The notes beneath the pieces were generated by a model. That model had not been told where the DNA came from. It saw nothing but the letters and a program-made list of their open reading frames with translations, and searched no databases. From an uncultured Bacteroidales bacterium (GTDB lineage Bacteria > Bacteroidota > Bacteroidia > Bacteroidales > UBA932), in contig CAMKAJ010000006.1 in the NCBI GenBank assembly GCA_946410455.1, positions 1 through 64,000 of the forward strand: 64,000 bases of DNA, given 5' to 3'. Position 1 is the first letter of the stretch, and each line of letters opens with the position of its first letter. Of this stretch, positions 1 through 64,000 are shown one piece after another. Both the position numbers and the translations under genes were made by a program.

Positions 1-118
1 CTGTGGCCTTGAATTGTCCCCGGCCCAACAAAATCAAAGTGTCAAACACGGGAAGATAATAATAATAGTGGTAATTTGGAATTCCCGCACAATAGTTTTA
101 TCTTGCACAAAAAAGGGA

Positions 119-955
119 ATGAAGCGAATCGCGGCAATTACTATGGTGCGCAACGACGATTTCTACCTCAGCAAGTGGGTAGAATACTACGGCGCACAGC
201 TGGGGCGAGACAATCTGTTCATTTACTTCGATGGCACAGACCAGGTTATCCCCTCTTTCTGCAAAGGCACCCACGCCGAGCTACATGAGAAAATCGGCAA
301 CCAAGTGGTAGCCGCCGAGAAAGGACGCCTGCGCTTTCTCTCAGAAAACGCCCAGAAGCTTCTGGCTAATGGCTACGATCTAGTAATTGGGGTCGACGCC
401 GACGAATTCATTATTGTGGACCCCAAACTTGGAGTTAATCTCAAAGAATACCTCAGCAGTCATAAAATCGGAGTCTCACTCTCTGCTCTGGGCCTGGACT
501 TCGGGCAGAAACTGGGAGAAGAAGCAGACATTACCGACGCAGCTCCATTCCTGCGCCAAAGACATTACGCCCAAATAGGCACCCGCTACACCAAGCCCTC
601 AATAGTTGCAAAGCCCTGCGTGTGGGGCTCAGGGTTTCACCGCATCAAGGGGCACAACTTCCACATTGCAAAAGACTTATACCTTTTCCACTTTGGCTAC
701 TTCGACATGAAGCGCCTGCAAGACCGCTTTGGCGACCGGGACCGTATAAGCCAGGGTTGGGGCAGCCACATGCAGAAACGCGCCCGCACCATTCAATACA
801 CTACGCAGTTCCCCGCGCGCGACTTCGACCGCTGGACCCGCATTGCACGCATAATCCAGACTTTGTGCCGGCCGCCTTACGCCCTCAACAAGCCGGCCAT
901 GCTCGAACTTAAGATCGTGGTACGTATCCCGGAGCGATTCGCAGACATAGTATAA
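119..955 (+). CDS. Glycosyltransferase family 2-like protein (Glyco_tranf_2_4 type)
   Basis: Probable glycosyltransferase acting on surface polysaccharide or protein glycans; donor and acceptor cannot be read from sequence. The N-terminus 'ITMVRNDDFYLSKWVEYY' and the later 'LFIYFDGTDQ' are typical of the Glyco_tranf_2_4 group, and 'VIGVDADEFI' carries the metal-binding D-x-D. No signal peptide or membrane helix, so cytoplasmic. I start at ATG 119, not the ORF start at 14, because homology begins at MKRIAAITM and an AAAAGGGA stretch precedes this ATG. It is followed by a hairpin shared with convergent rpmH. The upstream context lies outside the window, so it may be the last gene of a glycan cluster. 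Confidence 0.75.
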   Translation: MKRIAAITMVRNDDFYLSKWVEYYGAQLGRDNLFIYFDGTDQVIPSFCKGTHAELHEKIGNQVVAAEKGRLRFLSENAQKLLANGYDLVIGVDADEFIIVDPKLGVNLKEYLSSHKIGVSLSALGLDFGQKLGEEADITDAAPFLRQRHYAQIGTRYTKPSIVAKPCVWGSGFHRIKGHNFHIAKDLYLFHFGYFDMKRLQDRFGDRDRISQGWGSHMQKRARTIQYTTQFPARDFDRWTRIARIIQTLCRPPYALNKPAMLELKIVVRIPERFADIV

Positions 956-962
956 AAAAGAA

Positions 963-981
963 GCCGGCTCCCAGAGCCGGC
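963..981. terminator. Bidirectional intrinsic terminator between the glycosyltransferase and rpmH
   Basis: GCCGGCTC and GAGCCGGC form a perfect 8-bp stem over a 3-nt loop. The minus-strand side runs into CTTCTTTTTTAT, a strong U-tract for rpmH; the plus side runs into CTTCATTTT. It sits between two convergent genes. Confidence 0.8.
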
Positions 982-1007
982 CTTCATTTTCTCGCGTTAG
1001 AGAGCTG

Positions 1008-1160
1008 CTAGTACCTGTCCTCGCTGGAAACGGTGAGCTTCTTCCTGCCGTGACGACGGCGGGCTGCAAGAACGCGGCGGCCATTGGGAGTGCTCATGCG
1101 CTCGCGGAATCCGTGCTTGTTGACTCTCTTGCGGTTTGAAGGTTGATATGTACGTTTCAT
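1008..1160 (-). CDS. rpmH: 50S ribosomal protein bL34
   Basis: Small basic ribosomal protein of the large subunit, 50 residues, too short for the ORF track. The translation starts [20 protein letters not shown] and contains '[20 protein letters not shown]', the invariant bL34 pattern, followed by a short C-terminal tail LTVSSEDRY. It reads on the minus strand downstream of rsmG with a 16-nt gap, so it may be co-transcribed with polA-sigma-rsmG. It ends just before the bidirectional hairpin. Unlike the common bacterial arrangement, no rnpA or dnaA is adjacent. Confidence 0.97.
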
Positions 1161-1176
1161 TATCTAATATTTTTAA

Positions 1177-1806
1177 TTATTCAGATTTGGGAGGGCAAAG
1201 GTAAGATTTTCCGACCTCAATTACAAATTTTTCTTTAAAATAATCGTCATTAAGCCAATCTTCGATGCTCCAAACCCTTATACGCTCCCTTGGAATACGG
1301 AATTTACGGCATAAATCAGATATCTCAGAGAGCACGTCACCGCCCTTTAGAGCAAGAATACTGCGGCCGAAGCGCCCTGCCACCCAGTGGTAAAGCTTGT
1401 CGAGCGGAGCCACAGCCCGCGTCACCACCCAGTCGAAACTCCCGGGGAGCGACTCTGCCCGCGCGTTCACGTGCTCCACGTTACCAAGCCCCAGGCCCTC
1501 TGCCACCGCACGCGCTACCGTGAGCTTCTTGCCAATAGAATCGCAAAGCGTAAAATGCGCACCGGGATACTCCAGGGCCAGCGGAATCCCAGGGAATCCG
1601 CCGCCGGTGCCAAGGTCAAGCACTTTTGCACCATCCAGCACGCCTACCGGATAATGCAGCTCCAGATAGCGCGCAATGGCAAGCGAGTGTAGAACATGAT
1701 GCTCGTAAAGATTGTCAATATCTTTGCGCGACACCACGTTGATACGCGCATTCCATTCTTTGTAAAGCTCCAGCGCAGGAGCAAAAACGGACTCAGTGCA
1801 TTTCAT
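1177..1806 (-). CDS. rsmG: 16S rRNA (guanine-527-N7) methyltransferase RsmG
   Basis: Cytoplasmic SAM-dependent enzyme making m7G527 in 16S rRNA. The N-terminal helix 'ELYKEWNARINVVSRKDI' and the SAM-binding motif 'VLDLGTGGGFPGIPLA' are diagnostic, followed by 'VTRAVAPL'. About 209 aa, normal length. Two starts are possible: ATG 1818 inside the upstream sigma gene, or ATG 1806 one base after its stop. I prefer 1806 because the TGATATG arrangement suggests stop-start coupling. It is the third gene of polA-ECF sigma-rsmG. Confidence 0.93.
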   Translation of the reverse strand: MKCTESVFAPALELYKEWNARINVVSRKDIDNLYEHHVLHSLAIARYLELHYPVGVLDGAKVLDLGTGGGFPGIPLALEYPGAHFTLCDSIGKKLTVARAVAEGLGLGNVEHVNARAESLPGSFDWVVTRAVAPLDKLYHWVAGRFGRSILALKGGDVLSEISDLCRKFRIPRERIRVWSIEDWLNDDYFKEKFVIEVGKSYLCPPKSE

Positions 1807-1807
1807 A

Positions 1808-2395
1808 TCACTCTGCATTCTTCATTTTGTCCAGCATCTGCTTAGCCCGGCGTATGCGGGTGCGTACTGTATTGAGCTCCAGCCCGGTCTCTTCTGCAAT
1901 TTCTTTATACTGCATCCCCTCAATAAGGCGCTTGTGCGCAATGTCGCGGTACAGGTCGGGGAGCCCCTCCACAAGCGACTGGGTTTCTTCTCGCGCTTCG
2001 GTCTTGATGATTCCTTCCAGCGCATCCTCTTCCCCGTCGCCAATCGTATCTGCCACGCTCAAGCTGCGAATATCGTCGTCTATCGACACATAACCCCGCT
2101 GGCGGCGGTTTTCCTGGTCTATAACATCGAGCGCAGTATTATGGGCAATGCGACGCAGCCAGCCCTCGAAGCGCCCAAGCGAAGGGTCGTAGCTGCTTAT
2201 CTGCCGGAATGCCTTCTCGAAGGTCTTGGAGCACACGTCCTCTATATAAAAATGGTCGAGCCCCTTCATGGTATTGCGGAGGTACGCGCGGATGGAGCTG
2301 ATATTCGCGTCCCACAATGCGGTGAAGGCGGTGCCGTCGCCGATTATCGCCCTGCGTACGAGTTCGTCAATGGGCTTCGAGCCAATTGGAGCCAT
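1808..2395 (-). CDS. ECF-type RNA polymerase sigma-70 factor
   Basis: Alternative sigma factor of about 195 aa. Region 2 lies around residues 25-100, with 'YLRNTMKGLDHFYIEDVCSKTFEKAFRQI' and 'FEGWLRRIAHNTALDVIDQ'. Region 4 is at the C-terminus with the helix-turn-helix 'MQYKEIAEETGLELNTVRTRIRRAKQML'. An acidic linker 'SIDDDIRSL...GDGEEDA' separates them. The start overlaps the end of polA by 29 nt and the end abuts rsmG, so the three are very likely translationally coupled. No anti-sigma factor gene is adjacent, which is unusual for an ECF sigma; control may be transcriptional or through polA expression. Target promoters are unknown. Confidence 0.9.
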   Translation of the reverse strand: MAPIGSKPIDELVRRAIIGDGTAFTALWDANISSIRAYLRNTMKGLDHFYIEDVCSKTFEKAFRQISSYDPSLGRFEGWLRRIAHNTALDVIDQENRRQRGYVSIDDDIRSLSVADTIGDGEEDALEGIIKTEAREETQSLVEGLPDLYRDIAHKRLIEGMQYKEIAEETGLELNTVRTRIRRAKQMLDKMKNAE

Positions 2396-4964
2396 AGTTA
2401 CATTCTACAATTAGTGGAACACTCAGTGCTATGACGCCCTGCATCTCTTCCGTGAGCAGGCAGCGTACCGCATCTATCTCTGCAGAAGGCACTTCCAGCA
2501 CGAGTTCGTCGTGAATCTGGAGCACCATCCTGGACTTCAGTCCCTCTGCGCAGAGCCTGCGGTCAACTGCCGCCATAGCCAGCTTGATGATATCTGCGCT
2601 GGTGCCCTGTATGGGGGCGTTCACGGCATTTCGCTCGGCAAAGGCACGGACGGTGGCGTTGGCGCTGCTTACATCGGGCACATAGCGGCGGCGGCCCATC
2701 AGGGTTTCTACATATCCGTCGCGCCGTGCAGCCGCAAGCGTAGAATCTATCCACGCACGGATGCTGGGGAAGGACTCGAAGTAGTCGTCTATCAGCTTCT
2801 TAGCCTCCATGCGCGAGCATCCGAGATTCTGGCTCAGGCCGAATGCGGAGATGCCGTACATTATCCCGAAGTTGGCGGTCTTGGCGATGCGGCGCTGGTC
2901 TGCGCTCACCTCCCCTATCGGCACGCGGAAAATCTTGGCGGCCGTAGCTGCATGCACGTCCGTGCCCTCCTTGAAGGCGGCCAGCAAATGGGTGTCGCCG
3001 CTCAGGTGTGCCATGATGCGGAGCTCTATCTGCGAGTAGTCTGCGCTCATTATCACGGAGTCCGGCGACTGCGGCACGAATGCGCGGCGAATCTCCCTGC
3101 CCTGCTCGGTGCGAATGGGGATGTTCTGCAGGTTGGGGTTGGAGCTGGAGAGTCGTCCGGTGGCCGTAAGTGCCTGATTGAAAGTAGTATGCACACGCCC
3201 GTCGCGGGGGCTCACGTACGAGGGGAACGGGTCGATGTAGGTGCTGAGCAGCTTATGCAGGCCCCGGTATTCGAGAATCTTGCTTATGATGGGGCTGCGA
3301 TCCGAGAGTTCCTGCAGCGTCTTCTCGTCCGTGGGCCAGTTGCCTTTGCGGGGCTTCTTGGCGTCTGGCGAGATGCGCATCTTCTCGAAGAGCAGCTCTC
3401 CTATCTGTTTGGGGGAATTGACGTTAAGATCAGGGGCCTCTGCAATGGAGCGGATTTCGCTCTCAAGCCGCTTTTCCTCCGCGCGCAGGCCGTCGGCGAA
3501 TGACTTAAGAGCTCCGAGGTCTATCTTCACGCCCGTCAGTTCCATGCGGCTGAGCACCCTGATAAGCGGCTCTTCTATGTTGCTGTAGAGCTGCATAAGG
3601 CGTGGGTTCAGACGCTCCATCGCTGCTTTCAGTGCGTCTGCAAGGGGGATGAGGACGGCAGCTTCCTTGCTGCGGTCGGGCCCGGGAGCCTCGTCGAAGA
3701 GCGATCCCTGAGCGGGAGCGTCGGAGTCTTCCAGCTCCACTCCCACGAAGCTGGGCGCGAGAGTTTCCAGCTTGTGGCTGCTCTCGGGATTGAGCAGATA
3801 GTGCAGCAGTTCTATATCTTCCAGCGGTCCTGCGACTTCTATGCCCAGCAGGCTGAGTGCGTTGAGCTGCGGCTTGAGTGCTATGCCCACTTTGGTGCGC
3901 TGCGGGTCGGCGAGCAGGGACCGGAACAGTTCGGGCGTGCCTGATGCAACGCCGTGGCTGTCAGCGACATATAATGTTTCATCAATGTAATGGACAGCAA
4001 TGCGGGGGTCGATGATTCTCCCCGGCTCGCAGCGAACGCAGGACAGGGGTTCCGCAGGCACTGACCTCCGGAGCGTTGGGCCGGAGGAGACCTCATCGGC
4101 AATTTTTCTAGCCAGCCGGATCAGCGACGGAAACTCGTACTCCTTGAACAAAGCCTCCAGAGCCGGCGTCCACTCAAGGTCCAGCACCATATCGCCGGCC
4201 GTGGCCGCCAATGGAATGTCGGTCTTTATGGTCACGAGCTCACGCGAGAGGGCAATGTGGCCCTGCGCCGCACGGAACAGCTCCTGTTGGCGGGCCGTAA
4301 GCTCGCCCAGGTGCTCATAGATTCCATCTACGCTACCATATTTACCCAGCAGTTTAGACGCACCCACAGGGCCCACACCCTGCACTCCCGGCACATTGTC
4401 GGAGGCGTCGCCGCATATTGTAAGGATATCTATCACCTGAGCAGTGCGCTCTATCCCCCACTTGCCGCAGACCTCGGCCTCTCCAAGTATCTCATTGTCG
4501 GAGCCGGACTTGCCGGGCTTGTACTGCCAGATATGTGGCGCCACCAGCTGCCCGTAATCCTTATCGGGCGTAACCATGTACACGTCAAAGCCCTCGGCGG
4601 CGCTTCGCTTGGCCATGGAGCCAATCACATCGTCTGCCTCAAATCCCTTAATCATCAGCACCGGGATGTCCAGCGCCTGCACAATCTTGGTGAGTGGTTC
4701 CAAGGCATCAATCACCAGCTGGGGAGTTTCACTCCTGTTGGCCTTGTACTCGGGGTACATCTGGTTGCGGAAAGTACCTCCCGGAGGGTCGAAACTCACC
4801 GCCACATGAGAGGGCTTTTCTTTGTCGATAAGTTCCAGCAAATACTTGGTAAAGCCAAACAAAATAGATGTATCTACACCCTTGGAATTGACCATGGGGC
4901 GGCCCAGAAAGGCATAATACATCTTAAAAACCAGCGCGTGGCCGTCTATCAGAAAAAGTTTCAT
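2367..4964 (-). CDS. polA: DNA polymerase I
   Basis: Repair and Okazaki-fragment polymerase, 865 aa. N-terminal 5'-3' exonuclease (FEN) domain with 'FEADDVIGSMA' and 'VTPDKDYGQLV'. C-terminal family A polymerase: motif A 'MSADYSQIELRIMAHLSGD', motif B 'RRIAKTANFGIMYGIS', motif C 'VLQIHDELVLEV'. The central 3'-5' exonuclease domain keeps its length, but I cannot find the catalytic D-x-E near 'RIAVHYIDETLYV', and 'KVGIALKPQLNALS' lacks the expected Asp, so proofreading is probably lost. Start set at ATG 4964 (MKLFLIDGHAL), 13 codons inside the ORF. First gene of the operon with the ECF sigma and rsmG. Confidence 0.97.
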   Translation of the reverse strand: MKLFLIDGHALVFKMYYAFLGRPMVNSKGVDTSILFGFTKYLLELIDKEKPSHVAVSFDPPGGTFRNQMYPEYKANRSETPQLVIDALEPLTKIVQALDIPVLMIKGFEADDVIGSMAKRSAAEGFDVYMVTPDKDYGQLVAPHIWQYKPGKSGSDNEILGEAEVCGKWGIERTAQVIDILTICGDASDNVPGVQGVGPVGASKLLGKYGSVDGIYEHLGELTARQQELFRAAQGHIALSRELVTIKTDIPLAATAGDMVLDLEWTPALEALFKEYEFPSLIRLARKIADEVSSGPTLRRSVPAEPLSCVRCEPGRIIDPRIAVHYIDETLYVADSHGVASGTPELFRSLLADPQRTKVGIALKPQLNALSLLGIEVAGPLEDIELLHYLLNPESSHKLETLAPSFVGVELEDSDAPAQGSLFDEAPGPDRSKEAAVLIPLADALKAAMERLNPRLMQLYSNIEEPLIRVLSRMELTGVKIDLGALKSFADGLRAEEKRLESEIRSIAEAPDLNVNSPKQIGELLFEKMRISPDAKKPRKGNWPTDEKTLQELSDRSPIISKILEYRGLHKLLSTYIDPFPSYVSPRDGRVHTTFNQALTATGRLSSSNPNLQNIPIRTEQGREIRRAFVPQSPDSVIMSADYSQIELRIMAHLSGDTHLLAAFKEGTDVHAATAAKIFRVPIGEVSADQRRIAKTANFGIMYGISAFGLSQNLGCSRMEAKKLIDDYFESFPSIRAWIDSTLAAARRDGYVETLMGRRRYVPDVSSANATVRAFAERNAVNAPIQGTSADIIKLAMAAVDRRLCAEGLKSRMVLQIHDELVLEVPSAEIDAVRCLLTEEMQGVIALSVPLIVECNYGSNWLEAH

Positions 4965-5000
4965 ATTGAAACACAAAGATGGAATTTTTTTTGAAAGTTT

Positions 5001-5008
5001 CAAAGTTA
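5001..5008 (-). promoter_or_regulatory. Predicted -7 element for polA
   Basis: Minus-strand TAACTTTG fits the Bacteroidetes TAnnTTTG motif, about 36 nt before the polA start. It lies back-to-back with the divergent promoter at 5014. A weaker alternative, CATCTTTG, is at 4973-4980. Confidence 0.5.
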
Positions 5009-5013
5009 ATGGC

Positions 5014-5021
5014 TACATTTG
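5014..5021 (+). promoter_or_regulatory. Predicted -7 element for the phosphodiesterase gene
   Basis: TACATTTG matches TAnnTTTG, with ATG only 6 nt further on (GGAGTT between), implying a very short or absent 5' leader. Confidence 0.6.
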
Positions 5022-5027
5022 GGAGTT

Positions 5028-5870
5028 ATGAAAAAAATAGTAGCACTTGTTTTTGCGCTCAGCCTGGCAGCAGGCACTTTCGCCCAGACCCAACAGATCC
5101 GTGCTTTCTCTCACAGAGGCGGCCGTCTGGAAAGAGATGAGAATACATTGCAGGCCTTCCAGGAGAGCTGGGATGCCGGCTACACTGGATTCGAGACCGA
5201 TATCCGCCGCTCGGCAGACGGAGTTCTGTACATGACCCACGACTGCACCCTGGACCGCACCACCAACGGTAGCGGGCTCTTCGAGCGCAAGACCTCTTCA
5301 GAGATCGACCAGCTGCGCACCAAAAAGGGCAACAAAATGCTCAAGTTCGACGAGTTCATCGAGTTCCTTCAAGACAAGGACAACCTGTACGTAGAGTTCG
5401 AGCTCAAGACCATGCCCGACTCGCTCTACACCCAGGAGCTCGTAGAAGAAGTTGCGGAGAGAGTTTATCAGGGAGCCAAATCTATCAGGACCAAGAACTC
5501 CATTCTGCGCTTCACTTCTTCTGACCTGCGCGGCCTGCGTTACCTCAAGAAGGCCCACCCGGAAATCAAGAGCAAGGGCCCCGAGTCGGAGCTTCTCATT
5601 ATCTTCTCTGCCGGAGTATCAGACAAGACCATAGAGATTTGCAAGCGCGAAGACATCTGGGTGATGGGATGTATGACGCCCAAGACCACCCGCGACATGG
5701 TCAAGAAGGCCCACAAAGAAGGCATGATAGTGAGCCTCTGGCCCACCCATAAAGTAGAGGATTTCGTACTCGCAGCATACATGGGAGCCGATGCTCTGTG
5801 CACCGACATTCCCGTCACCATGAAGGAGTGGCTGCAGACCAACATGCCCTGGCTGAACGTCGTTTATTAA
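5028..5870 (+). CDS. Secreted glycerophosphodiester phosphodiesterase
   Basis: Exported GDPD-family enzyme (280 aa) that would hydrolyse glycerophosphodiesters to glycerol-3-phosphate and an alcohol. A signal peptide (MKKIVALVFALSLAAGTFAQ) leads into 'AFSHRGGRLERDENT' with catalytic His-Arg and Glu, then 'FETDIRRSADGVLYMTHD', carrying the metal-binding acidic residues and the second catalytic His, and a C-terminal 'GADALCTDIPVTM'. Start is ATG 5028 rather than the ORF start at 5019, because the signal peptide begins there. tadA follows with no gap. Likely periplasmic phospholipid head-group scavenging. Confidence 0.92.
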   Translation: MKKIVALVFALSLAAGTFAQTQQIRAFSHRGGRLERDENTLQAFQESWDAGYTGFETDIRRSADGVLYMTHDCTLDRTTNGSGLFERKTSSEIDQLRTKKGNKMLKFDEFIEFLQDKDNLYVEFELKTMPDSLYTQELVEEVAERVYQGAKSIRTKNSILRFTSSDLRGLRYLKKAHPEIKSKGPESELLIIFSAGVSDKTIEICKREDIWVMGCMTPKTTRDMVKKAHKEGMIVSLWPTHKVEDFVLAAYMGADALCTDIPVTMKEWLQTNMPWLNVVY

Positions 5871-6305
5871 TTGAATCAGGACGAGTTATACATGCGCGAG
5901 GCGCTGCGTGAGGCCGAGGCTGCACGCAGTGAGGGAGAGGTGCCCATAGGTGCCGTCGTAGTGGCTAAGGGCCGCATTATAGGGCGCGGCCACAATATGA
6001 CGGAGCGCCTTCACGACCCTACCGCCCATGCAGAGATGATAGCGCTCACTGCCGCCACCGAGGCGATCGGGGGTAAATACCTGAACGACTGCTGCTTATA
6101 CGTCACAGTAGAGCCCTGCCCCATGTGTGCGGCCGCGCTCTGCTGGGCGCAAGTTGGCAAGATAGTTTACGGTGCGCCCGACCCCAAGCGGGGCTATTCG
6201 CTCTACTCTCCTCCCCTCCTGCACCCCAAGACAACAATTGCCGCAGGAGTCCTGGCGGAGACCTGCGGCAAACTCGTCGCCGATTTCTTCAAGCAGAAAC
6301 GTTAG
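5871..6305 (+). CDS. tadA: tRNA-specific adenosine deaminase (wobble A34 to I)
   Basis: Cytoplasmic zinc deaminase that converts A34 to inosine in tRNA-Arg(ACG). Motifs 'TAHAEMIAL' (zinc His and catalytic Glu) and 'VEPCPMCAAAL' (PCxxC zinc ligands) are intact; 144 aa is normal. The start is a TTG directly after the TAA of the preceding gene. It gives MNQDELYMREALREA, matching the family N-terminus better than the internal ATG at 5892. The 3' end overlaps the convergent KbaZ-like gene by 4 bp. Confidence 0.95.
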   Translation: MNQDELYMREALREAEAARSEGEVPIGAVVVAKGRIIGRGHNMTERLHDPTAHAEMIALTAATEAIGGKYLNDCCLYVTVEPCPMCAAALCWAQVGKIVYGAPDPKRGYSLYSPPLLHPKTTIAAGVLAETCGKLVADFFKQKR

Positions 6306-7636
6306 ATAAACATGCTGCCGCTCACAAAATTGGGGCGGGTGGCATAATTGTAGTCGTCGCAAATTATGCGAACGGCATCCTTTACCAACGCCCGTGGGCT
6401 CATAGAGAGGCGCTTGTTCCTCACTCCAATGTACTGAAAGGGCATATACTGATGCAGCAGACCCATGGGGATAGCAGCTCCTTCCAGATTAGCAAACAGC
6501 TTCTGCATGGCGGCCTCGATACGAGGGTCCGGCATGTAGTAGCGGCTGCGGTCCGAGTAGCTGTATGCGCGCTTGAGCGCCTGCTCCTTTGGCGTTCCGT
6601 GGTAGTACTTCTGCCAGTTCTTTGGATTCTCCAGCATCACCTGCTCCACCGTTGCAATGTAGTTGGAACGGGCAGCGGGGTCGTCTATCATCTCTTCCTC
6701 AATGTGGCACAGGGCAAAGAGGGCCTCGCGGGCCGCGAAGGTAAGCGCCGGACCCACCTTGAGTATGCCTACTCCGTCCTCAACCATTTGCTTGAGCGCG
6801 GTAGGCGATTGGTAATCCGTAGAATGGCCTTCGAAGATGAGCTCGGGGTAATCTTTCAGGCGGTTGCACAGGGCACGGACGTCGGTGCGGTCGTACATGT
6901 GCACGTCGGCATCGCCGAACTCCACTCCGGGCTGCACCACCACGGCAATCACGTTCTTCCATTGCTCCGCCAGCCCACGGTCGGCAAAGACCTCCTTATA
7001 TGCACGCACCGTAGCCACAAATGCATCAGGGTCAGTCACTTGCATCTCTTCCTGCACCTGTGCGCCTCCGGGGATGGGCACCTCGCTTCCGATGATGAAC
7101 ACAGGATGGATGGCCGCCGGATTCTGCTTATGCAGCTCCTGCCATGCATCCTCAGCCACCCTCATGAGTTCGGCGCCACGGCGCGCCACAGTATAGTCGC
7201 TGAGGGGCTTGGCCGGGTCGTCATCGGCCACGCGCATGCTGGTGTCGAGGTGTATCTTGGTATATCCTGCCGCAGCATATTGGCGAACCATCTCCTTGGC
7301 GTTCTCCATGGCCTCCTTCTCCGGCATGTGCTGGAAAGGCTGGGGGCCCAGGTGGTCGCCCGCAAGGATTATACGCTCGCGCGGGAAGCCTATGCGGTCT
7401 GCAATCGCCCACACGTAGTCGCGGTAGTCTGCCGGCTTCATGCCTGTGTAGCCCCCGAACTGGTTCACCTGATTGCTCGTGGCTTCTATCAGGATGCTGT
7501 CGCCGAAGCGCTTAGCCTGCTCCAGCAGGGCCTCGATAACTATCTCATTTGCAGTGCAATAAGAAGGGATGCCGGCAGGTATCCCCTCTTGACGCAATTG
7601 AATCAGAGAGAGAAGCGGGTTTACTTGATTTCCCAT
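6302..7636 (-). CDS. D-tagatose-1,6-bisphosphate aldolase subunit GatZ/KbaZ-like protein
   Basis: Member of the GatZ/KbaZ family (444 aa). In enterobacteria these are the non-catalytic partners of class II tagatose-bisphosphate aldolases. The N-terminus 'IPSYCTANEIVIEALLEQA', then 'ILIEATSNQVNQFGGYTGM', 'LAGDHLGPQ' and 'FEGHSTDYQ' are family hallmarks. No GatY/KbaY catalytic partner is present here; the only linked gene is the G1P dehydrogenase, with a 16-nt overlap. Start set at ATG 7636 (MGNQVNPLL); the 68 upstream codons in the ORF are shadow sequence. Actual substrate unknown; a role in polyol-phosphate or sugar-phosphate metabolism is inferred. Confidence 0.85.
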   Translation of the reverse strand: MGNQVNPLLSLIQLRQEGIPAGIPSYCTANEIVIEALLEQAKRFGDSILIEATSNQVNQFGGYTGMKPADYRDYVWAIADRIGFPRERIILAGDHLGPQPFQHMPEKEAMENAKEMVRQYAAAGYTKIHLDTSMRVADDDPAKPLSDYTVARRGAELMRVAEDAWQELHKQNPAAIHPVFIIGSEVPIPGGAQVQEEMQVTDPDAFVATVRAYKEVFADRGLAEQWKNVIAVVVQPGVEFGDADVHMYDRTDVRALCNRLKDYPELIFEGHSTDYQSPTALKQMVEDGVGILKVGPALTFAAREALFALCHIEEEMIDDPAARSNYIATVEQVMLENPKNWQKYYHGTPKEQALKRAYSYSDRSRYYMPDPRIEAAMQKLFANLEGAAIPMGLLHQYMPFQYIGVRNKRLSMSPRALVKDAVRIICDDYNYATRPNFVSGSMFI

Positions 7637-8970
7637 ACGCCACCCTTTCCGAACACCTTGTCCATCAGCTCGTCGTAGAAGCAGCCGCGCTTTGCAAGGT
7701 CGAGCAGATTGATTCTCCAGCGCATCAGCTGCACGTAATCGGTAATCTTGCGCAACTCCTCGCGGGTGGCGCCAATCTCCTCGGGAGTCGTAGGCGCACC
7801 GGCGCGCTTGAACATATCGCGCATCTTCTCGAAGCTCCATACCTGCGCCTGCAGCTTTGCCTTGAGCTCGGGCCAGTTGTCCTTAACCTTCTGAAGCTGA
7901 ACGCGAACCTCCTCCTTGGGTTGCCACTTCTTGGTAATTTCTTCGTATCCGAGGGTGGGCACCGGGAAGTCGGCATAGATGCGTTTTGCCCTCTCCTGCT
8001 CCTCCTCAAGGCTGGGCCATGCCTCCACGCACTTGTCCACGTCGAGCTTGCTCAGGTCCATCTGGAACAGGGCGTCAAAGAAGGCGCAAAGGGTAAGCTC
8101 GCCTATTGCAACCTGGAAGCCGTGGCTCACCGGGCGGCCGTTGTTGGTATGATGGGTCATGTCCCAATAGTGGCCGTAGAGGTGCTCCGCGCAGGAGGCG
8201 GGACGGCTGGAGCCGGCGACCTCCATTCCTATGCCTGCAAGACTGAGGCCCAGAAAGAGCTTCTCGATGGCCTCGGGTTTGCCGTTGCGCACGCCCTCAG
8301 GGTCGTCGAGCATGTCTTTGAGCGAATCCTGGGTGATGTGCCAGCTGGGCGGATCGATGGGCTCGGTGCCAAAGAGGTCGGCTATCATCCACTCGGCGCC
8401 GGAAGTAACCTTGGCGGCGAGGTCTGCATATCCGGCTGCGCTAAGGAACCAGGGAGCGGAACCCAGCACCTTGGAATCTGCCACGATTACCAGAGGAGCG
8501 TTGGACTTGATGTTAATCTTGGCGCCGCGCTCGTCGTTCACAATGGCGGAAGATGAGGTGTAACCATCTACGGATGCGGTAGTTGCAACACAGATGTACT
8601 GTCTGTCATGACGCTTGGAGCCAAGCTTGGCAAGGTCGTTGATCACACCAGCACCCACGGCGATGAAGATGCCGTCCGGCTCGTCCTCAAGCACCTTATC
8701 TACCATCTCCACATATTTCCAGTCCGGGTGGAAACGATCGTCGGTAATAAGGAAGGTGGTTGCGGGGACGCCAGCCTTCGCCAGTTCGTAGAAGACCTGC
8801 TCGCCGGCTACTTTCCAGGTGATTTTATCTGCGAAGACAATTGCCTTCTTGCCGGGGAAAAACTTGTTGAAGAGACCGGGAACGCGGTCCAGGATGTTCT
8901 CTCCAAATTCCAGTGCCTTGGTTGCCACAGACACCTTCAGCGCTTGCTCAATGACTTTTTGAGTATCCAT
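7621..8970 (-). CDS. sn-Glycerol-1-phosphate dehydrogenase family protein (AraM-like)
   Basis: Iron-containing alcohol dehydrogenase fold, 449 aa, resembling AraM/EgsA, which reduce dihydroxyacetone phosphate to sn-glycerol-1-phosphate with NAD(P)H. Seen: nucleotide-binding 'AVGAGVINDLAKLG', 'VATTASVDGYTSSSAIV', and the metal-binding region 'SSRPASCAEHLYGHYWDM...VSHGFQVAIG'. The C-terminal extension makes it longer than Bacillus AraM. It precedes and overlaps the KbaZ-like gene, suggesting one operon from the TAATTTTG promoter at 9031-9038. The substrate may be another polyol phosphate; the stereochemistry cannot be read from sequence. Confidence 0.85.
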   Translation of the reverse strand: MDTQKVIEQALKVSVATKALEFGENILDRVPGLFNKFFPGKKAIVFADKITWKVAGEQVFYELAKAGVPATTFLITDDRFHPDWKYVEMVDKVLEDEPDGIFIAVGAGVINDLAKLGSKRHDRQYICVATTASVDGYTSSSAIVNDERGAKINIKSNAPLVIVADSKVLGSAPWFLSAAGYADLAAKVTSGAEWMIADLFGTEPIDPPSWHITQDSLKDMLDDPEGVRNGKPEAIEKLFLGLSLAGIGMEVAGSSRPASCAEHLYGHYWDMTHHTNNGRPVSHGFQVAIGELTLCAFFDALFQMDLSKLDVDKCVEAWPSLEEEQERAKRIYADFPVPTLGYEEITKKWQPKEEVRVQLQKVKDNWPELKAKLQAQVWSFEKMRDMFKRAGAPTTPEEIGATREELRKITDYVQLMRWRINLLDLAKRGCFYDELMDKVFGKGGVWEIK

Positions 8971-9030
8971 TGTATTTGGTATTTGATTTCATTTCCGAAC
9001 CCTAAAATTAGCATTTTTTCTCGTTTTCCC

Positions 9031-9038
9031 CAAAATTA
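9031..9038 (-). promoter_or_regulatory. Predicted -7 element for the G1P dehydrogenase/KbaZ operon
   Basis: Minus-strand TAATTTTG, about 60 nt before the start. Only 3 bp separate it from the plus-strand TATCTTTG of tRNA-Gln, so the two promoters probably cannot be occupied together. Confidence 0.55.
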
Positions 9039-9041
9039 TCT

Positions 9042-9049
9042 TATCTTTG
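9042..9049 (+). promoter_or_regulatory. Predicted -7 element for tRNA-Gln
   Basis: TATCTTTG lies 10 nt before the tRNA 5' end, matching TAnnTTTG. Confidence 0.65.
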
Positions 9050-9059
9050 CATCCGGAAT

Positions 9060-9130
9060 TGAGGTATGGTGTAATGGTAGCACTACAGATTTTGGTTCTG
9101 TCTGCCCAGGTTCGAATCCTGGTACCTCAA
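9060..9130 (+). tRNA. tRNA-Gln (anticodon TTG)
   Basis: 71-nt cloverleaf: acceptor TGAGGTA/TACCTCA, anticodon stem ACAGA/TCTGT with loop TTTTGGT giving anticodon TTG, T-arm with GGTTCGAATCC. CCA is not fully encoded. The convergent acyltransferase ORF reads into the opposite strand of this tRNA. Confidence 0.97.
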
Positions 9131-10129
9131 CAGCTTAATCCAGTCGTAGAAGAGGGTGTAGGAGAAGCAGTAGAGGATGAGAAGGGCGCTGGCGGCGAGC
9201 GGGGTGAAGATGAGGAACAGGGCTACGGCCAATATTACAAAGAACAGTGGATAGCCGACCAGGCGCAGCAGAAACCTTACAGAGTTGCTGAAGGCCTTGT
9301 CTTTAATCTTGAAATGGCAGATACACTCCGCTATGCCCCATAGAGGGAGAGATAGCAGGGCGCAAAGCAGGAAGAGCGGAGAAGAAACTACCGCCGCCGG
9401 AATCTCCCACCAGCGCTTCTTGCGCGGCGGCCTCAATTCCGCAAGCCGCGCCTCGTAATTCTCATCATCGGGTATACACAAAAACAGCTCGGAAATCCTG
9501 CGACGCATCTCCGCACTTAGAGCATCGTAAAGATCAGGCTTAGACAGATCGGCATGCTCCGCCACAAAACGATTAACGTCTATAGGTTCCCCGTAACGCA
9601 GGGTGCAAGTGCCCTGATAATTAAAGAAATCGCTGTAATCCAGGCCGGCCGGGACAATGCACGTGGGCTGCTCCAGGGCATTTTTCAGGGCAATGCGCAC
9701 CACTCCTTTATGAATCGGAAGCAGCGAGTACATAGGCCGGTGCCGCCCCTCCGGGAAGATGCAGAAAGGCACATCGTGATGCAGCACGTCCAGGATTACC
9801 GGAATAATCTCCAGGTTCTGCGCCACGCTCCGGAGCCCGTCGCGCTTACGGGCAATCGGCACTATTCTCAAGAAATGTAGCACCTTAGCAGCCACAGGAT
9901 TATTGAAAATATCTGCCCGCGCACCAAAGACCGTGGGTTCCCGGCGGCTCTGGAGCACCACCAGGGCATCCATGAGTGTATTGCAATGATTGGGCGCAAT
10001 AATCACCGCTCTGCCGTCGTCTGGCAAAGCCCCCTCGACCTTCAGCTCGGAAAAACTCCTTTTAACACACCAATCTACCCAGTGGCGTAAAAAGGAATAC
10101 CATTTATTATTACCCCAAAGTTCACTCAT
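9083..10129 (-). CDS. Lysophospholipid (1-acyl-glycerol-3-phosphate) acyltransferase
   Basis: Membrane-associated PlsC-type acyltransferase of phospholipid synthesis. The acceptor motif 'NHCNTLMDA' (NHx5D, as in Bacteroidetes relatives) and 'FPEGRHRP' are present, with 'IVPIARKRDG' between them. Two hydrophobic segments near the C-terminus ('PLFLLCALLSLPLWG' and 'YPLFFVILAVALFLIF') should anchor it. Start is uncertain: ATG 10129 (MSELWGN) or 10153. Oddity: the last 15 or so codons, '...RYQDSNLGRQNQNL', are translated from the antisense strand of tRNA-Gln, so the native stop may have been lost or moved. Confidence 0.88.
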   Translation of the reverse strand: MSELWGNNKWYSFLRHWVDWCVKRSFSELKVEGALPDDGRAVIIAPNHCNTLMDALVVLQSRREPTVFGARADIFNNPVAAKVLHFLRIVPIARKRDGLRSVAQNLEIIPVILDVLHHDVPFCIFPEGRHRPMYSLLPIHKGVVRIALKNALEQPTCIVPAGLDYSDFFNYQGTCTLRYGEPIDVNRFVAEHADLSKPDLYDALSAEMRRRISELFLCIPDDENYEARLAELRPPRKKRWWEIPAAVVSSPLFLLCALLSLPLWGIAECICHFKIKDKAFSNSVRFLLRLVGYPLFFVILAVALFLIFTPLAASALLILYCFSYTLFYDWIKLLRYQDSNLGRQNQNL

Positions 10130-10181
10130 CTGATACACGCAGAATTTTCCCAAATGTAATCAAAAATTCCGTAAAACTCCC

Positions 10182-11981
10182 CTACTTATGTTTCTTGAAG
10201 AACTGCGATTTCTGCGCTTTCTTACGCTCGGGATCGCGCTCCACGAACACCGGCTTCATGGTGCGAGGGTCTATGCCGCTGTAGAACATTACGCTCGAGG
10301 TTGTCATAGGCGTGGGCATAAAATCCTGCACCTGGTCCATCCATATGCCCTTCAGTGCCGGATGGTGCGCAAGGTCCTGCATGTCGCGCAGGGTGCACCC
10401 GGGGTGCGAAGAGATGAAGTACGGCACCAGCTCAACATGGGTTCCGTGGCGGCGGTTGATGCCGTCGAACTCCTTGCGCAGCCGCTCGAAGAGGCGGAAC
10501 GACGGCTTGGCCATATAGTCCAGCACCTTGTCCGACGTGTGCTCAGGTGCCACTTTCATGCGCCCGGATGTATGCTTGAGCATCACGGTCTCCAGGTAGG
10601 GGCAGGAGCTCTTGTCCACAAAGCCCTTCTCGTCCAGGAAGAGGTCGTAGCGGATGCCGCTGCCGATGTATGAATGGCGCACGCCCTTTACGGAATCTAT
10701 GCGCTCGTAGAGACGCAGCAGGCGCTCGTGGGAACGGTCGAGGTTGACGCACGGCGCCGGGTAGAGGCATGATTTGCGGCGGCAAAGCTCGCAACGCTGC
10801 GGGTCCATGCCTGTCATGCCGTACATGTTGGCCGTGGGCGCGCCCACATCGGAAATGTTGCCGTGGAATTCGGGCATGGCAGCGAGCTTGCGTACCTCTT
10901 TGAGTATGCTTTCCTCGCTGCGACTCTGGATGAATTTGCCTTGATGTGCGGCGATTGTGCAGAAGTTGCAGCCGCCGAAGCAGCCCCGGTGCGTGATGAT
11001 GCTGTCTTTGATCATGTCGTACGCAGGGATGCGTTTGCCTTTATATCGGGGGTGCGGGAGTTTGGTGAACGGGAGGTCCCAGAAGGAGTCCATTTCTTCC
11101 GTCGTGGAGGGCTCGCAGGTGGGATTCACCTGCACGTACCCGTCCCCTGCCGGTTCTATCAGCACCGGCGGGTGCAGCATGTTGGCGTAGATCTCGATAT
11201 GATGGAAATTCTCTGCAAACGCCCGTTTATCTTTGCAGCACTCCTCGTACGAATGTAGCACAAACAGCTGTGCTGACTGTTTCGCTTCGCAGGGGGTTTC
11301 GGGGGGTACGCCCCCCGTCCCCTGGGGGTGCAGGGGGATAGTAGATGGCGTTTTTCCGGTTCGGAAAAACGCCATCTGTGGCAGCTGCTCAATCTGGCGT
11401 CGCAACCACCCACGCTCGATAGCGCGAGTAAGAGCTAGCATCGGCTTCTCACCCATGCCGTAACAGAGCCAGTCGGCGCCGGAGTCGACGAGGATGGAGG
11501 GCATGAGGCGGTCGTCCCAGTAGTCGTAATGGGTGAGGCGGCGGAGCGAGGCCTCCACACCGCCGATAACCACCGGCACGTCGGGCCATAACTCCTTGAG
11601 TATCTTGCAGTAAACCGTTACGGCACGGTCTGGGCGGGCGCCGGCGCGACCCTCGGGGGTGTAGGCATCGTCGTGCCGCAGGCGCTTGGCTGCGGTGTAA
11701 TGATTGACCATGGAGTCCATAGCCCCGGCGTTCACGGCAAAATACAAGCGCGGCCGACCGAGCTTACGGAAGTCGCGCAAATCGTCGCGCCAATTGGGCT
11801 GAGGCACCACAGCCACGCGGTAGCCCTGCTTCTGCAGCCAGCGGCTGATGCACGCCGTACCGAAACTCGGATGGTCCACAAAAGCGTCGCCGGTAAAGAA
11901 AATGACGTCTATGTAGTCCCAGCCGAGAGCCTGCACCTCCTTGGCGGAGGTAGGGAACATATAGTTCTGCTCGGGCGTCAC
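10182..11981 (-). CDS. YgiQ family radical SAM protein with an in-frame palindromic insertion
   Basis: Radical SAM/DUF3362-type protein of 599 aa; biochemical role unknown in the family. The 4Fe-4S motif is 'CFGGCNFC', preceded by a B12-binding-like N-terminal domain and 'VVIGGVEASLRRLTHYDYW'. Between the native 'QMAFF' and 'LFVLHSYEECC' there is an extra segment of about 31 residues (RTGKTPSTIPLHPQGTGGVP...) encoded by the repeat element at 11281-11377, yet the frame stays open. The start overlaps the argS stop in ATGA, so it is translationally coupled to rpoD-argS. Confidence 0.92.
   Translation of the reverse strand: MTPEQNYMFPTSAKEVQALGWDYIDVIFFTGDAFVDHPSFGTACISRWLQKQGYRVAVVPQPNWRDDLRDFRKLGRPRLYFAVNAGAMDSMVNHYTAAKRLRHDDAYTPEGRAGARPDRAVTVYCKILKELWPDVPVVIGGVEASLRRLTHYDYWDDRLMPSILVDSGADWLCYGMGEKPMLALTRAIERGWLRRQIEQLPQMAFFRTGKTPSTIPLHPQGTGGVPPETPCEAKQSAQLFVLHSYEECCKDKRAFAENFHHIEIYANMLHPPVLIEPAGDGYVQVNPTCEPSTTEEMDSFWDLPFTKLPHPRYKGKRIPAYDMIKDSIITHRGCFGGCNFCTIAAHQGKFIQSRSEESILKEVRKLAAMPEFHGNISDVGAPTANMYGMTGMDPQRCELCRRKSCLYPAPCVNLDRSHERLLRLYERIDSVKGVRHSYIGSGIRYDLFLDEKGFVDKSSCPYLETVMLKHTSGRMKVAPEHTSDKVLDYMAKPSFRLFERLRKEFDGINRRHGTHVELVPYFISSHPGCTLRDMQDLAHHPALKGIWMDQVQDFMPTPMTTSSVMFYSGIDPRTMKPVFVERDPERKKAQKSQFFKKHK
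11281..11377 (-). repeat. GC-rich palindromic element inserted in-frame in ygiQ (copy A)
   Basis: On the gene strand, AGATGGCGTTTTTCCG is followed after AAC by its perfect reverse complement (16-bp arms, 11343-11358 and 11362-11377). Then comes a core: ACTATCCCCCTGCA, CCCCCAGGGG, and a second hairpin CGGGGGG/CCCCCCG, ending GAAACCCCCTGCG. The first palindrome arm is native coding sequence (Gln-Met-Ala-Phe-Phe); the second is its mirror. The core aligns with the element after tRNA-Pro at 63482-63555, including hairpin-preserving base changes. Confidence 0.8.
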
Positions 11982-13708
11982 ATCCGTTCGGGAAGATCGA
12001 TTCCAAGTACTCCCATGGCCTTGCGAAGCGTGCAGGCGAGGGTATCGATAAGAGCTAGCCGCATGCTCAGAAGCGCCTTGTCGGGCTCCTTGAGAATCTG
12101 AGTCTCGTGGTAGTACTGGTTGAACTCCTTGGCGAGATCGTAAGCGAAGTTGGCAATGAGGGCCGGGGAATATGCAGCAGCTGCCTCGGCAACCTTCTGC
12201 GGGTAGAGCGAGAGCAGCTTCACCAGGCGTACCTCCTTGGGACTCAGCACCGCATCTTCTGTCAGAGCGGCACGCACACCGGCCTCGCCCGCCTTGCGCA
12301 GGATGCTGCAGATACGCGCGTGGGTATACTGTATGAACGGACCGGTGTTGCCGTTGAAGTCGATGGACTCCTTGGGGTTGAAGAGCATCTTCTTCTTGGG
12401 ATCCACCTTGAGTATGAAGTACTTAAGGGCGCCGAGGCCTATCATGTGATAGAGACGTTCCTTCTCTTCTTCGGGTATGCCGTCAAGCTTGCCGGACTCC
12501 TCGCTCGTGGCCTTGGCTTCCTGGTACATCTTCTCGATGAGGTCGTCAGCGTCTACCACCGTACCCTCGCGGCTCTTCATCTTGCCCTCGGGCAGCTCCA
12601 CCATGCCGTAGCTGAGGTGGAAAATCTGCTCCGCCCAGTCGAAACCGAGCTTGGCCAGCACGAGCTTGAGCACCTGGAAATGGTAATTCTGCTCATCTCC
12701 AACCACATACACGTGCGAGTCGAGCTTGTACTCGGCAAAGCGTCGCTCCGCCGTACCAAGGTCTTGCGTCATGTAAACCGAGGTGCCGTCTGAGCGCAGC
12801 AGCAGCTTGCGGTCGAGCCCGTCGGCGGTGAGGTCGCACCACACGGAGCCGTCGGGATCCTTCACGAAGACACCCATGTCGAGCCCCTTCTGCACGAGCT
12901 CCTTGCCCAGCAGATAAGTGTCGTGCTCGTAGTACGTACGGTCGAAAGTGATGCCGAGTGCCTTGTAGGTCTGCGCAAATCCGTCGAACACCCAGCCGTT
13001 CATCATCTCCCAGAGAGCGCGCACCTGAGGGTCGCCTTCTTCCCACTGCACCAGCATCTTATGCACGTCGTCTATCACCTCGGGATGCTCCTTTTCGAGC
13101 TTTGCGTAGGCCACATAGCAGTCGCCCACCAGGTGGTCGCCCTTGATGCCGGTGCTCTCCGGGGTAGCCCCGTCGAAGAGCTTCTCCCAGGCGTACATGC
13201 TCTTGCAGATGTGCACGCCACGGTCGTTCACCAGCGTAGCCTTGATAACCTCGTCGCCTGCTGCCTTGAGAAGGCGCGACACGCTGTCGCCCAGCAGGTT
13301 ATTGCGAATGTGCCCGAGGTGCAGGGGCTTGTTGGTATTTGGAGAAGAGAACTCCACCATCACGCGGCGGCCGGTCTGCGGAAGCTGGCCAAAACTGGCG
13401 TCAGCTATTATCTCTTGCAGACTCTCGCGCCAGTAGATATTGCTGAGGCTGAGGTTCAGGAAACCCTGCACGGCGTTGAAGCCGCTGATTTCCGGGCAAT
13501 TGGCCGTGAGCCACTCCCCTATTGCCTGGGCCGTAACGGGCGGCGCCTGACGGGAAATCTTAAGAAGCGGGAAGACGACCAGAGTGTAGTCGCCTTCGAA
13601 GTCTTTGCGGGTCACGCCCACCTGCATGATGCCTGCGGGGACGTCGGTTCCGTAGAGTGCCTTTACGGCTTCTACGGCCTTCCCCGCTATAAATTGCTCT
13701 GTAGTCAT
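11978..13708 (-). CDS. argS: Arginyl-tRNA synthetase
   Basis: Class Ia aminoacyl-tRNA synthetase charging tRNA-Arg, 576 aa. The HIGH-type motif is 'NKPLHLGHIRNN', with upstream 'VEFSSPNT'; the second signature is 'GKMKSREGTVV'. The C-terminal DALR anticodon-binding domain runs through 'YYHETQILKEPDKALLSMRLALI'. The start forms TAATG with the rpoD stop and the stop forms ATGA with ygiQ, indicating a coupled three-gene operon rpoD-argS-ygiQ. Confidence 0.97.
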   Translation of the reverse strand: MTTEQFIAGKAVEAVKALYGTDVPAGIMQVGVTRKDFEGDYTLVVFPLLKISRQAPPVTAQAIGEWLTANCPEISGFNAVQGFLNLSLSNIYWRESLQEIIADASFGQLPQTGRRVMVEFSSPNTNKPLHLGHIRNNLLGDSVSRLLKAAGDEVIKATLVNDRGVHICKSMYAWEKLFDGATPESTGIKGDHLVGDCYVAYAKLEKEHPEVIDDVHKMLVQWEEGDPQVRALWEMMNGWVFDGFAQTYKALGITFDRTYYEHDTYLLGKELVQKGLDMGVFVKDPDGSVWCDLTADGLDRKLLLRSDGTSVYMTQDLGTAERRFAEYKLDSHVYVVGDEQNYHFQVLKLVLAKLGFDWAEQIFHLSYGMVELPEGKMKSREGTVVDADDLIEKMYQEAKATSEESGKLDGIPEEEKERLYHMIGLGALKYFILKVDPKKKMLFNPKESIDFNGNTGPFIQYTHARICSILRKAGEAGVRAALTEDAVLSPKEVRLVKLLSLYPQKVAEAAAAYSPALIANFAYDLAKEFNQYYHETQILKEPDKALLSMRLALIDTLACTLRKAMGVLGIDLPERM

Positions 13709-14568
13709 TAGCCGAGGTAAGATTTGAGGAGTTTGCTGGCAGAGGGTTTCTTGAGCTTGCGGATGGCCTTCTCTTTAATCTGGCGCACGCGCTCGCGTGT
13801 GAGGTCGAGCCGCTCGCCAATCTCTTCCAGGGTCATCTCCTGGCAGCCGATTCCGAAGAAGCTCTTGATGATTTCGCGCTCGCGGGGAGTGAGAATCTGG
13901 AGAGAACGCTCGATTTCTGTGCTGAGCGACTCATTGGTGAGACCCTTGTCGGCCATAGGAGAATCGTCGTTGGGGAGGATGTCCAGCAACGAGTTGTCTT
14001 CGCCCTCCACGAAGGGATCGTCCACGCTGACGTGGCGGCCGGATACGCGCAGAGTGTCGGCTATCTTGTCCTTGGGGACGTCTATCATCTCGGAGAGTTC
14101 CTCCGCAGACGGCTGGCGCTCGTTTTCCTGCTCAAACTTACCCAGGGCCTTGTTTATCTTGTTGAGCGAGCCCACCTGATTGAGGGGCAGACGCACAATA
14201 CGGCTCTGCTCGGCAAGGGCCTGGAGTATGCTCTGGCGAATCCACCACACTGCGTAAGAGATGAACTTGAAACCTCTGGTCTCGTCGAACTTCTCGGCGG
14301 CCTTGATGAGGCCGAGATTGCCCTCGTTGATAAGGTCGGGCAGACTGAGACCCTGATTCTGGTACTGCTTGGCCACGGAGACCACGAAACGGAGGTTTGC
14401 ACGGGTGAGTTTCTCGAGTGCGGCCTGGTCGCCCTTGCGTATGCGCTGGGCCAGTTCTACTTCTTCTTCCGGACTCACAAGTTCCTCACGACCAATCTCT
14501 TGCAGGTATTTGTCCAACGAAGCGCTCTCGCGGTTAGTAATGGACTTTGTAATCTTTAACTGACGCAT
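13708..14568 (-). CDS. rpoD: Primary RNA polymerase sigma factor (RpoD/SigA)
   Basis: Housekeeping sigma factor of the short Bacteroidetes type, 286 aa. Region 1.2 '[24 protein letters not shown]', region 2 '[29 protein letters not shown]' with '[15 protein letters not shown]', region 3 '[19 protein letters not shown]', and region 4 '[25 protein letters not shown]'. No acidic region 1.1, as expected for this phylum. It should recognise the TTTG/TAnnTTTG promoters seen throughout the window. No clear promoter is visible in the 78 nt upstream, where the htrA terminator sits. Confidence 0.97.
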
Positions 14569-14595
14569 AATTTATTCGTTGTACCATATATACGG

Positions 14596-14634
14596 AAAAT
14601 TCCGCCGCAAGTTTCACGCTTGCAGCGGAATTTT
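14596..14634 (-). terminator. Intrinsic terminator after htrA
   Basis: AAAATTCCGC and GCGGAATTTT, extended by CAAG/CTTG with one bulge, form a long hairpin between the htrA stop and rpoD. The flanking A/T stretches give a U-tract on the minus strand. Confidence 0.75.
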
Positions 14635-14646
14635 GTAAACATGTTT

Positions 14647-16065
14647 TTATTCCTCCTTACCGAAAGCAAAGTAGCCCTGGCGGCCGGTAGAAGTCACGCC
14701 CTCTATCACGATGCTGCGGCGTGCCTTCTTGGCTATGTCTATGACATCCTGAGGCTTGCTGACTTTCTGGTCGTTCACGAATTTAATCACGAATCCGTCC
14801 TCGCCGCCGGCCTGTGCAAGCTTTCCGCTGCCGGCGCTCAGAATCTCTACACCCTTCTCTGTCTGGCCTATCCTGGCTCCGTAGAAAGCCACGCTGCCAT
14901 CCTCCGAAACGGTGCCCGTAAGCTCAACAGTGCCCTGGAATTCAACAGGAAGCTTGAGCTCCTTGCCCTCGCGCACCACTGTAAGCACCGCCTTGTCGCC
15001 GGGATGGAAGTTGTTCACAACCACCTGCAAGTCGGAAGGAGTAGCAACTACAGTAGAATCGACCATTATGAGCACATCACCCTTCTTGACGCCAGCCTTG
15101 TCGGCCGAGCTGCCCTTGCTTACCTCATTGATATAAACACCCTTAAGAGAAGTAAGACCTGCGTCCTTTGCAATCTTGTCGTTAATGGGAGACATGGTAA
15201 CGCCGAGTTTGGCGCGCTTGACGGAGCCAAAGTCGATAAGGTCGCTCACAACTTTCTTTACGATGTTAGAGGGAACGGCGAAGGAATATCCTGCGTAAGA
15301 ACCTGTAGTAGAGATGATTGCAGTGTTGATTCCAACGAGCTCTCCGGCTTTGTTTACCAGTGCTCCGCCGGAGTTGCCGGGATTCACAGCTGCGTCTGTC
15401 TGGATAAAGGACTCAATCTTGAAGTCGCCCTTGTAGTTAGGCATGGAGCGACCCTTTGCGCTCACGATACCTGCCGTAATAGTAGAACGGAGTTCCTCGC
15501 CCAGAGGAGAGCCAATAGCCAGCACCCACTCGCCGAGGCGGAGCTTGTCGGAGTCTGCAAAGTTGATAGTCGGCAGACCTGCTGCATCAATCTTAATAAG
15601 AGCCACGTCGGTTGCAGGGTCAGTGCCTATAACCGTTGCGTCGTAAGTCCTGTTATTGTTGAGCTGGACCTCTATCTTGGTGGCGTTCTGCACCACGTGA
15701 TTGTTGGTTACGATATAGCCGTCGGGGCGGATAATGACGCCTGAGCCCGCTCCCTGGCGCTCCTGCTCACGGGTCTGGGGCTGCCCCTCATCGCCAAAGA
15801 AGAAACGGAAGAAAGGATCTATCATGTACTGCTGCTGGTACTTCACAGTAACCTTCACATAAACCACTGCTTCCACTGCATGCTCTGCCGCATAGGTAAA
15901 GTCTGGATAGTCAGACAGTGACAAATTGACAGTCTTTACAACCTCTCCCTGCTCATTGTAAACCGTGGTGGATGCCTGCTCGGGAGTCGCTGCCTTCACG
16001 ATTCCATAGGCTGTCAGGCCGCTCAGAAGCACTGACGCCAATACTGTAAATAAATTCTTAGCCAT
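14647..16065 (-). CDS. htrA: Periplasmic serine protease DegP/HtrA (Do family)
   Basis: Envelope quality-control protease, 472 aa. N-terminal signal/anchor 'NLFTVLASVLLSGLTAYGIVKA'. Trypsin-like domain with catalytic His in 'VTNNHVVQNA', Asp in 'DPATDVALIKI' and Ser in 'AAVNPGNSGGALV'. Two PDZ domains follow, with 'KAGVKKGDVLIMVDS' in the first. Monocistronic: terminator downstream, divergent dnaN upstream. A minus-strand TACCTTTTG near 16108 resembles a promoter with one extra base. Confidence 0.95.
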   Translation of the reverse strand: MAKNLFTVLASVLLSGLTAYGIVKAATPEQASTTVYNEQGEVVKTVNLSLSDYPDFTYAAEHAVEAVVYVKVTVKYQQQYMIDPFFRFFFGDEGQPQTREQERQGAGSGVIIRPDGYIVTNNHVVQNATKIEVQLNNNRTYDATVIGTDPATDVALIKIDAAGLPTINFADSDKLRLGEWVLAIGSPLGEELRSTITAGIVSAKGRSMPNYKGDFKIESFIQTDAAVNPGNSGGALVNKAGELVGINTAIISTTGSYAGYSFAVPSNIVKKVVSDLIDFGSVKRAKLGVTMSPINDKIAKDAGLTSLKGVYINEVSKGSSADKAGVKKGDVLIMVDSTVVATPSDLQVVVNNFHPGDKAVLTVVREGKELKLPVEFQGTVELTGTVSEDGSVAFYGARIGQTEKGVEILSAGSGKLAQAGGEDGFVIKFVNDQKVSKPQDVIDIAKKARRSIVIEGVTSTGRQGYFAFGKEE

Positions 16066-16136
16066 ATAATAGTGTTAATTTAATTTTCCGACGGACTAAA
16101 AAGTCAAAAGGTATGCCAAATGTCACGAATATTTAC

Positions 16137-16144
16137 TATTTTTG
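16137..16144 (+). promoter_or_regulatory. Predicted -7 element for dnaN
   Basis: TATTTTTG matches TAnnTTTG, 23 nt before the dnaN ATG. Confidence 0.55.
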
Positions 16145-16167
16145 TGCGAATATAATATAAAGAATGT

Positions 16168-17286
16168 ATGGAACTCGTCGTATCTAGCGCAGAACTACTG
16201 AAGGGCGTACTCAATGTCTCCAAGGCAATTCCCGCCAAGACATCCCTTCCGATATTGGAAAACTTCCTTTTCGTCGTAGCCGACGGAAAACTGGACATTA
16301 CAGCCTCCGACCAGGAGCTTACCCTGCTCACATCTCTTCCCGTAGATGTGAAAGAAGAGGGCAACATAGCCGTTCCCGCACGTCAGATCATAGATTTGCT
16401 CAAGGCCCTGCCGGACCAGCCCCTGACCCTCAAGACCAAGGGCGAAGGCTCCTTTGAATGTATATGGAACAATGGTAACTCCTCGCTGCCGTACTTCCCC
16501 GCAGCCGACTATCCCGAGATAAAGGGCGTGCAGGAAGATGCAGAGACCGTAGTTTTCCCGGCGCAGTCTCTTGCAGACGGCATCAGCGGCACCATCTATG
16601 CCACCGCAGACGACGAGATGCGTCCCGCCATGAACGGTATCTTCTTCGATATAGACACCGCCAGCACCACCCTCGTGGCTTCCGACTCGCACAAGCTCAT
16701 CTGCTATACTACAGATGACGCCAAGGCGGTGCAGAAGTCTTCTTTCATCCTGCACAAGAAGCCTGCGGCCGTGCTTCGCTCGCTGCTCGACAAGGGTGAG
16801 GGCGACGTTGAAATCCGCTTCGACGCTTCCAACGTAGTGTTTACCTACGGTCCCACAATGATGGTCTGCCGCCTCATTACCGGCAAATACCCTAAGTACA
16901 GGGACGTTATCCCCCAGAACAACTCCAACATTCTCCGCATAGACAGGGTGCAGCTTCTCAACACCGTTCGCCGCGTGTCGGTTTGCGCCAACAAGGCCTC
17001 CAACCACGTGAAGTTCAACCTTGCGCCCGGCCAGCTGGAGATTACCGCTCAAGACCTCGGCTTCGCCCTGGCCGCTTACGAGAAGCTGGAGTGCGACTAT
17101 GCCGGCGACGACCTGGCCATAGGGTTCAAGTCCTCGTTCCTCGTGGATATCCTGGCCAACATGGACTGCGAGACCGTGGTAATGAAGTTTATGGACGCAC
17201 GCAGGGCAGCACTTATTATTCCCTCGGAAGAAGAAGCCGCAAGCGAGAAGATCTGCGGCATCCTCATGCCGATAATGATTTCTTAA
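16168..17286 (+). CDS. dnaN: DNA polymerase III sliding clamp (beta subunit)
   Basis: Ring-shaped processivity clamp, 372 aa with three repeated clamp domains. The N-terminus 'SSAELLKGVLNVSKAIPAKTSLPILENFLF' and 'PVDVKEEGNIAVPARQIIDLLKALP' are diagnostic; 'MNGIFFDID...VASDSHKL' marks domain 2 and the C-terminal 'CGILMPIMIS' is the usual clamp ending. It leads a short operon with a DEDDh exonuclease 4 nt downstream, a functionally sensible neighbour. dnaA and recF are not adjacent. Confidence 0.97.
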   Translation: MELVVSSAELLKGVLNVSKAIPAKTSLPILENFLFVVADGKLDITASDQELTLLTSLPVDVKEEGNIAVPARQIIDLLKALPDQPLTLKTKGEGSFECIWNNGNSSLPYFPAADYPEIKGVQEDAETVVFPAQSLADGISGTIYATADDEMRPAMNGIFFDIDTASTTLVASDSHKLICYTTDDAKAVQKSSFILHKKPAAVLRSLLDKGEGDVEIRFDASNVVFTYGPTMMVCRLITGKYPKYRDVIPQNNSNILRIDRVQLLNTVRRVSVCANKASNHVKFNLAPGQLEITAQDLGFALAAYEKLECDYAGDDLAIGFKSSFLVDILANMDCETVVMKFMDARRAALIIPSEEEAASEKICGILMPIMIS

Positions 17287-17290
17287 TAAG

Positions 17291-18121
17291 ATGCAACTGA
17301 ATCTTCAAAAGCCCCTTCTCTTCTTTGACATAGAGAGCACGGGGCTTTCTATTCCTGTTAACTCCATTATTGAGCTCAGCTTCGTGAAGGTGTTTCCCGG
17401 AGGCGAGGAGCGCATAAAGACCTGGAAGATAAAACCTTGGGATTACGAGAGAGGGTGCCAGAGGCCCATCGAGCCGGGGGCGTCGGCAGTGAACGGAGTA
17501 ACCGACGACATGCTGGTAGATTGCCCTACCTTCTTTGAGCTGGCGGAGGAAATCGCCTCCTGGATAAGCGGCAGCGACCTGGCCGGATTCAACTCGCAAA
17601 AGTTCGACCTGCCCATGCTGGCAGAGGAATTCGAGCGCGTCGCCCTGGCCGGCAAGCCCTTGGATATAGATCTTCACGCCCCGCTCATGGTTGACGTGCA
17701 GAATATCTTCCACGCAATGGAGCCGCGCAACCTCAAAGCAGCATACCGTTTCTACTGCGGAGGGGAGGATTTCGAGAATGCACATACAGCGGAGGCCGAT
17801 ACGATTGCAACCTACAAGGTACTTCAGGCCCAGCTCGACCGCTATCCGGACCAGCTCAAAAACGATGTCAAGCAGCTTTCTTCTTTTACAAACAGGAGAG
17901 TTGTTGATTTCTCCGGGCACCTCGTTTACAACGATGCCGGAGAGGCGGTCATCAACTTCGGAAAGCACAAAGGCAAGACCGCCCGTCAGGTTTTCGAGAC
18001 CGAGGAGTCATATTTTGATTGGATACGTCAGGGCAGCTTCGACCTTGACACCAAACGTCAGTTCGAAAAACTCAGAGAAAAATTCAAGCTGGAGAAGCTT
18101 GCGTTGAAATGGCAAAGTTAA
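17291..18121 (+). CDS. DEDDh 3'-5' exonuclease (Pol III epsilon-like) with ExoX-type C-terminal domain
   Basis: 276 aa. The N-terminal exonuclease domain has ExoI 'FFDIESTGL', ExoII 'LAGFNSQKFDLPML' and ExoIII 'AHTAEADTIATY' (H-x4-D), so the metal-binding acids are intact. The C-terminal 'INFGKHKGKTARQVFETEESYFDWI' matches the small domain at the end of exodeoxyribonuclease X-like proteins. Placed 4 nt after dnaN and overlapping nhaA by 13 nt. It could supply proofreading or repair exonuclease activity; whether it is the replicative epsilon subunit is not decided by sequence alone. Confidence 0.9.
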   Translation: MQLNLQKPLLFFDIESTGLSIPVNSIIELSFVKVFPGGEERIKTWKIKPWDYERGCQRPIEPGASAVNGVTDDMLVDCPTFFELAEEIASWISGSDLAGFNSQKFDLPMLAEEFERVALAGKPLDIDLHAPLMVDVQNIFHAMEPRNLKAAYRFYCGGEDFENAHTAEADTIATYKVLQAQLDRYPDQLKNDVKQLSSFTNRRVVDFSGHLVYNDAGEAVINFGKHKGKTARQVFETEESYFDWIRQGSFDLDTKRQFEKLREKFKLEKLALKWQS

Positions 18122-19518
18122 TTCCCGTGTACACCTGGAACAAAAGTGTTATAAATTTCAACAAACAGAGTAACAAGCTGTCCAAGCAGCCATGGTTTCA
18201 AGGTGTCTTGTTGTTGACCTGCGTAGTGCTGGCCATGCTGTTGGCCAACCTCCCCTTTACCAAGCACATCTATCACGCCATCCTGGAGACCAACCTGCAG
18301 GTGCATCTTGCAAGTCCCGACGGAATGGTAGATCTGCTCTTCCCCCGGGGACTTACCATAGAGAAGTTCATCAACGATATTTTGATGGTGGTTTTCTTCT
18401 TTACGGTCGGGCTTGAAATACGGCGGGAAATAGCGCACGGAGAGTTGTCCAATCCCAAGAAGGCCATGCTGCCGGTGATTGCAGCGTTCGGAGGAGTCAT
18501 TGCTCCGGCGTTGATATATGTGCTGATCAATCACGGTACTGCGGCTGCCAGCGGCTGGGGAATTCCTACTGCTACCGATATTGCATTCGCCGTTTGTATA
18601 CTGTCGGTGCTGGACAAAAAGGTTCCGGTGTCGCTGAAAGTATTCCTTACTGCCCTTGCCATTGCAGACGACCTCATAGCCATTCTGGTGGTTGCCATTT
18701 TCTACGGCGGGAGCATCAACCTGCCGCTGTTGGGAGTAGCTCTGATCATAATTGTTTTCACCCTCTTCCTCCGCAAGATGGGAGAAAAGAGTATGGCCCC
18801 GTACATATTCAACGCAATCCTCGTGTGGGCGCTATTCTATTACAGCGGCATACATGCAACCATGTCGGGCGTGGTGATGGCCTTCCTTATTCCTGCGACT
18901 TCACGTTACAACAGGGCCCAATACCTTCGCAAGCGCAACCACTACATAGCCAAGTTGGCTCAGTACGAGGGCATTGACGACGAGCCCTTTCCCAACGGCC
19001 CCCAGAAGCACTGCCTGCGCAAGCTTGAGGGCATTGCCAACGGCACCATGGACATGAGTTACAGGGTGGAGCACGCGCTTACCCCCTGGGTGAATTTCCT
19101 CATCATGCCCATCTTTGCGCTGGCCAATGCCGGAGTAGAGATCACCGATGCGTCGTACTTCAATATTTTTGCTTTCGACCAGGCTCTGGGCAGCGTATCG
19201 ATGGGTATTTTCCTTGGCCTGCTGCTTGGCAAGCCGCTGGGAATTACCTTGTTCAGCTGGATTGCCATCAAACTCAAAGTCGGAGCCATGCCGGAGAAGG
19301 CCAGCTGGAAGATGTTCTTTGCGGTAGCCTGCCTAGGCGGTATTGGCTTTACCATGAGTATCTTTGTAGATACTCTTTCGTTCGGAAGCCTGCTTCCGGA
19401 GGTCACTGAGCACCTCCGCAACGCCGGCAAGATTGCCGTGCTGCTCGGCTCGTTATGCGCCGGATTGCTCGGCAGCGTGCTCATCACTGTGGTCCACAAA
19501 TTGGAGAAACAAAAATAA
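18109..19518 (+). CDS. nhaA: Na+/H+ antiporter NhaA
   Basis: Inner-membrane sodium/proton exchanger for pH and sodium homeostasis, 469 aa, longer than the E. coli protein because of a cytoplasmic loop around residues 265-310. Family marks: 'VVFFFTVGLEIRREI', 'GWGIPTATDIAFA', and the ion-binding pair of aspartates in 'TALAIADDLIAI'. About 12 hydrophobic segments. The start lies 13 nt inside the exonuclease gene and the tRNA-Thr promoter follows immediately. Confidence 0.95.
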   Translation: MAKLIPVYTWNKSVINFNKQSNKLSKQPWFQGVLLLTCVVLAMLLANLPFTKHIYHAILETNLQVHLASPDGMVDLLFPRGLTIEKFINDILMVVFFFTVGLEIRREIAHGELSNPKKAMLPVIAAFGGVIAPALIYVLINHGTAAASGWGIPTATDIAFAVCILSVLDKKVPVSLKVFLTALAIADDLIAILVVAIFYGGSINLPLLGVALIIIVFTLFLRKMGEKSMAPYIFNAILVWALFYYSGIHATMSGVVMAFLIPATSRYNRAQYLRKRNHYIAKLAQYEGIDDEPFPNGPQKHCLRKLEGIANGTMDMSYRVEHALTPWVNFLIMPIFALANAGVEITDASYFNIFAFDQALGSVSMGIFLGLLLGKPLGITLFSWIAIKLKVGAMPEKASWKMFFAVACLGGIGFTMSIFVDTLSFGSLLPEVTEHLRNAGKIAVLLGSLCAGLLGSVLITVVHKLEKQK

Positions 19519-19522
19519 TTGC

Positions 19523-19530
19523 TATATTTG
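19523..19530 (+). promoter_or_regulatory. Predicted -7 element for tRNA-Thr
   Basis: TATATTTG lies 10 nt before the tRNA 5' end, identical to many mRNA promoters in the window. Confidence 0.65.
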
Positions 19531-19540
19531 CAGTCCACTT

Positions 19541-19616
19541 GCCACTTTAGCTCAGTCGGTAGAGCAGCGCATTCGTAACGCGCAGGTCGTCAGTTCGAGC
19601 CTGATGAGTGGCTCCA
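19541..19616 (+). tRNA. tRNA-Thr (anticodon CGT), CCA encoded
   Basis: Acceptor GCCACTT/GAGTGGC, D-loop AGCTCAGTCGGTAGAGC, anticodon loop TTCGTAA (CGT), T-arm GTTCGAG; 3' CCA encoded at 19614-19616. The bottom anticodon-stem pair is an A-C mismatch. Confidence 0.96.
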
Positions 19617-19620
19617 AAGG

Positions 19621-19655
19621 AAAGAAGGTCCGCAGCTGCAGACCTTCTTTTCTTT
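19621..19655 (+). terminator. Intrinsic terminator after tRNA-Thr
   Basis: AAAGAAGGTC and GACCTTCTTT form a 10-bp stem over CGCAGCTGCA, followed by TCTTT. It separates the tRNA from the convergent ClC gene. Confidence 0.8.
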
Positions 19656-19670
19656 GGAACGCCCCTCTTT

Positions 19671-21428
19671 TTAATCGGAATTAGAAATCGCCTTGAGCTC
19701 GGAGCGGTAGGCAATCAACAGGCGGGAGCGAGAAATGAATCCCAGGTATCGGCGGGCAGAATCCACCACGGGCAGGCGCCAGGCTCCGGTAGTATCGAAC
19801 TTGCGCATCACGCTCTCCATCTTCTCGTCCTCAGTAATCAAAGCAGGCGCCAGCTCCATTACGTTCACCACCTTCATGGTATCGTAGAGATCGGTACGCA
19901 GAAGATACTTGCGCACGTTTCCCACGTCTATCAGTCCCTGGAAACGCCCCTGGGCATCCAGCACCGCCACCACTGCCGCATTGTTATCCTGAATAGCCTC
20001 TACAACGTTACGAAGCATCCCGTCTATAAGCACCCGGGGATACTTGTCGCGCACCAAGGTGCTGGTGCTCATGAGTGTAAGCACCGCCTGGTCGTTATCG
20101 TGAGTAAGAAGATCTCCGCTCTGGGCAATGCGCTTGGTATAGATGGAGTATTTCTCGAACAAGCGGGTAGTGCCGTAAGAAACTGTAGATGCAATAATTA
20201 GCGGGATAAGGAGTTCGTATCCTCCAGATATCTCGGCTATGAGGAAGATTGCCGTCATTGGCGCCTGCATCACTCCGGCCATGAGCGCCGCCATGCCCAC
20301 GAGAACGAAGTTCTGCTCGGGCACCGAGGCTCCCAGCAAGTTGAACGAGCGCGCCAGCACGAAGCCCGCTATGGCCCCGCAGAACAGCGTGGGGCCGAAT
20401 GTTCCGCCGTTGCCTCCGCCAGCATTGGTGGCCGTCATTGCCAGCACCTTCACCAAGAATATCAGCAAGAAGAACAGCACCAGGCCCCATGGCGTAGAGG
20501 TCATGAATCCAAGCACCGAACGCCGGCCCTCAAGCAGGTCGCGGCCGTTGAGCAGGTCGGAGAGCACCCCGTAGCCCTCGCCGTACAGCTGAGGGAAGAG
20601 GAATATCATCAGGCCCAGAGCCAAGGCGCAGAGAATCCATCGCAGGTAGCCATTGCGCAGCTTGCCCAGCTTGTCTTCCAGCCAGAGCGTCGTACTCGTG
20701 AAATACAGCGAACCGAAGCCAAAAATCACACCCATGATGATGTAGAACGGGATATTCCCCATAGAGAACGGAGTGAGCTCGCAGGCAAACATGGGGGTTT
20801 GCCCACGGAAGATATACGCAATTACCGTGGCCGAGATGGTGGATATGAGCAGCGGCAGCATGGACGACAGAGATAGATTGAAAAGCAAAATCTCCATCGT
20901 AAACAGCACCCCCGCCAGCGGTGCCTTGAAGATGCCGGCAATAGCACCGGCAGCACCGCAACCCAGCAGCACTGTAACATGGCGGTAAGAGAGATCAAAG
21001 AGGCGGCCGACATTGCTGCCGATTGCCGCTCCGGTATATACAATCGGCGCTTCCGCTCCCACCGAACCGCCGAAGCCAATAGTGATGCTCGACGTGAGCA
21101 TAGACGACCACATATTGTGCGGCTTTATCTTGGACTCTCCCCTGCTAACCGCCAGCAGCACCTTGGTGACACCGTGGCCTATGTTGTCTTTAATCACATA
21201 ACGCAGGAGCAGCAGCGAGATGAGCATGCCGACTCCGGGGAGAATAAGATACTGCAGGTTGCCCGGCAGAGCCAGGGTGCCGTCAAGGAGCTGCTTAATG
21301 CCGTCTATGCACCATGTGAGGAGCACAGCGGCAAGCCCGGAACCAACGCCTACAACAAAACTCAATATGAGCAGGCGGGTTCTTTCGGATAAGTGCTTGA
21401 GCAGTTTTTTATGAATCTGACGAATCAT
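19671..21428 (-). CDS. ClC-family chloride channel/antiporter with C-terminal CBS pair
   Basis: Inner-membrane ClC protein, 585 aa. Signatures: 'GFGGSVGAEAPIVYTGAAIGS' (gating Glu context), 'FKAPLAGVLFTMEILL' and 'GGGNGGTFGPTLFCGAI'. After the last membrane helix two CBS domains follow ('LMSTSTLVRDKYPRVLIDGML', 'VVNVMELAPALITEDEKM'), which probably bind adenine nucleotides. Start set at ATG 21428 (MIRQIHKKLL), 20 nt inside the preceding small gene; the first 40 ORF codons are out-of-frame shadow. Transport mode (channel or H+ exchange) not certain. Confidence 0.92.
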   Translation of the reverse strand: MIRQIHKKLLKHLSERTRLLILSFVVGVGSGLAAVLLTWCIDGIKQLLDGTLALPGNLQYLILPGVGMLISLLLLRYVIKDNIGHGVTKVLLAVSRGESKIKPHNMWSSMLTSSITIGFGGSVGAEAPIVYTGAAIGSNVGRLFDLSYRHVTVLLGCGAAGAIAGIFKAPLAGVLFTMEILLFNLSLSSMLPLLISTISATVIAYIFRGQTPMFACELTPFSMGNIPFYIIMGVIFGFGSLYFTSTTLWLEDKLGKLRNGYLRWILCALALGLMIFLFPQLYGEGYGVLSDLLNGRDLLEGRRSVLGFMTSTPWGLVLFFLLIFLVKVLAMTATNAGGGNGGTFGPTLFCGAIAGFVLARSFNLLGASVPEQNFVLVGMAALMAGVMQAPMTAIFLIAEISGGYELLIPLIIASTVSYGTTRLFEKYSIYTKRIAQSGDLLTHDNDQAVLTLMSTSTLVRDKYPRVLIDGMLRNVVEAIQDNNAAVVAVLDAQGRFQGLIDVGNVRKYLLRTDLYDTMKVVNVMELAPALITEDEKMESVMRKFDTTGAWRLPVVDSARRYLGFISRSRLLIAYRSELKAISNSD

Positions 21429-21795
21429 CGTCTCCGCCGTACTGGGAAATATTGTCGTCGGGGAGAGTGTCGTCGCCGCTGGGGGCGCCGGATGTTCCGG
21501 CCACCTCTTCGGCCTCTGCCTCTTCTTCTCCTTCCAGCCAGCGTTCAACGTCCTCAGGATTATCGATATCTACCTTTACCTTGACCAGATAAATGTCGGT
21601 ATCGGTCTCAATTGTAACAGCATAGAAAGGCTCGATCAACTTGCCGGTACGCGGATTGACGCCAGGAGAGTACTTTACCAATTCTGGGAGAAGGTCGCTG
21701 AATCCTTTGGGATACTTTTCGTTGAAAAGCTGGGCGATGTCTGCCGGAAGGTTTTCCTGGCTGATAACGTGTCTGCGCTTGCTGTCTGAGTTCAT
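21409..21795 (-). CDS. Conserved hypothetical protein with acidic C-terminal tail
   Basis: 128 aa, not assigned to a named family. The N-terminal 85 residues look globular ('ENLPADIAQLFNEKYPKGFSDLLPELVKY', 'AVTIETDTDIYLVKVKVDI'). The last 40 are Asp/Glu/Ser-rich and probably disordered. No signal peptide or helix. It overlaps the ClC gene by 20 nt, so the two are likely coupled; a regulatory role for the channel is only a guess. Confidence 0.7.
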   Translation of the reverse strand: MNSDSKRRHVISQENLPADIAQLFNEKYPKGFSDLLPELVKYSPGVNPRTGKLIEPFYAVTIETDTDIYLVKVKVDIDNPEDVERWLEGEEEAEAEEVAGTSGAPSGDDTLPDDNISQYGGDDDSSDS

Positions 21796-21859
21796 TTGTG
21801 TAGCGAATAATCGGGTACAATATTAAGGCAAATATTTTAATCGAACAAAAAAAAGTAAG

Positions 21860-21867
21860 TATATTTG
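21860..21867 (+). promoter_or_regulatory. Predicted -7 element for the sirtuin gene
   Basis: TATATTTG with ATG only 3 nt after the G, so the transcript is probably leaderless. Confidence 0.6.
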
Positions 21868-21870
21868 GAC

Positions 21871-22605
21871 ATGGCAAACAAAAAGAATCTGGTAGTGCTC
21901 AGCGGCTCGGGCATCAGCGCCGAGAGCGGTATAGCCACCTTCCGTGGAGGTAATGGTCTGTGGGACAATGTCCCCGTAGAAGAAATCTGCACTCCTGAAG
22001 GCTGGAGAAGGAATCCGGGCAAGGTGTTGCAGTTCTACAACAATCTACGCTCGCAGATGAGAGAAAAAGAGCCCAATGCAGCTCACAAGATAGTTGCCGG
22101 GCTGGAATCAGAGTACAATGTCTGCGTGATTACCCAGAACGTAGACAACCTCCACGAGCGCGCGGGCAGCAGCCGTATCGTGCATCTTCATGGCGAGCTT
22201 ACAAAGGTGCGCCCGGAGGATTGCTATACAGACCGGGACGGCTTCTCCACCAAGTACGTCCAGGACATTGGCTACCGGGCCGTAGAACTCGGCGAGTGCG
22301 GCGGGCCCCGGGACCGGCAGCTCCGGCCGCATATCGTATGGTTCGGGGAGGCAGTTCCAAATCTTGAAACAGCTGCTCAACTGGTATCTGTGGCCGATAT
22401 CCTGGTTATTGTAGGCACTTCCCTTCAGGTCTACCCCGCCGCCAGCCTCTATCACTACGCCCCTTCCGCCTGCCAGATCTGGCTCATCGACCCCGACGAA
22501 CACCTGGGCCGCCAGCTCGAGGGCGCCGGTATCCACGTAATCACCGACGTCGCCACGCGCGGCATGCAGCGCTTCCGCGAGGCGCTGGCCTCCGGGACCC
22601 TTTAA
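21871..22605 (+). CDS. NAD-dependent protein deacylase (sirtuin, CobB-like)
   Basis: Cytoplasmic Sir2-family enzyme removing acyl groups from lysines with NAD+. 244 aa. NAD site 'SGSGISAESGIATFRG', 'TQNVDNLHERAGS' and the catalytic His in 'IVHLHGEL'; 'GTSLQVYPAASL' near the end. The usual four-cysteine zinc site is not recognisable: only isolated Cys in 'EDCYTD' and 'GECGG' remain. The class III YxxR acyl-specificity motif reads 'FYNNLR', with Arg shifted by one. Start at ATG 21871; the ORF start at 21865 is a TTG inside the promoter. Not linked to metabolic genes. Confidence 0.92.
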   Translation: MANKKNLVVLSGSGISAESGIATFRGGNGLWDNVPVEEICTPEGWRRNPGKVLQFYNNLRSQMREKEPNAAHKIVAGLESEYNVCVITQNVDNLHERAGSSRIVHLHGELTKVRPEDCYTDRDGFSTKYVQDIGYRAVELGECGGPRDRQLRPHIVWFGEAVPNLETAAQLVSVADILVIVGTSLQVYPAASLYHYAPSACQIWLIDPDEHLGRQLEGAGIHVITDVATRGMQRFREALASGTL

Positions 22606-22687
22606 AGTTCGCTACCGGCAGATGGAACATCCCCGGAAGCTGTTCTTCCCCGAAGGAAATCGCTAATCTGGCGAGAAGCATCAACCC

Positions 22688-22779
22688 ACTGCGCGCAGAG
22701 GTACATTTGCTTGTACCTCTGCGTTCATTTTTGGCTGTTTTCGCGCGTACAGGTACACCCGGATGTACCCCTGCGAGCA
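22688..22779 (-). repeat. REP-like double-hairpin repeat, copy 1 (inverted)
   Basis: Two hairpins separated by a spacer: GCAGAGGTAC/GTACCTCTGC and a second built on AGGTAC/GTACCC. Read on the minus strand it has the same order as copies 2 and 3: hairpin A, spacer close to GGCCGAAAATGAAC, hairpin B. It lies 40 nt upstream of the RAYT gene. Confidence 0.85.
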
Positions 22780-22819
22780 TCTGAAGAAGTAAGATTTGCA
22801 TATTTCAAGTATAACGGCT

Positions 22820-23701
22820 ATGTTTGTAAAAAACCTAAATGTTATGAAATTCTTTCTTGTAACAACCGATCATCTTACCGACCGAATATGGTTCAGAGAT
22901 GAAGAAGATTTCCGGGTAGCAATGAATTACGTTGCCGTCGTATCTTCCGTTTTATCCACTAACGTATTAGCATTTATACTAATGTCTAATCATGTTCACT
23001 TCGTACTCCAATGTGATGAGTCCGAGGCAAAACTGTTTATAGATCGCTTTAAATTGACTTATGGAGAATGGCTAAAACGCAAGTATGATACTCCCGAGTT
23101 TCTTAGGAGAGTTAAAGTTGACATCCGCGAAGTGAAGATTGAGGATGAATCCTTACACCGCGCAATTGCCTACGTTCAGATGAATTGCGTTGCTGCTAAT
23201 ATCTGCCCAAATCCGTTTGTTTACCCATGGGGAACGGGGAGCACTTTTTTCAACCCTAATGAGACTCCTTTAACCCATTTGCGCAATATGTCTAAGCGGA
23301 AGCAATACAGTTTGACGCGCAGCAGGGTCATCCTGCCCAATTATTATGCAATTACACCAGCCGGCTTCATAGCTCCAAGCTCGTATGTGCCCGTGGAGTT
23401 TGTAGAAAAACTTTTTGGCTCCGCTAAGAGATTCCAGTTCTTTCTCAATACATCATCCAAGGCCAAGAAACACCTTGAGAAAAACGCTGCACCATCGTTC
23501 AGCGACCAGGTCTTGATTTCGGCCTGCAAGGACCTATGCCAATCTTTATTAAGAAAAGGCGGACTGAACGAACTCACAGAAGAGCAAACTGGGGAAATAC
23601 TTCGGCAATTACGCCGCCGTTTCAGCGCCGACATCGCTCAATTGTGCAGAGTTACCGGAATCCCCTACAAAAAGGTAGTAGATATGCTGGAAGACTTTTG
23701 A
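22820..23701 (+). CDS. REP-associated tyrosine transposase (RAYT, Y1/HUH family)
   Basis: Single-strand DNA transposase-like protein related to IS200/IS605 TnpA, 293 aa. The HUH motif is in 'FILMSNHVHFVLQ'; the tyrosine is expected in 'AIAYVQMNCVAANI', the position of YxxNP-type motifs in RAYTs. The C-terminal part has a helix-turn-helix-like stretch, 'AQLCRVTGIPYKKVVDML'. Starts at 22820 or 22844 both fit; the ORF start at 22796 is a TTG. It is lower in GC than its neighbours by eye, suggesting transfer. REP-like hairpins lie just upstream (22688) and after the next gene (24849). RAYTs elsewhere process REP sequences; that role is inferred here. Confidence 0.9.
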   Translation: MFVKNLNVMKFFLVTTDHLTDRIWFRDEEDFRVAMNYVAVVSSVLSTNVLAFILMSNHVHFVLQCDESEAKLFIDRFKLTYGEWLKRKYDTPEFLRRVKVDIREVKIEDESLHRAIAYVQMNCVAANICPNPFVYPWGTGSTFFNPNETPLTHLRNMSKRKQYSLTRSRVILPNYYAITPAGFIAPSSYVPVEFVEKLFGSAKRFQFFLNTSSKAKKHLEKNAAPSFSDQVLISACKDLCQSLLRKGGLNELTEEQTGEILRQLRRRFSADIAQLCRVTGIPYKKVVDMLEDF

Positions 23702-23711
23702 TTCTTCTTGT

Positions 23712-23719
23712 TATATTTG
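23712..23719 (+). promoter_or_regulatory. Predicted -7 element for the phosphoesterase gene
   Basis: TATATTTG with ATG 5 nt later (CGGAT between); likely leaderless. Confidence 0.6.
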
Positions 23720-23724
23720 CGGAT

Positions 23725-24846
23725 ATGAAAAGAGCATATTATGTCTTACTTCTTGCCGCGATAGTCTTTGGCTCGGCCAATGCATCTGCCCAGGACAGGG
23801 CTGACCGTCAATCTCTTACACAGTCCGGAGGTTCAACGATGATTCTTCTCGGAGATCCTCAGGGGTACGTGAAATATGATATCAATCAGCCGATTTTCGA
23901 GCTCTGTACAAGTTGGATTGCAGATAATGTGGAACAGCTTAATATCAAGGCTGTCCTCTGTACCGGCGACCTTGTAGAACAAAACGACAACAATGTCCTG
24001 GACCGTCGGATGCTCAACCAGACCTCCAGACAGATGTGGGAATCGGTTTCGCGCTCGTTCGACAGGCTGGACGGAGTTGTACCCTATGTTATAAGCCCGG
24101 GTAACCACGACTACGGATTCAAACACTCAGAAGACATTCATACATTTTTCCCGGATTTCTTTACGGCTGAGCGTCAAGGTACGGTTCTCTTGGATCACCT
24201 TGTAGGCGAGTTTCATAACCGTGAAGGCCGCGCATCTTTAGAGAACTGCGCTACCGAGTATGAGATTCCAGGATGGGCGCACAAGTTCTTGGTTATAACA
24301 GCAGAGTTTACTCCCTCCAATGATATGCTCGCATGGGCTGCAGATATGTGCAAGAAGTACCCCGACGATTACGTAATATTTCTTACCCATTCCTATATGA
24401 AATGCGCCGGTAGTTGCGGGAATGAGCGTAATCTCAAGCCGGAGAAATACGGCCTATGCCAAGACCCCACTAACAACTACGGAGAGCAGATCTGGCAGAA
24501 GCTGATAAACGAAGAGCCTAATATACGACTAGTTCTGTGCGGCCATCATGGTCACAGCAACTTCCGTAAAACCGGTAAAGATAATTATGCCGACAATATG
24601 GGTTGGAGAGTAGATAAAAACAAGGCCGGCAAAGAAGTGGGACAGATGATGTTCAACGTTCAGACCCTCGGAGGAGGCTGGGAGGGCAACGGCGGAGACG
24701 GCTGGCTGCGTATCATTGAATTCCTCCCCGACGGCAAAACCATTCACTTCCGCACATACTCCCCGCTTTTCGGCATCTCCCCTCTTACGAGACATCTTTC
24801 ATCGCTGAAGGATTCACTCAGCGATTTCTACTTCGTTATAGACTAG
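23725..24846 (+). CDS. Secreted calcineurin-like metallophosphoesterase
   Basis: 373 aa, exported through the signal peptide MKRAYYVLLLAAIVFGSANASAQ. Metallophosphoesterase motifs in order: 'ILLGDPQGYV' (D-x-Q instead of D-x-H), 'VLCTGDLVEQND', 'ISPGNHDYG', 'FLTHSYM', 'LVLCGHHGHSN'. The dimetal site should therefore be intact. The ORF track extends upstream into the RAYT gene, but the signal peptide and promoter fix the start at ATG 23725. Substrate unknown. REP copy 2 begins 3 nt after the stop. Confidence 0.88.
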   Translation: MKRAYYVLLLAAIVFGSANASAQDRADRQSLTQSGGSTMILLGDPQGYVKYDINQPIFELCTSWIADNVEQLNIKAVLCTGDLVEQNDNNVLDRRMLNQTSRQMWESVSRSFDRLDGVVPYVISPGNHDYGFKHSEDIHTFFPDFFTAERQGTVLLDHLVGEFHNREGRASLENCATEYEIPGWAHKFLVITAEFTPSNDMLAWAADMCKKYPDDYVIFLTHSYMKCAGSCGNERNLKPEKYGLCQDPTNNYGEQIWQKLINEEPNIRLVLCGHHGHSNFRKTGKDNYADNMGWRVDKNKAGKEVGQMMFNVQTLGGGWEGNGGDGWLRIIEFLPDGKTIHFRTYSPLFGISPLTRHLSSLKDSLSDFYFVID

Positions 24847-24848
24847 CC

Positions 24849-24942
24849 ACTGCGCGCACAGGTACGTTCGGATGTACCTGTGCGCGCGAAAAAGGCCGAA
24901 AATGAACGCAGAGGTACAAGCAAATGTACCTCTGCGCACAGT
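24849..24942 (+). repeat. REP-like double-hairpin repeat, copy 2
   Basis: Hairpin A GCGCGCACAGGTAC/GTACCTGTGCGCGC is a perfect 14-bp stem; spacer GAAAAAGGCCGAAAATGAAC; hairpin B GCAGAGGTAC/GTACCTCTGC. It occupies nearly the whole gap between the phosphoesterase and the convergent ettA. Confidence 0.9.
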
Positions 24943-24962
24943 CTAAGCCACCTCCGCCCACC

Positions 24963-26639
24963 TTACTCCATCAACTTCTTATACTTGAAGCGCTTGGGTT
25001 CTTCTGTTCCGAGACGGGCCTTACGGTTTTCTTCGTATTCGGAGTAGCTGCCCTCGAAGAAATAAACTTGGCTATCGCCCTCGAAAGCCAGGATATGTGT
25101 GGCTATACGATCCAGGAACCAGCGGTCGTGGGATACTACAACCGCGCATCCGGCAAAGCCGTCCAGGCCCTCTTCCAGGGCGCGTATAGTGTTCACATCC
25201 ACATCGTTGGTAGGTTCATCGAGAAGTAGTACATTACCCTCGTCCTTAAGAGTCAAGGCAAGGTGAAGGCGATTCCTCTCGCCACCGGATAGTACTCCGC
25301 AGAGCTTTTCCTGATCGGCCCCGGAGAAGTTGAAACGGCTCACCCAGCTGCGTGCATTGATGTCGCGGCTACCCAGGCGTATCCATTCGGAGTTCCCCGC
25401 AATTGTCTCAAACACAGTAAGGTCGGGATCGATGCTTTTGTGCTGCTGGTCAACGTAGGCGAGCTTTACGGTGTCGCCAATCTCTATCGAGCCACTATCC
25501 GGCTTTTCAAGTCCCATAATAAGGCGGAACAGGGTGGTCTTGCCAGCTCCGTTTGGACCGATAACACCCACTATACCGGCGGGCGGCAGCACAAACGAGA
25601 GGTGCTCGAACAGAAGCTTGTCTCCGTATGCCTTGCTAACATCCTTGAACTCAATAACTTTATTGCCGAGATGCGGGCCGTTGGGAATATATATTTCGAG
25701 ATTGGCCTCCTTCTCCTTAGTATCTGCGGAAGCCAGTTTCTCATACGCACCCAAACGGGCCTTCTGCTTGGCCTGTCGGGCTCGGGGGGCCATGCGCACC
25801 CATTCGAGCTCGCGCTCAAGGGTCTTGCGACGCTTGCTTTCCTGTTTCTCTTCCATGGCCAGACGCTTGCTCTTCTGCTCCAGCCAGCCGGAATAATTAC
25901 CCTTCCAGGGGATACCCTCCCCACGGTCGAGTTCGAGAATCCAACCTGCCACGTTGTCCAGGAAATAGCGGTCGTGAGTAACAGCAATGACGGTACCTTT
26001 GTACTGCTGCAGGTGGGCCTCAAGCCACTGGATACTCTCCGTGTCGAGGTGGTTGGTAGGCTCATCGAGAAGAAGCACGTCGGGCTGACGGAGAAGCAGG
26101 CGGCAGAGGGCCACGCGACGACGCTCTCCTCCGGAGAGAGTGGCCACGCTGGCATCTGCCGGCGGGCACTGGAGCGCATCCATAGCCCGCTCCAACTTGG
26201 AGTCTATCTCCCAGCCATCAGCGTGCTCGATAGCCTCGGTAAGCTCACCCTGCCTCTCGATTAGGGCATTCATCTCGTCGTCCGATAGGGGCTCGCAGAA
26301 CTTCATGCCTATCTCGTTGTACTCGGCGAGCATGTCCATCACCTCCTGTAAGCCTTCCTGGACTACCTCCAGTACAGTCTTGGATGGGTCCATCTGGGGC
26401 TCCTGCTCCAGATAGCCCACACTGTAGCCAGGTGCCCAAACCACTTCGCCGCGAGTGGGTTTTTCTACCCCGGCGATAATCTTGAGCACCGTAGATTTAC
26501 CGGCACCGTTGAGACCTATGATACCAATCTTGGCTCCGTAGTAAAAGCCAAGGTATATATCTTTGAGAATAGCTTTATTGTTGTGGGGGAGGATTTTGCT
26601 CACCCCGTTCATTGAGAATATAATCTTTTCTTCTGCCAT
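24963..26639 (-). CDS. ettA: Energy-dependent translational throttle protein EttA (ABC-F)
   Basis: Cytoplasmic ABC-F ATPase that binds the ribosomal E site and gates early elongation according to ADP/ATP ratio. 558 aa with two ABC cassettes: Walker A 'GLNGAGKSTVLK' and 'GPNGAGKTTLFR', signature 'LSGGERRRVALCRLL' and 'LSGGERNRLHLALTL', Walker B 'VLLLDEPTNHLD' and 'VLLLDEPTNDVD'. The inter-domain arm 'EWVRMAPRARQAKQKARL' is typical of EttA. Divergent from the glycosyltransferase gene, each with its own TATATTTG. Confidence 0.95.
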   Translation of the reverse strand: MAEEKIIFSMNGVSKILPHNNKAILKDIYLGFYYGAKIGIIGLNGAGKSTVLKIIAGVEKPTRGEVVWAPGYSVGYLEQEPQMDPSKTVLEVVQEGLQEVMDMLAEYNEIGMKFCEPLSDDEMNALIERQGELTEAIEHADGWEIDSKLERAMDALQCPPADASVATLSGGERRRVALCRLLLRQPDVLLLDEPTNHLDTESIQWLEAHLQQYKGTVIAVTHDRYFLDNVAGWILELDRGEGIPWKGNYSGWLEQKSKRLAMEEKQESKRRKTLERELEWVRMAPRARQAKQKARLGAYEKLASADTKEKEANLEIYIPNGPHLGNKVIEFKDVSKAYGDKLLFEHLSFVLPPAGIVGVIGPNGAGKTTLFRLIMGLEKPDSGSIEIGDTVKLAYVDQQHKSIDPDLTVFETIAGNSEWIRLGSRDINARSWVSRFNFSGADQEKLCGVLSGGERNRLHLALTLKDEGNVLLLDEPTNDVDVNTIRALEEGLDGFAGCAVVVSHDRWFLDRIATHILAFEGDSQVYFFEGSYSEYEENRKARLGTEEPKRFKYKKLME

Positions 26640-26644
26640 GGATA

Positions 26645-26652
26645 CAAATATA
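26645..26652 (-). promoter_or_regulatory. Predicted -7 element for ettA
   Basis: Minus-strand TATATTTG, with the ettA ATG 5 nt later (TATCC between). Confidence 0.6.
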
Positions 26653-26673
26653 ATAAATAATCCGCCTTTTTGC

Positions 26674-26681
26674 TATATTTG
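26674..26681 (+). promoter_or_regulatory. Predicted -7 element for the mannosyltransferase-tex pair
   Basis: TATATTTG with ATG 7 nt later; divergent to the ettA promoter only 21 bp away. Confidence 0.6.
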
Positions 26682-26688
26682 TGCAGTT

Positions 26689-27405
26689 ATGAAGAATCTG
26701 GTTATTATACCAACCTACAATGAGGTTGAGAATGCAGAGAAAATAATAAGGGCCGTGCTGGGGCTGCCCGGAGGCTTTGAAATACTTATAATAGATGACG
26801 GCTCTCCGGACGGTACGGCGGCTGTGGTCAAGGGCTTGCAGACTGAGTTCGAAGGGAGGCTGCAGCTTCTGGAGCGCGGCGGAAAACAGGGGTTGGGCAC
26901 CGCTTACCTCACCGGATTCAAATGGGCTCTGGAGCGCGGTTATGACTATGTATTCGAGATGGATGCAGACTTTTCGCACGCTCCCTCGGACCTTCCCCGC
27001 CTGCTTAAGGCTTGTGCAGAAGATGGCGCAGACATGGCAATAGGCTCCCGTTATTGCAACGGAGTAAGCGTGGTAAACTGGCCTATTGGCCGTATTCTTA
27101 TTTCTTATTTCGCCTCTGTGTATGTGCGTAAAGTGCTGGGGTTCAAGATCTATGACAGCACAGCGGGCTTCATTTGCTACAGCCGCAAAGTGCTGGATAC
27201 TATCAAGCTGGACGAGGTGCAGATGAAAGGCTACGGCTTCCAGATAGAGATGAAGTACACGGCTCACAAGCTCGGTTTCAAGCTCGCAGAGGTTCCGGTA
27301 ATTTTCATCAACCGCAAAGAGGGCACGTCAAAAATGTCCGGAGGCATTTTCGGAGAGGCCTTCTGGGGCGTAATCAAGCTGCGCTTCCGCAGATTTAGCA
27401 AATGA
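26689..27405 (+). CDS. Polyprenol monophosphomannose synthase (DPM1-like GT2)
   Basis: Family 2 glycosyltransferase of 238 aa, probably transferring a hexose from GDP- or UDP-sugar to a polyprenyl phosphate at the inner face of the membrane. Motifs: 'VIIPTYNEVENAEKII', 'ILIIDDGSPDGTAAVV', 'FEMDADFSHAPSDLPRLL', 'YGFQIEMKYTAHKLGFKLAEVPVIF' and 'FINRKEGTSKM', the DPM1 pattern. No C-terminal membrane domain, so the soluble type. The stop overlaps the tex start as ATGA. Confidence 0.9.
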   Translation: MKNLVIIPTYNEVENAEKIIRAVLGLPGGFEILIIDDGSPDGTAAVVKGLQTEFEGRLQLLERGGKQGLGTAYLTGFKWALERGYDYVFEMDADFSHAPSDLPRLLKACAEDGADMAIGSRYCNGVSVVNWPIGRILISYFASVYVRKVLGFKIYDSTAGFICYSRKVLDTIKLDEVQMKGYGFQIEMKYTAHKLGFKLAEVPVIFINRKEGTSKMSGGIFGEAFWGVIKLRFRRFSK

Positions 27406-29558
27406 AAGAATTATATATCAAGCAGATAGCTGCCGACCTTGGGCTTAATGCCTGGCAGATAGAGAATTGTGCGGACATGTTCGCCGACGGCGATACGATT
27501 CCCTTTATCAGCCGTTACCGCAAGGAAAAGACCGGCGGGATGGACGACGCTACCGTGGCCGAGGTCAAGCACTGGATCGACGTGTATGACGAGATGGAGA
27601 AGCGCAAAGCCACGATTCTCAAGACCATAGAAGAAGCGGACGCACTCACGGACGAGCTTCGTACTCGCATAGAAGAATGTGTGAGCTCTACGGAACTGGA
27701 AGATATCTACTTGCCATGGCGACCTAAGCGTCGCACGAAAGCTACCGCTGCCAAGGAGCTCGGGCTTGAGCCTCTGGCAGACCTGATGTGGAACCTCCGC
27801 ACCCGTGATCCTATTCAGAGCGCAAAGGCTTATATAAAAGGTGCTCCGGGGCTCAAAGGAAAGCCGGGTGCCGAGACCACCGATGCAGCCCTCGCCGGGG
27901 CCCGCGACATTATTGCTGAGCGCTTGAGCGAAACGGCCGTCATCCGCCAGAACCTGCGTAGCATCTTCCGAGTAAGGCGTCTGGAGTCTAAGTCCACAAA
28001 AGCGGCGGCGGGCAATCCCGAGGCCGCCAAATACCGCAGCTACTTCGACTTCAAGATGCCGCTGGACCGTATACCCTCCCACAATTTGCTGGCTATCCTG
28101 CGCGCGCAGAACGAGGGTTTCCTGAGCGTGAGCCTCGATACCGACGCCGAGAAATGCGGCAACAAGATATATTACGACTTCTGCCAGCAACAGGGTTACC
28201 CGTCCGGGGCTGTAGCAGCGCAAATCAAGGAAGCTGTAGCCGATTCGTTCAAACGGCTGCTGGAGCCCTCCATCAGCGGAGAAGTGATACGGGAAGCCAA
28301 GGAGCGAGCCGACGTGGAATCTATCAGGGTGTTCGGCGAGAATCTCCGCCAGCTGCTGCTCCAGGCTCCGGTAGGCCAGAAGCGCACTATGGCCATCGAC
28401 CCGGGCTTCCGGAACGGTTGCAAGATTGCCTGTCTCGACGAGCAGGGCGGGCTTCTGTATCATACCATCATCTATCCGCATCCGCCTCAGAACGAGAAGG
28501 TTAAGGCTCTTGTCGCCGTGCAGCAAATGCTGGAGAAATATAGAATTCAGGCCGTTGCTGTGGGCAATGGCACAGCCTCCCGCGAAACCGAGGACTTCAT
28601 GCGCAAAGTGCACCTGCCAGAAGATTGCAAGGTCTGGACGGTTAGCGAGGACGGAGCCTCAATCTACAGCGCCTCCGAGATCGCCCGCGAGGAGTTTCCA
28701 GACGAAGATGTGACGGTGCGTGGCGCCGTGAGCATAGGACGACGCCTGATGGACCCGCTGTCGGAGCTCGTGAAGATAGACCCCAAGAATCTCGGCATAG
28801 GCCAATACCAACACGACGTAGACCAGACGCTGCTGAAGGAAACTCTTGACAACACGGTGGAATCCTGCGTAAACAGCGTGGGCGTGAACCTCAATACTGC
28901 GTCTCCGTACCTGCTGTCTTACGTTGCCGGAATTGGACCTGTGCTGGCCGGGAATATTGTCGCATGGCGGAGCGAGAACGGAGCGTTCAGCAGCAGGGCC
29001 GAACTCAAAAAGGTCCCGCGCCTGGGGCCCAAAGCTTTTGAACAGTGCGCCGGCTTCCTGCGTATCCGGGGAGGTAAGAACCCCCTGGACGCCTCTGCCG
29101 TACATCCCGAGTCTTACCACATCGTTGATGCTATGGCAAAATCGCTCGGCGTAGGAACTGCTGAGCTGGTTGGAAACGCCGAACTGTGCACCCGCATAAA
29201 AGCAGAAGACTTTGTAGGGGGAGATGTGGGGCTTCCAACTGTAAATGATATTCTCAAGGAACTCGCAAAACCCGGGCTGGACCCTCGCGAGCAGGCGTCA
29301 GCGTTTGAATTTGCCCCTGATATTCACGAAATTGAAGACCTTAAGCCGGGTATGGATCTGCCGGGTATCGTAACCAATATCACGGCATTTGGGGCCTTCG
29401 TAGATATAGGCCTTCACGAGAACGGCCTGGTGCACGTCTCGCAGATGGGTCCGAGAGGCATAGACCCTTCGCAGGTGGTGAAGCTTCACCAGCAGGTTCG
29501 GGTGCAGGTACTCGGAGTCGACCTCGACCGACGGAGGATTTCCCTGAAATTGATATAG
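27402..29558 (+). CDS. tex: Tex family RNA-binding transcription accessory protein
   Basis: 718 aa nucleic-acid-binding protein. N-terminal Tex domain 'PFISRYRKEKTGGMDDATVAEV', YqgF-like domain with 'MAIDPGFRNGCKIACLD', helix-hairpin-helix region 'VNLNTASPYLLSYVAGIGPVLA', and a C-terminal S1 domain 'GIVTNITAFGAFVDIGLHENGLVHVSQM'. All parts are in the usual order and length. Translationally coupled to the polyprenol mannosyltransferase. REP copy 3 begins 2 nt after its stop. Confidence 0.96.
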   Translation: MKELYIKQIAADLGLNAWQIENCADMFADGDTIPFISRYRKEKTGGMDDATVAEVKHWIDVYDEMEKRKATILKTIEEADALTDELRTRIEECVSSTELEDIYLPWRPKRRTKATAAKELGLEPLADLMWNLRTRDPIQSAKAYIKGAPGLKGKPGAETTDAALAGARDIIAERLSETAVIRQNLRSIFRVRRLESKSTKAAAGNPEAAKYRSYFDFKMPLDRIPSHNLLAILRAQNEGFLSVSLDTDAEKCGNKIYYDFCQQQGYPSGAVAAQIKEAVADSFKRLLEPSISGEVIREAKERADVESIRVFGENLRQLLLQAPVGQKRTMAIDPGFRNGCKIACLDEQGGLLYHTIIYPHPPQNEKVKALVAVQQMLEKYRIQAVAVGNGTASRETEDFMRKVHLPEDCKVWTVSEDGASIYSASEIAREEFPDEDVTVRGAVSIGRRLMDPLSELVKIDPKNLGIGQYQHDVDQTLLKETLDNTVESCVNSVGVNLNTASPYLLSYVAGIGPVLAGNIVAWRSENGAFSSRAELKKVPRLGPKAFEQCAGFLRIRGGKNPLDASAVHPESYHIVDAMAKSLGVGTAELVGNAELCTRIKAEDFVGGDVGLPTVNDILKELAKPGLDPREQASAFEFAPDIHEIEDLKPGMDLPGIVTNITAFGAFVDIGLHENGLVHVSQMGPRGIDPSQVVKLHQQVRVQVLGVDLDRRRISLKLI

Positions 29559-29560
29559 CC

Positions 29561-29654
29561 GACTGCGCGTAAGGGTACATCCGGGTGTACCCCTGCGCGC
29601 GATAATGGCCGAAAATGAACGCAGGGGTACAAACAAATGTACCCCTGCGCGCAC
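29561..29654 (+). repeat. REP-like double-hairpin repeat, copy 3
   Basis: Same orientation and order as copy 2. Hairpin A core GGGTAC/GTACCC, spacer GGCCGAAAATGAAC, hairpin B GCAGGGGTAC/GTACCCCTGC. Relative to copy 2 the A-T pairs in hairpin B have become G-C pairs on both sides. It sits between convergent tex and infB. Confidence 0.9.
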
Positions 29655-29670
29655 TACTATCTAGAAGCCG

Positions 29671-32487
29671 TTACAGCGTCCTCTTGATTTCTACCACCTG
29701 GAAGGCTTCGATGACATCGCCTTCCTTGATGTCGTTGTAGCCGGCGACGCTCATACCGCACTCCTTGCCGGCAACGACTTCCTTGACGGAGTCTTTACCA
29801 ATCTGCAGGGAGCCGAGCTCTCCGGTATAGATTACGATACCGTCGCGGATAAGGCGGACCTTGGACTTCTGCACCATCTTGCCGTCGCGGACAATACATC
29901 CGGCGATGGTTCCGACCTTGGAAATCCTGAATGTCTGCTTAATCTCGGCGGTGGCGATAACCTCTTCTTTCTTCTCAGGTTCGAGCATACCCTCGATACC
30001 GTCCTTGACTTCGTTGATACAGTCGTAGATGACGGAATAGAGGCGGATCTCTATGCCCTCGCGGTCGGCGCTCTTGCGGGCCTCTACCGAAGGACGCACC
30101 TGGAAGCCGATGATAACGGCATCCGAAGCCTCTGCGAGCAGAACGTCAGACTCGGAAATGGCACCCACAGCTTTGTGGATCACATTCACTCGTATCTCCT
30201 CGGTGCTGAGCTTGATGAGAGAGTCTGACAGAGCTTCCACAGAGCCGTCCACATCACCTTTCACAATGACGTTGAGCTCCTTGAAGTTGCCGATAGCGAT
30301 ACGGCGGCCAATCTCTTCGAGAGTCATGTGCTTCTGGGTCTTGATGCCCTGGATGCGGATGAGCTGCTCGCGCTTGGCGGCGATGCTCTTGGCTTCCTTC
30401 TCGTCTGTGAGTACGTTGAACTTCTCACCGGCAGCAGGAGCGCCATTAAGGCCGAGCACAGATACCGGCGTAGAAGGGCCTGCCTCCTGCACCTTTTGCC
30501 CGCGCTCATTGAACATACCCCTCACACGGCCATAATAGCTTCCGCAGAGCATTATGTCGCCCTGATGCAGGGTACCTTCCTGAACCAGTACGGTAGCAAG
30601 ATATCCACGTCCCTTGTCAAGAGAGGACTCTATCACGGCTCCGGCTGCCAGTTTGTCGGGATTGGCCTTGAGTTCCAGCAAATCGGTCTCAAGGAGCACC
30701 TTGTCGAGGAGCTTGTCTACATTGATTCCCTTCTTGGCGGAAATCTCCTGGCACTGATATTTGCCACCCCAGTCTTCTACGAGGATATTCATCTCTGAGA
30801 GCTGACGGCGAATCTTCTCGGCATCTGCGCCCGGCTTGTCTATCTTGTTGATAGCGAATACCATGGGGACGTTGGCGGCCTGAGCGTGATTGATTGCCTC
30901 AATGGTCTGGGGCATCACGGCGTCGTCGGCTGCAATAATGATGATTGCGAGGTCGGTCATCTGGGCACCACGAGCACGCATAGCGGTAAAGGCCTCGTGT
31001 CCAGGGGTATCCAGGAAGGTGATCTTGCGACCGTCCTCCAGCTTGACACTGTAAGCGCCGATGTGCTGGGTAATACCGCCGGCCTCACCTGCAATCACGT
31101 TGGTCTTGCGAATATAGTCGAGCAGCGAGGTCTTACCATGGTCTACGTGACCCATGACGGTGATAATAGGCTCGCGGGGCTTGAGGTCCTCGGGACGGTC
31201 GGGCTGACCGGCAGAGTTGAGCTCCTCAGAGAGCTCGGCGGTCACGAACTCCACCTTGTACCCGAATTCCTCGGCCACCAGCACGAGTGTCTCTGCATCG
31301 AGGCGCTGGTTTATGGACACCATCAGACCAAGGCTCATGCAAGCACCGATAACCTTCACCACGGGGGTGTTGTTCATAAGGGTAGCAAGGTCGTTGACCG
31401 TAACGAACTCGGTGACTTTGAGCACCTTCTGCTCGGCCATAGCTTCGGCCATCTCTTCCTGCGTGCGCTGGGCTGCAGCCTCACGCTTCTCCTTACGGTA
31501 CTTTGCTCCAAAGTTGTTCTTCTTGCCCTCGTTCATGCGGGCGTAAGTCTCCTTAACCTGCTTTTGGATCTCTTTCTGCATCTCCTCCTGCTCGGCCTCG
31601 GTCATAGCTGGCTTGAAGCGGTCGCGACTGCGACGGCCCTTGCCGGGAGCAGGCTGTGCGGGAGCGTTTTTGGGCTTGTCTTTCTTACCGGCGTTGCGGT
31701 CGATATTGGCACCTGCCTTTACCACATCCACCTTCTGCGCGCCCTTGCCTATACGTTCGCGCTTTACAGGCTTACGGTCGAACTGGCTCAGGTCCACTTT
31801 GCCCACAACCTTGAACGGAGAGGCCTCGGGTGCAGCAGGTGCAGGAGCAACAGGAGTTGCGGGCTGCTCAGGCTCCGTGGCCGGTGCCTCAGGAGCTACA
31901 GGGGCTGCAGGAGCTTCCTGCACAGGCTGTTCTACTGGTGCGGCGGGCTCTGCGGCGGGCTCTTCTGCCACAGGCTGCTCCTCTACTTTCTCTACTGCAG
32001 GAGCTTCTTCCACTATGGGAGCGGGCTCAGGTTCCGGTTCGGGAATCGGCTCAGGCTTAGGCTCAGGTTCTGGAGCAGGAGCAGGAGCAGGAGCAGGCGC
32101 AGGAGCCGGGACGGGCTCTTCTTCTACCGGAGCAGGTGCGGGTGCTGGCTCTTCGGCCTTGGGGGCCTCTGGAGCGGCCTTGCGGGCCTTGAAGAAAGTC
32201 GTCGACTTGATGGTCAGTTCCTCTTCTTCCTCCTCTTCTTCCTGCTTGGTGAGCTTTCGGTTGGTCTTTTCCAGAATCTCCTTAACCTTGATATCCGCCA
32301 GGGCGGCCTGTTCCATGGCCTCCTTGTCTTTGCCGAACTGCTTGTTGAGCTCTGGCAGGTACTCGTCGGAGACCTTGGCATTGGGGTTCTCATCGATCTC
32401 TACGCCCTTCTTGCGGAGGAAGTCCACAATGTCGCTGAGTCCGATGTTGAACTGCTTGATAAGTTTGCTTATTCTGATTTCTGCCAT
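29671..32487 (-). CDS. infB: Translation initiation factor IF-2
   Basis: GTPase delivering initiator tRNA to the 30S subunit, 938 aa. IF2_N-type start '[20 protein letters not shown]', a long disordered linker of Pro-Ala-Glu repeats (residues about 95-235), then the G domain '[20 protein letters not shown]', '[18 protein letters not shown]' and '[14 protein letters not shown]', and domains II-IV. Start chosen at ATG 32487, 7 nt after the nusA stop, because [10 protein letters not shown] matches the family; ATG 32505 would overlap nusA. Third gene of rimP-nusA-infB. Confidence 0.97.
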
Positions 32488-32494
32488 AGGCTTA

Positions 32495-33760
32495 TTAGTC
32501 TTCAAATTCGGCTTTAAGGATACGGATTACATCTTCTACGGTCTCGTCGTCAAGGTCTGCTCGCTTGGCGATGTCTTCGGGCTCGATTGCGAGTACGCTC
32601 TTGGCGGTGTCGCAGCCAATGCCCTTGAGCTTGTCGATGACCCACTGGTCGATCTCGTTGGAGAAGTCGTCGAGCAGCACGTCGTCTTCCTCTTCTGCCT
32701 CAGCAGTAGAGAGTTCCCTCCAGACCTCAATTTCGCGGCCGATGAGCTTGCCGGCCAGCAGCACGTTCACACCGTTGCGGCCGATACCCTTCTTGACCTC
32801 GTCGGGAAGCATGTAAACCTTCACCTTGTCGTCGGGGCTCTGGCCCATATCTATGCTGGAAACCATACCGGGAGCAAGGGCCCTCTGGATAAGCAGGTTG
32901 GGGTTGTTGGACCAAGGGATGACGTCGATATTCTCGTTGCGAAGCTCGCGCACGATTCCTAGGATCCTGCTGCCCTTCACGCCGATACATGCTCCGATAG
33001 GATCTACGCGGTCGTCGTAAGACTCCACGGCCACTTTGGAACGGTCGCCGGGCACGCGAACCACCTTCTTGACGGTGATGAGGCCGTCGGCGATCTCGGG
33101 AACTTCCTGCTCGAAGAGGCGCTCCAGGAACTCGTCGCTGGTACGACTCAGGGTAATGTAAGGAGTGGTATTGTTACGCATCTCCACGCTCTTGATGATG
33201 GCGCGTACCGACTCGCTCTTCTTGAAGTGCTCGCCGGGAATCTGCTCGGTCTTGGGGATGTGGAGTTCGTTGCCGTCCTCGTCGAGAATGAGAACCTCTT
33301 TGCTCCAGGTCTGATAGACTTCGCCCACGAAGAGCTCGCCCACCTTCTCGGAGTATTTCTTGTATACATTGGCCTTCTCTATATCCATGATGCGGCCCTG
33401 CAGGTTCTGACGAATGTTCAGGATGCCACGGCGGCCGAAGGATGACAGGGGGAAGGGCTTGGCGTAGGTGTCGCCGATTTCGTAATCGTCGTCGCCGCTG
33501 TCTGCCGCAACCTGCTCCAGAGTCATTTCTGCGTAGGGATTCTCTACTTCCTCCACAATCTCAAAGTTCTGGTATATTTCGCAGGTTCCTTTATCGACGT
33601 TAACGATGACGTCGAAGTTGTCGGAGCTACCGAAGGTCTTGGCAATCTGGGTAAGGAACACGTCCTTGAGTACGCCCATCATTACAGGGCGGTCGATGTT
33701 TTTCTCCTCTTTGAAGTCCTTGAAGGCGTCAATGAGGGTGATTACTTTTTCTTTTTCCAT
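32495..33760 (-). CDS. nusA: Transcription termination/antitermination factor NusA
   Basis: RNA polymerase-binding elongation factor, 421 aa. N-terminal domain to about residue 130, S1 domain ('[25 protein letters not shown]'), KH domains around '[27 protein letters not shown]' (read as [11 protein letters not shown]), and a C-terminal helix-hairpin-helix-like end '[21 protein letters not shown]'. The start forms TAATG with the rimP stop. NusA commonly regulates its own operon through leader terminators, which fits the hairpin at 34041-34069. Confidence 0.96.
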
Positions 33761-34032
33761 TATTCGTTTATAGTTTTCAATATTTCTTCTGCTTCTTCGG
33801 GGCTCAGGCCGGCGGAGCCAACGGTGAGTGCGTAGTCTTCTACGTCGCGGTCGAATGCGGCAAGTACTGCGCGGTGTACGTATTCGCAGTCTTCCAGGTC
33901 TACGAGACCGTCGACCTTGTCCAGGGTAAGCTCGAATACATTGTCGTCATCGTTAAAATCTATGGCTACTACTTCGCAGGAGCGCTCTGCAGCGGCCCTC
34001 AGCACTACTTCTTCAAAATCTTTTCGTTGCAT
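33760..34032 (-). CDS. rimP: Ribosome maturation factor RimP, N-terminal domain only
   Basis: 30S assembly factor. Only 90 aa, against about 150 in relatives. The N-terminal alpha/beta domain is complete to the conserved 'YALTVGSAGLS'; then, where the C-terminal SH3-like domain should follow, there is only a short acidic helix 'PEEAEEILKTINE' and the stop, which overlaps the nusA ATG (TAATG). The missing domain is not present in another frame because nusA begins there. The position before nusA-infB supports the identification. Whether it is still functional is unknown. Confidence 0.85.
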   Translation of the reverse strand: MQRKDFEEVVLRAAAERSCEVVAIDFNDDDNVFELTLDKVDGLVDLEDCEYVHRAVLAAFDRDVEDYALTVGSAGLSPEEAEEILKTINE

Positions 34033-34040
34033 ATCCGGTA

Positions 34041-34069
34041 TAAAAAAATAGAAGCCGTCCGGCCTCTAT
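34041..34069 (-). terminator. Attenuator-like terminator in the rimP-nusA-infB leader
   Basis: On the minus strand ATAGAGGCC pairs with GGCTTCTAT across GGAC (9 bp, one G-U), followed at once by seven T's. It lies after the predicted rimP promoter and before the rimP ATG. No other minus-strand gene is upstream (pnuC is divergent), so it can only act on the operon's own transcript. Confidence 0.7.
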
Positions 34070-34083
34070 CATCAACACTGGCG

Positions 34084-34091
34084 CAAAGATA
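34084..34091 (-). promoter_or_regulatory. Predicted -7 element for rimP-nusA-infB
   Basis: Minus-strand TATCTTTG, giving a leader of about 45 nt that contains the hairpin with U-tract. Confidence 0.6.
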
Positions 34092-34121
34092 GTAATTATT
34101 TATACAATTAGCAAATCTTGC

Positions 34122-34129
34122 TATATTTG
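34122..34129 (+). promoter_or_regulatory. Predicted -7 element for pnuC
   Basis: TATATTTG, ATG 4 nt later (CAAT between); likely leaderless. Confidence 0.6.
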
Positions 34130-34133
34130 CAAT

Positions 34134-34874
34134 ATGAACGAGAAGAAACTGAATACGGCGGTATCGCTGTTCGTGCTGGTGGGCATGACCGTGGCCACTG
34201 CGCTGGTTACGGCGCTGAAGTACGGACCGGCCGATCCGCAAGCCAGAATACTGCTGCTGATATCCGCATTCGGCGCCCTGATGGGCGTAGCCTCCACGGT
34301 ATCATCAGCCAACGGCTACATCGTGACCTTCCTCTTCGGTCTGCTGGACGTATCCATCTACGGAGCCCTGTGCCTTGTAAACTGGAAAAACGGCAGCTCC
34401 GGCCTGGGCAACGCAGTACTCCACTTTCTCTACTTCGTCCCCATGCAGTTCATAGGCTTCGCGCAATGGCGCCGGCAGGGCCACAACAAAGAAGGCAGCG
34501 TAAAAGCCCGCCGCCTCACAGCAAAACAACGCTGGCTCGCCACGGCAGTCTTTCTTGCCAGCTCGGTAATAGCGTACCTGATAATCGCCCGCTTCGACCG
34601 TTCCGCCGCCACCAGCTTCATCAAAGTAGCAGTAGTTCTCGACGTACTCCCCCTCGTTTGCAACCTCCTGGGCCAGATGCTGATGAGCACCGCCTACATG
34701 GAGCAATGGGTGTTCTGGATAGGAGTAAATATCTTCTCCATAATCATGTGGAGCGTAACGTTGCACAACAATCCCGGTTCCAGTTACGCACTGGTGTACG
34801 TAGTCAAGTACTCCTTCTACCTTCTCAACGCCTTCAACGGCCTGCGCAACTGGATGAGGCTGAGCCGCCCTTAA
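34134..34874 (+). CDS. pnuC: PnuC-like nicotinamide riboside/vitamin transporter
   Basis: Inner-membrane protein of 246 aa with about seven hydrophobic segments. Family features include 'VASTVSSANGYIVTFLFGLLDVSIYG', 'FVPMQFIGFAQWRR', and the C-terminal 'QWVFWIGVNIFSIIMWSV' with 'YVVKYSFYLLNAFNGLRNW'. PnuC proteins facilitate uptake of nicotinamide riboside, with trapping by a kinase not seen here; relatives carry thiamine or riboflavin, so the substrate is not fixed. The 3' end overlaps the convergent wbqC-like gene by 41 bp. Confidence 0.85.
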   Translation: MNEKKLNTAVSLFVLVGMTVATALVTALKYGPADPQARILLLISAFGALMGVASTVSSANGYIVTFLFGLLDVSIYGALCLVNWKNGSSGLGNAVLHFLYFVPMQFIGFAQWRRQGHNKEGSVKARRLTAKQRWLATAVFLASSVIAYLIIARFDRSAATSFIKVAVVLDVLPLVCNLLGQMLMSTAYMEQWVFWIGVNIFSIIMWSVTLHNNPGSSYALVYVVKYSFYLLNAFNGLRNWMRLSRP

Positions 34875-35451
34875 GATATCCCAGGCTCTCCGGCCCTTCG
34901 TTGAAGAGAAGGTCCATGACCGACAATCCAGGCACGAAGCCGAAGCGCTCCTTGAACACCTGCCAATAAGGGCGGACGGCACACTCACAGGGGCGTTTGG
35001 GGTTGAAATACTCGCGGTAATCATCTCTCAGAACCGGCACGAAATCAGCCGTCGGCAGAATCTTGGGAGCTATTCCAATTTTGCTACAGAAGAAATCGAT
35101 GATTGAAAGGTTCATCCCCCACAACGTCTCCGGCTTGGACTCCAGCAGCCCGAACAATTCGTCACGGTAATAGATAAAGAATGGCGAGCTGAAATAGGCA
35201 CTGTCTATGGCATATTCGGCCTGACGCAGCCAGGGAGTGCTCCAATCCACCCGAATCTGGGTAATCAGCCGCGCACCGTCGTGCAACACGGGCACACGCA
35301 GATCCATGGGGCCGTTGGCCGTAAGTATGCGGCAGCGGTTGCGCCAGGTCTGCTTGCGATAGCTCTCGCACGCTTCCAGATACACCACGGGATTATTCGC
35401 AAGCAGTGCGAAGTAATCTACGGGCGGAAACCATGCGGTAGACAGAATCAC
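34834..35451 (-). CDS. WbqC-like family protein
   Basis: 205 aa WbqC-type protein, a family associated with surface polysaccharide and lipid A loci; reaction unknown. N-terminal 'TAWFPPVDYFALLANNPVVYLEACESYRKQTWRNRCRI' is typical. GTG start forms TAGTG with the lpxA stop, so it is the last gene of lpxD-lpxC-lpxA-wbqC. The final residues 'GGSASSSCAGR' lie opposite the pnuC 3' end and look like read-through past an older stop. Confidence 0.88.
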   Translation of the reverse strand: MILSTAWFPPVDYFALLANNPVVYLEACESYRKQTWRNRCRILTANGPMDLRVPVLHDGARLITQIRVDWSTPWLRQAEYAIDSAYFSSPFFIYYRDELFGLLESKPETLWGMNLSIIDFFCSKIGIAPKILPTADFVPVLRDDYREYFNPKRPCECAVRPYWQVFKERFGFVPGLSVMDLLFNEGPESLGYLKGGSASSSCAGR

Positions 35452-36260
35452 TACTCGAATCCTTTCTCGTGAGGGTCGCCGGCACGCACAATGCCGCGCT
35501 TGGAGGATGCAACAAAGCTCAGGATAGTATCTCTCTCCTCAGATGGGAGGAAGCCCTGTTCGATACGCGCCACGGCGTCGGAGAAATTGTAGCCCTGATA
35601 GTAAAGGACATCGTAAATATCCTTGATGGTGCGGATTACGTCGGAGTCGAAGCCCCTCCGCCTGAGGCCTACAAGGTTGATGCCGGCAAATACCAGAGGC
35701 GAACGGCCGCAAAGGGAATAAGGAGGAACATCCTTGACCACGGTAGTACCGCCGCCCACCATTGCATGGGTGCCTATCTTGCTGAACTGGTGCACCTTAG
35801 TGCCGCCTCCAATGATGGCCCAGTCGTCTATGTCGGTCTCGCCTGCAATGCCCACGAAGCTCACCAGGATGCAATGCTTACCAACATTGCAGTCGTGAGC
35901 AACATGTACGTAAGACATAATGAGGGTATCGTCGCCTACGCGGGTAACTCCTTTGCCGCTGGCTTTGGTGCCACGGTTGATGGTAGCACACTCGCGAATG
36001 TTCACGCGGTCGCCAATCTCTACCCAGGTAACCTCGCCGTCGAACTTAAGGTCCTGAGGGATAGCGCCTACCACAGCTCCGGGGAAGATGTTGCAGTCGC
36101 GCCCAATCTTTACGTAAGAGAAAATGGTAGCGTGAGGAAGAATCTTGGTACCCTCCCCTATCTCTACGTTTTCTTCTATATAAGCGTAGGGGCCTACCTC
36201 CACGCTGTCTGCAAGTTTGGCTCCCGGATGAACGGTGGCCAGAGGATGAATAGTTGCCAT
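35451..36260 (-). CDS. lpxA: UDP-N-acetylglucosamine O-acyltransferase
   Basis: First committed acyl transfer of lipid A synthesis, cytoplasmic trimer, 269 aa. Left-handed beta-helix hexapeptide repeats from 'IHPLATVHPGAKLADSVEVGPYAYI'; catalytic His in 'YVHVAHDCNVG'; C-terminal helical domain from 'LRRRGFDSDVIRTIKDIYDVLYYQGYN'. Start at ATG 36260, 2 nt after the lpxC stop; the ORF-track extension to 36401 is shadow. Confidence 0.96.
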   Translation of the reverse strand: MATIHPLATVHPGAKLADSVEVGPYAYIEENVEIGEGTKILPHATIFSYVKIGRDCNIFPGAVVGAIPQDLKFDGEVTWVEIGDRVNIRECATINRGTKASGKGVTRVGDDTLIMSYVHVAHDCNVGKHCILVSFVGIAGETDIDDWAIIGGGTKVHQFSKIGTHAMVGGGTTVVKDVPPYSLCGRSPLVFAGINLVGLRRRGFDSDVIRTIKDIYDVLYYQGYNFSDAVARIEQGFLPSEERDTILSFVASSKRGIVRAGDPHEKGFE

Positions 36261-36262
36261 AA

Positions 36263-37162
36263 TTAAATGTTTTTCAGTATATCGCGGGCAGCCGCAGTAT
36301 TGAGTGCGTGCCCAGGTTTGTAGGCCTCTACGCGCAGGCAGGGCATGCCGCCGCACAGACGGAGGTCTCCAATAAGATCCAATAGCTTGTGACGCCCGCA
36401 TTCGTCGGCAAAGCGCAAGCCGCCCTCGGCAAGAAAGCCCTTTTGACTGACCTGGGGCGCCTGCTTACCCAGTAAACGGGCCACGAATCGCAGGGCAAAC
36501 TTAGATACCGGCTTCTCTACCACCAGGATAGCGTTATCCAGATCGCCTCCCTTAATTAGACCAAGAGCAAGCTGAGGTAAGATTTCGTGCAGAAAGCAGA
36601 AAGTACGGCACGAAGCTATCTGGCTGCTGTAGGACACGTCTTTTGTATAGCTAACTTTCTGCACTCCAATTACATCGGAGCCAAAATCTATAGTCAGCTC
36701 TATCGAGGGTTCCTGAGCAGGGCTAATCTTGATCCAGGAGCCGGACTTCTCGTTGCGCACTTCTATCTCCTTAGAAATAGTAACCCATTTGCGTGCCGCT
36801 CCCTGGTCCAGAGTGCCGTCGCGAAGAACAGCCTCTACATAAAGCCGCGCACTGCCATCCAGAATTGGCACCTCCGGGCCGTCCAGTTCTACAAGAGCAT
36901 TGTCGACACCCAGACCTGTGAGGGCAGAGAGCACATGCTCTACCGTACCCACCTTTGCTGCGCCTGCTCCAAGCTGCGTACTGCGGCGGGTAGAACTCAC
37001 GTTAGATGCAATTGCGGGGATTCTGGCGCCGCCAAGATCGGTGCGCACAAATACAATACCTGTGTCAACAGGTGCAGGGCACAGGCGCAGATTAACTACC
37101 TTACCGGTGTGCAGCCCCTTTCCGTTGAACGAATATGTCTGTTTAAGAGTATGCTGGTTCAT
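36263..37162 (-). CDS. lpxC: UDP-3-O-acyl-N-acetylglucosamine deacetylase, stand-alone
   Basis: Zinc amidase of lipid A synthesis, 299 aa. N-terminal 'TYSFNGKGLHTGKVVNLRL', 'VGTVEHVLSALTGLGVDNALVEL' (zinc His), 'ILDGSARLY', and C-terminal 'FADECGRHKLLDLIGDL' with the zinc His-x3-Asp. In many Bacteroidales this protein is fused to FabZ; here it ends right after the deacetylase domain (DILKNI) and lpxA starts 2 nt later, so there is no FabZ. Start ATG 37162: the ORF's first codon is a TTG inside the promoter. Confidence 0.96.
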   Translation of the reverse strand: MNQHTLKQTYSFNGKGLHTGKVVNLRLCPAPVDTGIVFVRTDLGGARIPAIASNVSSTRRSTQLGAGAAKVGTVEHVLSALTGLGVDNALVELDGPEVPILDGSARLYVEAVLRDGTLDQGAARKWVTISKEIEVRNEKSGSWIKISPAQEPSIELTIDFGSDVIGVQKVSYTKDVSYSSQIASCRTFCFLHEILPQLALGLIKGGDLDNAILVVEKPVSKFALRFVARLLGKQAPQVSQKGFLAEGGLRFADECGRHKLLDLIGDLRLCGGMPCLRVEAYKPGHALNTAAARDILKNI

Positions 37163-37171
37163 AAAAGTCGG

Positions 37172-37179
37172 CAAAGATA
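37172..37179 (-). promoter_or_regulatory. Predicted -7 element for lpxC-lpxA-wbqC
   Basis: Minus-strand TATCTTTG lies in the 41-nt gap between lpxD and lpxC, 9 nt before the lpxC ATG. It suggests lpxC has its own promoter besides read-through from lpxD. Confidence 0.6.
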
Positions 37180-37203
37180 CGGAATAAAAGCGAATCTTAC
37201 CAA

Positions 37204-38199
37204 TTATGCAGCATCTTCTTCTGCAGAACGCTTGAACTTGGCGTAGGCCTTAAGATAATCTTTGTGCAGTATAGCCGGATTACCGTACCAGCTCTCTCCG
37301 CCCTTGCGTATCCTGCCTATTACCAGCGATTTGGCTGCGACGGTCGTGTTGTCTGCAATAGTTATATGGCCGTTAATCCCCACCTGGCCTCCAAAAATAC
37401 ACCCCTCGCCAATAATTGCAGAGCCTGCGATGCCGGTCAGGGCAGCCATTGCTGTATTCTTCCCCACTACCACGTTATGCGCAATCTGGCAGAGGTTGTC
37501 TATGCGCACTCCGTCATGGATTATCGTCGACTCCATAGGCGCGCGATCTATGGTGGTATTGGAGCCAACCTCCACGTCGCTGCCGATAATCACATTACCC
37601 AAGTGCTCTATCTTCTGCCAGCTGCCGTCGGGTTGGCGGGCGTTCCCGAAGCCGTCATCTCCTATTATACAGCCGGCGTGCAGTATTACCCTGTCGCCTA
37701 TCACCGTGCCGGGGAAAATATGCACTCCGGGATAGATGATGCACTGCTTTCCGATAACGGTACCCTCTCCGATAGTGACGTTGTCGCAAATGCGCGTCAT
37801 GTCGCCTATACGGCATTGCTTGCCAATGGTCACGAAGTCTCCAATCCAAACGTGGCTGCCAAGCTTTGCGCTCCAAGCGATCCGGCAGCGCCCCCGATGG
37901 CGGCGGTACTGCTTGTCTTTGCCTGCAGCAATATTGAGCAGACGGGCAAGTGCAGCATACGCATCAGGCACACGAACGAGGGTGGGAGTAACCGGAGTGG
38001 AGGGTTTAAAGTCGTTGTTCACCAGCAAGATAGAGGCCTTGCTGGTGTACACGTACTGCTCGTATTTGGGATTTGCAAAGAAACTGATCTGCCCGGGTTT
38101 CCCGTGCTCGATTTTAGCAAAACTGTTCACCCTGGCCTCTGGGTCGCCCTCAACTGTACCGCCGAGGGCGGCCGCGAGGTCTTTGGCTGTCATCTCCAT
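37204..38199 (-). CDS. lpxD: UDP-3-O-(3-hydroxyacyl)glucosamine N-acyltransferase
   Basis: Third acyl step of lipid A synthesis, 331 aa. N-terminal uridine-binding domain ('[22 protein letters not shown]', '[14 protein letters not shown]'), then hexapeptide beta-helix with '[14 protein letters not shown]' and the catalytic His in '[11 protein letters not shown]'. The C-terminus '[24 protein letters not shown]' is usual. Follows the FadL-like porin gene by 1 nt and precedes lpxC. Confidence 0.96.
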
Positions 38200-38200
38200 A

Positions 38201-39892
38201 TTAGAATCTCCATCCTACAGTTAGCAACACGTCGAATATACTCCTGTCGTATTTGATATAAGGCATACCCACGTCAAGCGGCTTATTGTCTTTATCTACC
38301 ACCCAGTACTCTCCGAAGTAGTAGGGATAGTAAGCCGAACCGGGATACTTTGTAAGGCGCAATGCCGCATCGGCAAAGAACGAACCGGAAGAAGAATAGC
38401 CCAGGCCCAGCGAAAAAGCATGGGTATTGTTCTGGAAATGGCGGAAGCCGCTGACTCTCTGGTGAGAGCCCTGCCAATTCTGCAGGGTTACCATGTTCCC
38501 CTCGCTGTCGAAGCCGTAGCGTTCGGGGTCCGTAACCAGACTGTATCCAGCACGGATTGCGAACTCCGGAGAAGGTTTTACCTCCAGGCCCGCTCTCAGG
38601 GAGTGGGACACGCCGCAGAAAAGCTTGTTGGCGCGATTGGTGTACGCCCACGGATCTTCTGCAAAGTAATTGCGCCCTATGTCGCTGTATTTCATTATGC
38701 TATAGTCGGCAAGCTCGTAGTCGATGCTGAACAGACCAAGGGGTCCGAGCGTGGCTGCAACGCCAAAGTCCACGATATAAGGAGTGGTAAGAGTGTAGCT
38801 GTATTCTCCCTCGGGAGATGCGGCAGAACCGTCGTAGCGGGAATCCACATAACTGTTGCGGGCCCAGTACTGCCATCTTTCGTGAACCGTGGTATGAGTA
38901 GGTGTCTGGAATGCTGCGCCCACTCTCAATCCCTTGACAGGTAGCCAAATAAAGCCAAACTTGCCGTAAATGCCATCTGCATCTGTATTCAGGCTGTAGG
39001 TGTTGTCTGACGACTTATAAAAAGTGGTGGGCTCGCCTTCATTACCCTGATGAACACCGTTATCATCTACAAAGTTTACCGGAAACTCGTAAACATTGCC
39101 CGCCGACTCCATGAAACTGTCTGAGCGGCGATACTTTGTAGTAGGAAGACCGAGGTTGAAACCGAAGTAGAACTCATCCGACACGTTGAAGCCGAGATTG
39201 AGGATGATATCTGTCTTGCTGCCATAAATCTCGCGCATCGCACGCTGATTAAGCGTCCCTGGAACATAGCAATACTGGTCTGTAGGGTCAATCATCTGGT
39301 TGGCTCCGGAATAATTGAGCGAACCGCTGGGCCCGAACTCCCCTATCTGGTTGGCCATATAGGCAGCATACTGCTCCTTGCCCATCCCGGAGAACGCAAT
39401 CCCGTTGGTCCAGGCTGCTATGTTACCAAGGAAAGATGTCTTGTCGTTGGTGCCATAGGCGTCGGAGTAGTCCAGGAAGGTATTGGTATTGTTTGCAAGA
39501 AAACCTACGGTGATGTGTTTAAGACCATAGTTATTTCCTGTGTACAACACTACTGTACCGCCCACGTTGGGAATATTGAACTTGACTTCCGTCATCTTGT
39601 CTGCCGGGCCGAAAACCCCGTTGTCGTCCGGATCCCAATAAGAATTGGAACTCTGGAAGAGCAGGCCGGGCGTAATAGTAATCTGCCCGAAGCTGTTTAC
39701 AGCAGAGCCCGCCGGGTTGATTCCAACCGAACCAAGGTCACCGCCCAATGCCGTCATAGCATTGCCAAGGGCCACGGAACGCGCCGTACCGTAATAGTTG
39801 TTGCGGCTCAGCATCGCCGCATAATAAGTATCTTGTGCAAAGGCGCCGTAAGTCAGGCAGCCCAGTGCAAATATCGCAAATATCCGTTTCAT
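38201..39892 (-). CDS. OmpP1/FadL-family outer membrane transport protein
   Basis: Outer-membrane beta-barrel of 563 aa with signal peptide [21 protein letters not shown]-terminal '[30 protein letters not shown]' matches the FadL/TodX plug and first strands, where 'NPA' marks the hatch; the C-terminal '[11 protein letters not shown]' is a barrel-insertion signal ending in Phe. FadL relatives move hydrophobic molecules across the outer membrane; the substrate here is unknown. One base before lpxD, so probably co-transcribed with lipid A genes. Confidence 0.9.
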
Positions 39893-39916
39893 ATAGCAAA
39901 AGTGTGAAGGTTAATT

Positions 39917-40750
39917 CTATCTGCGGCCACCGCCACCGCCGCCACCGCCGCTGTAGCTGCTCCCGCCGCCGCTGGAATGGCTGCTGCCGGACGAATAGCT
40001 ACCGCCCGAAGAATAGCTGCTGCCGGACGAACGGCTGCTGCTGTAAGAACTGCCGGAGTTGTAGCTGCTGCTACTGCTTGAACTGTAACTACGGTTGCGC
40101 GACGAAGAGGACGAACTTGAACTGCCTCCGGAACGCCGTACCGTAGAAGACTTGGAGCCGGAGGAACTGGAGCTGCCGGACTTGGAAGTGCCGGTGGAAT
40201 AGCTGCTCCCGGAACGTCTGAAATGAGTGCCGCCACCGGCATAACTGCCAGAGTTGCCGTTGCCGCCGCCGGACGGACGATCATAGTCCGGTTTGTGAGG
40301 CCTGGGACGATGATGGTCATAGCCGTAATGATAGTGGCCCCAATAGGAACCACCCCAGTAAGGACTGCCCCAATAAGGATCGTACCATGGATCCCAAGGG
40401 TCATACCAGCCGCCGTACCAACCGAAAGACCACGAAGGACCCCAGCCGTAATGGTGGCGATAGCGCCAGGACGGGCCATAGAAAGAGCAATAAGCATAAG
40501 GATAGCCGTAATACCCGGAATAGAAATCATCCATGATTACGACCACCGTATCTTTCTTGCTTTGAGATTTTGAGGCAATGTTCTGTGCTGCCATTGCCTT
40601 GAAATCATCTTCTGTATATAGTTCCACAACAGGCTCCGGACGGTAATAGATGCCATCGGGGAACTGCTGCGAGGTGGCATATTGGGCAGTGCTTCCGCAG
40701 GATGCCATAGCCAGTAACGCAGGCAATAAAAAAAACAAGCTCCGTTTCAT
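39917..40750 (-). CDS. Secreted lipoprotein with Tyr/Trp/Gly-rich centre and Ser-rich tail
   Basis: 277 aa, family not recognised. Lipoprotein signal ending in a lipobox 'LAMASC'. Residues about 75-150 are rich in Tyr, Trp, Gly and Pro ('WYGGWYDPWDPWYDPYWG'). The last 110 residues are almost only Ser, Gly and Arg with a few Tyr and end 'GGGGGGGGRR'. Such composition suggests a flexible surface or matrix-like protein. The start is unambiguous: a full Shine-Dalgarno AAGGAGGT lies 5 nt before the ATG, rare in this phylum. Confidence 0.7.
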   Translation of the reverse strand: MKRSLFFLLPALLAMASCGSTAQYATSQQFPDGIYYRPEPVVELYTEDDFKAMAAQNIASKSQSKKDTVVVIMDDFYSGYYGYPYAYCSFYGPSWRYRHHYGWGPSWSFGWYGGWYDPWDPWYDPYWGSPYWGGSYWGHYHYGYDHHRPRPHKPDYDRPSGGGNGNSGSYAGGGTHFRRSGSSYSTGTSKSGSSSSSGSKSSTVRRSGGSSSSSSSSRNRSYSSSSSSSYNSGSSYSSSRSSGSSYSSGGSYSSGSSHSSGGGSSYSGGGGGGGGRR

Positions 40751-40755
40751 TTTTT

Positions 40756-40763
40756 ACCTCCTT
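40756..40763 (-). promoter_or_regulatory. Consensus Shine-Dalgarno before the Ser-rich lipoprotein
   Basis: Minus-strand AAGGAGGT, 5 nt from the ATG. No other gene in the window shows such a complete match by eye; it fixes this start codon. Confidence 0.75.
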
Positions 40764-40775
40764 AAAAAATGTTTG

Positions 40776-40783
40776 TATATTTG
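40776..40783 (+). promoter_or_regulatory. Predicted -7 element for proS
   Basis: TATATTTG, preceded by a TTTG, with about 67 nt to the proS ATG, a longer leader than most in this window. Confidence 0.5.
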
Positions 40784-40850
40784 TGTCCGCAATATCCGTG
40801 CCGCCTGGCCGGAACATTGCTTAATGCAAAGTTGATAATTTTTTTGGAAT

Positions 40851-42329
40851 ATGGCAAAAGAGGTTACTAAACGGGCAGACAATTATTCACAGTGGTACAA
40901 CGACCTGGCTCTTAAAGCAGATCTTGCAGAGCAGTCTGCAGTACGCGGCTGCATGGTCATAAAGCCTTATGGCTACGCAATTTGGGAGAAGATGCAGTCT
41001 ATCCTGGACAGGATGTTCAAGAAGACCGGTGTGCAGAACGCATATTTTCCGCTGTTCATTCCCAAATCTTTCTTCAGCAAGGAAGCCGAGCACGTAGCAG
41101 GCTTTGCAAAAGAGTGCGCCGTGGTGACCCATCACCGCCTCATGAATGATCCCGAGGGCAATGGAGTCGTGGTTGACCCTTCAGCGAAGCTGGAAGAGGA
41201 GCTTATCGTCCGCCCCACCTCGGAAACTATTATATGGAATACCTACAAGAATTGGATTACCTCCTGGAGAGACCTTCCCTTGCTTTGCAACCAGTGGTGC
41301 AACGTGGTACGATGGGAAATGCGTACGCGTCTTTTCCTGCGTACCGCTGAGTTCCTCTGGCAGGAAGGCCACACCGCCCACGCAAGCGCCGAGGAGGCGC
41401 AGGCAAAGGCAGAAGAGATGGTACAGGTGTATGCAGACTTCGCCCGCAAGGTAATGGCGCTTCCCGTCGTGGTAGGCCACAAGAGCCCAGGCGAGCGCTT
41501 TGCAGGAGCCATCGACACCCTTACCATAGAGGCAATGATGCAGGACGGCAAGGCCCTGCAGGCCGGCACCTCACACTTCCTCGGGCAGAACTTCGCCAAG
41601 AGTTTCGACGTGCAGTTTACCAACAAGGAAGGCCAGCAGGAATATGTGTGGGCCACCTCCTGGGGCGTGAGTACCCGACTCATGGGAGCCCTCATCATGG
41701 CTCACGGCGACGACAACGGACTCGTACTGCCTCCGGCCCTCGCCCCTATCCAGGTGGTGATGGTCCCTATCTACCGCAGCGACGAGGAGCTCACCGCCGT
41801 AATGGAAGAGTTCGGCAAGATCAAAGCCGGACTGGAGGCGCTCGGAGTGAGCGTGAAGATAGACAACCGCGACACCCTGCGCCCCGGATTCAAATTCGCC
41901 GAGTGGGAGCTCAAGGGAGTACCCGTGCGTCTTGCTATGGGCGCACGCGACCTGGCAGCCGGCACCGTAGAAGTTGCCCGCCGCGATACCCTGAGCAAGG
42001 AGACCATGCAGCTGGAAGGCATCGAGGAGCACATCAAGGGCCTCCTGGACGACATTCAGCAGAACATCTACAACAAGGCTCTCGCTTTCCGCGACTCCAA
42101 TGTAGAAAAATGCGACGACTGGGAGGACTTCAAGGTCCGCATCCAGCAGGGCAAATTCCTCCTCTGCCACTGGGACGGCACAGCAGAGACCGAGCTGGCA
42201 ATCAAAGAAGCCACCAAGGCAACCATACGATGCATCCCGGTAGACAGCTATGTGTGCGAAGAGGAAGGCAAGGACATTTTCTCTGGAAAGCCCTCTCACC
42301 GAAGGGTGATATTTGCAATTTCTTACTAA
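40851..42329 (+). CDS. proS: Prolyl-tRNA synthetase (archaeal/eukaryotic-like short type)
   Basis: Class II synthetase, 492 aa, without the INS editing domain of the bacterial type. Motif 2 '[25 protein letters not shown]' and '[10 protein letters not shown]' are diagnostic; motif 3 is near '[22 protein letters not shown]'. The C-terminal zinc-like domain ends '[15 protein letters not shown]'. Bacteroidales commonly carry this type. The end overlaps the region upstream of the DUF3078 gene. Confidence 0.96.
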
Positions 42330-42342
42330 CTTTCAACTCGTT

Positions 42343-43440
42343 ATGAAAAGACTCGCAATAATCGCAGGGCTTCTCGCCCTCAGCCTCTGGGCCAGCGCGC
42401 AGGACGATGCCCAGAAAGCTGCTGCAGATGCAGCGGCTGCTTTTGCCGGAGCTCCGGCAGAAGCCACAGCCCCCGTCAAGCCCAATTATTGGAAGTACTC
42501 TACTGTCTTCGACATAGGTGTAAACCAGACGTCGCTCGTAAACTGGGCGGCCGGAGGATTCGGAAGCGTGACTCTCAACACCGGATTCGACGCCAAGCTC
42601 CACTACACCAAAGACCGCATAAACTGGAAGAACCGCTTGCAGCTGGAATTCGGATTCGTCAACTCCCAGGACAAGCCGGACATTCTCCAGAAAAGCAACG
42701 ACCGCATCTACTTTGAGAGCAAGTTCTCTTACAACACGCCTAATAAGACTCTTAACTGGACCGCAAGCTATGACTTCCGCACCCAGTTCGCAGATTCTTA
42801 TACCAACTACGATTATCCGGAGAAATATTACAGGGAATACGCGAACAGCCAGGAGATGGACGAGTGGATGAAGGAAGAGCAGCAGCACATGCAGGACTCC
42901 TGGAAAGAAGAGTGGGAAGAATGGAGGAGCACAAGCATCAAATCTACCTTCCTCTCCCCTGCCTACAACAACCTGGCGCTCGGTTTGGAGTGGAAACCCG
43001 CACCCTGGTTCGACGTAAACTTCTCCCCTCTCACCGGTAGTGTCACCATCGTTACCGAGCCTGTTCTGCGCAAGAAATATGGCATGCCGGAGAACCCTTC
43101 CGCCGTTGCGATAGATCCTTACTACAGCGCTCTGTTCCAGTTCGGTGCTTCCATCAAGGCCAATGCCAAGTTCTCCATAAACAACAAGTTCAACTACGAG
43201 ACTCAGTTCGTTATCTTTACCGATTACCTCAATAATCCGTTCGTCCAGAACCGTATCAACTGGGACAACAAGATTACCTGGCAGCTTACCAGCTTCTTCA
43301 AGATCGGCGTCAGCACCTGGCTGCTCTATGACCCGGTGGTGAACTTCGGTACGGAAGAGAACCCCGAGCATAAGGTACAGTTCAAGGACTTTATTGCATT
43401 CAACCTTACCTTCGCCTTCGGCCAGAAAGACTTGAAATAA
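42343..43440 (+). CDS. DUF3078 domain outer-membrane-associated protein
   Basis: 365 aa, signal peptide MKRLAIIAGLLALSLWASAQ followed by an Ala-rich stretch. The body is beta-rich with aromatic alternation typical of outer-membrane barrels: 'VNQTSLVNWAAGGFGSVTLNTGFDAKL', 'NWKNRLQLEFGFVNSQ', C-terminal 'FIAFNLTFAFGQ'. An insertion rich in Glu/Met/Trp ('DEWMKEEQQHMQDSWKEEWEEW') lies near residues 175-197 and looks helical. Function unknown. The stop forms TAATG with tilS. Confidence 0.82.
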   Translation: MKRLAIIAGLLALSLWASAQDDAQKAAADAAAAFAGAPAEATAPVKPNYWKYSTVFDIGVNQTSLVNWAAGGFGSVTLNTGFDAKLHYTKDRINWKNRLQLEFGFVNSQDKPDILQKSNDRIYFESKFSYNTPNKTLNWTASYDFRTQFADSYTNYDYPEKYYREYANSQEMDEWMKEEQQHMQDSWKEEWEEWRSTSIKSTFLSPAYNNLALGLEWKPAPWFDVNFSPLTGSVTIVTEPVLRKKYGMPENPSAVAIDPYYSALFQFGASIKANAKFSINNKFNYETQFVIFTDYLNNPFVQNRINWDNKITWQLTSFFKIGVSTWLLYDPVVNFGTEENPEHKVQFKDFIAFNLTFAFGQKDLK

Positions 43441-44417
43441 TGAGAGTGCTGCTTGCAGTCAGCGGAGGCATAGATTCTATGTACATGCTTCACAGGGCGC
43501 CCGAGCTTTTCCCGGGCGCTTCTTTTGCTGTGGCGCATTGTAACTTCGGGCTGCGGGGCGAGGAGTCTGACGGCGACGAGACTTTTGTGCGTAATGCCTG
43601 CGAGGAGCTGGGAATCGAGTGCTTCGTGCGCCGCTTCGATACTCTGGGCTACGCTGCAGGGCACGGTGTCTCTGTGGAGATGGCCGCCCGGGAGCTGCGC
43701 TACGCTTGGTTTGCCGAGCTTTGCTCCGCCGCCCCTGGCTTTGATGCTCTTGCCACTGCGCACAACGCGAATGATAACGCAGAGACGCTAATCCTCAACC
43801 TCCTCCGTGGTACCGGCACCAAAGGACTTCGTGGAATCCCTTCGGCTGCGGGGAATTGGAGACTGGGAGTGCCTCCCAGCGTAAATCTGCAGCCTAAGGA
43901 CATACTAAGACCGTTGCTAGAGACGGGGCGGGAGGAGATTCGTGAGTGGATGGAGGCGAACGGGCATCAGTGGAGAGAAGACAGAACCAACAGCAAAAAT
44001 GAAGCGCACCGCAACAAAATCCGCAACCTGGTATTCCCGGTATTCGCCCAAATCAACCCCTCGTTTGTAAAAACTCTGGGCGACGACATGTCTCGCATAC
44101 GCCAGACCGACGACATAGCAGAAGACTACTACCAGCAGGCCGCAGCGAAGATACTCAACACGCAGCCCAAAGCTCCTGACATACTGCTGGAAATCAGCGT
44201 AAACGGACTACTCAATCTAAAGCACTGGCGCTACGTACTCTGGCGCATTCTGGAAGACTGTTCCTTCAACGCAGAGACCTTCCAGAAATTGTGCTCGCTG
44301 CTGGAACGCTACCGCAGCGAGCCTCTTGGCACCGTAACACTCAGCGGCAAGACCTTCCAGTCCTCCACCCACACTCTCCACGCCCGCAAGAAAACCCTGC
44401 TTCTGAGCGGCAGGTAA
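43440..44417 (+). CDS. tilS: tRNA(Ile)-lysidine synthase, short form
   Basis: Modifies C34 of tRNA-Ile(CAU) to lysidine. PP-loop 'LLAVSGGIDSMYML', then 'AHCNFGLRGEESDGDE' and 'ATAHNANDNAETLILNLLRGTG' are family hallmarks. 325 aa is about 100 residues shorter than common TilS proteins, and the C-terminal tRNA-binding domain seems reduced to 'YRSEPLGTVTLSGKTFQ'. Coupled to the DUF3078 gene (TAATG) and followed by a shared terminator. Confidence 0.92.
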   Translation: MRVLLAVSGGIDSMYMLHRAPELFPGASFAVAHCNFGLRGEESDGDETFVRNACEELGIECFVRRFDTLGYAAGHGVSVEMAARELRYAWFAELCSAAPGFDALATAHNANDNAETLILNLLRGTGTKGLRGIPSAAGNWRLGVPPSVNLQPKDILRPLLETGREEIREWMEANGHQWREDRTNSKNEAHRNKIRNLVFPVFAQINPSFVKTLGDDMSRIRQTDDIAEDYYQQAAAKILNTQPKAPDILLEISVNGLLNLKHWRYVLWRILEDCSFNAETFQKLCSLLERYRSEPLGTVTLSGKTFQSSTHTLHARKKTLLLSGR

Positions 44418-44427
44418 AGTTAAGAAA

Positions 44428-44457
44428 CAAGCACCCACAATTACTTGTAAGTGCTTG
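44428..44457. terminator. Bidirectional terminator between tilS and tRNA-Asn
   Basis: CAAGCAC and GTGCTTG form the stem, extended by CCAC/GTAA mispairs. ATTTT follows on the plus side and TTTCTT on the minus side. Confidence 0.7.
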
Positions 44458-44467
44458 ATTTTCAGTG

Positions 44468-44541
44468 CTCCCCCTCGGGGACTTGAACCCAGGACCCCCT
44501 GATTAACAGTCAGGTGCTCTAACCAACTGAGCTAAGGAGGA
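44468..44541 (-). tRNA. tRNA-Asn (anticodon GTT)
   Basis: Minus-strand cloverleaf: acceptor TCCTCCT/AGGGGGA, D-arm AGCTCAGTTGGTTAGAGC, anticodon stem CCTGA/TCAGG with loop CTGTTAA (GTT), T-arm GGGTTCAAGTCCC. CCA not encoded. Confidence 0.97.
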
Positions 44542-44621
44542 ATATTTCACCACCCGTTTCCGATGTGGATTGCAAAGATACTGCGTTTTTCTGGAATTGC
44601 AAATTTTTTCTGATTTTTTTG

Positions 44622-44629
44622 TATATTTG
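44622..44629 (+). promoter_or_regulatory. Predicted -7 element for the cell-wall operon
   Basis: TATATTTG with ATG 7 nt later. No other clear promoter is visible until 54494, so it may drive eight genes. Confidence 0.6.
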
Positions 44630-44636
44630 TCTTGTT

Positions 44637-45341
44637 ATGGATGTGGATTTCTTGGCCGGCCTTATCCGGGACTTACTACTCGAGCACGACAGCCTAAATT
44701 TGCCGGGCTTTGGTTGTTTTGTGGCGGAGGAAATGCCTGCCTCGTTCTCTGACAGGGGATTTATCCTGAATCCACCCTACAGAAGGCTGGGTTTTGTGCC
44801 GGAAGAAGGGGACGATTCGCTGCTCTCTGCATCTTACAGGCAATTTTCGGGCAGTTCCGGCGATGATAGTGAGCTAGTTCACTTTCTCAACGAAGCAAAA
44901 GAACAACTCATGCAGAACTGCAGCCTTGTCCTTCCAGGGCTTGGCCGATTTAAACTTACGGGCAGTGGCGGCATAATGTTCATGGCCGAGGAAACGCTGG
45001 ATATCTCTCCCGATTCTTGCGGGCTGCGGCCGGTGTCCCTCAATGTGTCTGCCCCCAACCCTCAAAATGCTCAGCCGCGACGCAGCACTCCTTCAGCAGC
45101 TAAAGCGAACCCCGCCTCCGCAGCGGCCGCTCCGAAACCTGCCGCTCCCGCCAATTCCCGCAAGCAGCTCCCGGCGTTCTGGCGCATAACGCTGAGCCTT
45201 GTAATTACCGCTGCAGTACTCCTCGGAGGCTTCGTGGCTCTCTCGCGCTTCGCTCCCGACATTACAGACAAACTCCTCTATACCCCAGAAGAGCTCGAAA
45301 TCCTGAATTATCCCGAAGATGGACTTAATTTATCCCGTTAG
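44637..45341 (+). CDS. HU-CCDC81-like domain protein with one membrane helix
   Basis: 234 aa. The N-terminus has the HU-CCDC81 fold pattern ('LIRDLLLEHDSLNLPGFGCFVAEE', later 'QLMQNCSLVLPGLGRFKLTGSGGIMFMAEE' as a second repeat). It is followed by an Ala/Pro linker, a membrane segment 'ITLSLVITAAVLLGGFVAL' and a short tail. Relatives in Bacteroidetes often carry a C-terminal SPOR domain that binds glycan strands; none is present here. First gene of the wall operon; overlaps the NUDIX gene by 23 nt. Role inferred to be envelope-related. Confidence 0.82.
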   Translation: MDVDFLAGLIRDLLLEHDSLNLPGFGCFVAEEMPASFSDRGFILNPPYRRLGFVPEEGDDSLLSASYRQFSGSSGDDSELVHFLNEAKEQLMQNCSLVLPGLGRFKLTGSGGIMFMAEETLDISPDSCGLRPVSLNVSAPNPQNAQPRRSTPSAAKANPASAAAAPKPAAPANSRKQLPAFWRITLSLVITAAVLLGGFVALSRFAPDITDKLLYTPEELEILNYPEDGLNLSR

Positions 45342-45879
45342 CATAGCCCCTCTGGCACCTGGCGCCAAAGTCGGCAGGGAAATGATCCCCATCGTAGAGG
45401 AGAGCGGGACGGTTACCGCCAGGGCTCCAAGAGCATGGGTGCATCAGGGCACCAAGCCACTTCACCCGGTAGTCCATTTGCACATTATAGACCGATACTC
45501 CCGCATATATCTGCAGAAACGCGGTCCTAAGAAGACGCTGCTACCTCTGCGCTGGGACACCGCTGTGGGCGGACATGTAACTTACGGCGAGTATCTTAAG
45601 GAGGCGCTTTTCCGCGAAGCCGGCGAGGAGCTGGGCTTCTACGATTTCTTCCCCGTACCTATACGCACGTACATTTACGAGTCCAGAACCGAAAAAGAAC
45701 TGGTCAACGTTTTTGCCGCCGTGGGCAACTTTGAGCTTCATCCCGACGGTGACGAGGTGGCAGAGGGCCGCTGGTGGGAGATTTCCGAACTCGAAGCTGC
45801 AATAGGAAAGAATATATTAACCCCGAATCTGGAGCAGGAGTTCCCAATGGTGAAGCAAGCCCTGCTCGCGCTACTCTGA
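45319..45879 (+). CDS. NUDIX hydrolase
   Basis: 186 aa cytoplasmic pyrophosphohydrolase. The NUDIX box reads 'GGHVTYGEYLKEALFREAGEELGF', containing the REAxEE core. The N-terminal strand pair 'HPVVHLHIIDRYSRIYLQKRG' resembles IDI-type NUDIX proteins. Substrate unknown; the position between an envelope protein and the DUF4922-SpoIID fusion suggests a nucleotide-sugar or diphosphate house-cleaning role. The stop forms TGATG with the next gene. Confidence 0.88.
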   Translation: MDLIYPVSIAPLAPGAKVGREMIPIVEESGTVTARAPRAWVHQGTKPLHPVVHLHIIDRYSRIYLQKRGPKKTLLPLRWDTAVGGHVTYGEYLKEALFREAGEELGFYDFFPVPIRTYIYESRTEKELVNVFAAVGNFELHPDGDEVAEGRWWEISELEAAIGKNILTPNLEQEFPMVKQALLALL

Positions 45880-47990
45880 TGGACCTGCTAAGTAAATTCA
45901 TAAAAGACCAGCTGTCGGTGTGGCCACTGGCATCCGCAAACTTCCGCGCACTTAAATCCATGAAGGTGCGCAGCGTTGCCCTGGACGGACTGGAAGCTAA
46001 AATCCAGTACAATCCTTGCCGCATCATTTCCAGTACAGCCAAGATAGATGAGGCGTCACTCGCCGCCAGGCCCTGTTTCCTGTGCGAGGAAAACCGGCCA
46101 CCGGAGCAATTCCACATAAAGTTCGAGGGCCGCAAGGGCCGCAGCTACAACGTTCAGGTTAACCCTTATCCGATTTTCCCGCGCCACCTTGTAATAGCCC
46201 GGTCCGAGCACCTGCCGCAGGCTATATGGCACCATCTGCCGGATATGCTTGACTTTGCTGCAGCTTACAACGATTTTACGGTCTATTACAACGGGCCCAA
46301 GGCCGGAGCGTCGGCTCCAGACCACCTGCATTTCCAGGCTGTTCCCAGACGGTCTCTGCCCCTGGAAGTCGCTGTAGATGCGTTCCTTGAGGCTCCTGGA
46401 GAAGCTCTTGCCAGCGTTAAAGATGCACGCCTCTATCATTTCAGAAGATTCACGAGGGGCATCTGGTGCATCAAGGCAGACACCACCAAGTCCCTGGCGA
46501 AGCTTTTCTACCAGTTTCTGGACTGCTGCCCGGTTGCCGACCCCGGACTGGAGCCGCGATTCAACCTGTACGCATGGTTCAAGCCCGAGGCCAAAGAATA
46601 CCGCGTGATGGTAGTTCTCCGCACCGAGTTGCGCTCACACCATTATTATACTGACGGTCCGGACCACCTGACCATAGGCCCCGGAGCAGCGGAGATGGCG
46701 GGAGTATTTGTGGCCCCAGAGGAAGCTGACTTCGAGAAAGCCACTCCGGCGCAGCTTCAACAGATGCTGTACGAGGTAAGCGTGAGCGAGGCCGACGAGG
46801 CGATGATAGATTCCCGCCTGACCCGTAGCCAGCGAGAAATCGAAGTGGGCATAATGTCTGCCGATCAAATAGAGTTCGAGATTATTTCCGACGGCGCCGG
46901 TCCCCAGCGGGTAAGCATAATGGACGGCCGCATCAATTACAACGGAGCCTTGTACGATGAGCTATACTTCGATTCTGTAACCCGGTCCACCCTGTTTGCC
47001 GAGCCGTCGTTCATATTGCGTAACGTCCCCATAGGCATAGATTTCCACTGGCAGCGCACGCAGACGCAGAAATTTGCCGGTTCACTCAAATTCATTGCCG
47101 AGGGTGACAAGATTACGGCAATCAACAAACTGGGGCTGGAGGATTACCTGCTCAGCGTCATTTCGTCCGAGATGCGCGCAGAGGCCTCGCTGGAGTTTCT
47201 CAAGGCCCACGCCGTAATTTCGCGCAGCTGGGCCCTCGCCAGGATGGATGACAGGCGCAACCCCGAGTCTGCCGAGTCCGCCATTCCCCACGAACGTTAC
47301 GACGTTTGCGCAGACGACCATTGCCAGCGCTACCAGGGCCTTTCTCTTGCAGTCGGCGAGAATGTGCGCAAGGCCATAGACCAGACCTGGGGGCAGGTCC
47401 TGGTGTACAAAGACAGGCATGGGAAGACCAGTATCTGCGACACTCGCTTCTCTAAGTGTTGCGGAGGCCGCAGCGAACTTTTCAGCACATGCTGGGAAGA
47501 CCGAGACTATCCTTACCTGCAGAGCGTTGAGGACCCCTATTGCAATTGCACTGACAAAACCATTCTCTCCCAGGTGCTGAACGACTACGACCTGGAAACG
47601 GCAGATTTCTACAAGTGGGAGCAGCGTTACCGCCGGGCCGAACTCTCCGAGCTTGTGCGCAGCCGCACAGGCATAGACTTCGGTACCATTCAGTCGCTGG
47701 AGGCAGTGGAGCGTGGCCCTTCCGGAAGGATTAAGTACCTCCGTATTGTTGGGAGCCTGCGTACAGAAGTGATAGGCAAAGAGTTGGCTATACGGCGCGC
47801 GCTCAGCAGCTCGCATCTCAAAAGCTCCGCCTTTGATATCATAGTGGAAGGTGACACCTTCATTCTCAAGGGGCGCGGCTGGGGCCACGGAGTGGGTCTC
47901 TGCCAGATAGGCGCCGCAGTCATGGCAACTAAAGGATTCAGTTACAAAGAGATACTTAAGCACTATTATGAAGCCGCAAGCATCGAGTAA
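45879..47990 (+). CDS. DUF4922 (HIT/GalT-like)-SpoIID fusion protein, no signal peptide
   Basis: 703 aa. Residues 1-330: DUF4922 with 'AGASAPDHLHFQAVPR', an H-x-H-x-Q motif like Ap4A phosphorylases and GalT nucleotidyltransferases. Residues about 330-700: SpoIID/LytB domain with 'GLEDYLLSVISSEMRAEASLEFLKAHAVISRSWAL', 'RYQGLSLAVGENVRKAIDQTWGQVLVY', 'FSKCCGGRSELFSTCWEDRDYPYLQSVEDPYC' and 'GRGWGHGVGLCQIGA'. SpoIID proteins elsewhere are exported glycan-strand enzymes, but this one starts MDLLSKFIKDQL with no export signal and should be cytoplasmic. Start fixed by TGATG coupling at 45879. Overlaps ampG by 23 nt. Confidence 0.88.
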   Translation: MDLLSKFIKDQLSVWPLASANFRALKSMKVRSVALDGLEAKIQYNPCRIISSTAKIDEASLAARPCFLCEENRPPEQFHIKFEGRKGRSYNVQVNPYPIFPRHLVIARSEHLPQAIWHHLPDMLDFAAAYNDFTVYYNGPKAGASAPDHLHFQAVPRRSLPLEVAVDAFLEAPGEALASVKDARLYHFRRFTRGIWCIKADTTKSLAKLFYQFLDCCPVADPGLEPRFNLYAWFKPEAKEYRVMVVLRTELRSHHYYTDGPDHLTIGPGAAEMAGVFVAPEEADFEKATPAQLQQMLYEVSVSEADEAMIDSRLTRSQREIEVGIMSADQIEFEIISDGAGPQRVSIMDGRINYNGALYDELYFDSVTRSTLFAEPSFILRNVPIGIDFHWQRTQTQKFAGSLKFIAEGDKITAINKLGLEDYLLSVISSEMRAEASLEFLKAHAVISRSWALARMDDRRNPESAESAIPHERYDVCADDHCQRYQGLSLAVGENVRKAIDQTWGQVLVYKDRHGKTSICDTRFSKCCGGRSELFSTCWEDRDYPYLQSVEDPYCNCTDKTILSQVLNDYDLETADFYKWEQRYRRAELSELVRSRTGIDFGTIQSLEAVERGPSGRIKYLRIVGSLRTEVIGKELAIRRALSSSHLKSSAFDIIVEGDTFILKGRGWGHGVGLCQIGAAVMATKGFSYKEILKHYYEAASIE

Positions 47991-49239
47991 GAGCTCCCCA
48001 TGGCTATGGATTCCCACCCTATACTTCGTGGAGGGCCTGCCATATTTCATAGTCAACACCATCTCCCTCATAATGTTCAAAGACATGGGAATGGACAACG
48101 GCACGCTGGCTCTGCTTACGAGCCTCATCAGCATACCGTGGGTGGTGAAGCCTCTTTGGAGCCCCTTCGTAGATATCTTCAAGAGCAAGCGCTGGTGGAT
48201 TATCAGCATGCAGATTATTATGCTGGCCACCATAGCTCTCACTGCTGCATCGGTGCGGCTTAGCACCTTCAGCGTCACGCTCATTCTCTTTATAATAGCA
48301 GCGTTCGCCTCCGCTACGCACGACATTGCAGCCGACGGTTTCTATATGATAGCGCTCGACAAGAAACAGCAGTCGGCGTTCGTTGGAATCAGGAGCACCT
48401 TCTATCGCATTGCTTCCGTGTTCGGCCAGGGTGTTCTGGTAGTCCTTGCCGGAGTGCTTGAGCGCGCCCTGGGCGACATACCTCGTGCGTGGTCGCTGAC
48501 TATGCTGATATCTGCGGCCATACTGGCGGCATTTACCCTGTACCACTGCTTCGCCATTCCCCGCCCGGCCGACGACCGAAGCGTAGGCGAGGCGCGCAGC
48601 GCAGCAGACATTTTCCGAGAATTCGGCGGTGCGTTTGCATCATTCTTCCAAAAGAAAGGAGTGTGGCTGGCGATAGCGTTCATGTTGCTGTACCGGCTTC
48701 CGGAAGCATTCTCTGTAAAGATGCTGTTCCCCTTCTTCAAAGATCCTGCAGAGGCGGGAGGCCTGGGATTCAGCACCGATATGTTCGGCATTGTATATGG
48801 CACCTTCGGAGTGGTTGCTCTGCTTGCCGGAGGTATTCTCGGAGGTCTTGCTGCCGCCCGAATGGGATTGCGCAAGTGCTTGTGGCCTATGGCTTTGGCG
48901 CTGGCACTCCCGTGCTCTGTATATTTATTCATGAGCATCGTACAGCCCCAGAACGTATGGGTAGTGGGCAGCTGCGTAGTGCTCGACCAGTTTGGTTATG
49001 GCTTCGGCTTTTCAGCCTACATGCTCTACATGATGCATTTCTCTCAGGGCCCGCTCAAGACTTCTCATTACGCCATCTGCACTGCCTTTATGGCTCTGTC
49101 TATGATGCTCCCCGGACTAGTGGCCGGATACTTGCAGGAGGCGCTCGGATATGTTGGATTCTTTATTCTTGTAATGATATGTTGTATCGCCACTTTCTGC
49201 GTCACATTCTTTGTGCGGCGGCGCTTGCCGCAGGAATAA
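47968..49239 (+). CDS. AmpG-like muropeptide MFS permease
   Basis: Inner-membrane MFS transporter, 423 aa, about 12 hydrophobic segments. 'PTLYFVEGLPYFIVNTISLIMFKDMGM' and 'SATHDIAADGFYMIAL' are typical of the AmpG group, which imports GlcNAc-anhydroMurNAc (peptides). Its place between a SpoIID fusion and NamZ supports a muropeptide substrate. The start overlaps the fusion gene and the end overlaps NamZ by 61 nt. Confidence 0.87.
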   Translation: MKPQASSKSSPWLWIPTLYFVEGLPYFIVNTISLIMFKDMGMDNGTLALLTSLISIPWVVKPLWSPFVDIFKSKRWWIISMQIIMLATIALTAASVRLSTFSVTLILFIIAAFASATHDIAADGFYMIALDKKQQSAFVGIRSTFYRIASVFGQGVLVVLAGVLERALGDIPRAWSLTMLISAAILAAFTLYHCFAIPRPADDRSVGEARSAADIFREFGGAFASFFQKKGVWLAIAFMLLYRLPEAFSVKMLFPFFKDPAEAGGLGFSTDMFGIVYGTFGVVALLAGGILGGLAAARMGLRKCLWPMALALALPCSVYLFMSIVQPQNVWVVGSCVVLDQFGYGFGFSAYMLYMMHFSQGPLKTSHYAICTAFMALSMMLPGLVAGYLQEALGYVGFFILVMICCIATFCVTFFVRRRLPQE

Positions 49240-50432
49240 GCCTCAGCGCTCAGGTCAAACCCGGCATCGAAGCCCTCGTAGACACTAACTTCGAAGGCCT
49301 CAAGGGCAAACGCGTGGGCCTTCTGACCAACCCCAGCGGGGTGGACAGGCAGCTCCGTTCTACAATAGACATACTCAACGAGAACGTAAACCTCGTAGCG
49401 CTTTACGCCCCCGAGCATGGGGTACGAGGCGATATCTGGGCCGGGGGCAAGGTAGAGTCAGGAGTAGATAAAGCCACCGGTCTTCCTGTCCATTCTCTGT
49501 ACGGGGCTACGCGTCAGGCGACCCCGGAGATGCTCAAGGATATAGACATTCTGGTGTACGATATTCAAGATGTGGGCTCGCGCTCCTATACCTTTATCAG
49601 CTGCCTTGGGCTTACCATGCGCACATGCGCAAGTCTTGGCATCCCTGTGATGGTGCTCGACCGCCCCAATCCTCTGGGCGGGCTTAAGGTTGAAGGGAGC
49701 GTGGTGCGCGAAGGATTCTTTTCTTATGTGAGCCAGTACCGCATTCCATATATATATGGACTCACGGTGGGGGAAGTTGCTACTCTTATCAACGAAGAAG
49801 GGCTCAACCGGGGCCAGAAAGGCGATCAGCCGCCGGTGAAGTGCGAGCTTATAGTTGTGCCTATGGAGGGCTGGAAGCGCAGTATGACTTACGACAAAAC
49901 GGGCCTTCCCTGGGTGATGCCCTCGCCAAATATCCCTTATCCGCGTAGCGCTATATGTTACCCCTGCTCCGGGCTTACGGGAGAGTTTAACAATTATTTG
50001 AATGTAGGCATCGGCTACACCATTCCTTTCGACGCTTTTGCGGCAGAGTGGATAGACGCCGACGAGCTTAAGGCCAAGCTGGACAGTTACAACGTGCCCG
50101 GCGTGGCCTGGAGGGCAGTCCATTATACTCCTTTCTATGGCAGCAGCGCCCGCAAGCTCATCCACGGAGTGCAATACTACTTTGTAGATTACGAGGCTGT
50201 GCCGCTCACGCTTCTGCAGTTTTACGTAATGCAGGCGGTGTACGAATTATACAAGGTCAACCCGTTCGAGCGCTCCGAGGGGCGCCTGGCGATGTTTAAT
50301 AAAGTTTGTGGAACAGATTTTGTCAGTAAAGAGTTCAGCAAGCGTTTCCGGGTGTCGGATATAGAAAGCTATTGGACAGCAGATGTAGAAGATTTCCGGA
50401 CCTTGTCGAGAAAATACTACATTTATCGTTAA
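49179..50432 (+). CDS. namZ: Exo-beta-N-acetylmuramidase NamZ (DUF1343)
   Basis: 417 aa. DUF1343 family, whose characterised members release MurNAc from the non-reducing end of peptidoglycan fragments. Seen: 'GLKGKRVGLLTNPSGVDRQL', 'ALYAPEHGVRGDIWAGG', 'VYDIQDVGSRSYTFISCLG', 'VLDRPNPLGGLKVEG', 'PWVMPSPNIPYPRSAICYPCSGL'. I place the start at ATG 49179 because it supplies a clear signal peptide (MLYRHFLRHILCAAALAAGISLSAQ) encoded entirely inside the end of the permease gene in another frame. The ORF-track start at 48489 is shadow. Periplasmic. Confidence 0.92.
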   Translation: MLYRHFLRHILCAAALAAGISLSAQVKPGIEALVDTNFEGLKGKRVGLLTNPSGVDRQLRSTIDILNENVNLVALYAPEHGVRGDIWAGGKVESGVDKATGLPVHSLYGATRQATPEMLKDIDILVYDIQDVGSRSYTFISCLGLTMRTCASLGIPVMVLDRPNPLGGLKVEGSVVREGFFSYVSQYRIPYIYGLTVGEVATLINEEGLNRGQKGDQPPVKCELIVVPMEGWKRSMTYDKTGLPWVMPSPNIPYPRSAICYPCSGLTGEFNNYLNVGIGYTIPFDAFAAEWIDADELKAKLDSYNVPGVAWRAVHYTPFYGSSARKLIHGVQYYFVDYEAVPLTLLQFYVMQAVYELYKVNPFERSEGRLAMFNKVCGTDFVSKEFSKRFRVSDIESYWTADVEDFRTLSRKYYIYR

Positions 50433-50444
50433 AACCTCAGACTT

Positions 50445-51689
50445 ATGAAACACTTGACCAGAATCGCAGCTTTGATAGTGGCAGCCACTGTCTTTGCTCT
50501 CCCGCTAAGTGCCCAGTCTCATGGTCGCAACAACGGCGGTTCAAATAACCACGGCAGTTCCCACAGTTCGGGGGTTACAAGCAGCCATAGCCGCTCCGGC
50601 AGCAGTTCTTCTCATCACGTTAGTTCCGGCAGCAGTTCTTCTCATCACGTTAGTTCCGGCAGCAGCGGCGGTACGCGCCGTTCCGGCAGCGCCGTTTCTT
50701 CTTCGTCTTCCAGCAGCCGCCCCGGCGGTGGCAGTTCGGTTTCCAACAGCCGTCCCTCTGGCGGCAGCAGCAAACCCTCCGGCGGCTCTATTTCCAGCGG
50801 CCGTCCTGATGGCGGCAAGCCTTCCGTATCAAATGGCAACGGCAATCATCGTCCCGGCCGAAATGGCGGCAGCGTACGTCCCCGCGACGGCCATCGTCTC
50901 GGCGGAAATGGCGGCAGCGTACGTCCCCGCGACGGCCATCGTCCCGGCGGAAATGGCGGCAGCGTGCGTCGCCATGACGGCCACCCGGGTCGCGTTCAGG
51001 TGAATCCCCGTCCGGGCAATCACCCTCACCGCCCTCCTCATGGAGAGTTTGTGGGCAAGCCTGCACGATTCAACCATCATGGCCCTCATGGCTACGGCTA
51101 CTATGTAACCACCAGGCCTATCCACTACGAAATCAGGCACTATCATGGCATAGACTACTATTTCTGGAATGATGTCTGGTACAGGTACAACTTCGGCCGC
51201 TATTGGGTATGCCGCCCTCCTTTCGGCTATGCATTCACACCGCTTGCCGATGCTGTTTTTGCCGCGTGCAGCTTTGCCTATTATTACGATGTGATCAGTG
51301 AGGGCGAGCGCACCATCGCAGAGCAGAATGCTACTATCGCAGCTAATAATGAGGTGATAGCCGAGCAGAACAGCGAGATTGCTGCCAACGCCCGCAAGGT
51401 TTCGGAGTCCAGCTCACTGGCTGAGTCTCTTGGGCTGAGCCAGAGCTTCGCAAAGGCCGGCACCGAGTACTATTACAACGACGGAGTGTTCTACGTCAAG
51501 GGTGACGACGGACAGTATATAGTAATCGTACCTCCTGCAGGCGCCCTGGTGGACGCTCTTCCCGGCGACTACGAGCTCATAGAGCTTGGCGGGAACACCT
51601 ACTACAAGGTAGATGATACCGTGTACAGGATGACCATAAGCGAAGAGGGCAAAGCTTGCTTCGAGGTGCTTGGACAGCTTAAAGTCTGA
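50445..51689 (+). CDS. DUF6515-type secreted protein with Ser/His- and Gly/Arg-rich repeats
   Basis: 414 aa with signal peptide MKHLTRIAALIVAATVFALPLSAQ. Residues 25-130 are Ser/Gly/His-rich, including a direct repeat of about 10 residues (SSSHHVSSGS). Residues 135-185 carry three 15-residue repeats NGGSVRPRDGHRxGG. Next comes an aromatic region 'YYFWNDVWYRYNFGRYWVCRPPFGYAFTPLAD' typical of DUF6515, a coiled-coil-like 'EQNATIAANNEVIAEQNSEIAAN', and a C-terminal beta domain with two 'YYYNDGVFYVK'-like units. Envelope location likely; function unknown. 1 nt before murI. Confidence 0.75.
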   Translation: MKHLTRIAALIVAATVFALPLSAQSHGRNNGGSNNHGSSHSSGVTSSHSRSGSSSSHHVSSGSSSSHHVSSGSSGGTRRSGSAVSSSSSSSRPGGGSSVSNSRPSGGSSKPSGGSISSGRPDGGKPSVSNGNGNHRPGRNGGSVRPRDGHRLGGNGGSVRPRDGHRPGGNGGSVRRHDGHPGRVQVNPRPGNHPHRPPHGEFVGKPARFNHHGPHGYGYYVTTRPIHYEIRHYHGIDYYFWNDVWYRYNFGRYWVCRPPFGYAFTPLADAVFAACSFAYYYDVISEGERTIAEQNATIAANNEVIAEQNSEIAANARKVSESSSLAESLGLSQSFAKAGTEYYYNDGVFYVKGDDGQYIVIVPPAGALVDALPGDYELIELGGNTYYKVDDTVYRMTISEEGKACFEVLGQLKV

Positions 51690-51690
51690 C

Positions 51691-52437
51691 ATGGCAACAA
51701 TAGGCGTATTTGACTCAGGCTCAGGTGGCCTTTCAGTTCTCAGGGAGATTCGAAAGCTTCTCCCTGAGAGTCGTTTTATTTATTATTCAGACAACGCCTA
51801 TTGCCCGTATGGAGAAAAGACGGCGGAGTTCGTTACCGATCGCAGCCGCGCTGTCACCGATCTGCTGCTCTCCAAAGGTGCCGATGTGATAGTAGTTGCC
51901 TGCAATACGGCAACGGCTGCTGCAATAGCCACGCTCCGTGCTGAATATAAAGTTCCCTTCGTGGGCATGGAGCCGGCAGTCAAGCCGGCGGCCAGCGGTA
52001 CCCGCAGCGGAGTGGTTGGAGTATTGGCTACGGCAGGTACGCTCAGAGCTCCTAAGTATCTGAATACCAAAGGACAGTATGCCGATGCGGTGAAGATTGC
52101 CGAGCGTGTGGGCAAGGGCTTTGTAGAGCTTGTAGAGAATCTCGATCTCGACAGCCCTCATGCAGAGTCGGTGGTTCGGGCAAGTCTGCAGCCGCTGTTG
52201 GATGAAGGGGCTGACACTGTAGTGCTTGGATGCACTCACTATCCATTCTTGCTCCCGTTGATGCAGAAGATAGCCCCCGACGGCGTGCGTTTCATAGATC
52301 CGGCCCCTGCTGTGGCAAGGCGGCTGGTGGATGTGCTGGATACAGCAGGCTTAGCTCGGGAGTCGTCCTCACCCGGTGTAGAGCTGCTGGCATCCGGCAC
52401 CGATACAACATTAAGAAAACTGTTTACCATATTATAG
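51691..52437 (+). CDS. murI: Glutamate racemase
   Basis: Makes D-glutamate for peptidoglycan, cytoplasmic, 248 aa. 'IGVFDSGSGGLSVLREI', first catalytic Cys in 'VVACNTATAAAIA', second in 'VVLGCTHYPFLLP'. Start ATG 51691, one base after the preceding stop; the ORF start at 51670 lies inside the upstream gene. Its presence supports a wall-metabolism theme for the operon. Confidence 0.95.
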   Translation: MATIGVFDSGSGGLSVLREIRKLLPESRFIYYSDNAYCPYGEKTAEFVTDRSRAVTDLLLSKGADVIVVACNTATAAAIATLRAEYKVPFVGMEPAVKPAASGTRSGVVGVLATAGTLRAPKYLNTKGQYADAVKIAERVGKGFVELVENLDLDSPHAESVVRASLQPLLDEGADTVVLGCTHYPFLLPLMQKIAPDGVRFIDPAPAVARRLVDVLDTAGLARESSSPGVELLASGTDTTLRKLFTIL

Positions 52438-52439
52438 AA

Positions 52440-54428
52440 ATGAGACTTACCAGAATGGCGATTATCCTAAGCGCTGCCGCTCTTGCTGCCGCCTGTGGCC
52501 AAGACAAGGCTGCATTTAAGTACACCGTAGATCAGTTTGCGGACGTAAAAATCATACGTTATACCGTTCCAGGCTGGGACGAGCTGAGCCTTCAGCAAAA
52601 GGAGTATGCTTATCACCTTAGTGAGGCTGCAAAATGGGGACGCGACATACTATGGGACCAGAACTGCGCTGGTAACCTGCAGCTGAGGCATGCCGTAGAG
52701 AGCATTCTCGAAAATTATGCCGGCGACCGCAAATGCAGTGAATTCGAGGCCTTTACGGAATATGCAAAGCGCATTTTTTTCTGTAACGGCATACATCATC
52801 ATTATGCAGAAGACAAATTCTTCCCGACTTGTTCCAGGGAGTATTTCGCCAAATTACTGGATGCAGTAGGTCTCTCTGCCGAGACTGAATTCCTGCTATC
52901 TTATGTTTACGATCCCGAGGTCTGCCCCCAAAGGCGCTGCACTTCGTCTGATGGCGATATAGTGCTGGCTTCTTCAGTTAATTTTTACGATGGGGTTACT
53001 CGTGACGAAGTTGAGGCGTACTATGCCTCCATTGCTAAGCCCAAAGACCCGCGTCCGGTTTCTTATGGCCTTAATACCAAGGTGGTTAAAGAAAATGGAG
53101 TGGTGACGGAGAAGCCTTGGAAGGCAGGCGGAATCTACGGTCCTGCCATAGAGAAGATCTGCGCTGAGCTGGAGCTTGCTGCCAAAGTTGCAGAGAACGA
53201 TATCCAGAAACGTGCCCTGGGCCTGCTGGTAGAGTATTACCGCAGCGGCGACCTGCGTAAATGGGACGAGTTCAATATAGAGTGGGTCAAGGATACCATC
53301 GGAACGGTTGATTTTGTGAACGGTTTTGTTGAGGACTACAACGACCCTCTCGGCCGCAAGGGCTCATGGGAAGGGCATGTGAATATCAAGGATGCCAAGG
53401 CTTCCGAACGCTCCGCAGTGTTAAGCGCCAACGCCCAGTGGTTCGAGGATAATTCGCCGGTAGATCCGCGCTTCCGCAAACCCAAGGTCAAGGGTGTAAG
53501 CGCCAAGGTTATCAATGCAGTTTGCCTGGCCGGCGATTCTTATCCCGCAACTCCTATCGGTATCAACCTGCCTAATGCCGACTGGATTCGCCGCGACTAC
53601 GGCTCCAAGAGCGTTACTATTTCTAATATATCCAAGGCTTACGATTTCTCAGCAGAGGAAGCTCCGGCAAGCGTGCTTACAGAGTTCGCCTGGGACGAGA
53701 CCGAGATAGCCCGGGCCAAGAAATATGGCTCCTACGCAAGCGAAATCCATACCGACCTTCACGAGTGCCTGGGACACGGCTCCGGCCAGCTGCTCAAGGG
53801 TGTTTCCAGCACTGCAATGGGTGAGTATTCTTCTGCTTTGGAGGAGTCCAGAGCAGACTTGTTCGGCCTCTATTATGCCGCCGATCCTAAGCTGGTAGAG
53901 CTTGGTATTATGCCAGATTCAGAGGCCTACAAGGCAGAATACGACGCATTTATCCGCAACGGCCTCATGGTTCAGTTCAACCGCGTAGAGCTCGGCCGTC
54001 CCAATACCGAGGCGCACATGCAAGACCGTAAGCTCATCTCTGAGTGGTGCCTTGAGCAGGGTGCTGTCGACGGCGTGATTGTTAAGAAGCAGCGCGACGG
54101 AAAGACCTTCTTCGTTATTCAGGATTACGAGGCCCTGCGGGTTCTGTTCGGCAAGCTTCTCGCAGAGATTCAGCGAATTAAATCTGAAGGAGATTACGCA
54201 GCAGGCAAGGCTCTGGTAGAGAAGTACGCAGTACAGATAGATCCAGAGCTCCATCGCGAAGTGAAGGAGCGTTATGCCGCACTTAATCTTAAGCCTTACG
54301 GCGGATTCATCAATCCGGAGATTGTTCCTGTAGAGAAGGGTGGCGTGATAGTCGACTACGAAGTTCGATACACCGATGACTACCTCGGCCAGATGCTCGA
54401 TTACGGCAAACGCTACGGAATCCTGTAG
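52440..54428 (+). CDS. Dipeptidyl-peptidase III (M49), predicted lipoprotein
   Basis: Zinc exopeptidase removing dipeptides from short peptides, 662 aa. Lipobox 'LAAACGQ' after a hydrophobic start (MRLTRMAIILSAAALAAAC) places it on the periplasmic side of a membrane, unlike the cytosolic eukaryotic enzymes. The zinc motif is 'HTDLHECLGHGSGQLL' (HECLGH, a HExxGH form) and the second is 'SALEESRADLFGLYY' (EExRAD). Start ATG 52440, 2 nt after murI. It may degrade imported peptides or stem-peptide fragments; the latter is inference from context. Confidence 0.92.
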   Translation: MRLTRMAIILSAAALAAACGQDKAAFKYTVDQFADVKIIRYTVPGWDELSLQQKEYAYHLSEAAKWGRDILWDQNCAGNLQLRHAVESILENYAGDRKCSEFEAFTEYAKRIFFCNGIHHHYAEDKFFPTCSREYFAKLLDAVGLSAETEFLLSYVYDPEVCPQRRCTSSDGDIVLASSVNFYDGVTRDEVEAYYASIAKPKDPRPVSYGLNTKVVKENGVVTEKPWKAGGIYGPAIEKICAELELAAKVAENDIQKRALGLLVEYYRSGDLRKWDEFNIEWVKDTIGTVDFVNGFVEDYNDPLGRKGSWEGHVNIKDAKASERSAVLSANAQWFEDNSPVDPRFRKPKVKGVSAKVINAVCLAGDSYPATPIGINLPNADWIRRDYGSKSVTISNISKAYDFSAEEAPASVLTEFAWDETEIARAKKYGSYASEIHTDLHECLGHGSGQLLKGVSSTAMGEYSSALEESRADLFGLYYAADPKLVELGIMPDSEAYKAEYDAFIRNGLMVQFNRVELGRPNTEAHMQDRKLISEWCLEQGAVDGVIVKKQRDGKTFFVIQDYEALRVLFGKLLAEIQRIKSEGDYAAGKALVEKYAVQIDPELHREVKERYAALNLKPYGGFINPEIVPVEKGGVIVDYEVRYTDDYLGQMLDYGKRYGIL

Positions 54429-54445
54429 GGGAGCTGCAGTTGAGT

Positions 54446-54480
54446 ATATAGAGTCCCGTGTGTATCTATATTTTTCTTTT
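54446..54480 (+). terminator. Possible terminator of the cell-wall operon
   Basis: AT-rich ATATAGA/TCTATAT stem over a 12-nt loop, followed by TTTTCTTTT. Weak stem, so confidence is limited. Confidence 0.4.
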
Positions 54481-54493
54481 ATTGAAATAATAC

Positions 54494-54501
54494 TACCTTT
54501 G
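54494..54501 (+). promoter_or_regulatory. Predicted -7 element for rhaT-yitT
   Basis: TACCTTTG matches TAnnTTTG, 19 nt before the rhaT ATG. Confidence 0.55.
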
Positions 54502-54520
54502 TGAAGTAGCACAAAGAACT

Positions 54521-55528
54521 ATGAACCTGTTATTAGGCCTTTTGATTATTGCTGTGGGGGCGTTCTGCCAGTCCAGCAGCTATGTTCCTATCAATAAAAT
54601 CAAATCATGGAGCTGGGAGAGCTATTGGCTGGTGCAAGGAGTTTTTGCCTGGCTGCTGTTCCCTCTTCTGGGAGCTCTGCTGGCTGTTCCGGCCGGGGAA
54701 TCTTTGCTGGGAATGTTTACAGCCAACGGCAAGGCAAGCCTTCTAACCATTCTCTTTGGTGCGCTATGGGGCGTGGGCGGTCTGACTTTCGGTCTTAGCA
54801 TGCGCTACCTCGGCGTAGCCTTGGGCCAGAGCATTGCCTTGGGAACCTGCGCTGGCCTGGGAGCCATTTTGGGTCCCGTTTTCACCGGGCATGCACACGA
54901 CCTCACCTCTTCTGTCATTATAGGCGTTGTAGTCACACTGATAGGTATCGCCATAATCGGTGTTGCCGGAGCAATGAAGAGCGCCGCCCTTCCAGAAGAA
55001 GAAAAGAAGAAAGCAGTAAAGGACTTCAACTTTGGGAAAGGAATATTCGTGGCCCTGCTGGCCGGCTTCATGAGCGCCTGCTTCAACATTGGTTTGAGTT
55101 TTGGCGAGCCGCTTAGCTGGGAACAGACTCCGGATATCTTCAAGAGCCTGCCCGCCACCCTGCTCGTTACCGTAGGCGGCTTCATCACCAACGCCTGCTA
55201 CTGTCTCTTCCAGAACAGCAAAAACAAGAGCTGGGGAGACTACAAAAACGCTTCCCTTTGGGGCCACAACATTCTCTTCTGCGCACTTGCAGGCCTGTTG
55301 TGGTACAGCCAGTTCTTCGGCCTGTCCCTGGGCAAAGGCTTCCTCACCGAGTATCCCGCCCTCATTACCTTCAGCTGGTGCATCCTGATGGCGCTAAACG
55401 TAATATTCAGTAATGTATGGGGCATCATACTCAAAGAATGGAAAGGAGTATCACGCAAGACTATCGCCGTGCTGGTTGCCGGTATAGTAGTGCTGATTAT
55501 CAGCACCTTCCTCCCTCAGATTATCTAA
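54521..55528 (+). CDS. rhaT: L-rhamnose/H+ symporter RhaT-like permease
   Basis: Inner-membrane sugar-proton symporter of the drug/metabolite superfamily, 335 aa, ten hydrophobic segments. 'GAFCQSSSYVPINKIKSWSWESYWLVQGVFAW', 'GLSMRYLGVALGQSIALGTCAGLG' and 'YSQFFGLSLGKGF' match RhaT. No rhamnose catabolic genes (rhaA, rhaB, rhaD) are adjacent, so the substrate could be another deoxysugar. Followed 12 nt later by the YitT gene. Confidence 0.9.
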   Translation: MNLLLGLLIIAVGAFCQSSSYVPINKIKSWSWESYWLVQGVFAWLLFPLLGALLAVPAGESLLGMFTANGKASLLTILFGALWGVGGLTFGLSMRYLGVALGQSIALGTCAGLGAILGPVFTGHAHDLTSSVIIGVVVTLIGIAIIGVAGAMKSAALPEEEKKKAVKDFNFGKGIFVALLAGFMSACFNIGLSFGEPLSWEQTPDIFKSLPATLLVTVGGFITNACYCLFQNSKNKSWGDYKNASLWGHNILFCALAGLLWYSQFFGLSLGKGFLTEYPALITFSWCILMALNVIFSNVWGIILKEWKGVSRKTIAVLVAGIVVLIISTFLPQII

Positions 55529-55540
55529 CGTTCAAGAGCA

Positions 55541-56470
55541 ATGAACAACCCACTTAAGTACCTTGCCACTTTCAAATTCTGGAAGGAACTTCTTGTTATG
55601 ACCGGCGGCATGATGATAGCGGCCGGAGCTGTTTACTACTTCATGATGCCCAGCAATTTGGTACTAGGGTCGATTACCGGTTTATCCATCGTTACATCGA
55701 ACCTGTTAGGGTTGGCCGGGATCAGCATAAAGGTTTCAGTAATCGTCACCATTATTAATGCTCTCCTGCTCATGCTGGCTTGGGTGCTCATAGGCAAGGA
55801 ATTCGGAGCCAAGACAGTTTACACCGCACTTATCCTGGGTCCGCTGCTAGAGCTATGGGAACGAATCTGTCCCTACGAAAGACTGATGGAAGATGGCGCC
55901 TCTTCCGTTATGGGCGATCCCCTTCTGGACCTGATTTGCTTCGTGCTCCTTGTGAGTATTTCACAGGCCATCCTGTTCAGGATCAACGCCTCTACAGGAG
56001 GTTTGGACATCCTGGCAAAGATGGTGAACAAGTATTTCCACCTCGACATCGGGGTGTCTGTAACCGTAGCAGGAGCTATTATTTGCTGTACGGCCTTCGC
56101 TATCAACCCCTTCCGCATGGTGGTCATAGGTCTTATCGGCACCTGGATGAACGGATTAGTGATAGATTACTTCACCGCCAGCTTGAACAAGCGCAAACGC
56201 GTGTGTATCATTGCCAAAGACCATGAAAGGATACGCTCTTACATCGTAGACAAGCTGCACAGAGGATGCAGCATCTATGACGTACAGGGCGGATTCAGCG
56301 GGGAGCAGCACAAAGAGATACAAAGCCTTCTTACACAGGATGAATTCGCCAACCTTATGAACCTGATTCGCACCGAGAAACTGGAGTCATTCATCACCGC
56401 CGGCAACGTGAGCGAGGTCTATGGACTCTGGAACAACAGGCGAAGAGGCTCAGGAGGACTTAAGGTGTAG
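55541..56470 (+). CDS. YitT family membrane protein with DUF2179 domain
   Basis: 309 aa. Five or six membrane segments ('MTGGMMIAAGAVYYFMMPSNLVLGSITGLSIV', 'SQAILFRINASTGGLDILAKMV', 'GVSVTVAGAIICCTAFAINPFRMVVIGLIGTW'), then a cytoplasmic DUF2179 domain ('RVCIIAKDHERIRSYIVDKLHRGCSIYDVQGGFSG'). Family role unclear. Probably in the rhaT transcript. Confidence 0.88.
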   Translation: MNNPLKYLATFKFWKELLVMTGGMMIAAGAVYYFMMPSNLVLGSITGLSIVTSNLLGLAGISIKVSVIVTIINALLLMLAWVLIGKEFGAKTVYTALILGPLLELWERICPYERLMEDGASSVMGDPLLDLICFVLLVSISQAILFRINASTGGLDILAKMVNKYFHLDIGVSVTVAGAIICCTAFAINPFRMVVIGLIGTWMNGLVIDYFTASLNKRKRVCIIAKDHERIRSYIVDKLHRGCSIYDVQGGFSGEQHKEIQSLLTQDEFANLMNLIRTEKLESFITAGNVSEVYGLWNNRRRGSGGLKV

Positions 56471-56489
56471 TTTTTGCAGAACGCAAAAA
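56471..56489. terminator. Short hairpin terminator after the YitT gene
   Basis: TTTTTGC and GCAAAAA form a 7-bp stem over AGAAC directly after the stop. It could end the YitT transcript; the next promoter begins 7 nt later. Confidence 0.5.
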
Positions 56490-56495
56490 ATTCAG

Positions 56496-56503
56496 TACTT
56501 TTG
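56496..56503 (+). promoter_or_regulatory. Predicted -7 element for the lipoprotein-thioesterase pair
   Basis: TACTTTTG matches TAnnTTTG, 16 nt before the ATG at 56520. Confidence 0.55.
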
Positions 56504-56519
56504 AGATTCAATACAAAGA

Positions 56520-57440
56520 TTGAAGATGATGAAACGATTGATTTATTTCGCTTTCGCAGCCCTGCTGCTGATTTCATGCGAGAAACAGATTGACGAAACA
56601 GCCCCCACAATCAGCTGGGCGGCCAATCCCGGCTTCGCCACACAAGAGCTCGGCATAGGAGCAGACGGAGCACTGGCCCTTGCAGCTCCCGGCAAGATAG
56701 AGTCACTCACAATCACTCTCGGGCTCGGCGATTACGCCCTTCTGGCCAATCCCTATATCTCCATCAGCTCAAACAAGAGTGCCAACGGCAAACTCCCTGT
56801 ATTCGATGTCATAGACGACGCAGCCGTTGCTGCATACCTAAACGGCATGGGAATGACTGCGGGCACCGGGCTCAGGGGCAAGACCATTGGCACCATAAAT
56901 CTGATTGCAATAATCGAGAGCATCATTACCGGACAGGTTGTAGATAACAACAGTTCCTTCACCATGTCCATCAAGCTTACCGACCAGGCCGGCAAGACCG
57001 TATCCAGGAATGCTTCATTCCACTATACCGCAGCACCTTCTGTTGTATGGACCGGTAATTCCAACTTCGACATAGTAGACCTTGATGGCGCAAGCAAGCC
57101 CTCGAAAGTCAAGATTTCGGCTCCCGGCAAGATTGATGCTCTTACGCTCACCCTGGAATTCGGAGGCTCGGCAGAACTGGCCAACTATGTGAAGAACAGA
57201 ACTTCGAACTCCAGCCTGGTCATCGACCTGGTGAACGACGAGATGGTTGCAGAAGCCTTCAAGTTCCCTACCGCCAAGACAATAGTGGGCAAGAGCGAGG
57301 TAAACCTGGACCTGTCGTTCATGTACAACATCTCATACGACCTCTCCCCTTCTACCAATGTCTTCACGCTCAAAGTGACCGACAAGATCGGCAAGTCGGT
57401 TGCCGTGCCGCTTAAATTCAAGAAAAGCGAGAAGCAATGA
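56520..57440 (+). CDS. Lipoprotein with two tandem repeat domains, unknown function
   Basis: 306 aa lipoprotein (lipobox 'LLLISC'). Two homologous halves: 'APTISWAANPGFATQELGI...APGKIESLTITLGLG' (residues about 28-160) and 'APSVVWTGNSNFDIVDLDG...APGKIDALTLTLEFG' (about 170-300). Each looks like a beta-sandwich unit. The first half is followed by 'SFTMSIKLTDQAGKTVSR' and the second by 'NVFTLKVTDKIGKSVAV'. Such architecture suggests surface display. The stop overlaps the thioesterase start by 4 nt. Start could also be one of the ATGs at 56526/56529. Confidence 0.75.
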   Translation: MKMMKRLIYFAFAALLLISCEKQIDETAPTISWAANPGFATQELGIGADGALALAAPGKIESLTITLGLGDYALLANPYISISSNKSANGKLPVFDVIDDAAVAAYLNGMGMTAGTGLRGKTIGTINLIAIIESIITGQVVDNNSSFTMSIKLTDQAGKTVSRNASFHYTAAPSVVWTGNSNFDIVDLDGASKPSKVKISAPGKIDALTLTLEFGGSAELANYVKNRTSNSSLVIDLVNDEMVAEAFKFPTAKTIVGKSEVNLDLSFMYNISYDLSPSTNVFTLKVTDKIGKSVAVPLKFKKSEKQ

Positions 57441-57832
57441 GCTACACCCACGAGGTTAAATACTACGAGTGCGACCGCATGGGCGTAACTCACCATTCCA
57501 ATTATGTGCGCTTCATGGAAGAGGCGCGCATTTGGTGGATGGATGTTCTGGGCTACGGTTATGAGAGCATGGAGGCAGAGGGGATCGTGTCGCCGGTGAT
57601 TGCTATAAGCTGCAACTACAAGCATACTACTACTTTCAAGGACTGCATTGACATCGATGTCAAAGTGGCCGACATAAGCAAGCTCAAGCTTAGCTTTGCA
57701 TACACCATGACGGTGAACGGCAAGGTGGTATGCACCGCCACCAGCACCCACTGCTTCCTTGAGAATGGCAGGCCGGTTGCCCTGGAAGACCGCTTTCCTC
57801 AACTGTATCAAGCCATAATCAACAGCCTGTAA
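57437..57832 (+). CDS. Acyl-CoA thioesterase, YbgC/FadM type (hotdog fold)
   Basis: 131 aa cytoplasmic thioesterase. 'VKYYECDRMGVTHHSNYVRFMEEARIWWMDVLGYGY' contains the catalytic Asp and the HxxN(Y) of 4-hydroxybenzoyl-CoA thioesterase-like proteins. Coupled to the lipoprotein gene by ATGA overlap. Substrate chain length unknown. Confidence 0.92.
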   Translation: MSYTHEVKYYECDRMGVTHHSNYVRFMEEARIWWMDVLGYGYESMEAEGIVSPVIAISCNYKHTTTFKDCIDIDVKVADISKLKLSFAYTMTVNGKVVCTATSTHCFLENGRPVALEDRFPQLYQAIINSL

Positions 57833-57863
57833 GCCGCTCGCTTGTATTTTACAGTTTTTTGTG

Positions 57864-57871
57864 TACCTTTG
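57864..57871 (+). promoter_or_regulatory. Predicted -7 element for the queuosine operon
   Basis: TACCTTTG matches TAnnTTTG. The transcript would have a leader of about 45-50 nt containing the preQ1-like motif. Confidence 0.6.
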
Positions 57872-57891
57872 CGCCGCGATGCTCCGGCATC

Positions 57892-57922
57892 AAGTGTAAC
57901 AGGTACCACTATAAAAACTGCA
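57892..57922 (+). promoter_or_regulatory. Candidate preQ1-I riboswitch
   Basis: AGTG pairs with CACT around a loop TAACAGGTAC, followed by the A-rich ATAAAAACTGC. CTG in the tail can pair with CAG in the loop to close the H-type pseudoknot of preQ1-I aptamers. Compared with the Bacillus queC aptamer, the CAGGTAC segment aligns with TAGCTAC and the A-rich tail is conserved. It ends 3 nt before the ATG, so control would be translational. The genes that follow are a queuosine-precursor transporter and queF. Confidence 0.65.
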
Positions 57923-57924
57923 AA

Positions 57925-58602
57925 ATGAAAGAAAAATTCTCTATTACATTTCTGCTTATGGCAGTACTGTTTACGGTCTGCCTCATTGCATCCAACCTGT
58001 TTGCAACCAAGATTATCTCCCTCTGGGGCGTCAATTTGCCCGGAGCCGTGCTGATATTCCCTGTATCTTACATCCTCAACGACTGCATCTGCGAAGTCTG
58101 GGGATACCGCAAGTCGCGCCTTGTAATCTGGATTGCGTTTGCCATGAATTTCTTCGTTGTCATCGCAGGCCAGCTGCTGGTCTGGATGCCGGCCGCCTCC
58201 TTCTGGGATGGCGCTCCGCACTTCGATTATATGTTCGCACTTGCGCCCCGTATCGCCTTTGCTTCCCTTCTCGCATTTCTTGTTGGCTCCACCATCAACT
58301 CGCTGGTGCTCAGCAAGATGAAGATAGCCGACAAGGGGCGCCGCTTCGGGGTTCGCGCCATACTCTCGTCGCTGGCCGGAGAGCTCGGAGACTCCCTCCT
58401 GTTCATGCCAATCGCATTCCTGGGTGCGCCGGTACGCGAACTTGCGATGATGATGCTCGCCCAGGTGAGCTTCAAGGTGTGCTACGAGATAGTAATCCTG
58501 CCTGTAACATCGCTGGTTGTACGCAAAGTCAAGGCAGCAGAAGGAGTAGATACTTTCGACAACGGTATTTCTTACAATCCATTCAAAATATCTGATATCT
58601 AA
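57925..58602 (+). CDS. Queuosine precursor transporter (YhhQ/VUT family)
   Basis: Inner-membrane importer of preQ0/preQ1, 225 aa with about six hydrophobic segments. '[51 protein letters not shown]' is the family signature. ATG 57925 directly follows the preQ1-I candidate; the ORF-track start at 57859 lies in the leader. The stop forms TAATG with queF. Role confirmed by context. Confidence 0.93.
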
Positions 58603-59060
58603 TGGCAACAAGAGAAGAAGAAGGCCTGCGCTCGCTTGGGAGCAAGGTACAATATAAAGAAGACTACGCTCCGGAAGTTCTCGAGAGCTTTGAGAACCTG
58701 CATCAAGACAACGACTATTGGGTGCGTTTCAACTGCCCCGAATTCACATCCCTCTGCCCCATTACAGGGCAGCCCGATTTTGCAGAAATCCGTATCTGCT
58801 ACATTCCCGGCGTAAGGATGGTAGAGAGCAAGAGCCTCAAGTTGTACCTCTTCAGTTTCCGCAGTCACGGGGCGTTCCACGAGGATTGCGTAAACATCAT
58901 CATGAAGGACCTCATAGCTCTGATGGACCCCAAGTACATCGAGGTAACTGGATTCTTCACCCCTCGCGGTGGTATAAGTATCTATCCTTTCGCCAATTAC
59001 GGTCGCCCTGGCACCAAGTACGAAAAGCTTGCCCAGGACCGCCTGTTCAATCACGACTAA
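58602..59060 (+). CDS. queF: NADPH-dependent preQ0 reductase QueF
   Basis: Reduces 7-cyano-7-deazaguanine to preQ1, 152 aa, short unimodular type. Catalytic Cys in '[16 protein letters not shown]', NADPH/QueF motif '[21 protein letters not shown]'. Coupled to the transporter. Together they allow salvage of preQ0 and reduction to preQ1; queC, queD and queE are not in this window. Confidence 0.96.
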
Positions 59061-59070
59061 GCCGCAGGGG

Positions 59071-60153
59071 CTACAGAGCACTTATCAACTCAGCCATTTG
59101 CGCCTGCTTGCTCATTGCAGAGGTGAAAAGGGCAAGTTGATTGCGCGTACGCACCAGATTGTGCTCGGGGTACTTGATCTTATAATAGGTATCGCCGTTG
59201 ATATAGTCGGTAAAGAAGCGCACCGCCTGCATATAAGGGAACAGGCATGCTGCATAGGGCAGATTCTGCCGCTCCACTGCCGTAAGGAAGCCCGCAGCCG
59301 AACTAAGGTACCCGCGAGAGAAAGCCTCGAATATATCCATACGGAAGTCAATCTTGTCCAGCTCCGGAGAATCCTCCGCCACGGGATTGGCGGCCGTGCG
59401 CAGGAAGTCTCCGAAATCGGAGAACACGAAAGACGGCATCACCGTATCCAAATCTATGACGCACAGCACATTACCGTCTGCGTCGAAGAGCATGTTGTTG
59501 ACCTTGGTGTCGCAGTGGCAGACGCGCTTGGGCAGAACTCCCTCGCGATGCAGGCGCTCTGCCTTGCACATCTCTTGCTCCCAGGGAAGGATTGCGGCCA
59601 GCAATTCCTTTACCTCCGGAAGGCTCATACGTCCGGCAGCATCCGCCTCCACAGCCTCGTGTAGCTGGCGAGCCCTCAGCTCCATGTTGTGGAAGTCCGG
59701 AATGGTCTCGCCAAGAGTGTCGGGAATATCGGCCAGCATAGACTGGAAGCGCCCGAAGGCCTCTCCTGCAATCTCTGAGTACTTTGTATCTACTGTGTCG
59801 TAAGTAAATGAGTCTTTGATAAATACAGACATCCTCCACCAGTTGCTGCCGTCTGTCCAGTAGCTCTTGCCGGTCTGTTGGCAAGGCACAAAGTGCAGGA
59901 CTTTCCGGTCCAGGTCGCTCTCGCCTGCCGCCTCCAGCTTGGCGCGCAAGTGACGGGTAACGCAGTCAATATTATGTTGAAGCAGCTCCACGTCGCGGAA
60001 AATGCTCTGATTGATACGCTGCAGCACATAGTCACGGAGGCCATTAGTTCGTACCAGAAGGGTATCGTTAATGAGTCCGTTGCCGAGCGGAAGCACTTCT
60101 TCTACCGTTCCGTCTATTTTGAATTTCTTTATAATGTCCAAGTACTTTTCCAT
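59071..60153 (-). CDS. Sugar kinase-like phosphotransferase (APH/NahK family)
   Basis: Cytoplasmic kinase, 360 aa, APH fold. 'VLPLGNGLINDTLLVRT' (nucleotide loop), catalytic 'RVCHCDTKVNNMLFD' and metal-binding 'VLCVIDLDTVMPSFVFSDFGDF'. In Bacteroidetes such proteins resemble N-acetylhexosamine 1-kinase, with activity on GlcNAc/GalNAc or MurNAc possible; the exact substrate is not readable. Start ATG 60153 (MEKYLDIIKK). Convergent with queF, 10 nt apart. Confidence 0.82.
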   Translation of the reverse strand: MEKYLDIIKKFKIDGTVEEVLPLGNGLINDTLLVRTNGLRDYVLQRINQSIFRDVELLQHNIDCVTRHLRAKLEAAGESDLDRKVLHFVPCQQTGKSYWTDGSNWWRMSVFIKDSFTYDTVDTKYSEIAGEAFGRFQSMLADIPDTLGETIPDFHNMELRARQLHEAVEADAAGRMSLPEVKELLAAILPWEQEMCKAERLHREGVLPKRVCHCDTKVNNMLFDADGNVLCVIDLDTVMPSFVFSDFGDFLRTAANPVAEDSPELDKIDFRMDIFEAFSRGYLSSAAGFLTAVERQNLPYAACLFPYMQAVRFFTDYINGDTYYKIKYPEHNLVRTRNQLALFTSAMSKQAQMAELISAL

Positions 60154-60176
60154 GCTGCTAAAATAGTAATTTTTCT

Positions 60177-60184
60177 TATTTTTG
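60177..60184 (+). promoter_or_regulatory. Predicted -7 element for the phosphoesterase pair
   Basis: TATTTTTG matches TAnnTTTG; nearest ATG 60193, signal-peptide ATG 60211. Confidence 0.5.
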
Positions 60185-60210
60185 CGTTTACTATGTTTAG
60201 AACAGAAGAA

Positions 60211-61932
60211 ATGAAGAAATTGATATGTGTATTGCTCGCCGCCCTCTTTGTGTTTTCGCCTTGGAGCGCGGACGCTGCAAAGAAACGGCTCCCTAAAGGA
60301 ACCACAGTCTGGGGCCAAGTTCTTGTAGACGGAGCGCCTCGCGGGGGCGTTGTGGTATCTGACGGAACAGAAATCGGCATCACAGACAAGATGGGCTTTT
60401 ATTACCTCAACTCAGCCAAGCGGGAGGGCAGCGTGTTCGTGAGCATTCCCTCCGGCACAGAGGTAGAGAGCAACTGGGGCATGCCGCATTTCTGGGAAAG
60501 GCTCACGGCTCCAGCTTCCGAGGCTGAGCGCCACGACTTCACCCTAAGCTCAGTGGATAACACCAATTATACCCTCCTGGCCATATCCGACATCCACCTT
60601 GCCAACCTGTTCGACGATATCTGGCAGTTCAAGGAGGTCTTTATGCCTCGCTTTATGGAAGAATACGAGAAGGCCCGCGAACATGGCCCCGTGTACTGCC
60701 TCAACTGCGGTGATTCCGTTTACGATCGCTACTGGTACGAGTACGGATACTCCATAGAGAGCTTTCCAGGCACTCTCGCAGAAGTGAAATTCCCCGTGCC
60801 CATGTTCCATGTAATGGGTAACCACGACAATGATGGCGGAGTAGCACGGGAGGGCGATATCGACTTTGCGGCAGCCGAGCGATACCGCCGCACCATGGGT
60901 CCCACTCACTATTCCTTCAACATTGGGCGTGAGCATTACGTTGTGCTCGACAACATCGTGTACCTTAACTCAGAGGGCCGCGTGGATACTTACGAGGGCA
61001 TTACGGGCAAGCGTGACCACGAGCACTACTTCACCCGCGAGCAACTGGAATGGCTCGCCAAGGACCTTGCCACCGTGCAAGACAAGAGCGCCCCGCTCAT
61101 AATCGCCTTCCACTCCCCCATCCTCCGTCACAAAGGAGGACTCACGGAGAAGCAGATTGAATCGCGTTTCCTGCGCGAGGGGCATAGTCCTGAGGAGATG
61201 CTTAATGAGTTCACAGCGTTGCTGAAAGACTTCCCGGAGGTGCACTTCATCTCTGGCCATTCGCACCAGAACATGCTCTGCTACGGCAAAGACGACAGCT
61301 CCCGCTTCCCGTACATCGGCAATATCACGGAGCACAATATCTCCGGGGTGTGCGGATGCTGGTGGCAGACTGCAGCACACGGCGGCAACACCCTGGCGCC
61401 CGACGGCGGACCTGCAGGTTTCGAGGTTTTCCCTGTCAGCGGAGACAATATCGAATGGTATTTCGTTTCTACCGACGACGGCGCCAGCGAGCAGTTCCGC
61501 GTGTTCGACATGAACAGCGTACGCGAATACTACCGCACGAGCGGTGCCGTGAAGGCTTTCTTGAAACACTACGACAAGCGCACAGACTATAGCACAATCG
61601 AGGATAACCTGCTGCTGATCAACGTGTGGGCTTGGGAGAGTAAATGGAAAATCAGCGTGACCGAGAACGGAGTGGAGCTGCCCGTGAAGCACCGCAAGAG
61701 CGAGAACCCGCAGTTCACGCTTGAGTACTATCTGCCCAAGGCGTCCTGGGACGACAACAGCAAGAGCCGCTGGCCGTCAAAGTACAACGATGCGGGCGTT
61801 AAGCCACACTATTTCTGGGCAAAAGCATCTTCACCCACAAGCACGGTGGTGGTTAAAGTAACCGACTCATTCGGGCGCGAGTATGTACAGACCGTCCAGA
61901 GGCCCAAAGCCTTCGGCAAGAAAATGAAATAA
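60211..61932 (+). CDS. Secreted calcineurin-like phosphoesterase with N- and C-terminal beta domains
   Basis: 573 aa. Signal peptide 'MKKLICVLLAALFVFSPWSADAA', then a carboxypeptidase-regulatory-like domain ('TTVWGQVLVDGAPRGGVVVSDG', MetallophosN type), the phosphoesterase core ('LLAISDIHLANL', 'LNCGDSVYDRY', 'MGNHDNDGG', 'IAFHSPIL', 'ISGHSHQNM') and a C-terminal beta domain. All metal ligands are in place. Start at 60211 fits the signal peptide; 60193 would add six residues. Followed 1 nt later by a secreted protein, likely a functional pair. Substrate unknown. Confidence 0.88.
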   Translation: MKKLICVLLAALFVFSPWSADAAKKRLPKGTTVWGQVLVDGAPRGGVVVSDGTEIGITDKMGFYYLNSAKREGSVFVSIPSGTEVESNWGMPHFWERLTAPASEAERHDFTLSSVDNTNYTLLAISDIHLANLFDDIWQFKEVFMPRFMEEYEKAREHGPVYCLNCGDSVYDRYWYEYGYSIESFPGTLAEVKFPVPMFHVMGNHDNDGGVAREGDIDFAAAERYRRTMGPTHYSFNIGREHYVVLDNIVYLNSEGRVDTYEGITGKRDHEHYFTREQLEWLAKDLATVQDKSAPLIIAFHSPILRHKGGLTEKQIESRFLREGHSPEEMLNEFTALLKDFPEVHFISGHSHQNMLCYGKDDSSRFPYIGNITEHNISGVCGCWWQTAAHGGNTLAPDGGPAGFEVFPVSGDNIEWYFVSTDDGASEQFRVFDMNSVREYYRTSGAVKAFLKHYDKRTDYSTIEDNLLLINVWAWESKWKISVTENGVELPVKHRKSENPQFTLEYYLPKASWDDNSKSRWPSKYNDAGVKPHYFWAKASSPTSTVVVKVTDSFGREYVQTVQRPKAFGKKMK

Positions 61933-61933
61933 C

Positions 61934-62887
61934 ATGAGAAGAGCGTTGATGGTACTGTTGCTGCTTACTGCGGGGCTGCTTGCCGCCGCACAGTCTTTTG
62001 GAGGCCTGCAAATTGCCCCCGAGTGCAGCAAATTCCTGGTTAAAGAAGGCCGGGGCAGGGCCCAGCAGGGCATGGAGATTTACGGTCGCTACCTGTTCTC
62101 GCTGGAGGACGGAGGCCACGTAAACGTGTACGACTTCAAAAAAGCAGCGCCTGAGCCAGTTGCGGGCTTCGAGCTTGCCTCTTCAGGCAAGGATAACCAT
62201 GCCAACAATGCAGAATTCGGCATAGAGAAAAAGCCGGGAGCCTCTTTCCCGCTCATGTACATATCTAACGGCAAAGTTGGATGCGACATAGAGTGGACCT
62301 GCTTTGTAGAAAGCATCACCCGCAGGGGGAAACGCTTCAATACCGAGCTTGTGCAGACCATCACACTGGACATCAAGGGGTTCAAAGAAGCCGGATATGA
62401 GCCCATCTTTGGAGCTCCAAGCTGGCTGATAGACCGCGAGCGCAAGGCCCTGTGGGTGTTTTCTGCACATCAGCGCACTACGCGCAAAGTTACTCTTAAG
62501 CCTGAGGATAATTTCTATATCGCATATAAGTTCCGGATTCCTACTCTGTCCGAAGGTCCGTCTGTGACGCTAGGGCTGAAAGACTTGCAGGCCCAGGTAA
62601 TCTTTCCTTACGAGACCTGGTTCACCCAGGCCGGTTGTATGTACGACGGCAAGATTTTCTACTGTTTCGGAGTCGGGCGGGCCGATCCGGAGGGACGTCC
62701 TTCTCGCATCCGGGTTTACGACACCGATTCAGGGAGCATCTGCGCAAAGTACGACCTTAACGAGGAGATTCCCGAAGAAATGGAAGATCTGGTCGTGAAA
62801 GACGGCTGGATATATGTAAACACCAATACAAACAGCCGGCAGACAGAGTTTAAGCCCATTGTTTACAAACTTTCTATGCCGCGTTAA
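61934..62887 (+). CDS. Secreted protein of unknown function, probably beta-propeller
   Basis: 317 aa with signal peptide MRRALMVLLLLTAGLLAAAQ. No named family recognised. Repeated strand-turn patterns ('EIYGRYLFSLEDGGHVNVYDFKK', 'PSWLIDRERKALWVFSA', 'CMYDGKIFYCFGVGRADPEGRPSRIRVYD', 'KDGWIYVNTNT') resemble propeller blades. One base after the phosphoesterase stop, so co-translated. Likely periplasmic or surface partner of that enzyme (inference). Confidence 0.7.
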   Translation: MRRALMVLLLLTAGLLAAAQSFGGLQIAPECSKFLVKEGRGRAQQGMEIYGRYLFSLEDGGHVNVYDFKKAAPEPVAGFELASSGKDNHANNAEFGIEKKPGASFPLMYISNGKVGCDIEWTCFVESITRRGKRFNTELVQTITLDIKGFKEAGYEPIFGAPSWLIDRERKALWVFSAHQRTTRKVTLKPEDNFYIAYKFRIPTLSEGPSVTLGLKDLQAQVIFPYETWFTQAGCMYDGKIFYCFGVGRADPEGRPSRIRVYDTDSGSICAKYDLNEEIPEEMEDLVVKDGWIYVNTNTNSRQTEFKPIVYKLSMPR

Positions 62888-62917
62888 ATTTTGTTTGGCG
62901 GTCTCGAAATAAATTTT

Positions 62918-62925
62918 TACCTTTG
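62918..62925 (+). promoter_or_regulatory. Predicted promoter for tRNA-Glu and rpsT
   Basis: TACCTTTG with a TTTG 20 nt upstream (62894-62897), fitting the -33/-7 spacing of Bacteroidetes promoters. Confidence 0.65.
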
Positions 62926-62963
62926 CAGTCCCTATTCCGTATCAACGGGTAGAGAATGAGTTT

Positions 62964-63038
62964 GGTGGGTTCGTATAACGGCTAGTACTCAAGATTTTCA
63001 TTCTTGCAATAGGAGTTCGATTCTCCTACCCACTACCA
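62964..63038 (+). tRNA. tRNA-Glu (anticodon TTC), CCA encoded
   Basis: Acceptor GGTGGGT/ACCCACT with a G-U first pair, anticodon stem CAAGA/TCTTG with loop TTTTCAT (TTC), T-arm AGGAGTTCGATTCTCCT, 3' ACCA. Only 22 nt before rpsT, so the two are probably co-transcribed. Confidence 0.96.
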
Positions 63039-63060
63039 AAATATTAAAAAAAATAACATA

Positions 63061-63315
63061 ATGGCAAATACAGCTTCAGCAAAGAAGGCCGATCGCCAGA
63101 GCGAAAGGCACCGCCTGCATAACAGATATTATGCACGCACCACACGTAATGCAATCCGCGACATCCGCAACACCACAGACAAGGCAGAGGCCGAGAAGAA
63201 TGCTCCCAAGGTTTATGCAATGATTGACAAGCTTGCAAAGATCGGGGTCATCCACAAGAACAAGGCTTCCAACCTCAAGAGCGGTATTCAGGTTTACATT
63301 AACAAACTGGCCTAA
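63061..63315 (+). CDS. rpsT: 30S ribosomal protein bS20
   Basis: 84 aa, very basic. '[34 protein letters not shown]' and C-terminal '[18 protein letters not shown]' match bS20. Follows tRNA-Glu and ends before a strong hairpin terminator. Confidence 0.96.
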
Positions 63316-63324
63316 GACTTCCAC

Positions 63325-63354
63325 AGACGCGTTCCCGACGCGTCTTATTTTTCA
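63325..63354 (+). terminator. Intrinsic terminator after rpsT
   Basis: AGACGCG and CGCGTCT form a 7-bp stem over TTCCCGA, followed by TATTTTT. Confidence 0.8.
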
Positions 63355-63359
63355 GCAAG

Positions 63360-63433
63360 CGGGATGTAGCGCAGTTGGCTAGCGCACCACGTTCGGGACG
63401 TGGGGGTCGTCCGTTCGAGTCGGATCATCCCGA
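63360..63433 (+). tRNA. tRNA-Pro (anticodon CGG)
   Basis: Acceptor CGGGATG/CATCCCG, D-arm AGCGCAGTTGGCTAGCGC, anticodon stem CCACG/CGTGG with loop TTCGGGA (CGG), T-arm GTCCGTTCGAGTCGGAT, discriminator A. CCA not encoded. The 3' end is part of a 23-bp palindrome with the element that follows. Confidence 0.95.
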
Positions 63434-63617
63434 CAGAAAGAGCTTCGAGGAAACTCGAAGCTCTTTCTGTCGGGATACCCGACTACTATCCCCCGCAGCC
63501 AGAGGCTGCTGCCCCCAGGGGCATGAGGGGAGGACCCCTCAAACTCCCCCGGCCTTCGGTCTTCGAGTTTCCTCGAAGCTCTTTCTGTCGGGATACCCGA
63601 CTACTATCCCCCGCAGC
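63427..63617 (+). repeat. Palindromic GC-rich element directly 3' of tRNA-Pro (copy B)
   Basis: Starts inside the tRNA 3' end. Arms 63427-63449 and 63454-63476 are perfect complements (23 bp, GAAA loop). Core: ACTATCCCCCGCAGCC/GGCTGC hairpin, CCCCCAGGGG, GAGGGG/CCCCTC hairpin, then AAACTCCCCC. After it a second copy of about 46 bp (63454-63499 and 63572-63617, starting CTCGAAGCTCTTTC and ending CCCCCGCAGC) repeats directly. The core aligns with copy A inside ygiQ. Confidence 0.8.
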
Positions 63618-63648
63618 GAATAGAATTGTAATTCTGCACGATTCTACT

Positions 63649-63656
63649 TATATTTG
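63649..63656 (+). promoter_or_regulatory. Predicted promoter for the GH2 gene
   Basis: TATATTTG with a TTG about 20 nt upstream; leader of about 22 nt before ATG 63679. Confidence 0.6.
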
Positions 63657-63678
63657 GGAATATAAGTAGTTTATTGAT

Positions 63679-64000
63679 ATGAGAAGATTACTCGCATTGC
63701 TCGCGCTTAGCTTACTGGCGCAACTCTCTTTCGCCCAGACTTGGGCTCCCGCAGGAAATGACATCAAGACCCGCTGGGCGGCTGAGGTTAACCCCAAGGC
63801 TCCGCTGCCGGAGTATCCCAGGCCGCAGATGGTTCGCGGCGACTGGATGAACCTCAACGGACTCTGGGACTACGCCATAGAGGCTCCGGAGGCTGGTTAT
63901 TCTGTCGCCCAGGGCCAGATTCTGGTGCCGTTTGCCATAGAATCCTCTCTCTCTGGAGTTGGTAAATTTGTAGGGCAAGACAAGGCCCTGTGGTACAAGC
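63679..64000 (+). CDS. Secreted glycoside hydrolase family 2 protein, 5' part only
   Basis: Cut by the window end after about 107 codons and missing from the ORF track. Signal peptide MRRLLALLALSLLAQLSFAQ, then the GH2 sugar-binding domain start: 'YPRPQMVRGDWMNLNGLWDYAI', 'QILVPFAIESSLSGVGK', 'ALWYK'. GH2 includes beta-galactosidases, mannosidases and glucuronidases; the active site lies beyond the window. Likely a periplasmic or surface polysaccharide-degrading enzyme. Confidence 0.82.
   Translation, partial: MRRLLALLALSLLAQLSFAQTWAPAGNDIKTRWAAEVNPKAPLPEYPRPQMVRGDWMNLNGLWDYAIEAPEAGYSVAQGQILVPFAIESSLSGVGKFVGQDKALWYK

Follow-up and report, generated by a model that had tools for sequence, protein, structure and literature searches.

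The most common predicted attenuator is the rimP-leader (Naville and Gautheret 2010, PMC2965389; Rfam RF01770), a terminator with a GGGc...gCCC stem and no antiterminator, for which feedback by NusA has been hypothesised (PMC2965389). The E. coli metY-rimP-nusA-infB operon is repressed by NusA (PMC2965389), and its sequence has a terminator, CTGGGCTTTAGGCCCTTTTTTT, just before rimP. NusA-stimulated termination in the leader of the B. subtilis nusA operon is autoregulatory (Mondal 2016, as cited in PMC12288461). The idea of NusA feedback at such leaders is not new, having been put forward for other phyla (PMC2965389, PMC12288461); the main text of PMC2965389 does not name the Bacteroidetes, and the supplementary lists there might already hold members. 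Here we describe the leader of rimP-nusA-infB in a 64,000-nucleotide stretch of Bacteroidales DNA (the window) and in related genomes. Judged by its sequence, it is a Bacteroidota variant of the known rimP/nusA leader attenuator and not a new kind.

Read 5' to 3', the window's minus strand has, in order, TTTG, 20 nt, TATCTTTG, 13 nt, a hairpin, a run of seven Ts and the rimP ATG (34032-34030; Table 1). The hairpin has 10 pairs, two of them G-U, and a 4-nt loop, and the short leader RNA has a minimum free energy of -13.5 kcal/mol (z = -3.5 relative to shuffles). A preliminary description of this locus had placed a promoter motif and a terminator hairpin with seven U's before rimP, and the coordinates, the fold and the conservation all agree with it. 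It was also right that no other promoter-like motif lies 5' of the operon on this strand: TATCTTTG is the sole minus-strand TAnnTTTG between rimP and position 36496. Promoters of this -33/-7 type are known in B. thetaiotaomicron (PMC7366714). A plain scan for terminators in the region gives five where 6.3 are expected, no excess over chance. The ordered pair of promoter and terminator does exceed chance: over both strands the window has 48 TAnnTTTG boxes, and a terminator follows only that of the nusA-operon leader.

Table 1. Elements and genes of the nusA operon and its leader in the window.
Feature	Position	Strand	Basis
-33 element TTTG of the rimP-nusA-infB promoter	34112..34115	-	sequence; TTTG peak 19-20 nt 5' of TAnnTTTG across loci
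-7 element TATCTTTG	34084..34091	-	sequence
Initial transcribed stretch	34071..34083	-	start site inferred near 34081-34077 from the -7 definition
Predicted terminator hairpin GATAGAGGCC-GGAC-GGCTTCTATT	34047..34070	-	folding; conservation and covariation
Seven-T U-tract, two outer T's shared with the stem	34042..34048	-	sequence; unbiased U-tract test
rimP, first gene, N-terminal domain only (90 aa)	33760..34032	-	Pfam
nusA	32495..33760	-	Pfam
infB (IF2)	29671..32505	-	Pfam

The leaders of the class Bacteroidia share with the rimP-leader a short terminator with a G-rich 5' arm, a C-rich 3' arm and a U-tract, located before rimP-nusA-infB, and like its general form they have no antiterminator. 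They differ from it in their stem (consensus GGGGAC/GUCCCC; GAGGCC/GGCUUC in the window copy), in their closeness to a TTTG/TAnnTTTG promoter (a distance of about 10-30 nt), and in persisting without rimP. The window copy is itself located in the 5' leader of rimP-nusA-infB and has a hairpin and U-tract with no antiterminator, but its stem (GAGGCC/GGCTTC) has no GGG or CCC and lacks the GGGc...gCCC core, and we therefore file it as a variant and not as a plain member of the rimP-leader family. It is placed in the series because its orthologous position can be followed through relatives that have both the G-run and the C-run. A search of all Rfam families, RF01770 included, gives no above-threshold match to the window leader; RF01770 is above its gathering cut-off in none of 41 genomes of the order and in one of 14 control genomes.

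As described in the citing account, the B. subtilis nusA leader resembles the present one in that an intrinsic terminator in the 5' leader limits entry into the nusA operon. That leader is about 180 nt long (PMC2965389), compared with about 46 nt in the window, where NusA dependence is putative; the very early position of the terminator here is unusual by comparison. The E. coli leader is similar in having a terminator directly before rimP in an operon under NusA repression, but there tandem terminators follow a tRNA gene, whereas here a single one stands right after the promoter.

We sampled nusA loci from the genus (Cryptobacteroides), family, order, class and phylum. A first detector, which looked for TAnnTTTG, then a stem, then a U-rich tail, finds the leader in 239 of 312 loci, whereas the controls give 2 in 936 (dinucleotide shuffles) and 1 in 312 (antisense strands); the preliminary description had named conservation of the hairpin and U-tract in the leaders of relatives as a check, and the result upholds it. 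A later detector used a slightly wider search, with order loci limited to the 86 that are long enough. By this measure promoter and terminator are present in 131 of 134 genus loci, 19 of 25 family loci (three more have a terminator but no box that was recognised), 65 of 86 order loci (six more have a variant box, some of them doubtful, and seven a terminator only) and all 23 other loci of the class. Outside the class there are 12 leaders in 43 loci and a further 13 variants, some doubtful.

Across loci, the position of TTTG peaks 19-20 nt 5' of the -7 box, and the class-wide stem consensus is AGGGGAC-loop-GUCCCCU followed by a U-tract. The sequence of the stem is kept beyond what pairing requires: GGGGAC...GUCCCC occurs in 40 of 63 order leaders and 11 of 22 class leaders, and GGGG..CCCC runs in 55 and 15 of these, respectively, while the exact GGGC/GCCC type is found in few. 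The stem of the window's clade has diverged to the GAGGCC/GGCUUC form. In an alignment built without reference to structure, two-sided changes are seen at all nine pairs, with 67 two-sided-change cells (25 in shuffles) and a covariation score of 0.371 (0.200 when shuffled, at most 0.177 when slid). Just 3' of the promoter, GTGA is present in 107 of 128 genus leaders, compared with 5 of 218 other TAnnTTTG boxes; the window copy reads GTGT.

For an unbiased measure of the U-tract, stems were picked ignoring T and the ten bases after the last G or C of the 3' arm were counted. The mean T content of these bases is 7.4 out of 10 in the genus and 6.5-6.8 in the order and class; slightly further downstream it is 2.2 in the genus and 2.2-3.5 over the groups. 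Loops range from 3 to 8 nt, G-U pairs occur, and a median of 9 nt of RNA separates the inferred start from the stem. Complementarity of the pre-stem RNA to the 5' arm is found in 15 of 215 leaders and equally in 15 when shuffled, and the leaders therefore contain no classical antiterminator. The retrieved loci contain 25 other canonical promoters, and such a terminator follows none of them. A covariance model of the leader has exactly one match in the window's genome (E <= 0.1). Over 99 genomes of the order, the nusA leader is the best hit in 39 of 69 genomes and present, though not best, in 16, in each case among the matches listed. The model is not exclusive to the leader: similar GGGGAC hairpins elsewhere in some genomes are ordinary terminators, and the other matches are often on both strands, as ordinary terminators are. 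We infer from these data that the leader terminator stops transcription in vivo; the predicted early stopping of polymerase is well supported by the sequence.

RimP is missing before nusA in 9 of 312 loci. The RimP_N domain is absent genome-wide from six genomes belonging to two genera of the family, and all eight comparison genomes have it; two further genomes, G201 and G175, have no RimP above the cut-off. In these eight genomes the promoter and hairpin lie directly before nusA. In the NusA tree the two RimP-less genera branch basally in the family, with G201 elsewhere in the order; the G175 row is too short for the tree, and that genome belongs to another family. These positions therefore indicate at least three separate losses of RimP. 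A reduced genome, G209, is without both rimP and the leader. (The full set of genomes apparently without RimP is G078, G097, G115, G082, G101, G118, G201, G175 and G209; their loci are L065, L066, L069, L060, L063, L059, L177, L153 and L196.)

One Cryptobacteroides locus (L293, from a single metagenome-assembled genome) has rimP relocated behind an M23/LysM peptidase gene beside wbqC, and its nusA retains the leader; neither a TAnnTTTG box, over 2.2 kb, nor a hairpin accompanies the relocated rimP. L293 and L326 (G315:C70) are the loci of this relocation. Of 128 genus operons, 41 encode a RimP without the C-domain, all with the leader retained. Since the leader is kept without rimP or its C-domain, and does not follow rimP when this moves, RimP is not the reason for the element, and these data support a leader that would belong to nusA and not to rimP. 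Wherever a locus extends far enough downstream, nusA is followed by infB (L123 appeared to be an exception, rejected on finding a diverged infB), so that linkage to nusA and linkage to infB are inseparable. In the window's clade, RimP consists of the N-terminal domain only, at 90 aa, with no SH3 C-domain. A short rimP spacing occurs also in 7 of 15 family leaders.

On balance we favour reading the leader as a transcription attenuator of the nusA operon, with NusA as its most likely effector through negative feedback. RNA polymerase would start at the TTTG/TATCTTTG promoter and reach the intrinsic terminator after about 35-40 nt. Some polymerases would stop there and release a short RNA, the rest would continue into (rimP-)nusA-infB, and NusA would raise the share that stop, giving negative feedback on the operon. 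Because there is neither room nor complement for an antiterminator, a protein acting on the elongation complex or the hairpin most likely sets the stopping fraction, and this would most likely be NusA itself. The preliminary description had suggested NusA attenuation, and its parts fare differently. For attenuation by a leader terminator, strong support comes from conservation, covariation, the U-tract and the lack of such terminators at other promoters; the assignment to nusA and not to rimP gains support from the lineages without rimP and from one relocation; the role of the NusA protein as effector would follow from precedent and from the linkage to nusA.

With its end only about 40 nt downstream of the start, the terminator may precede the point at which NusA normally replaces sigma in E. 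coli, and NusA may not be bound in time to act on it. A more specific version of the model, in which NusA acts on this start-proximal terminator (~40 nt) at the passage from initiation to elongation and specifically recognises the stem, as a nusA element independent of rimP, is speculative taken as a whole.

A genuine leader terminator that stops a fixed fraction, or answers to another factor (NusG, growth-rate effects, a ribosome-assembly factor or IF2) and not to NusA, is a less likely but serious alternative. All of the structural evidence fits it equally well, the constant presence of infB downstream of nusA would suit another factor, and in B. subtilis NusG is a further driver of intrinsic termination (PMC8060035). 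However, NusA feedback on the operon is shown or supported in both E. coli and B. subtilis, and a terminator of fixed strength alone would leave the conservation of the stem sequence unexplained. That the inverted repeat instead serves a repressor as its DNA operator, or stabilises the mRNA at its 5' end, with no termination involved, is improbable: a short inverted repeat just 3' of the start site could do either, but loops of 3 to 8 nt, the use of G-U pairs and the strong one-sided U-tract are at odds with both, and the variable loops and G-U pairs lead us to reject the operator. Still lower is the probability that the hairpin marks the 3' end of an operon lying upstream, or is a mere insulator from upstream transcription. 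The nearest long upstream ORF is on the same strand in 59 of 184 classified loci, but it is divergent in 125, the window included, so that the hairpin is not simply the end of an upstream operon, and the hairpin sits 3' of the operon's own promoter; the divergent neighbours largely refute the idea of an upstream-operon terminator. Control by RimP binding to the leader, attractive in that rimP is the first gene and RimP is named as an option in PMC2965389, is barely credible given that the leader persists without detectable RimP and stays behind when rimP moves, and as a general mechanism it is refuted by the RimP-less genomes and L293.

As an attenuator of the nusA operon, the leader would extend the rimP/nusA type to a phylum for which the literature searched contains no description. 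Natural gene loss and relocation suggest that the element travels with nusA and not with rimP, and the leader is very short and testable in genetically tractable Bacteroides relatives.

The gene at 34134, divergent from the nusA operon, is a nicotinamide mononucleotide transporter of the pnuC type. The sequence TATATTTG (34122-34134, plus strand) ends only 4 nt 5' of the pnuC ATG, which suggests a nearly leaderless pnuC transcript that runs away from the nusA operon and overlaps its promoter. Past pnuC, upstream of the leader, lies wbqC (35451-34837, minus strand), from which read-through into the nusA operon, antisense to pnuC, is possible; the preliminary description had stated that no other minus-strand transcript reaches the leader, and such read-through would contradict it. 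Six loci (L009, L030, L032, L035, L036 and L045) carry insertions of palindromic repeat elements 3' of the terminator and 5' of the rimP ATG, and a tandem pair of similar palindromes (GCGCAGGGGTACA...TGTACCC) is found directly 3' of infB in the window, at about 29570-29650 on the minus strand.

Follow-up and report, generated by a model that had tools for sequence, protein, structure and literature searches.

Our analysis of a 64,000-nt stretch of DNA from an uncultured Bacteroidales bacterium (contig CAMKAJ010000006.1, here referred to as the window) revealed a 703-amino-acid protein that joins DUF4922 to a SpoIID domain and represents a SpoIID subfamily for which we predict a cytoplasmic location. 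Its gene is followed by those of a putative AmpG-type permease and a secreted NamZ. To our knowledge, every characterised SpoIID protein acts outside the inner membrane. Together with two partner enzymes, the subfamily constitutes a concrete candidate for the reuse of wall sugars after AmpG import in Bacteroidales, and it offers a possible pathway for DUF4922. Since the candidate set can now be named, the fate of anhydroMurNAc in cells that do not possess AnmK becomes open to direct tests, both in Bacteroides laboratory strains and in E. coli K-12. A literature search on DUF4922 and on SpoIID in Bacteroidetes, with subscription journals mostly outside its coverage, retrieved no earlier description of the subfamily.

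Gene order and conservation of the locus

The region between positions 45879 and 50432 of the window encodes, in this order, the DUF4922-SpoIID fusion, AmpG and NamZ (Table 1). The initial annotation had described these genes as adjacent and overlapping, and all three are indeed present, the fusion overlapping the permease gene by 23 nt and the permease gene overlapping namZ by 61 nt. The composition that it gave for the module stands for these members; however, it overlooked a third partner enzyme, a GT2 glycosyltransferase, which in the window's own genome is encoded at an unlinked site and is 63% identical to the Dysgonomonas protein. Read from the earliest possible start, the open reading frame of the fusion spans positions 45774-47990. 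The upstream neighbour within the same gene run, a NUDIX gene, overlaps the fusion by 1 nt; NUDIX genes precede the module in 25 of 60 eligible loci, and this neighbourhood is conserved in the window's clade alone. The HU, NUDIX, MurI and DUF6515 neighbours were excluded as module members because their synteny is clade-limited.

Table 1. Genes, domains and motifs of the module and its upstream neighbour (window positions)
Feature	Position	Strand	Basis
NUDIX hydrolase	45319..45879	+	PF00293, E 1.7e-11
DUF4922-SpoIID fusion, 703 aa, without signal peptide	45879..47990	+	Pfam/NCBIfam
N-terminal half (aa 1-300): DUF4922, HIT/GalT-Apa2-like fold	45879..46778	+	PF16269 and Foldseek
C66-x-x-C69 (CFLC)	46074..46085	+	Invariant in 13 diverse DUF4922 proteins
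H149-x-H151-x-Q153 motif (HLHFQ)	46323..46337	+	Alignments of DUF4922 members and Apa2
C-terminal half (aa 413-702): SpoIID/LytB lytic-transglycosylase domain	47115..47984	+	TIGR02669, Foldseek
Putative catalytic Glu431 (SSEM motif)	47169..47171	+	Invariant in cytoplasmic and secreted SpoIID
Putative AmpG-family muropeptide permease (MFS)	47968..49239	+	TIGR00901, E 1.9e-52; MFS_1
NamZ exo-beta-N-acetylmuramidase with signal peptide	49179..50432	+	NamZ_N, NamZ_C; signal read in sequence

This SpoIID was present in all 80 Bacteroidales loci retrieved from named genomes, and AmpG was encoded directly downstream in 66 of the 74 eligible ones. Three arrangements were found: 44 of the 80 loci, all from other genomes, encode DUF4922 fused to SpoIID, 26 more encode a GT2-DUF4922-SpoIID fusion, and in the third the genes are separate and overlap. 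Because 44 and 26 of these 80 loci encode fusions, the fusion in the window is neither a product of chance nor an assembly artefact. GT2 is part of the fused protein in Prevotella-type genomes and lies just upstream in others. MurK and MurQ are encoded downstream in Dysgonomonas and Bacteroides loci, a MurT-like symporter upstream in two loci, and AmgK-MurU downstream in four. Collectively, AmpG and NamZ in the window and these adjoining genes in its relatives support muropeptide salvage as the genomic setting, as had been proposed initially.

Two halves of the fusion and the neighbouring proteins

The C-terminal half is a SpoIID/LytB domain by several measures. It scored 185.7 bits with TIGR02669 (SpoIID_LytB; cut-off of 83.3, aa 413-702) and 86.6 bits with PF08486 (SpoIID; E value of 1.8e-24, cut-off of 23), while its 142.6 bits with TIGR02870, the equivalog model of stage II sporulation protein D, fell below the cut-off of 234.75. 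Foldseek matched it to Clostridioides difficile SpoIID (5i1t; E value of 2.5e-18, TM score of 0.77 by target length). With the SpoIID proteins of Bacillus subtilis, C. difficile, B. anthracis and Waddlia it shares the domain model, the fold, the SEM glutamate and the CxxxHCQ and GHGVG motifs, and in alignment its Glu431 motif corresponds to SEM of B. anthracis SpoIID. The SEM glutamate, CADDHCQ and GWGHGVGLCQ are invariant or nearly so even across very diverged members. Unlike those SpoIID/LytB proteins, however, the subfamily has neither signal nor membrane anchor, is joined to GT2 and DUF4922 or paired with them, and carries motifs of its own (FHWxRxE, CDARFSKCCGG and SHLYSSAF).

The fusion begins with MDLLSKFIKDQLSVWPLASANF, which contains no hydrophobic signal. 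Its lack of a signal, already pointed out in the initial annotation, was thus confirmed, and it extends to stand-alone members from other genera and families, which start with M(x)EPxIxVGI. Because these members lack a signal as well, its absence is not caused by the fusion alone. Conversely, an N-terminal hydrophobic segment is present in 12 secreted paralogues of SpoIID from the phylum. Judged from sequence, neither fused nor stand-alone members thus possess the extracytoplasmic signal or anchor of the SpoIID family, and we predict the subfamily to be cytoplasmic.

The N-terminal half matches PF16269 (DUF4922) over aa 7-155 (E value of 1.1e-54). Its structure was taken from the AlphaFold2 model of the whole fusion (mean pLDDT of 89.8, pTM of 0.83), and a single-sequence model of this half only (pLDDT of 39.9) was set aside. 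Foldseek retrieved the Ap4A phosphorylase Apa2 (E value of 4e-11), the GalT-like At5g18200 and E. coli GalT. The H-x-H-x-Q motif noticed at the outset is present at aa 149-153, with both histidines invariant in 13 of 13 diverse DUF4922 members and the glutamine in 12, and H151 aligns with the second motif histidine of Apa2, which presumably is the nucleophile. Fold and motif place this half in the GalT/Apa2 branch of the HIT superfamily, and the suggestion of a nucleotidyltransferase- or phosphorylase-type protein is supported by the modelled fold, its activity being putative. Fold, aligned motif and, as in GalT, a CxxC are common to DUF4922 and to Apa2, GalT and plant GDP-L-galactose phosphorylase (GGP); we take the CFLC to resemble the zinc site of GalT. 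The sequence similarity to Apa2 is marginal, however (profile E value of 1.6e-4), and the genomic partners of DUF4922, unlike those of Apa2, GalT and GGP, are wall-sugar genes. A plant study places one GGP homologue under DUF4922 (PMC9871823).

For the permease, TIGR00901 was the best-scoring NCBIfam family, but its 178 bits lie under the curated cut-off of 350 bits; the functional AmpG of Tannerella forsythia is only 27% identical to that of E. coli (PMC7670621). We regard the protein as a putative AmpG-type importer that may transport GlcNAc-anhMurNAc. NamZ contains both domains of its family, each scoring above its cut-off (NamZ_N, E value of 4e-79, 265 bits; NamZ_C, E value of 3.5e-31, 109.5 bits), and the gene start at 49179 yields a signal peptide, MLYRHFLRHILCAAALAAGISLSAQ, consistent with secretion.

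Co-occurrence within the set, distribution of AnmK and a probable counterpart in Tannerella forsythia

In the order, GT2 is present in precisely the 20 of 79 genomes that have this SpoIID, and in the phylum DUF4922 is present in precisely the 28 of 198 that have it, unlinked cases included. In the window's own family, 7 of 41 genomes with this SpoIID have no DUF4922 match, which rules out DUF4922 and SpoIID as obligate partners everywhere and indicates that the core step can proceed without DUF4922. In those loci of this kind that were inspected, GT2 overlaps SpoIID directly.

AnmK is absent from 18 of 20 genomes of the order with the set versus 5 of 59 without it (Fisher p of 2e-11, with p-values here ignoring shared ancestry). 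This near exclusion is weaker in the phylum (19 of 28 versus 44 of 170) and in the own family (22 of 41 versus 4 of 19). Strict replacement of AnmK was ruled out, since 9 of 28 genomes of the phylum and 19 of 41 of the own family contain AnmK as well as the set. The window's genome (94.6% complete) gave no match to AnmK (PF03702) and encodes AmgK-MurU and MurQ. As in the E. coli AnmK route, the input of the module would likely be imported anhydroMurNAc, whose 1,6-anhydro ring must be opened; the fusion, in contrast, has no ATP-binding kinase domain.

In T. forsythia, xanthan lyase-gtf-gtf-lytB-ampG-ybbC-murTKQ is a single transcript (PMC5388701), and the ampG-murTKQ operon corresponds to Tanf_08345-08385 (PMC5388701, PMC7670621). 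There, growth on sources of GlcNAc-MurNAc and GlcNAc-anhMurNAc requires AmpG, and the organism lacks AnmK, the fate of anhMurNAc being termed unexplored (PMC7670621). This operon, with its glycosyltransferase genes, lytB ("amidase enhancer precursor"), ampG, ybbC (NamZ family) and murT-murK-murQ, has nearly the gene order of one Dysgonomonas locus (L098) and appears to be a counterpart of the module, lytB being equated with the subfamily by gene order. In the window, by contrast, SpoIID is joined to DUF4922, GT2 is unlinked and no murTKQ genes adjoin the module; the papers retrieved on T. forsythia do not treat lytB as cytoplasmic and do not name DUF4922. "lytB" and "amidase enhancer precursor" are likely mis-annotations in a widespread gut-bacterial operon.

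Possible routes for imported wall sugars

The gene set, the fusion, the absence of a signal, the folds, the conserved active-site residues and the co-occurrence were computed, and from them we infer substrate, direction and products. We lean, with some reserve, towards a Bacteroidales muropeptide-salvage operon whose imported wall disaccharides are processed in the cytoplasm. Outside the inner membrane, NamZ would release MurNAc from wall fragments, the permease would import GlcNAc-MurNAc and GlcNAc-anhydroMurNAc, and the signal-less SpoIID and GT2, usually with the GalT/Ap4A-phosphorylase-like DUF4922, would dismantle the imported sugar. SpoIID would most likely open or cleave the MurNAc or 1,6-anhydroMurNAc linkage with water, a lytic-transglycosylase reaction run as a hydrolase; chlamydial SpoIID uses water, as a muramidase, on peptide-free glycans (PMC6635528). 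Its product would be plain MurNAc for AmgK/MurU or MurK/MurQ, so that it would stand in for AnmK. DUF4922 would most likely act as a nucleotidyltransferase between sugar-1-phosphates and nucleotide sugars, or as a phosphorylase of nucleotide sugars. The initial suggestions that SpoIID may cut imported fragments and that DUF4922 may form an activated sugar are candidate activities.

Among the evidence for the salvage reading, several architectures join SpoIID to GT2 and to a nucleotidyltransferase fold of cytosol type. Counted against it, besides the coexistence with AnmK and the losses of DUF4922, were three observations: the disaccharide that is taken up lacks the internal MurNAc-GlcNAc bond on which SpoIID classically acts; simple hydrolysis leaves the role of GT2 unexplained; and the score of the permease lies under the curated cut-off for AmpG.

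An unlikely alternative is a classical lytic transglycosylase at work in the cytoplasm, which would cut the MurNAc-GlcNAc bond of longer or NamZ-type imported fragments to give anhydroMurNAc for AnmK or other enzymes. Such a protein would keep the known SpoIID chemistry, consistent with the conserved fold and glutamate, and AnmK accompanies the set in 9 of 28 genomes of the phylum and 19 of 41 of the family. However, the known AmpG substrates are disaccharides (PMC7670621), and additional anhydroMurNAc would have no outlet where AnmK is missing, as it usually is; the window's genome gave no AnmK match.

A bolder and rather doubtful form of the salvage reading is a route for imported GlcNAc-anhydroMurNAc that saves energy and needs no kinase. 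GT2 would run in reverse with UDP to give anhydroMurNAc and UDP-GlcNAc, DUF4922 would phosphorolyse the nucleotide sugar to GlcNAc-1-phosphate and UDP, and SpoIID would open the anhydro ring, yielding MurNAc or, if phosphate is used, MurNAc-1-phosphate. If true, NagZ and AnmK would be replaced, and a lytic transglycosylase fold would have been turned into an anhydro-sugar hydrolase or phosphorylase.

It is quite improbable that the set is biosynthetic, with GT2, the GalT-like enzyme and SpoIID making or modifying, within the cell, a glycan or conjugate that contains MurNAc, and with the permease handling the product. The exact tracking of SpoIID by GT2 in the order and the triple fusion of Prevotella-type genomes would suit biosynthesis, and the T. 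forsythia operon was once labelled glycosylation-related (PMC5388701); yet AmpG of that organism imports wall fragments and is needed for growth on them (PMC7670621), and MurK, MurQ and NamZ, encoded in the same operons, serve catabolism or salvage. Very improbable, too, is a catalytically dead SpoIID domain that, as a sensor or a scaffold, regulates the GT2/DUF4922 pair when it binds imported muropeptides: the stable association with two other enzymes would fit, but the conservation of the SEM glutamate, CADDHCQ and GWGHGVGLCQ exceeds what is expected of a dead domain. Export of the fusion by an unrecognised route to a periplasmic site, where the characterised SpoIID proteins we know of and the secreted NamZ of the same operon would place it, is hardly credible, as fused and stand-alone members have no signal or N-terminal hydrophobic segment, the fusion partners are of cytosolic type and no C-terminal extension follows the SpoIID domain.

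Gene order and the missing export signal

Four co-directional, overlapping genes of the window encode a NUDIX protein, a DUF4922-SpoIID fusion, an AmpG-type permease and the exo-beta-N-acetylmuramidase NamZ. The genome (G000) is of Bacteroidales type (2.13 Mb, 50 contigs, 94.6% complete), and its nearest named relatives are MAGs of 'Bacteroidales bacterium', Candidatus Cryptobacteroides and Candidatus Merdivivens. The module with a signal-less SpoIID domain proposed in the initial annotation was borne out by the window genes and proved wider than could be seen there, recurring in 80 loci of named genomes as DUF4922-SpoIID (44), GT2-DUF4922-SpoIID (26) or separate SpoIID (10). AmpG is the next gene 3′ in 66 of the 74 loci eligible for this count; NamZ is found within 6 kb in 34/60.

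Features of the module and its surroundings
Feature	Location	Remarks
NUDIX	window 45319-45879	same direction as the other three
DUF4922-SpoIID fusion	window 45879-47990	no signal peptide
AmpG-type permease	window 47968-49239	
NamZ	window 49179-50432	clear signal peptide
Secreted Ser/Gly/His-rich protein	window 50445-51689	DUF6515 C-terminus
MurI (glutamate racemase)	window 51670-52437	wall-precursor gene
GT2	G000:C8:69276-70556	separate contig
AmgK-like kinase fused to RapZ C-terminal domain, then MurU	G000:C5:40537-41946	
Same arrangement	L042:8985-11166	
AmpG and NamZ in a single ORF	L075:11218-13737	840 aa
Lipoprotein-like serpin	L043:12652-13908	PF00079, E 7e-87

In Tannerella forsythia, a single transcript, 'xanthan lyase, gtf, gtf, lytB, ampG, ybbC', is followed by murT-murK-murQ (PMC5388701), and growth on GlcNAc-MurNAc and GlcNAc-anhMurNAc sources requires AmpG (PMC7670621). 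Judged by gene order alone, the Bacteroidales loci found here agree with this operon. Dysgonomonas (L098) carries genes for a Golvesin-type protein, GT2, DUF4922, SpoIID, AmpG, NamZ, a MurK-like kinase and MurQ, in that order; the Bacteroides locus (L110) runs symporter, GT2-DUF4922, SpoIID, AmpG, MurK-like and MurQ. Four Cryptobacteroides-type loci continue with an AmgK-RapZ fusion and MurU.

This salvage operon, partly known from T. forsythia, includes a SpoIID subfamily whose predicted location is the cytoplasm. In other genera of the window's family, stand-alone SpoIID genes overlap the 3′ end of the upstream gene, and their products have M(x)EPxxxVGI or a similar sequence at the very start, without a signal. 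The same start was seen in Dysgonomonas and Bacteroides, and members from distant families of the phylum likewise lack a signal. Secreted SpoIID paralogues from the phylum (n=12), used as a control, have an N-terminal hydrophobic segment. Collectively, these starts, judged by eye, suggest that the cytoplasmic state belongs to the subfamily rather than to the fusion.

Fold and conserved residues

An AlphaFold2 model of the fusion, built from a 41-sequence alignment, reached a mean pLDDT of 89.8 and a pTM of 0.83. Foldseek searches against the PDB matched its C-terminal half to SpoIID of C. difficile (E 2.5e-18) and B. anthracis (E 2.3e-15), and its N-terminal half to yeast Ap4A phosphorylase Apa2 (E 4e-11), Arabidopsis GalT-like At5g18200 and GalT. 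Apa2 also aligns with the DUF4922 profile (n=13 proteins) over NPFPIFPEH...FYNGP...DHxHFQ (E 1.6e-4). C66-x-x-C69, H111 and H149-x-H151 of DUF4922 are invariant and Q153 nearly so; we take these residues to be the counterpart of the GalT zinc site and nucleophile. Judging from its fold, DUF4922 probably acts on nucleotide sugars, as a nucleotidyl transferase or a phosphorylase. The SpoIID half keeps the SEM-motif glutamate E431, together with CADDHCQ and GWGHGVGLCQ, with little or no variation across the subfamily.

Partners of SpoIID and the frequent absence of AnmK

Across 198 genomes of the phylum, full-length cytoplasmic-type SpoIID and DUF4922 (E < 1e-40) share exactly the same 28 genomes, including G000, often at unlinked sites. 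Among 79 genomes of the order, almost every one from a different family, GT2 and SpoIID occur in an identical 20. No DUF4922 match was obtained in 7 of the 41 SpoIID-bearing genomes of the window's own family; in those loci inspected, GT2 overlaps SpoIID directly. The association of DUF4922 with SpoIID is less strict than that of GT2.

Genomes with the set (this SpoIID and GT2, usually with DUF4922) more often lack the anhydroMurNAc kinase AnmK: 18/20 versus 5/59 without the set in the order (p 2e-11), 19/28 versus 44/170 in the phylum (p 3e-5) and 22/41 versus 4/19 in the family (p 0.03), the same direction in all three samples, with shared ancestry uncorrected. A simple swap of the set for AnmK was ruled out by their frequent coexistence. 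No AnmK match was found in G000 (94.6% complete), which has AmgK-MurU (contig C5) and MurQ (C28).

Possible route and neighbouring genes

In the simplest reading, imported GlcNAc-(anhydro)MurNAc would be processed by the set, and MurNAc would then exit via AmgK/MurU or MurK/MurQ. The pathway and compartment proposed initially stand as far as sequence tells; the proposal was incomplete in overlooking GT2. Lytic transglycosylases yield 1,6-anhydroMurNAc via internal attack; a SpoIID active site using water instead could open it. DUF4922 together with an inverting GT2 would make it possible for UDP and phosphate to split the disaccharide. A chlamydial SpoIID performs muramidase-type hydrolysis of peptide-free glycans (PMC6635528).

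In the triple fusions of Prevotella and relatives (L076-L109; about 1,200-1,300 aa), the stretch N-terminal to the GT2 match resembles a degenerate GT2 domain. The L075 ORF, whose two parts meet at a hydrophobic stretch resembling the NamZ signal, is possibly an importer-exomuramidase fusion. MurI, one gene 3′ of NamZ, is kept near the module in the window's clade, but frequently on the opposite strand; the secreted protein between them is kept in ~25 relatives. The L043 serpin lies between AmpG and NamZ, with equivalents in L053, L057, L061, L063, L067 and L070, seven related loci in all.
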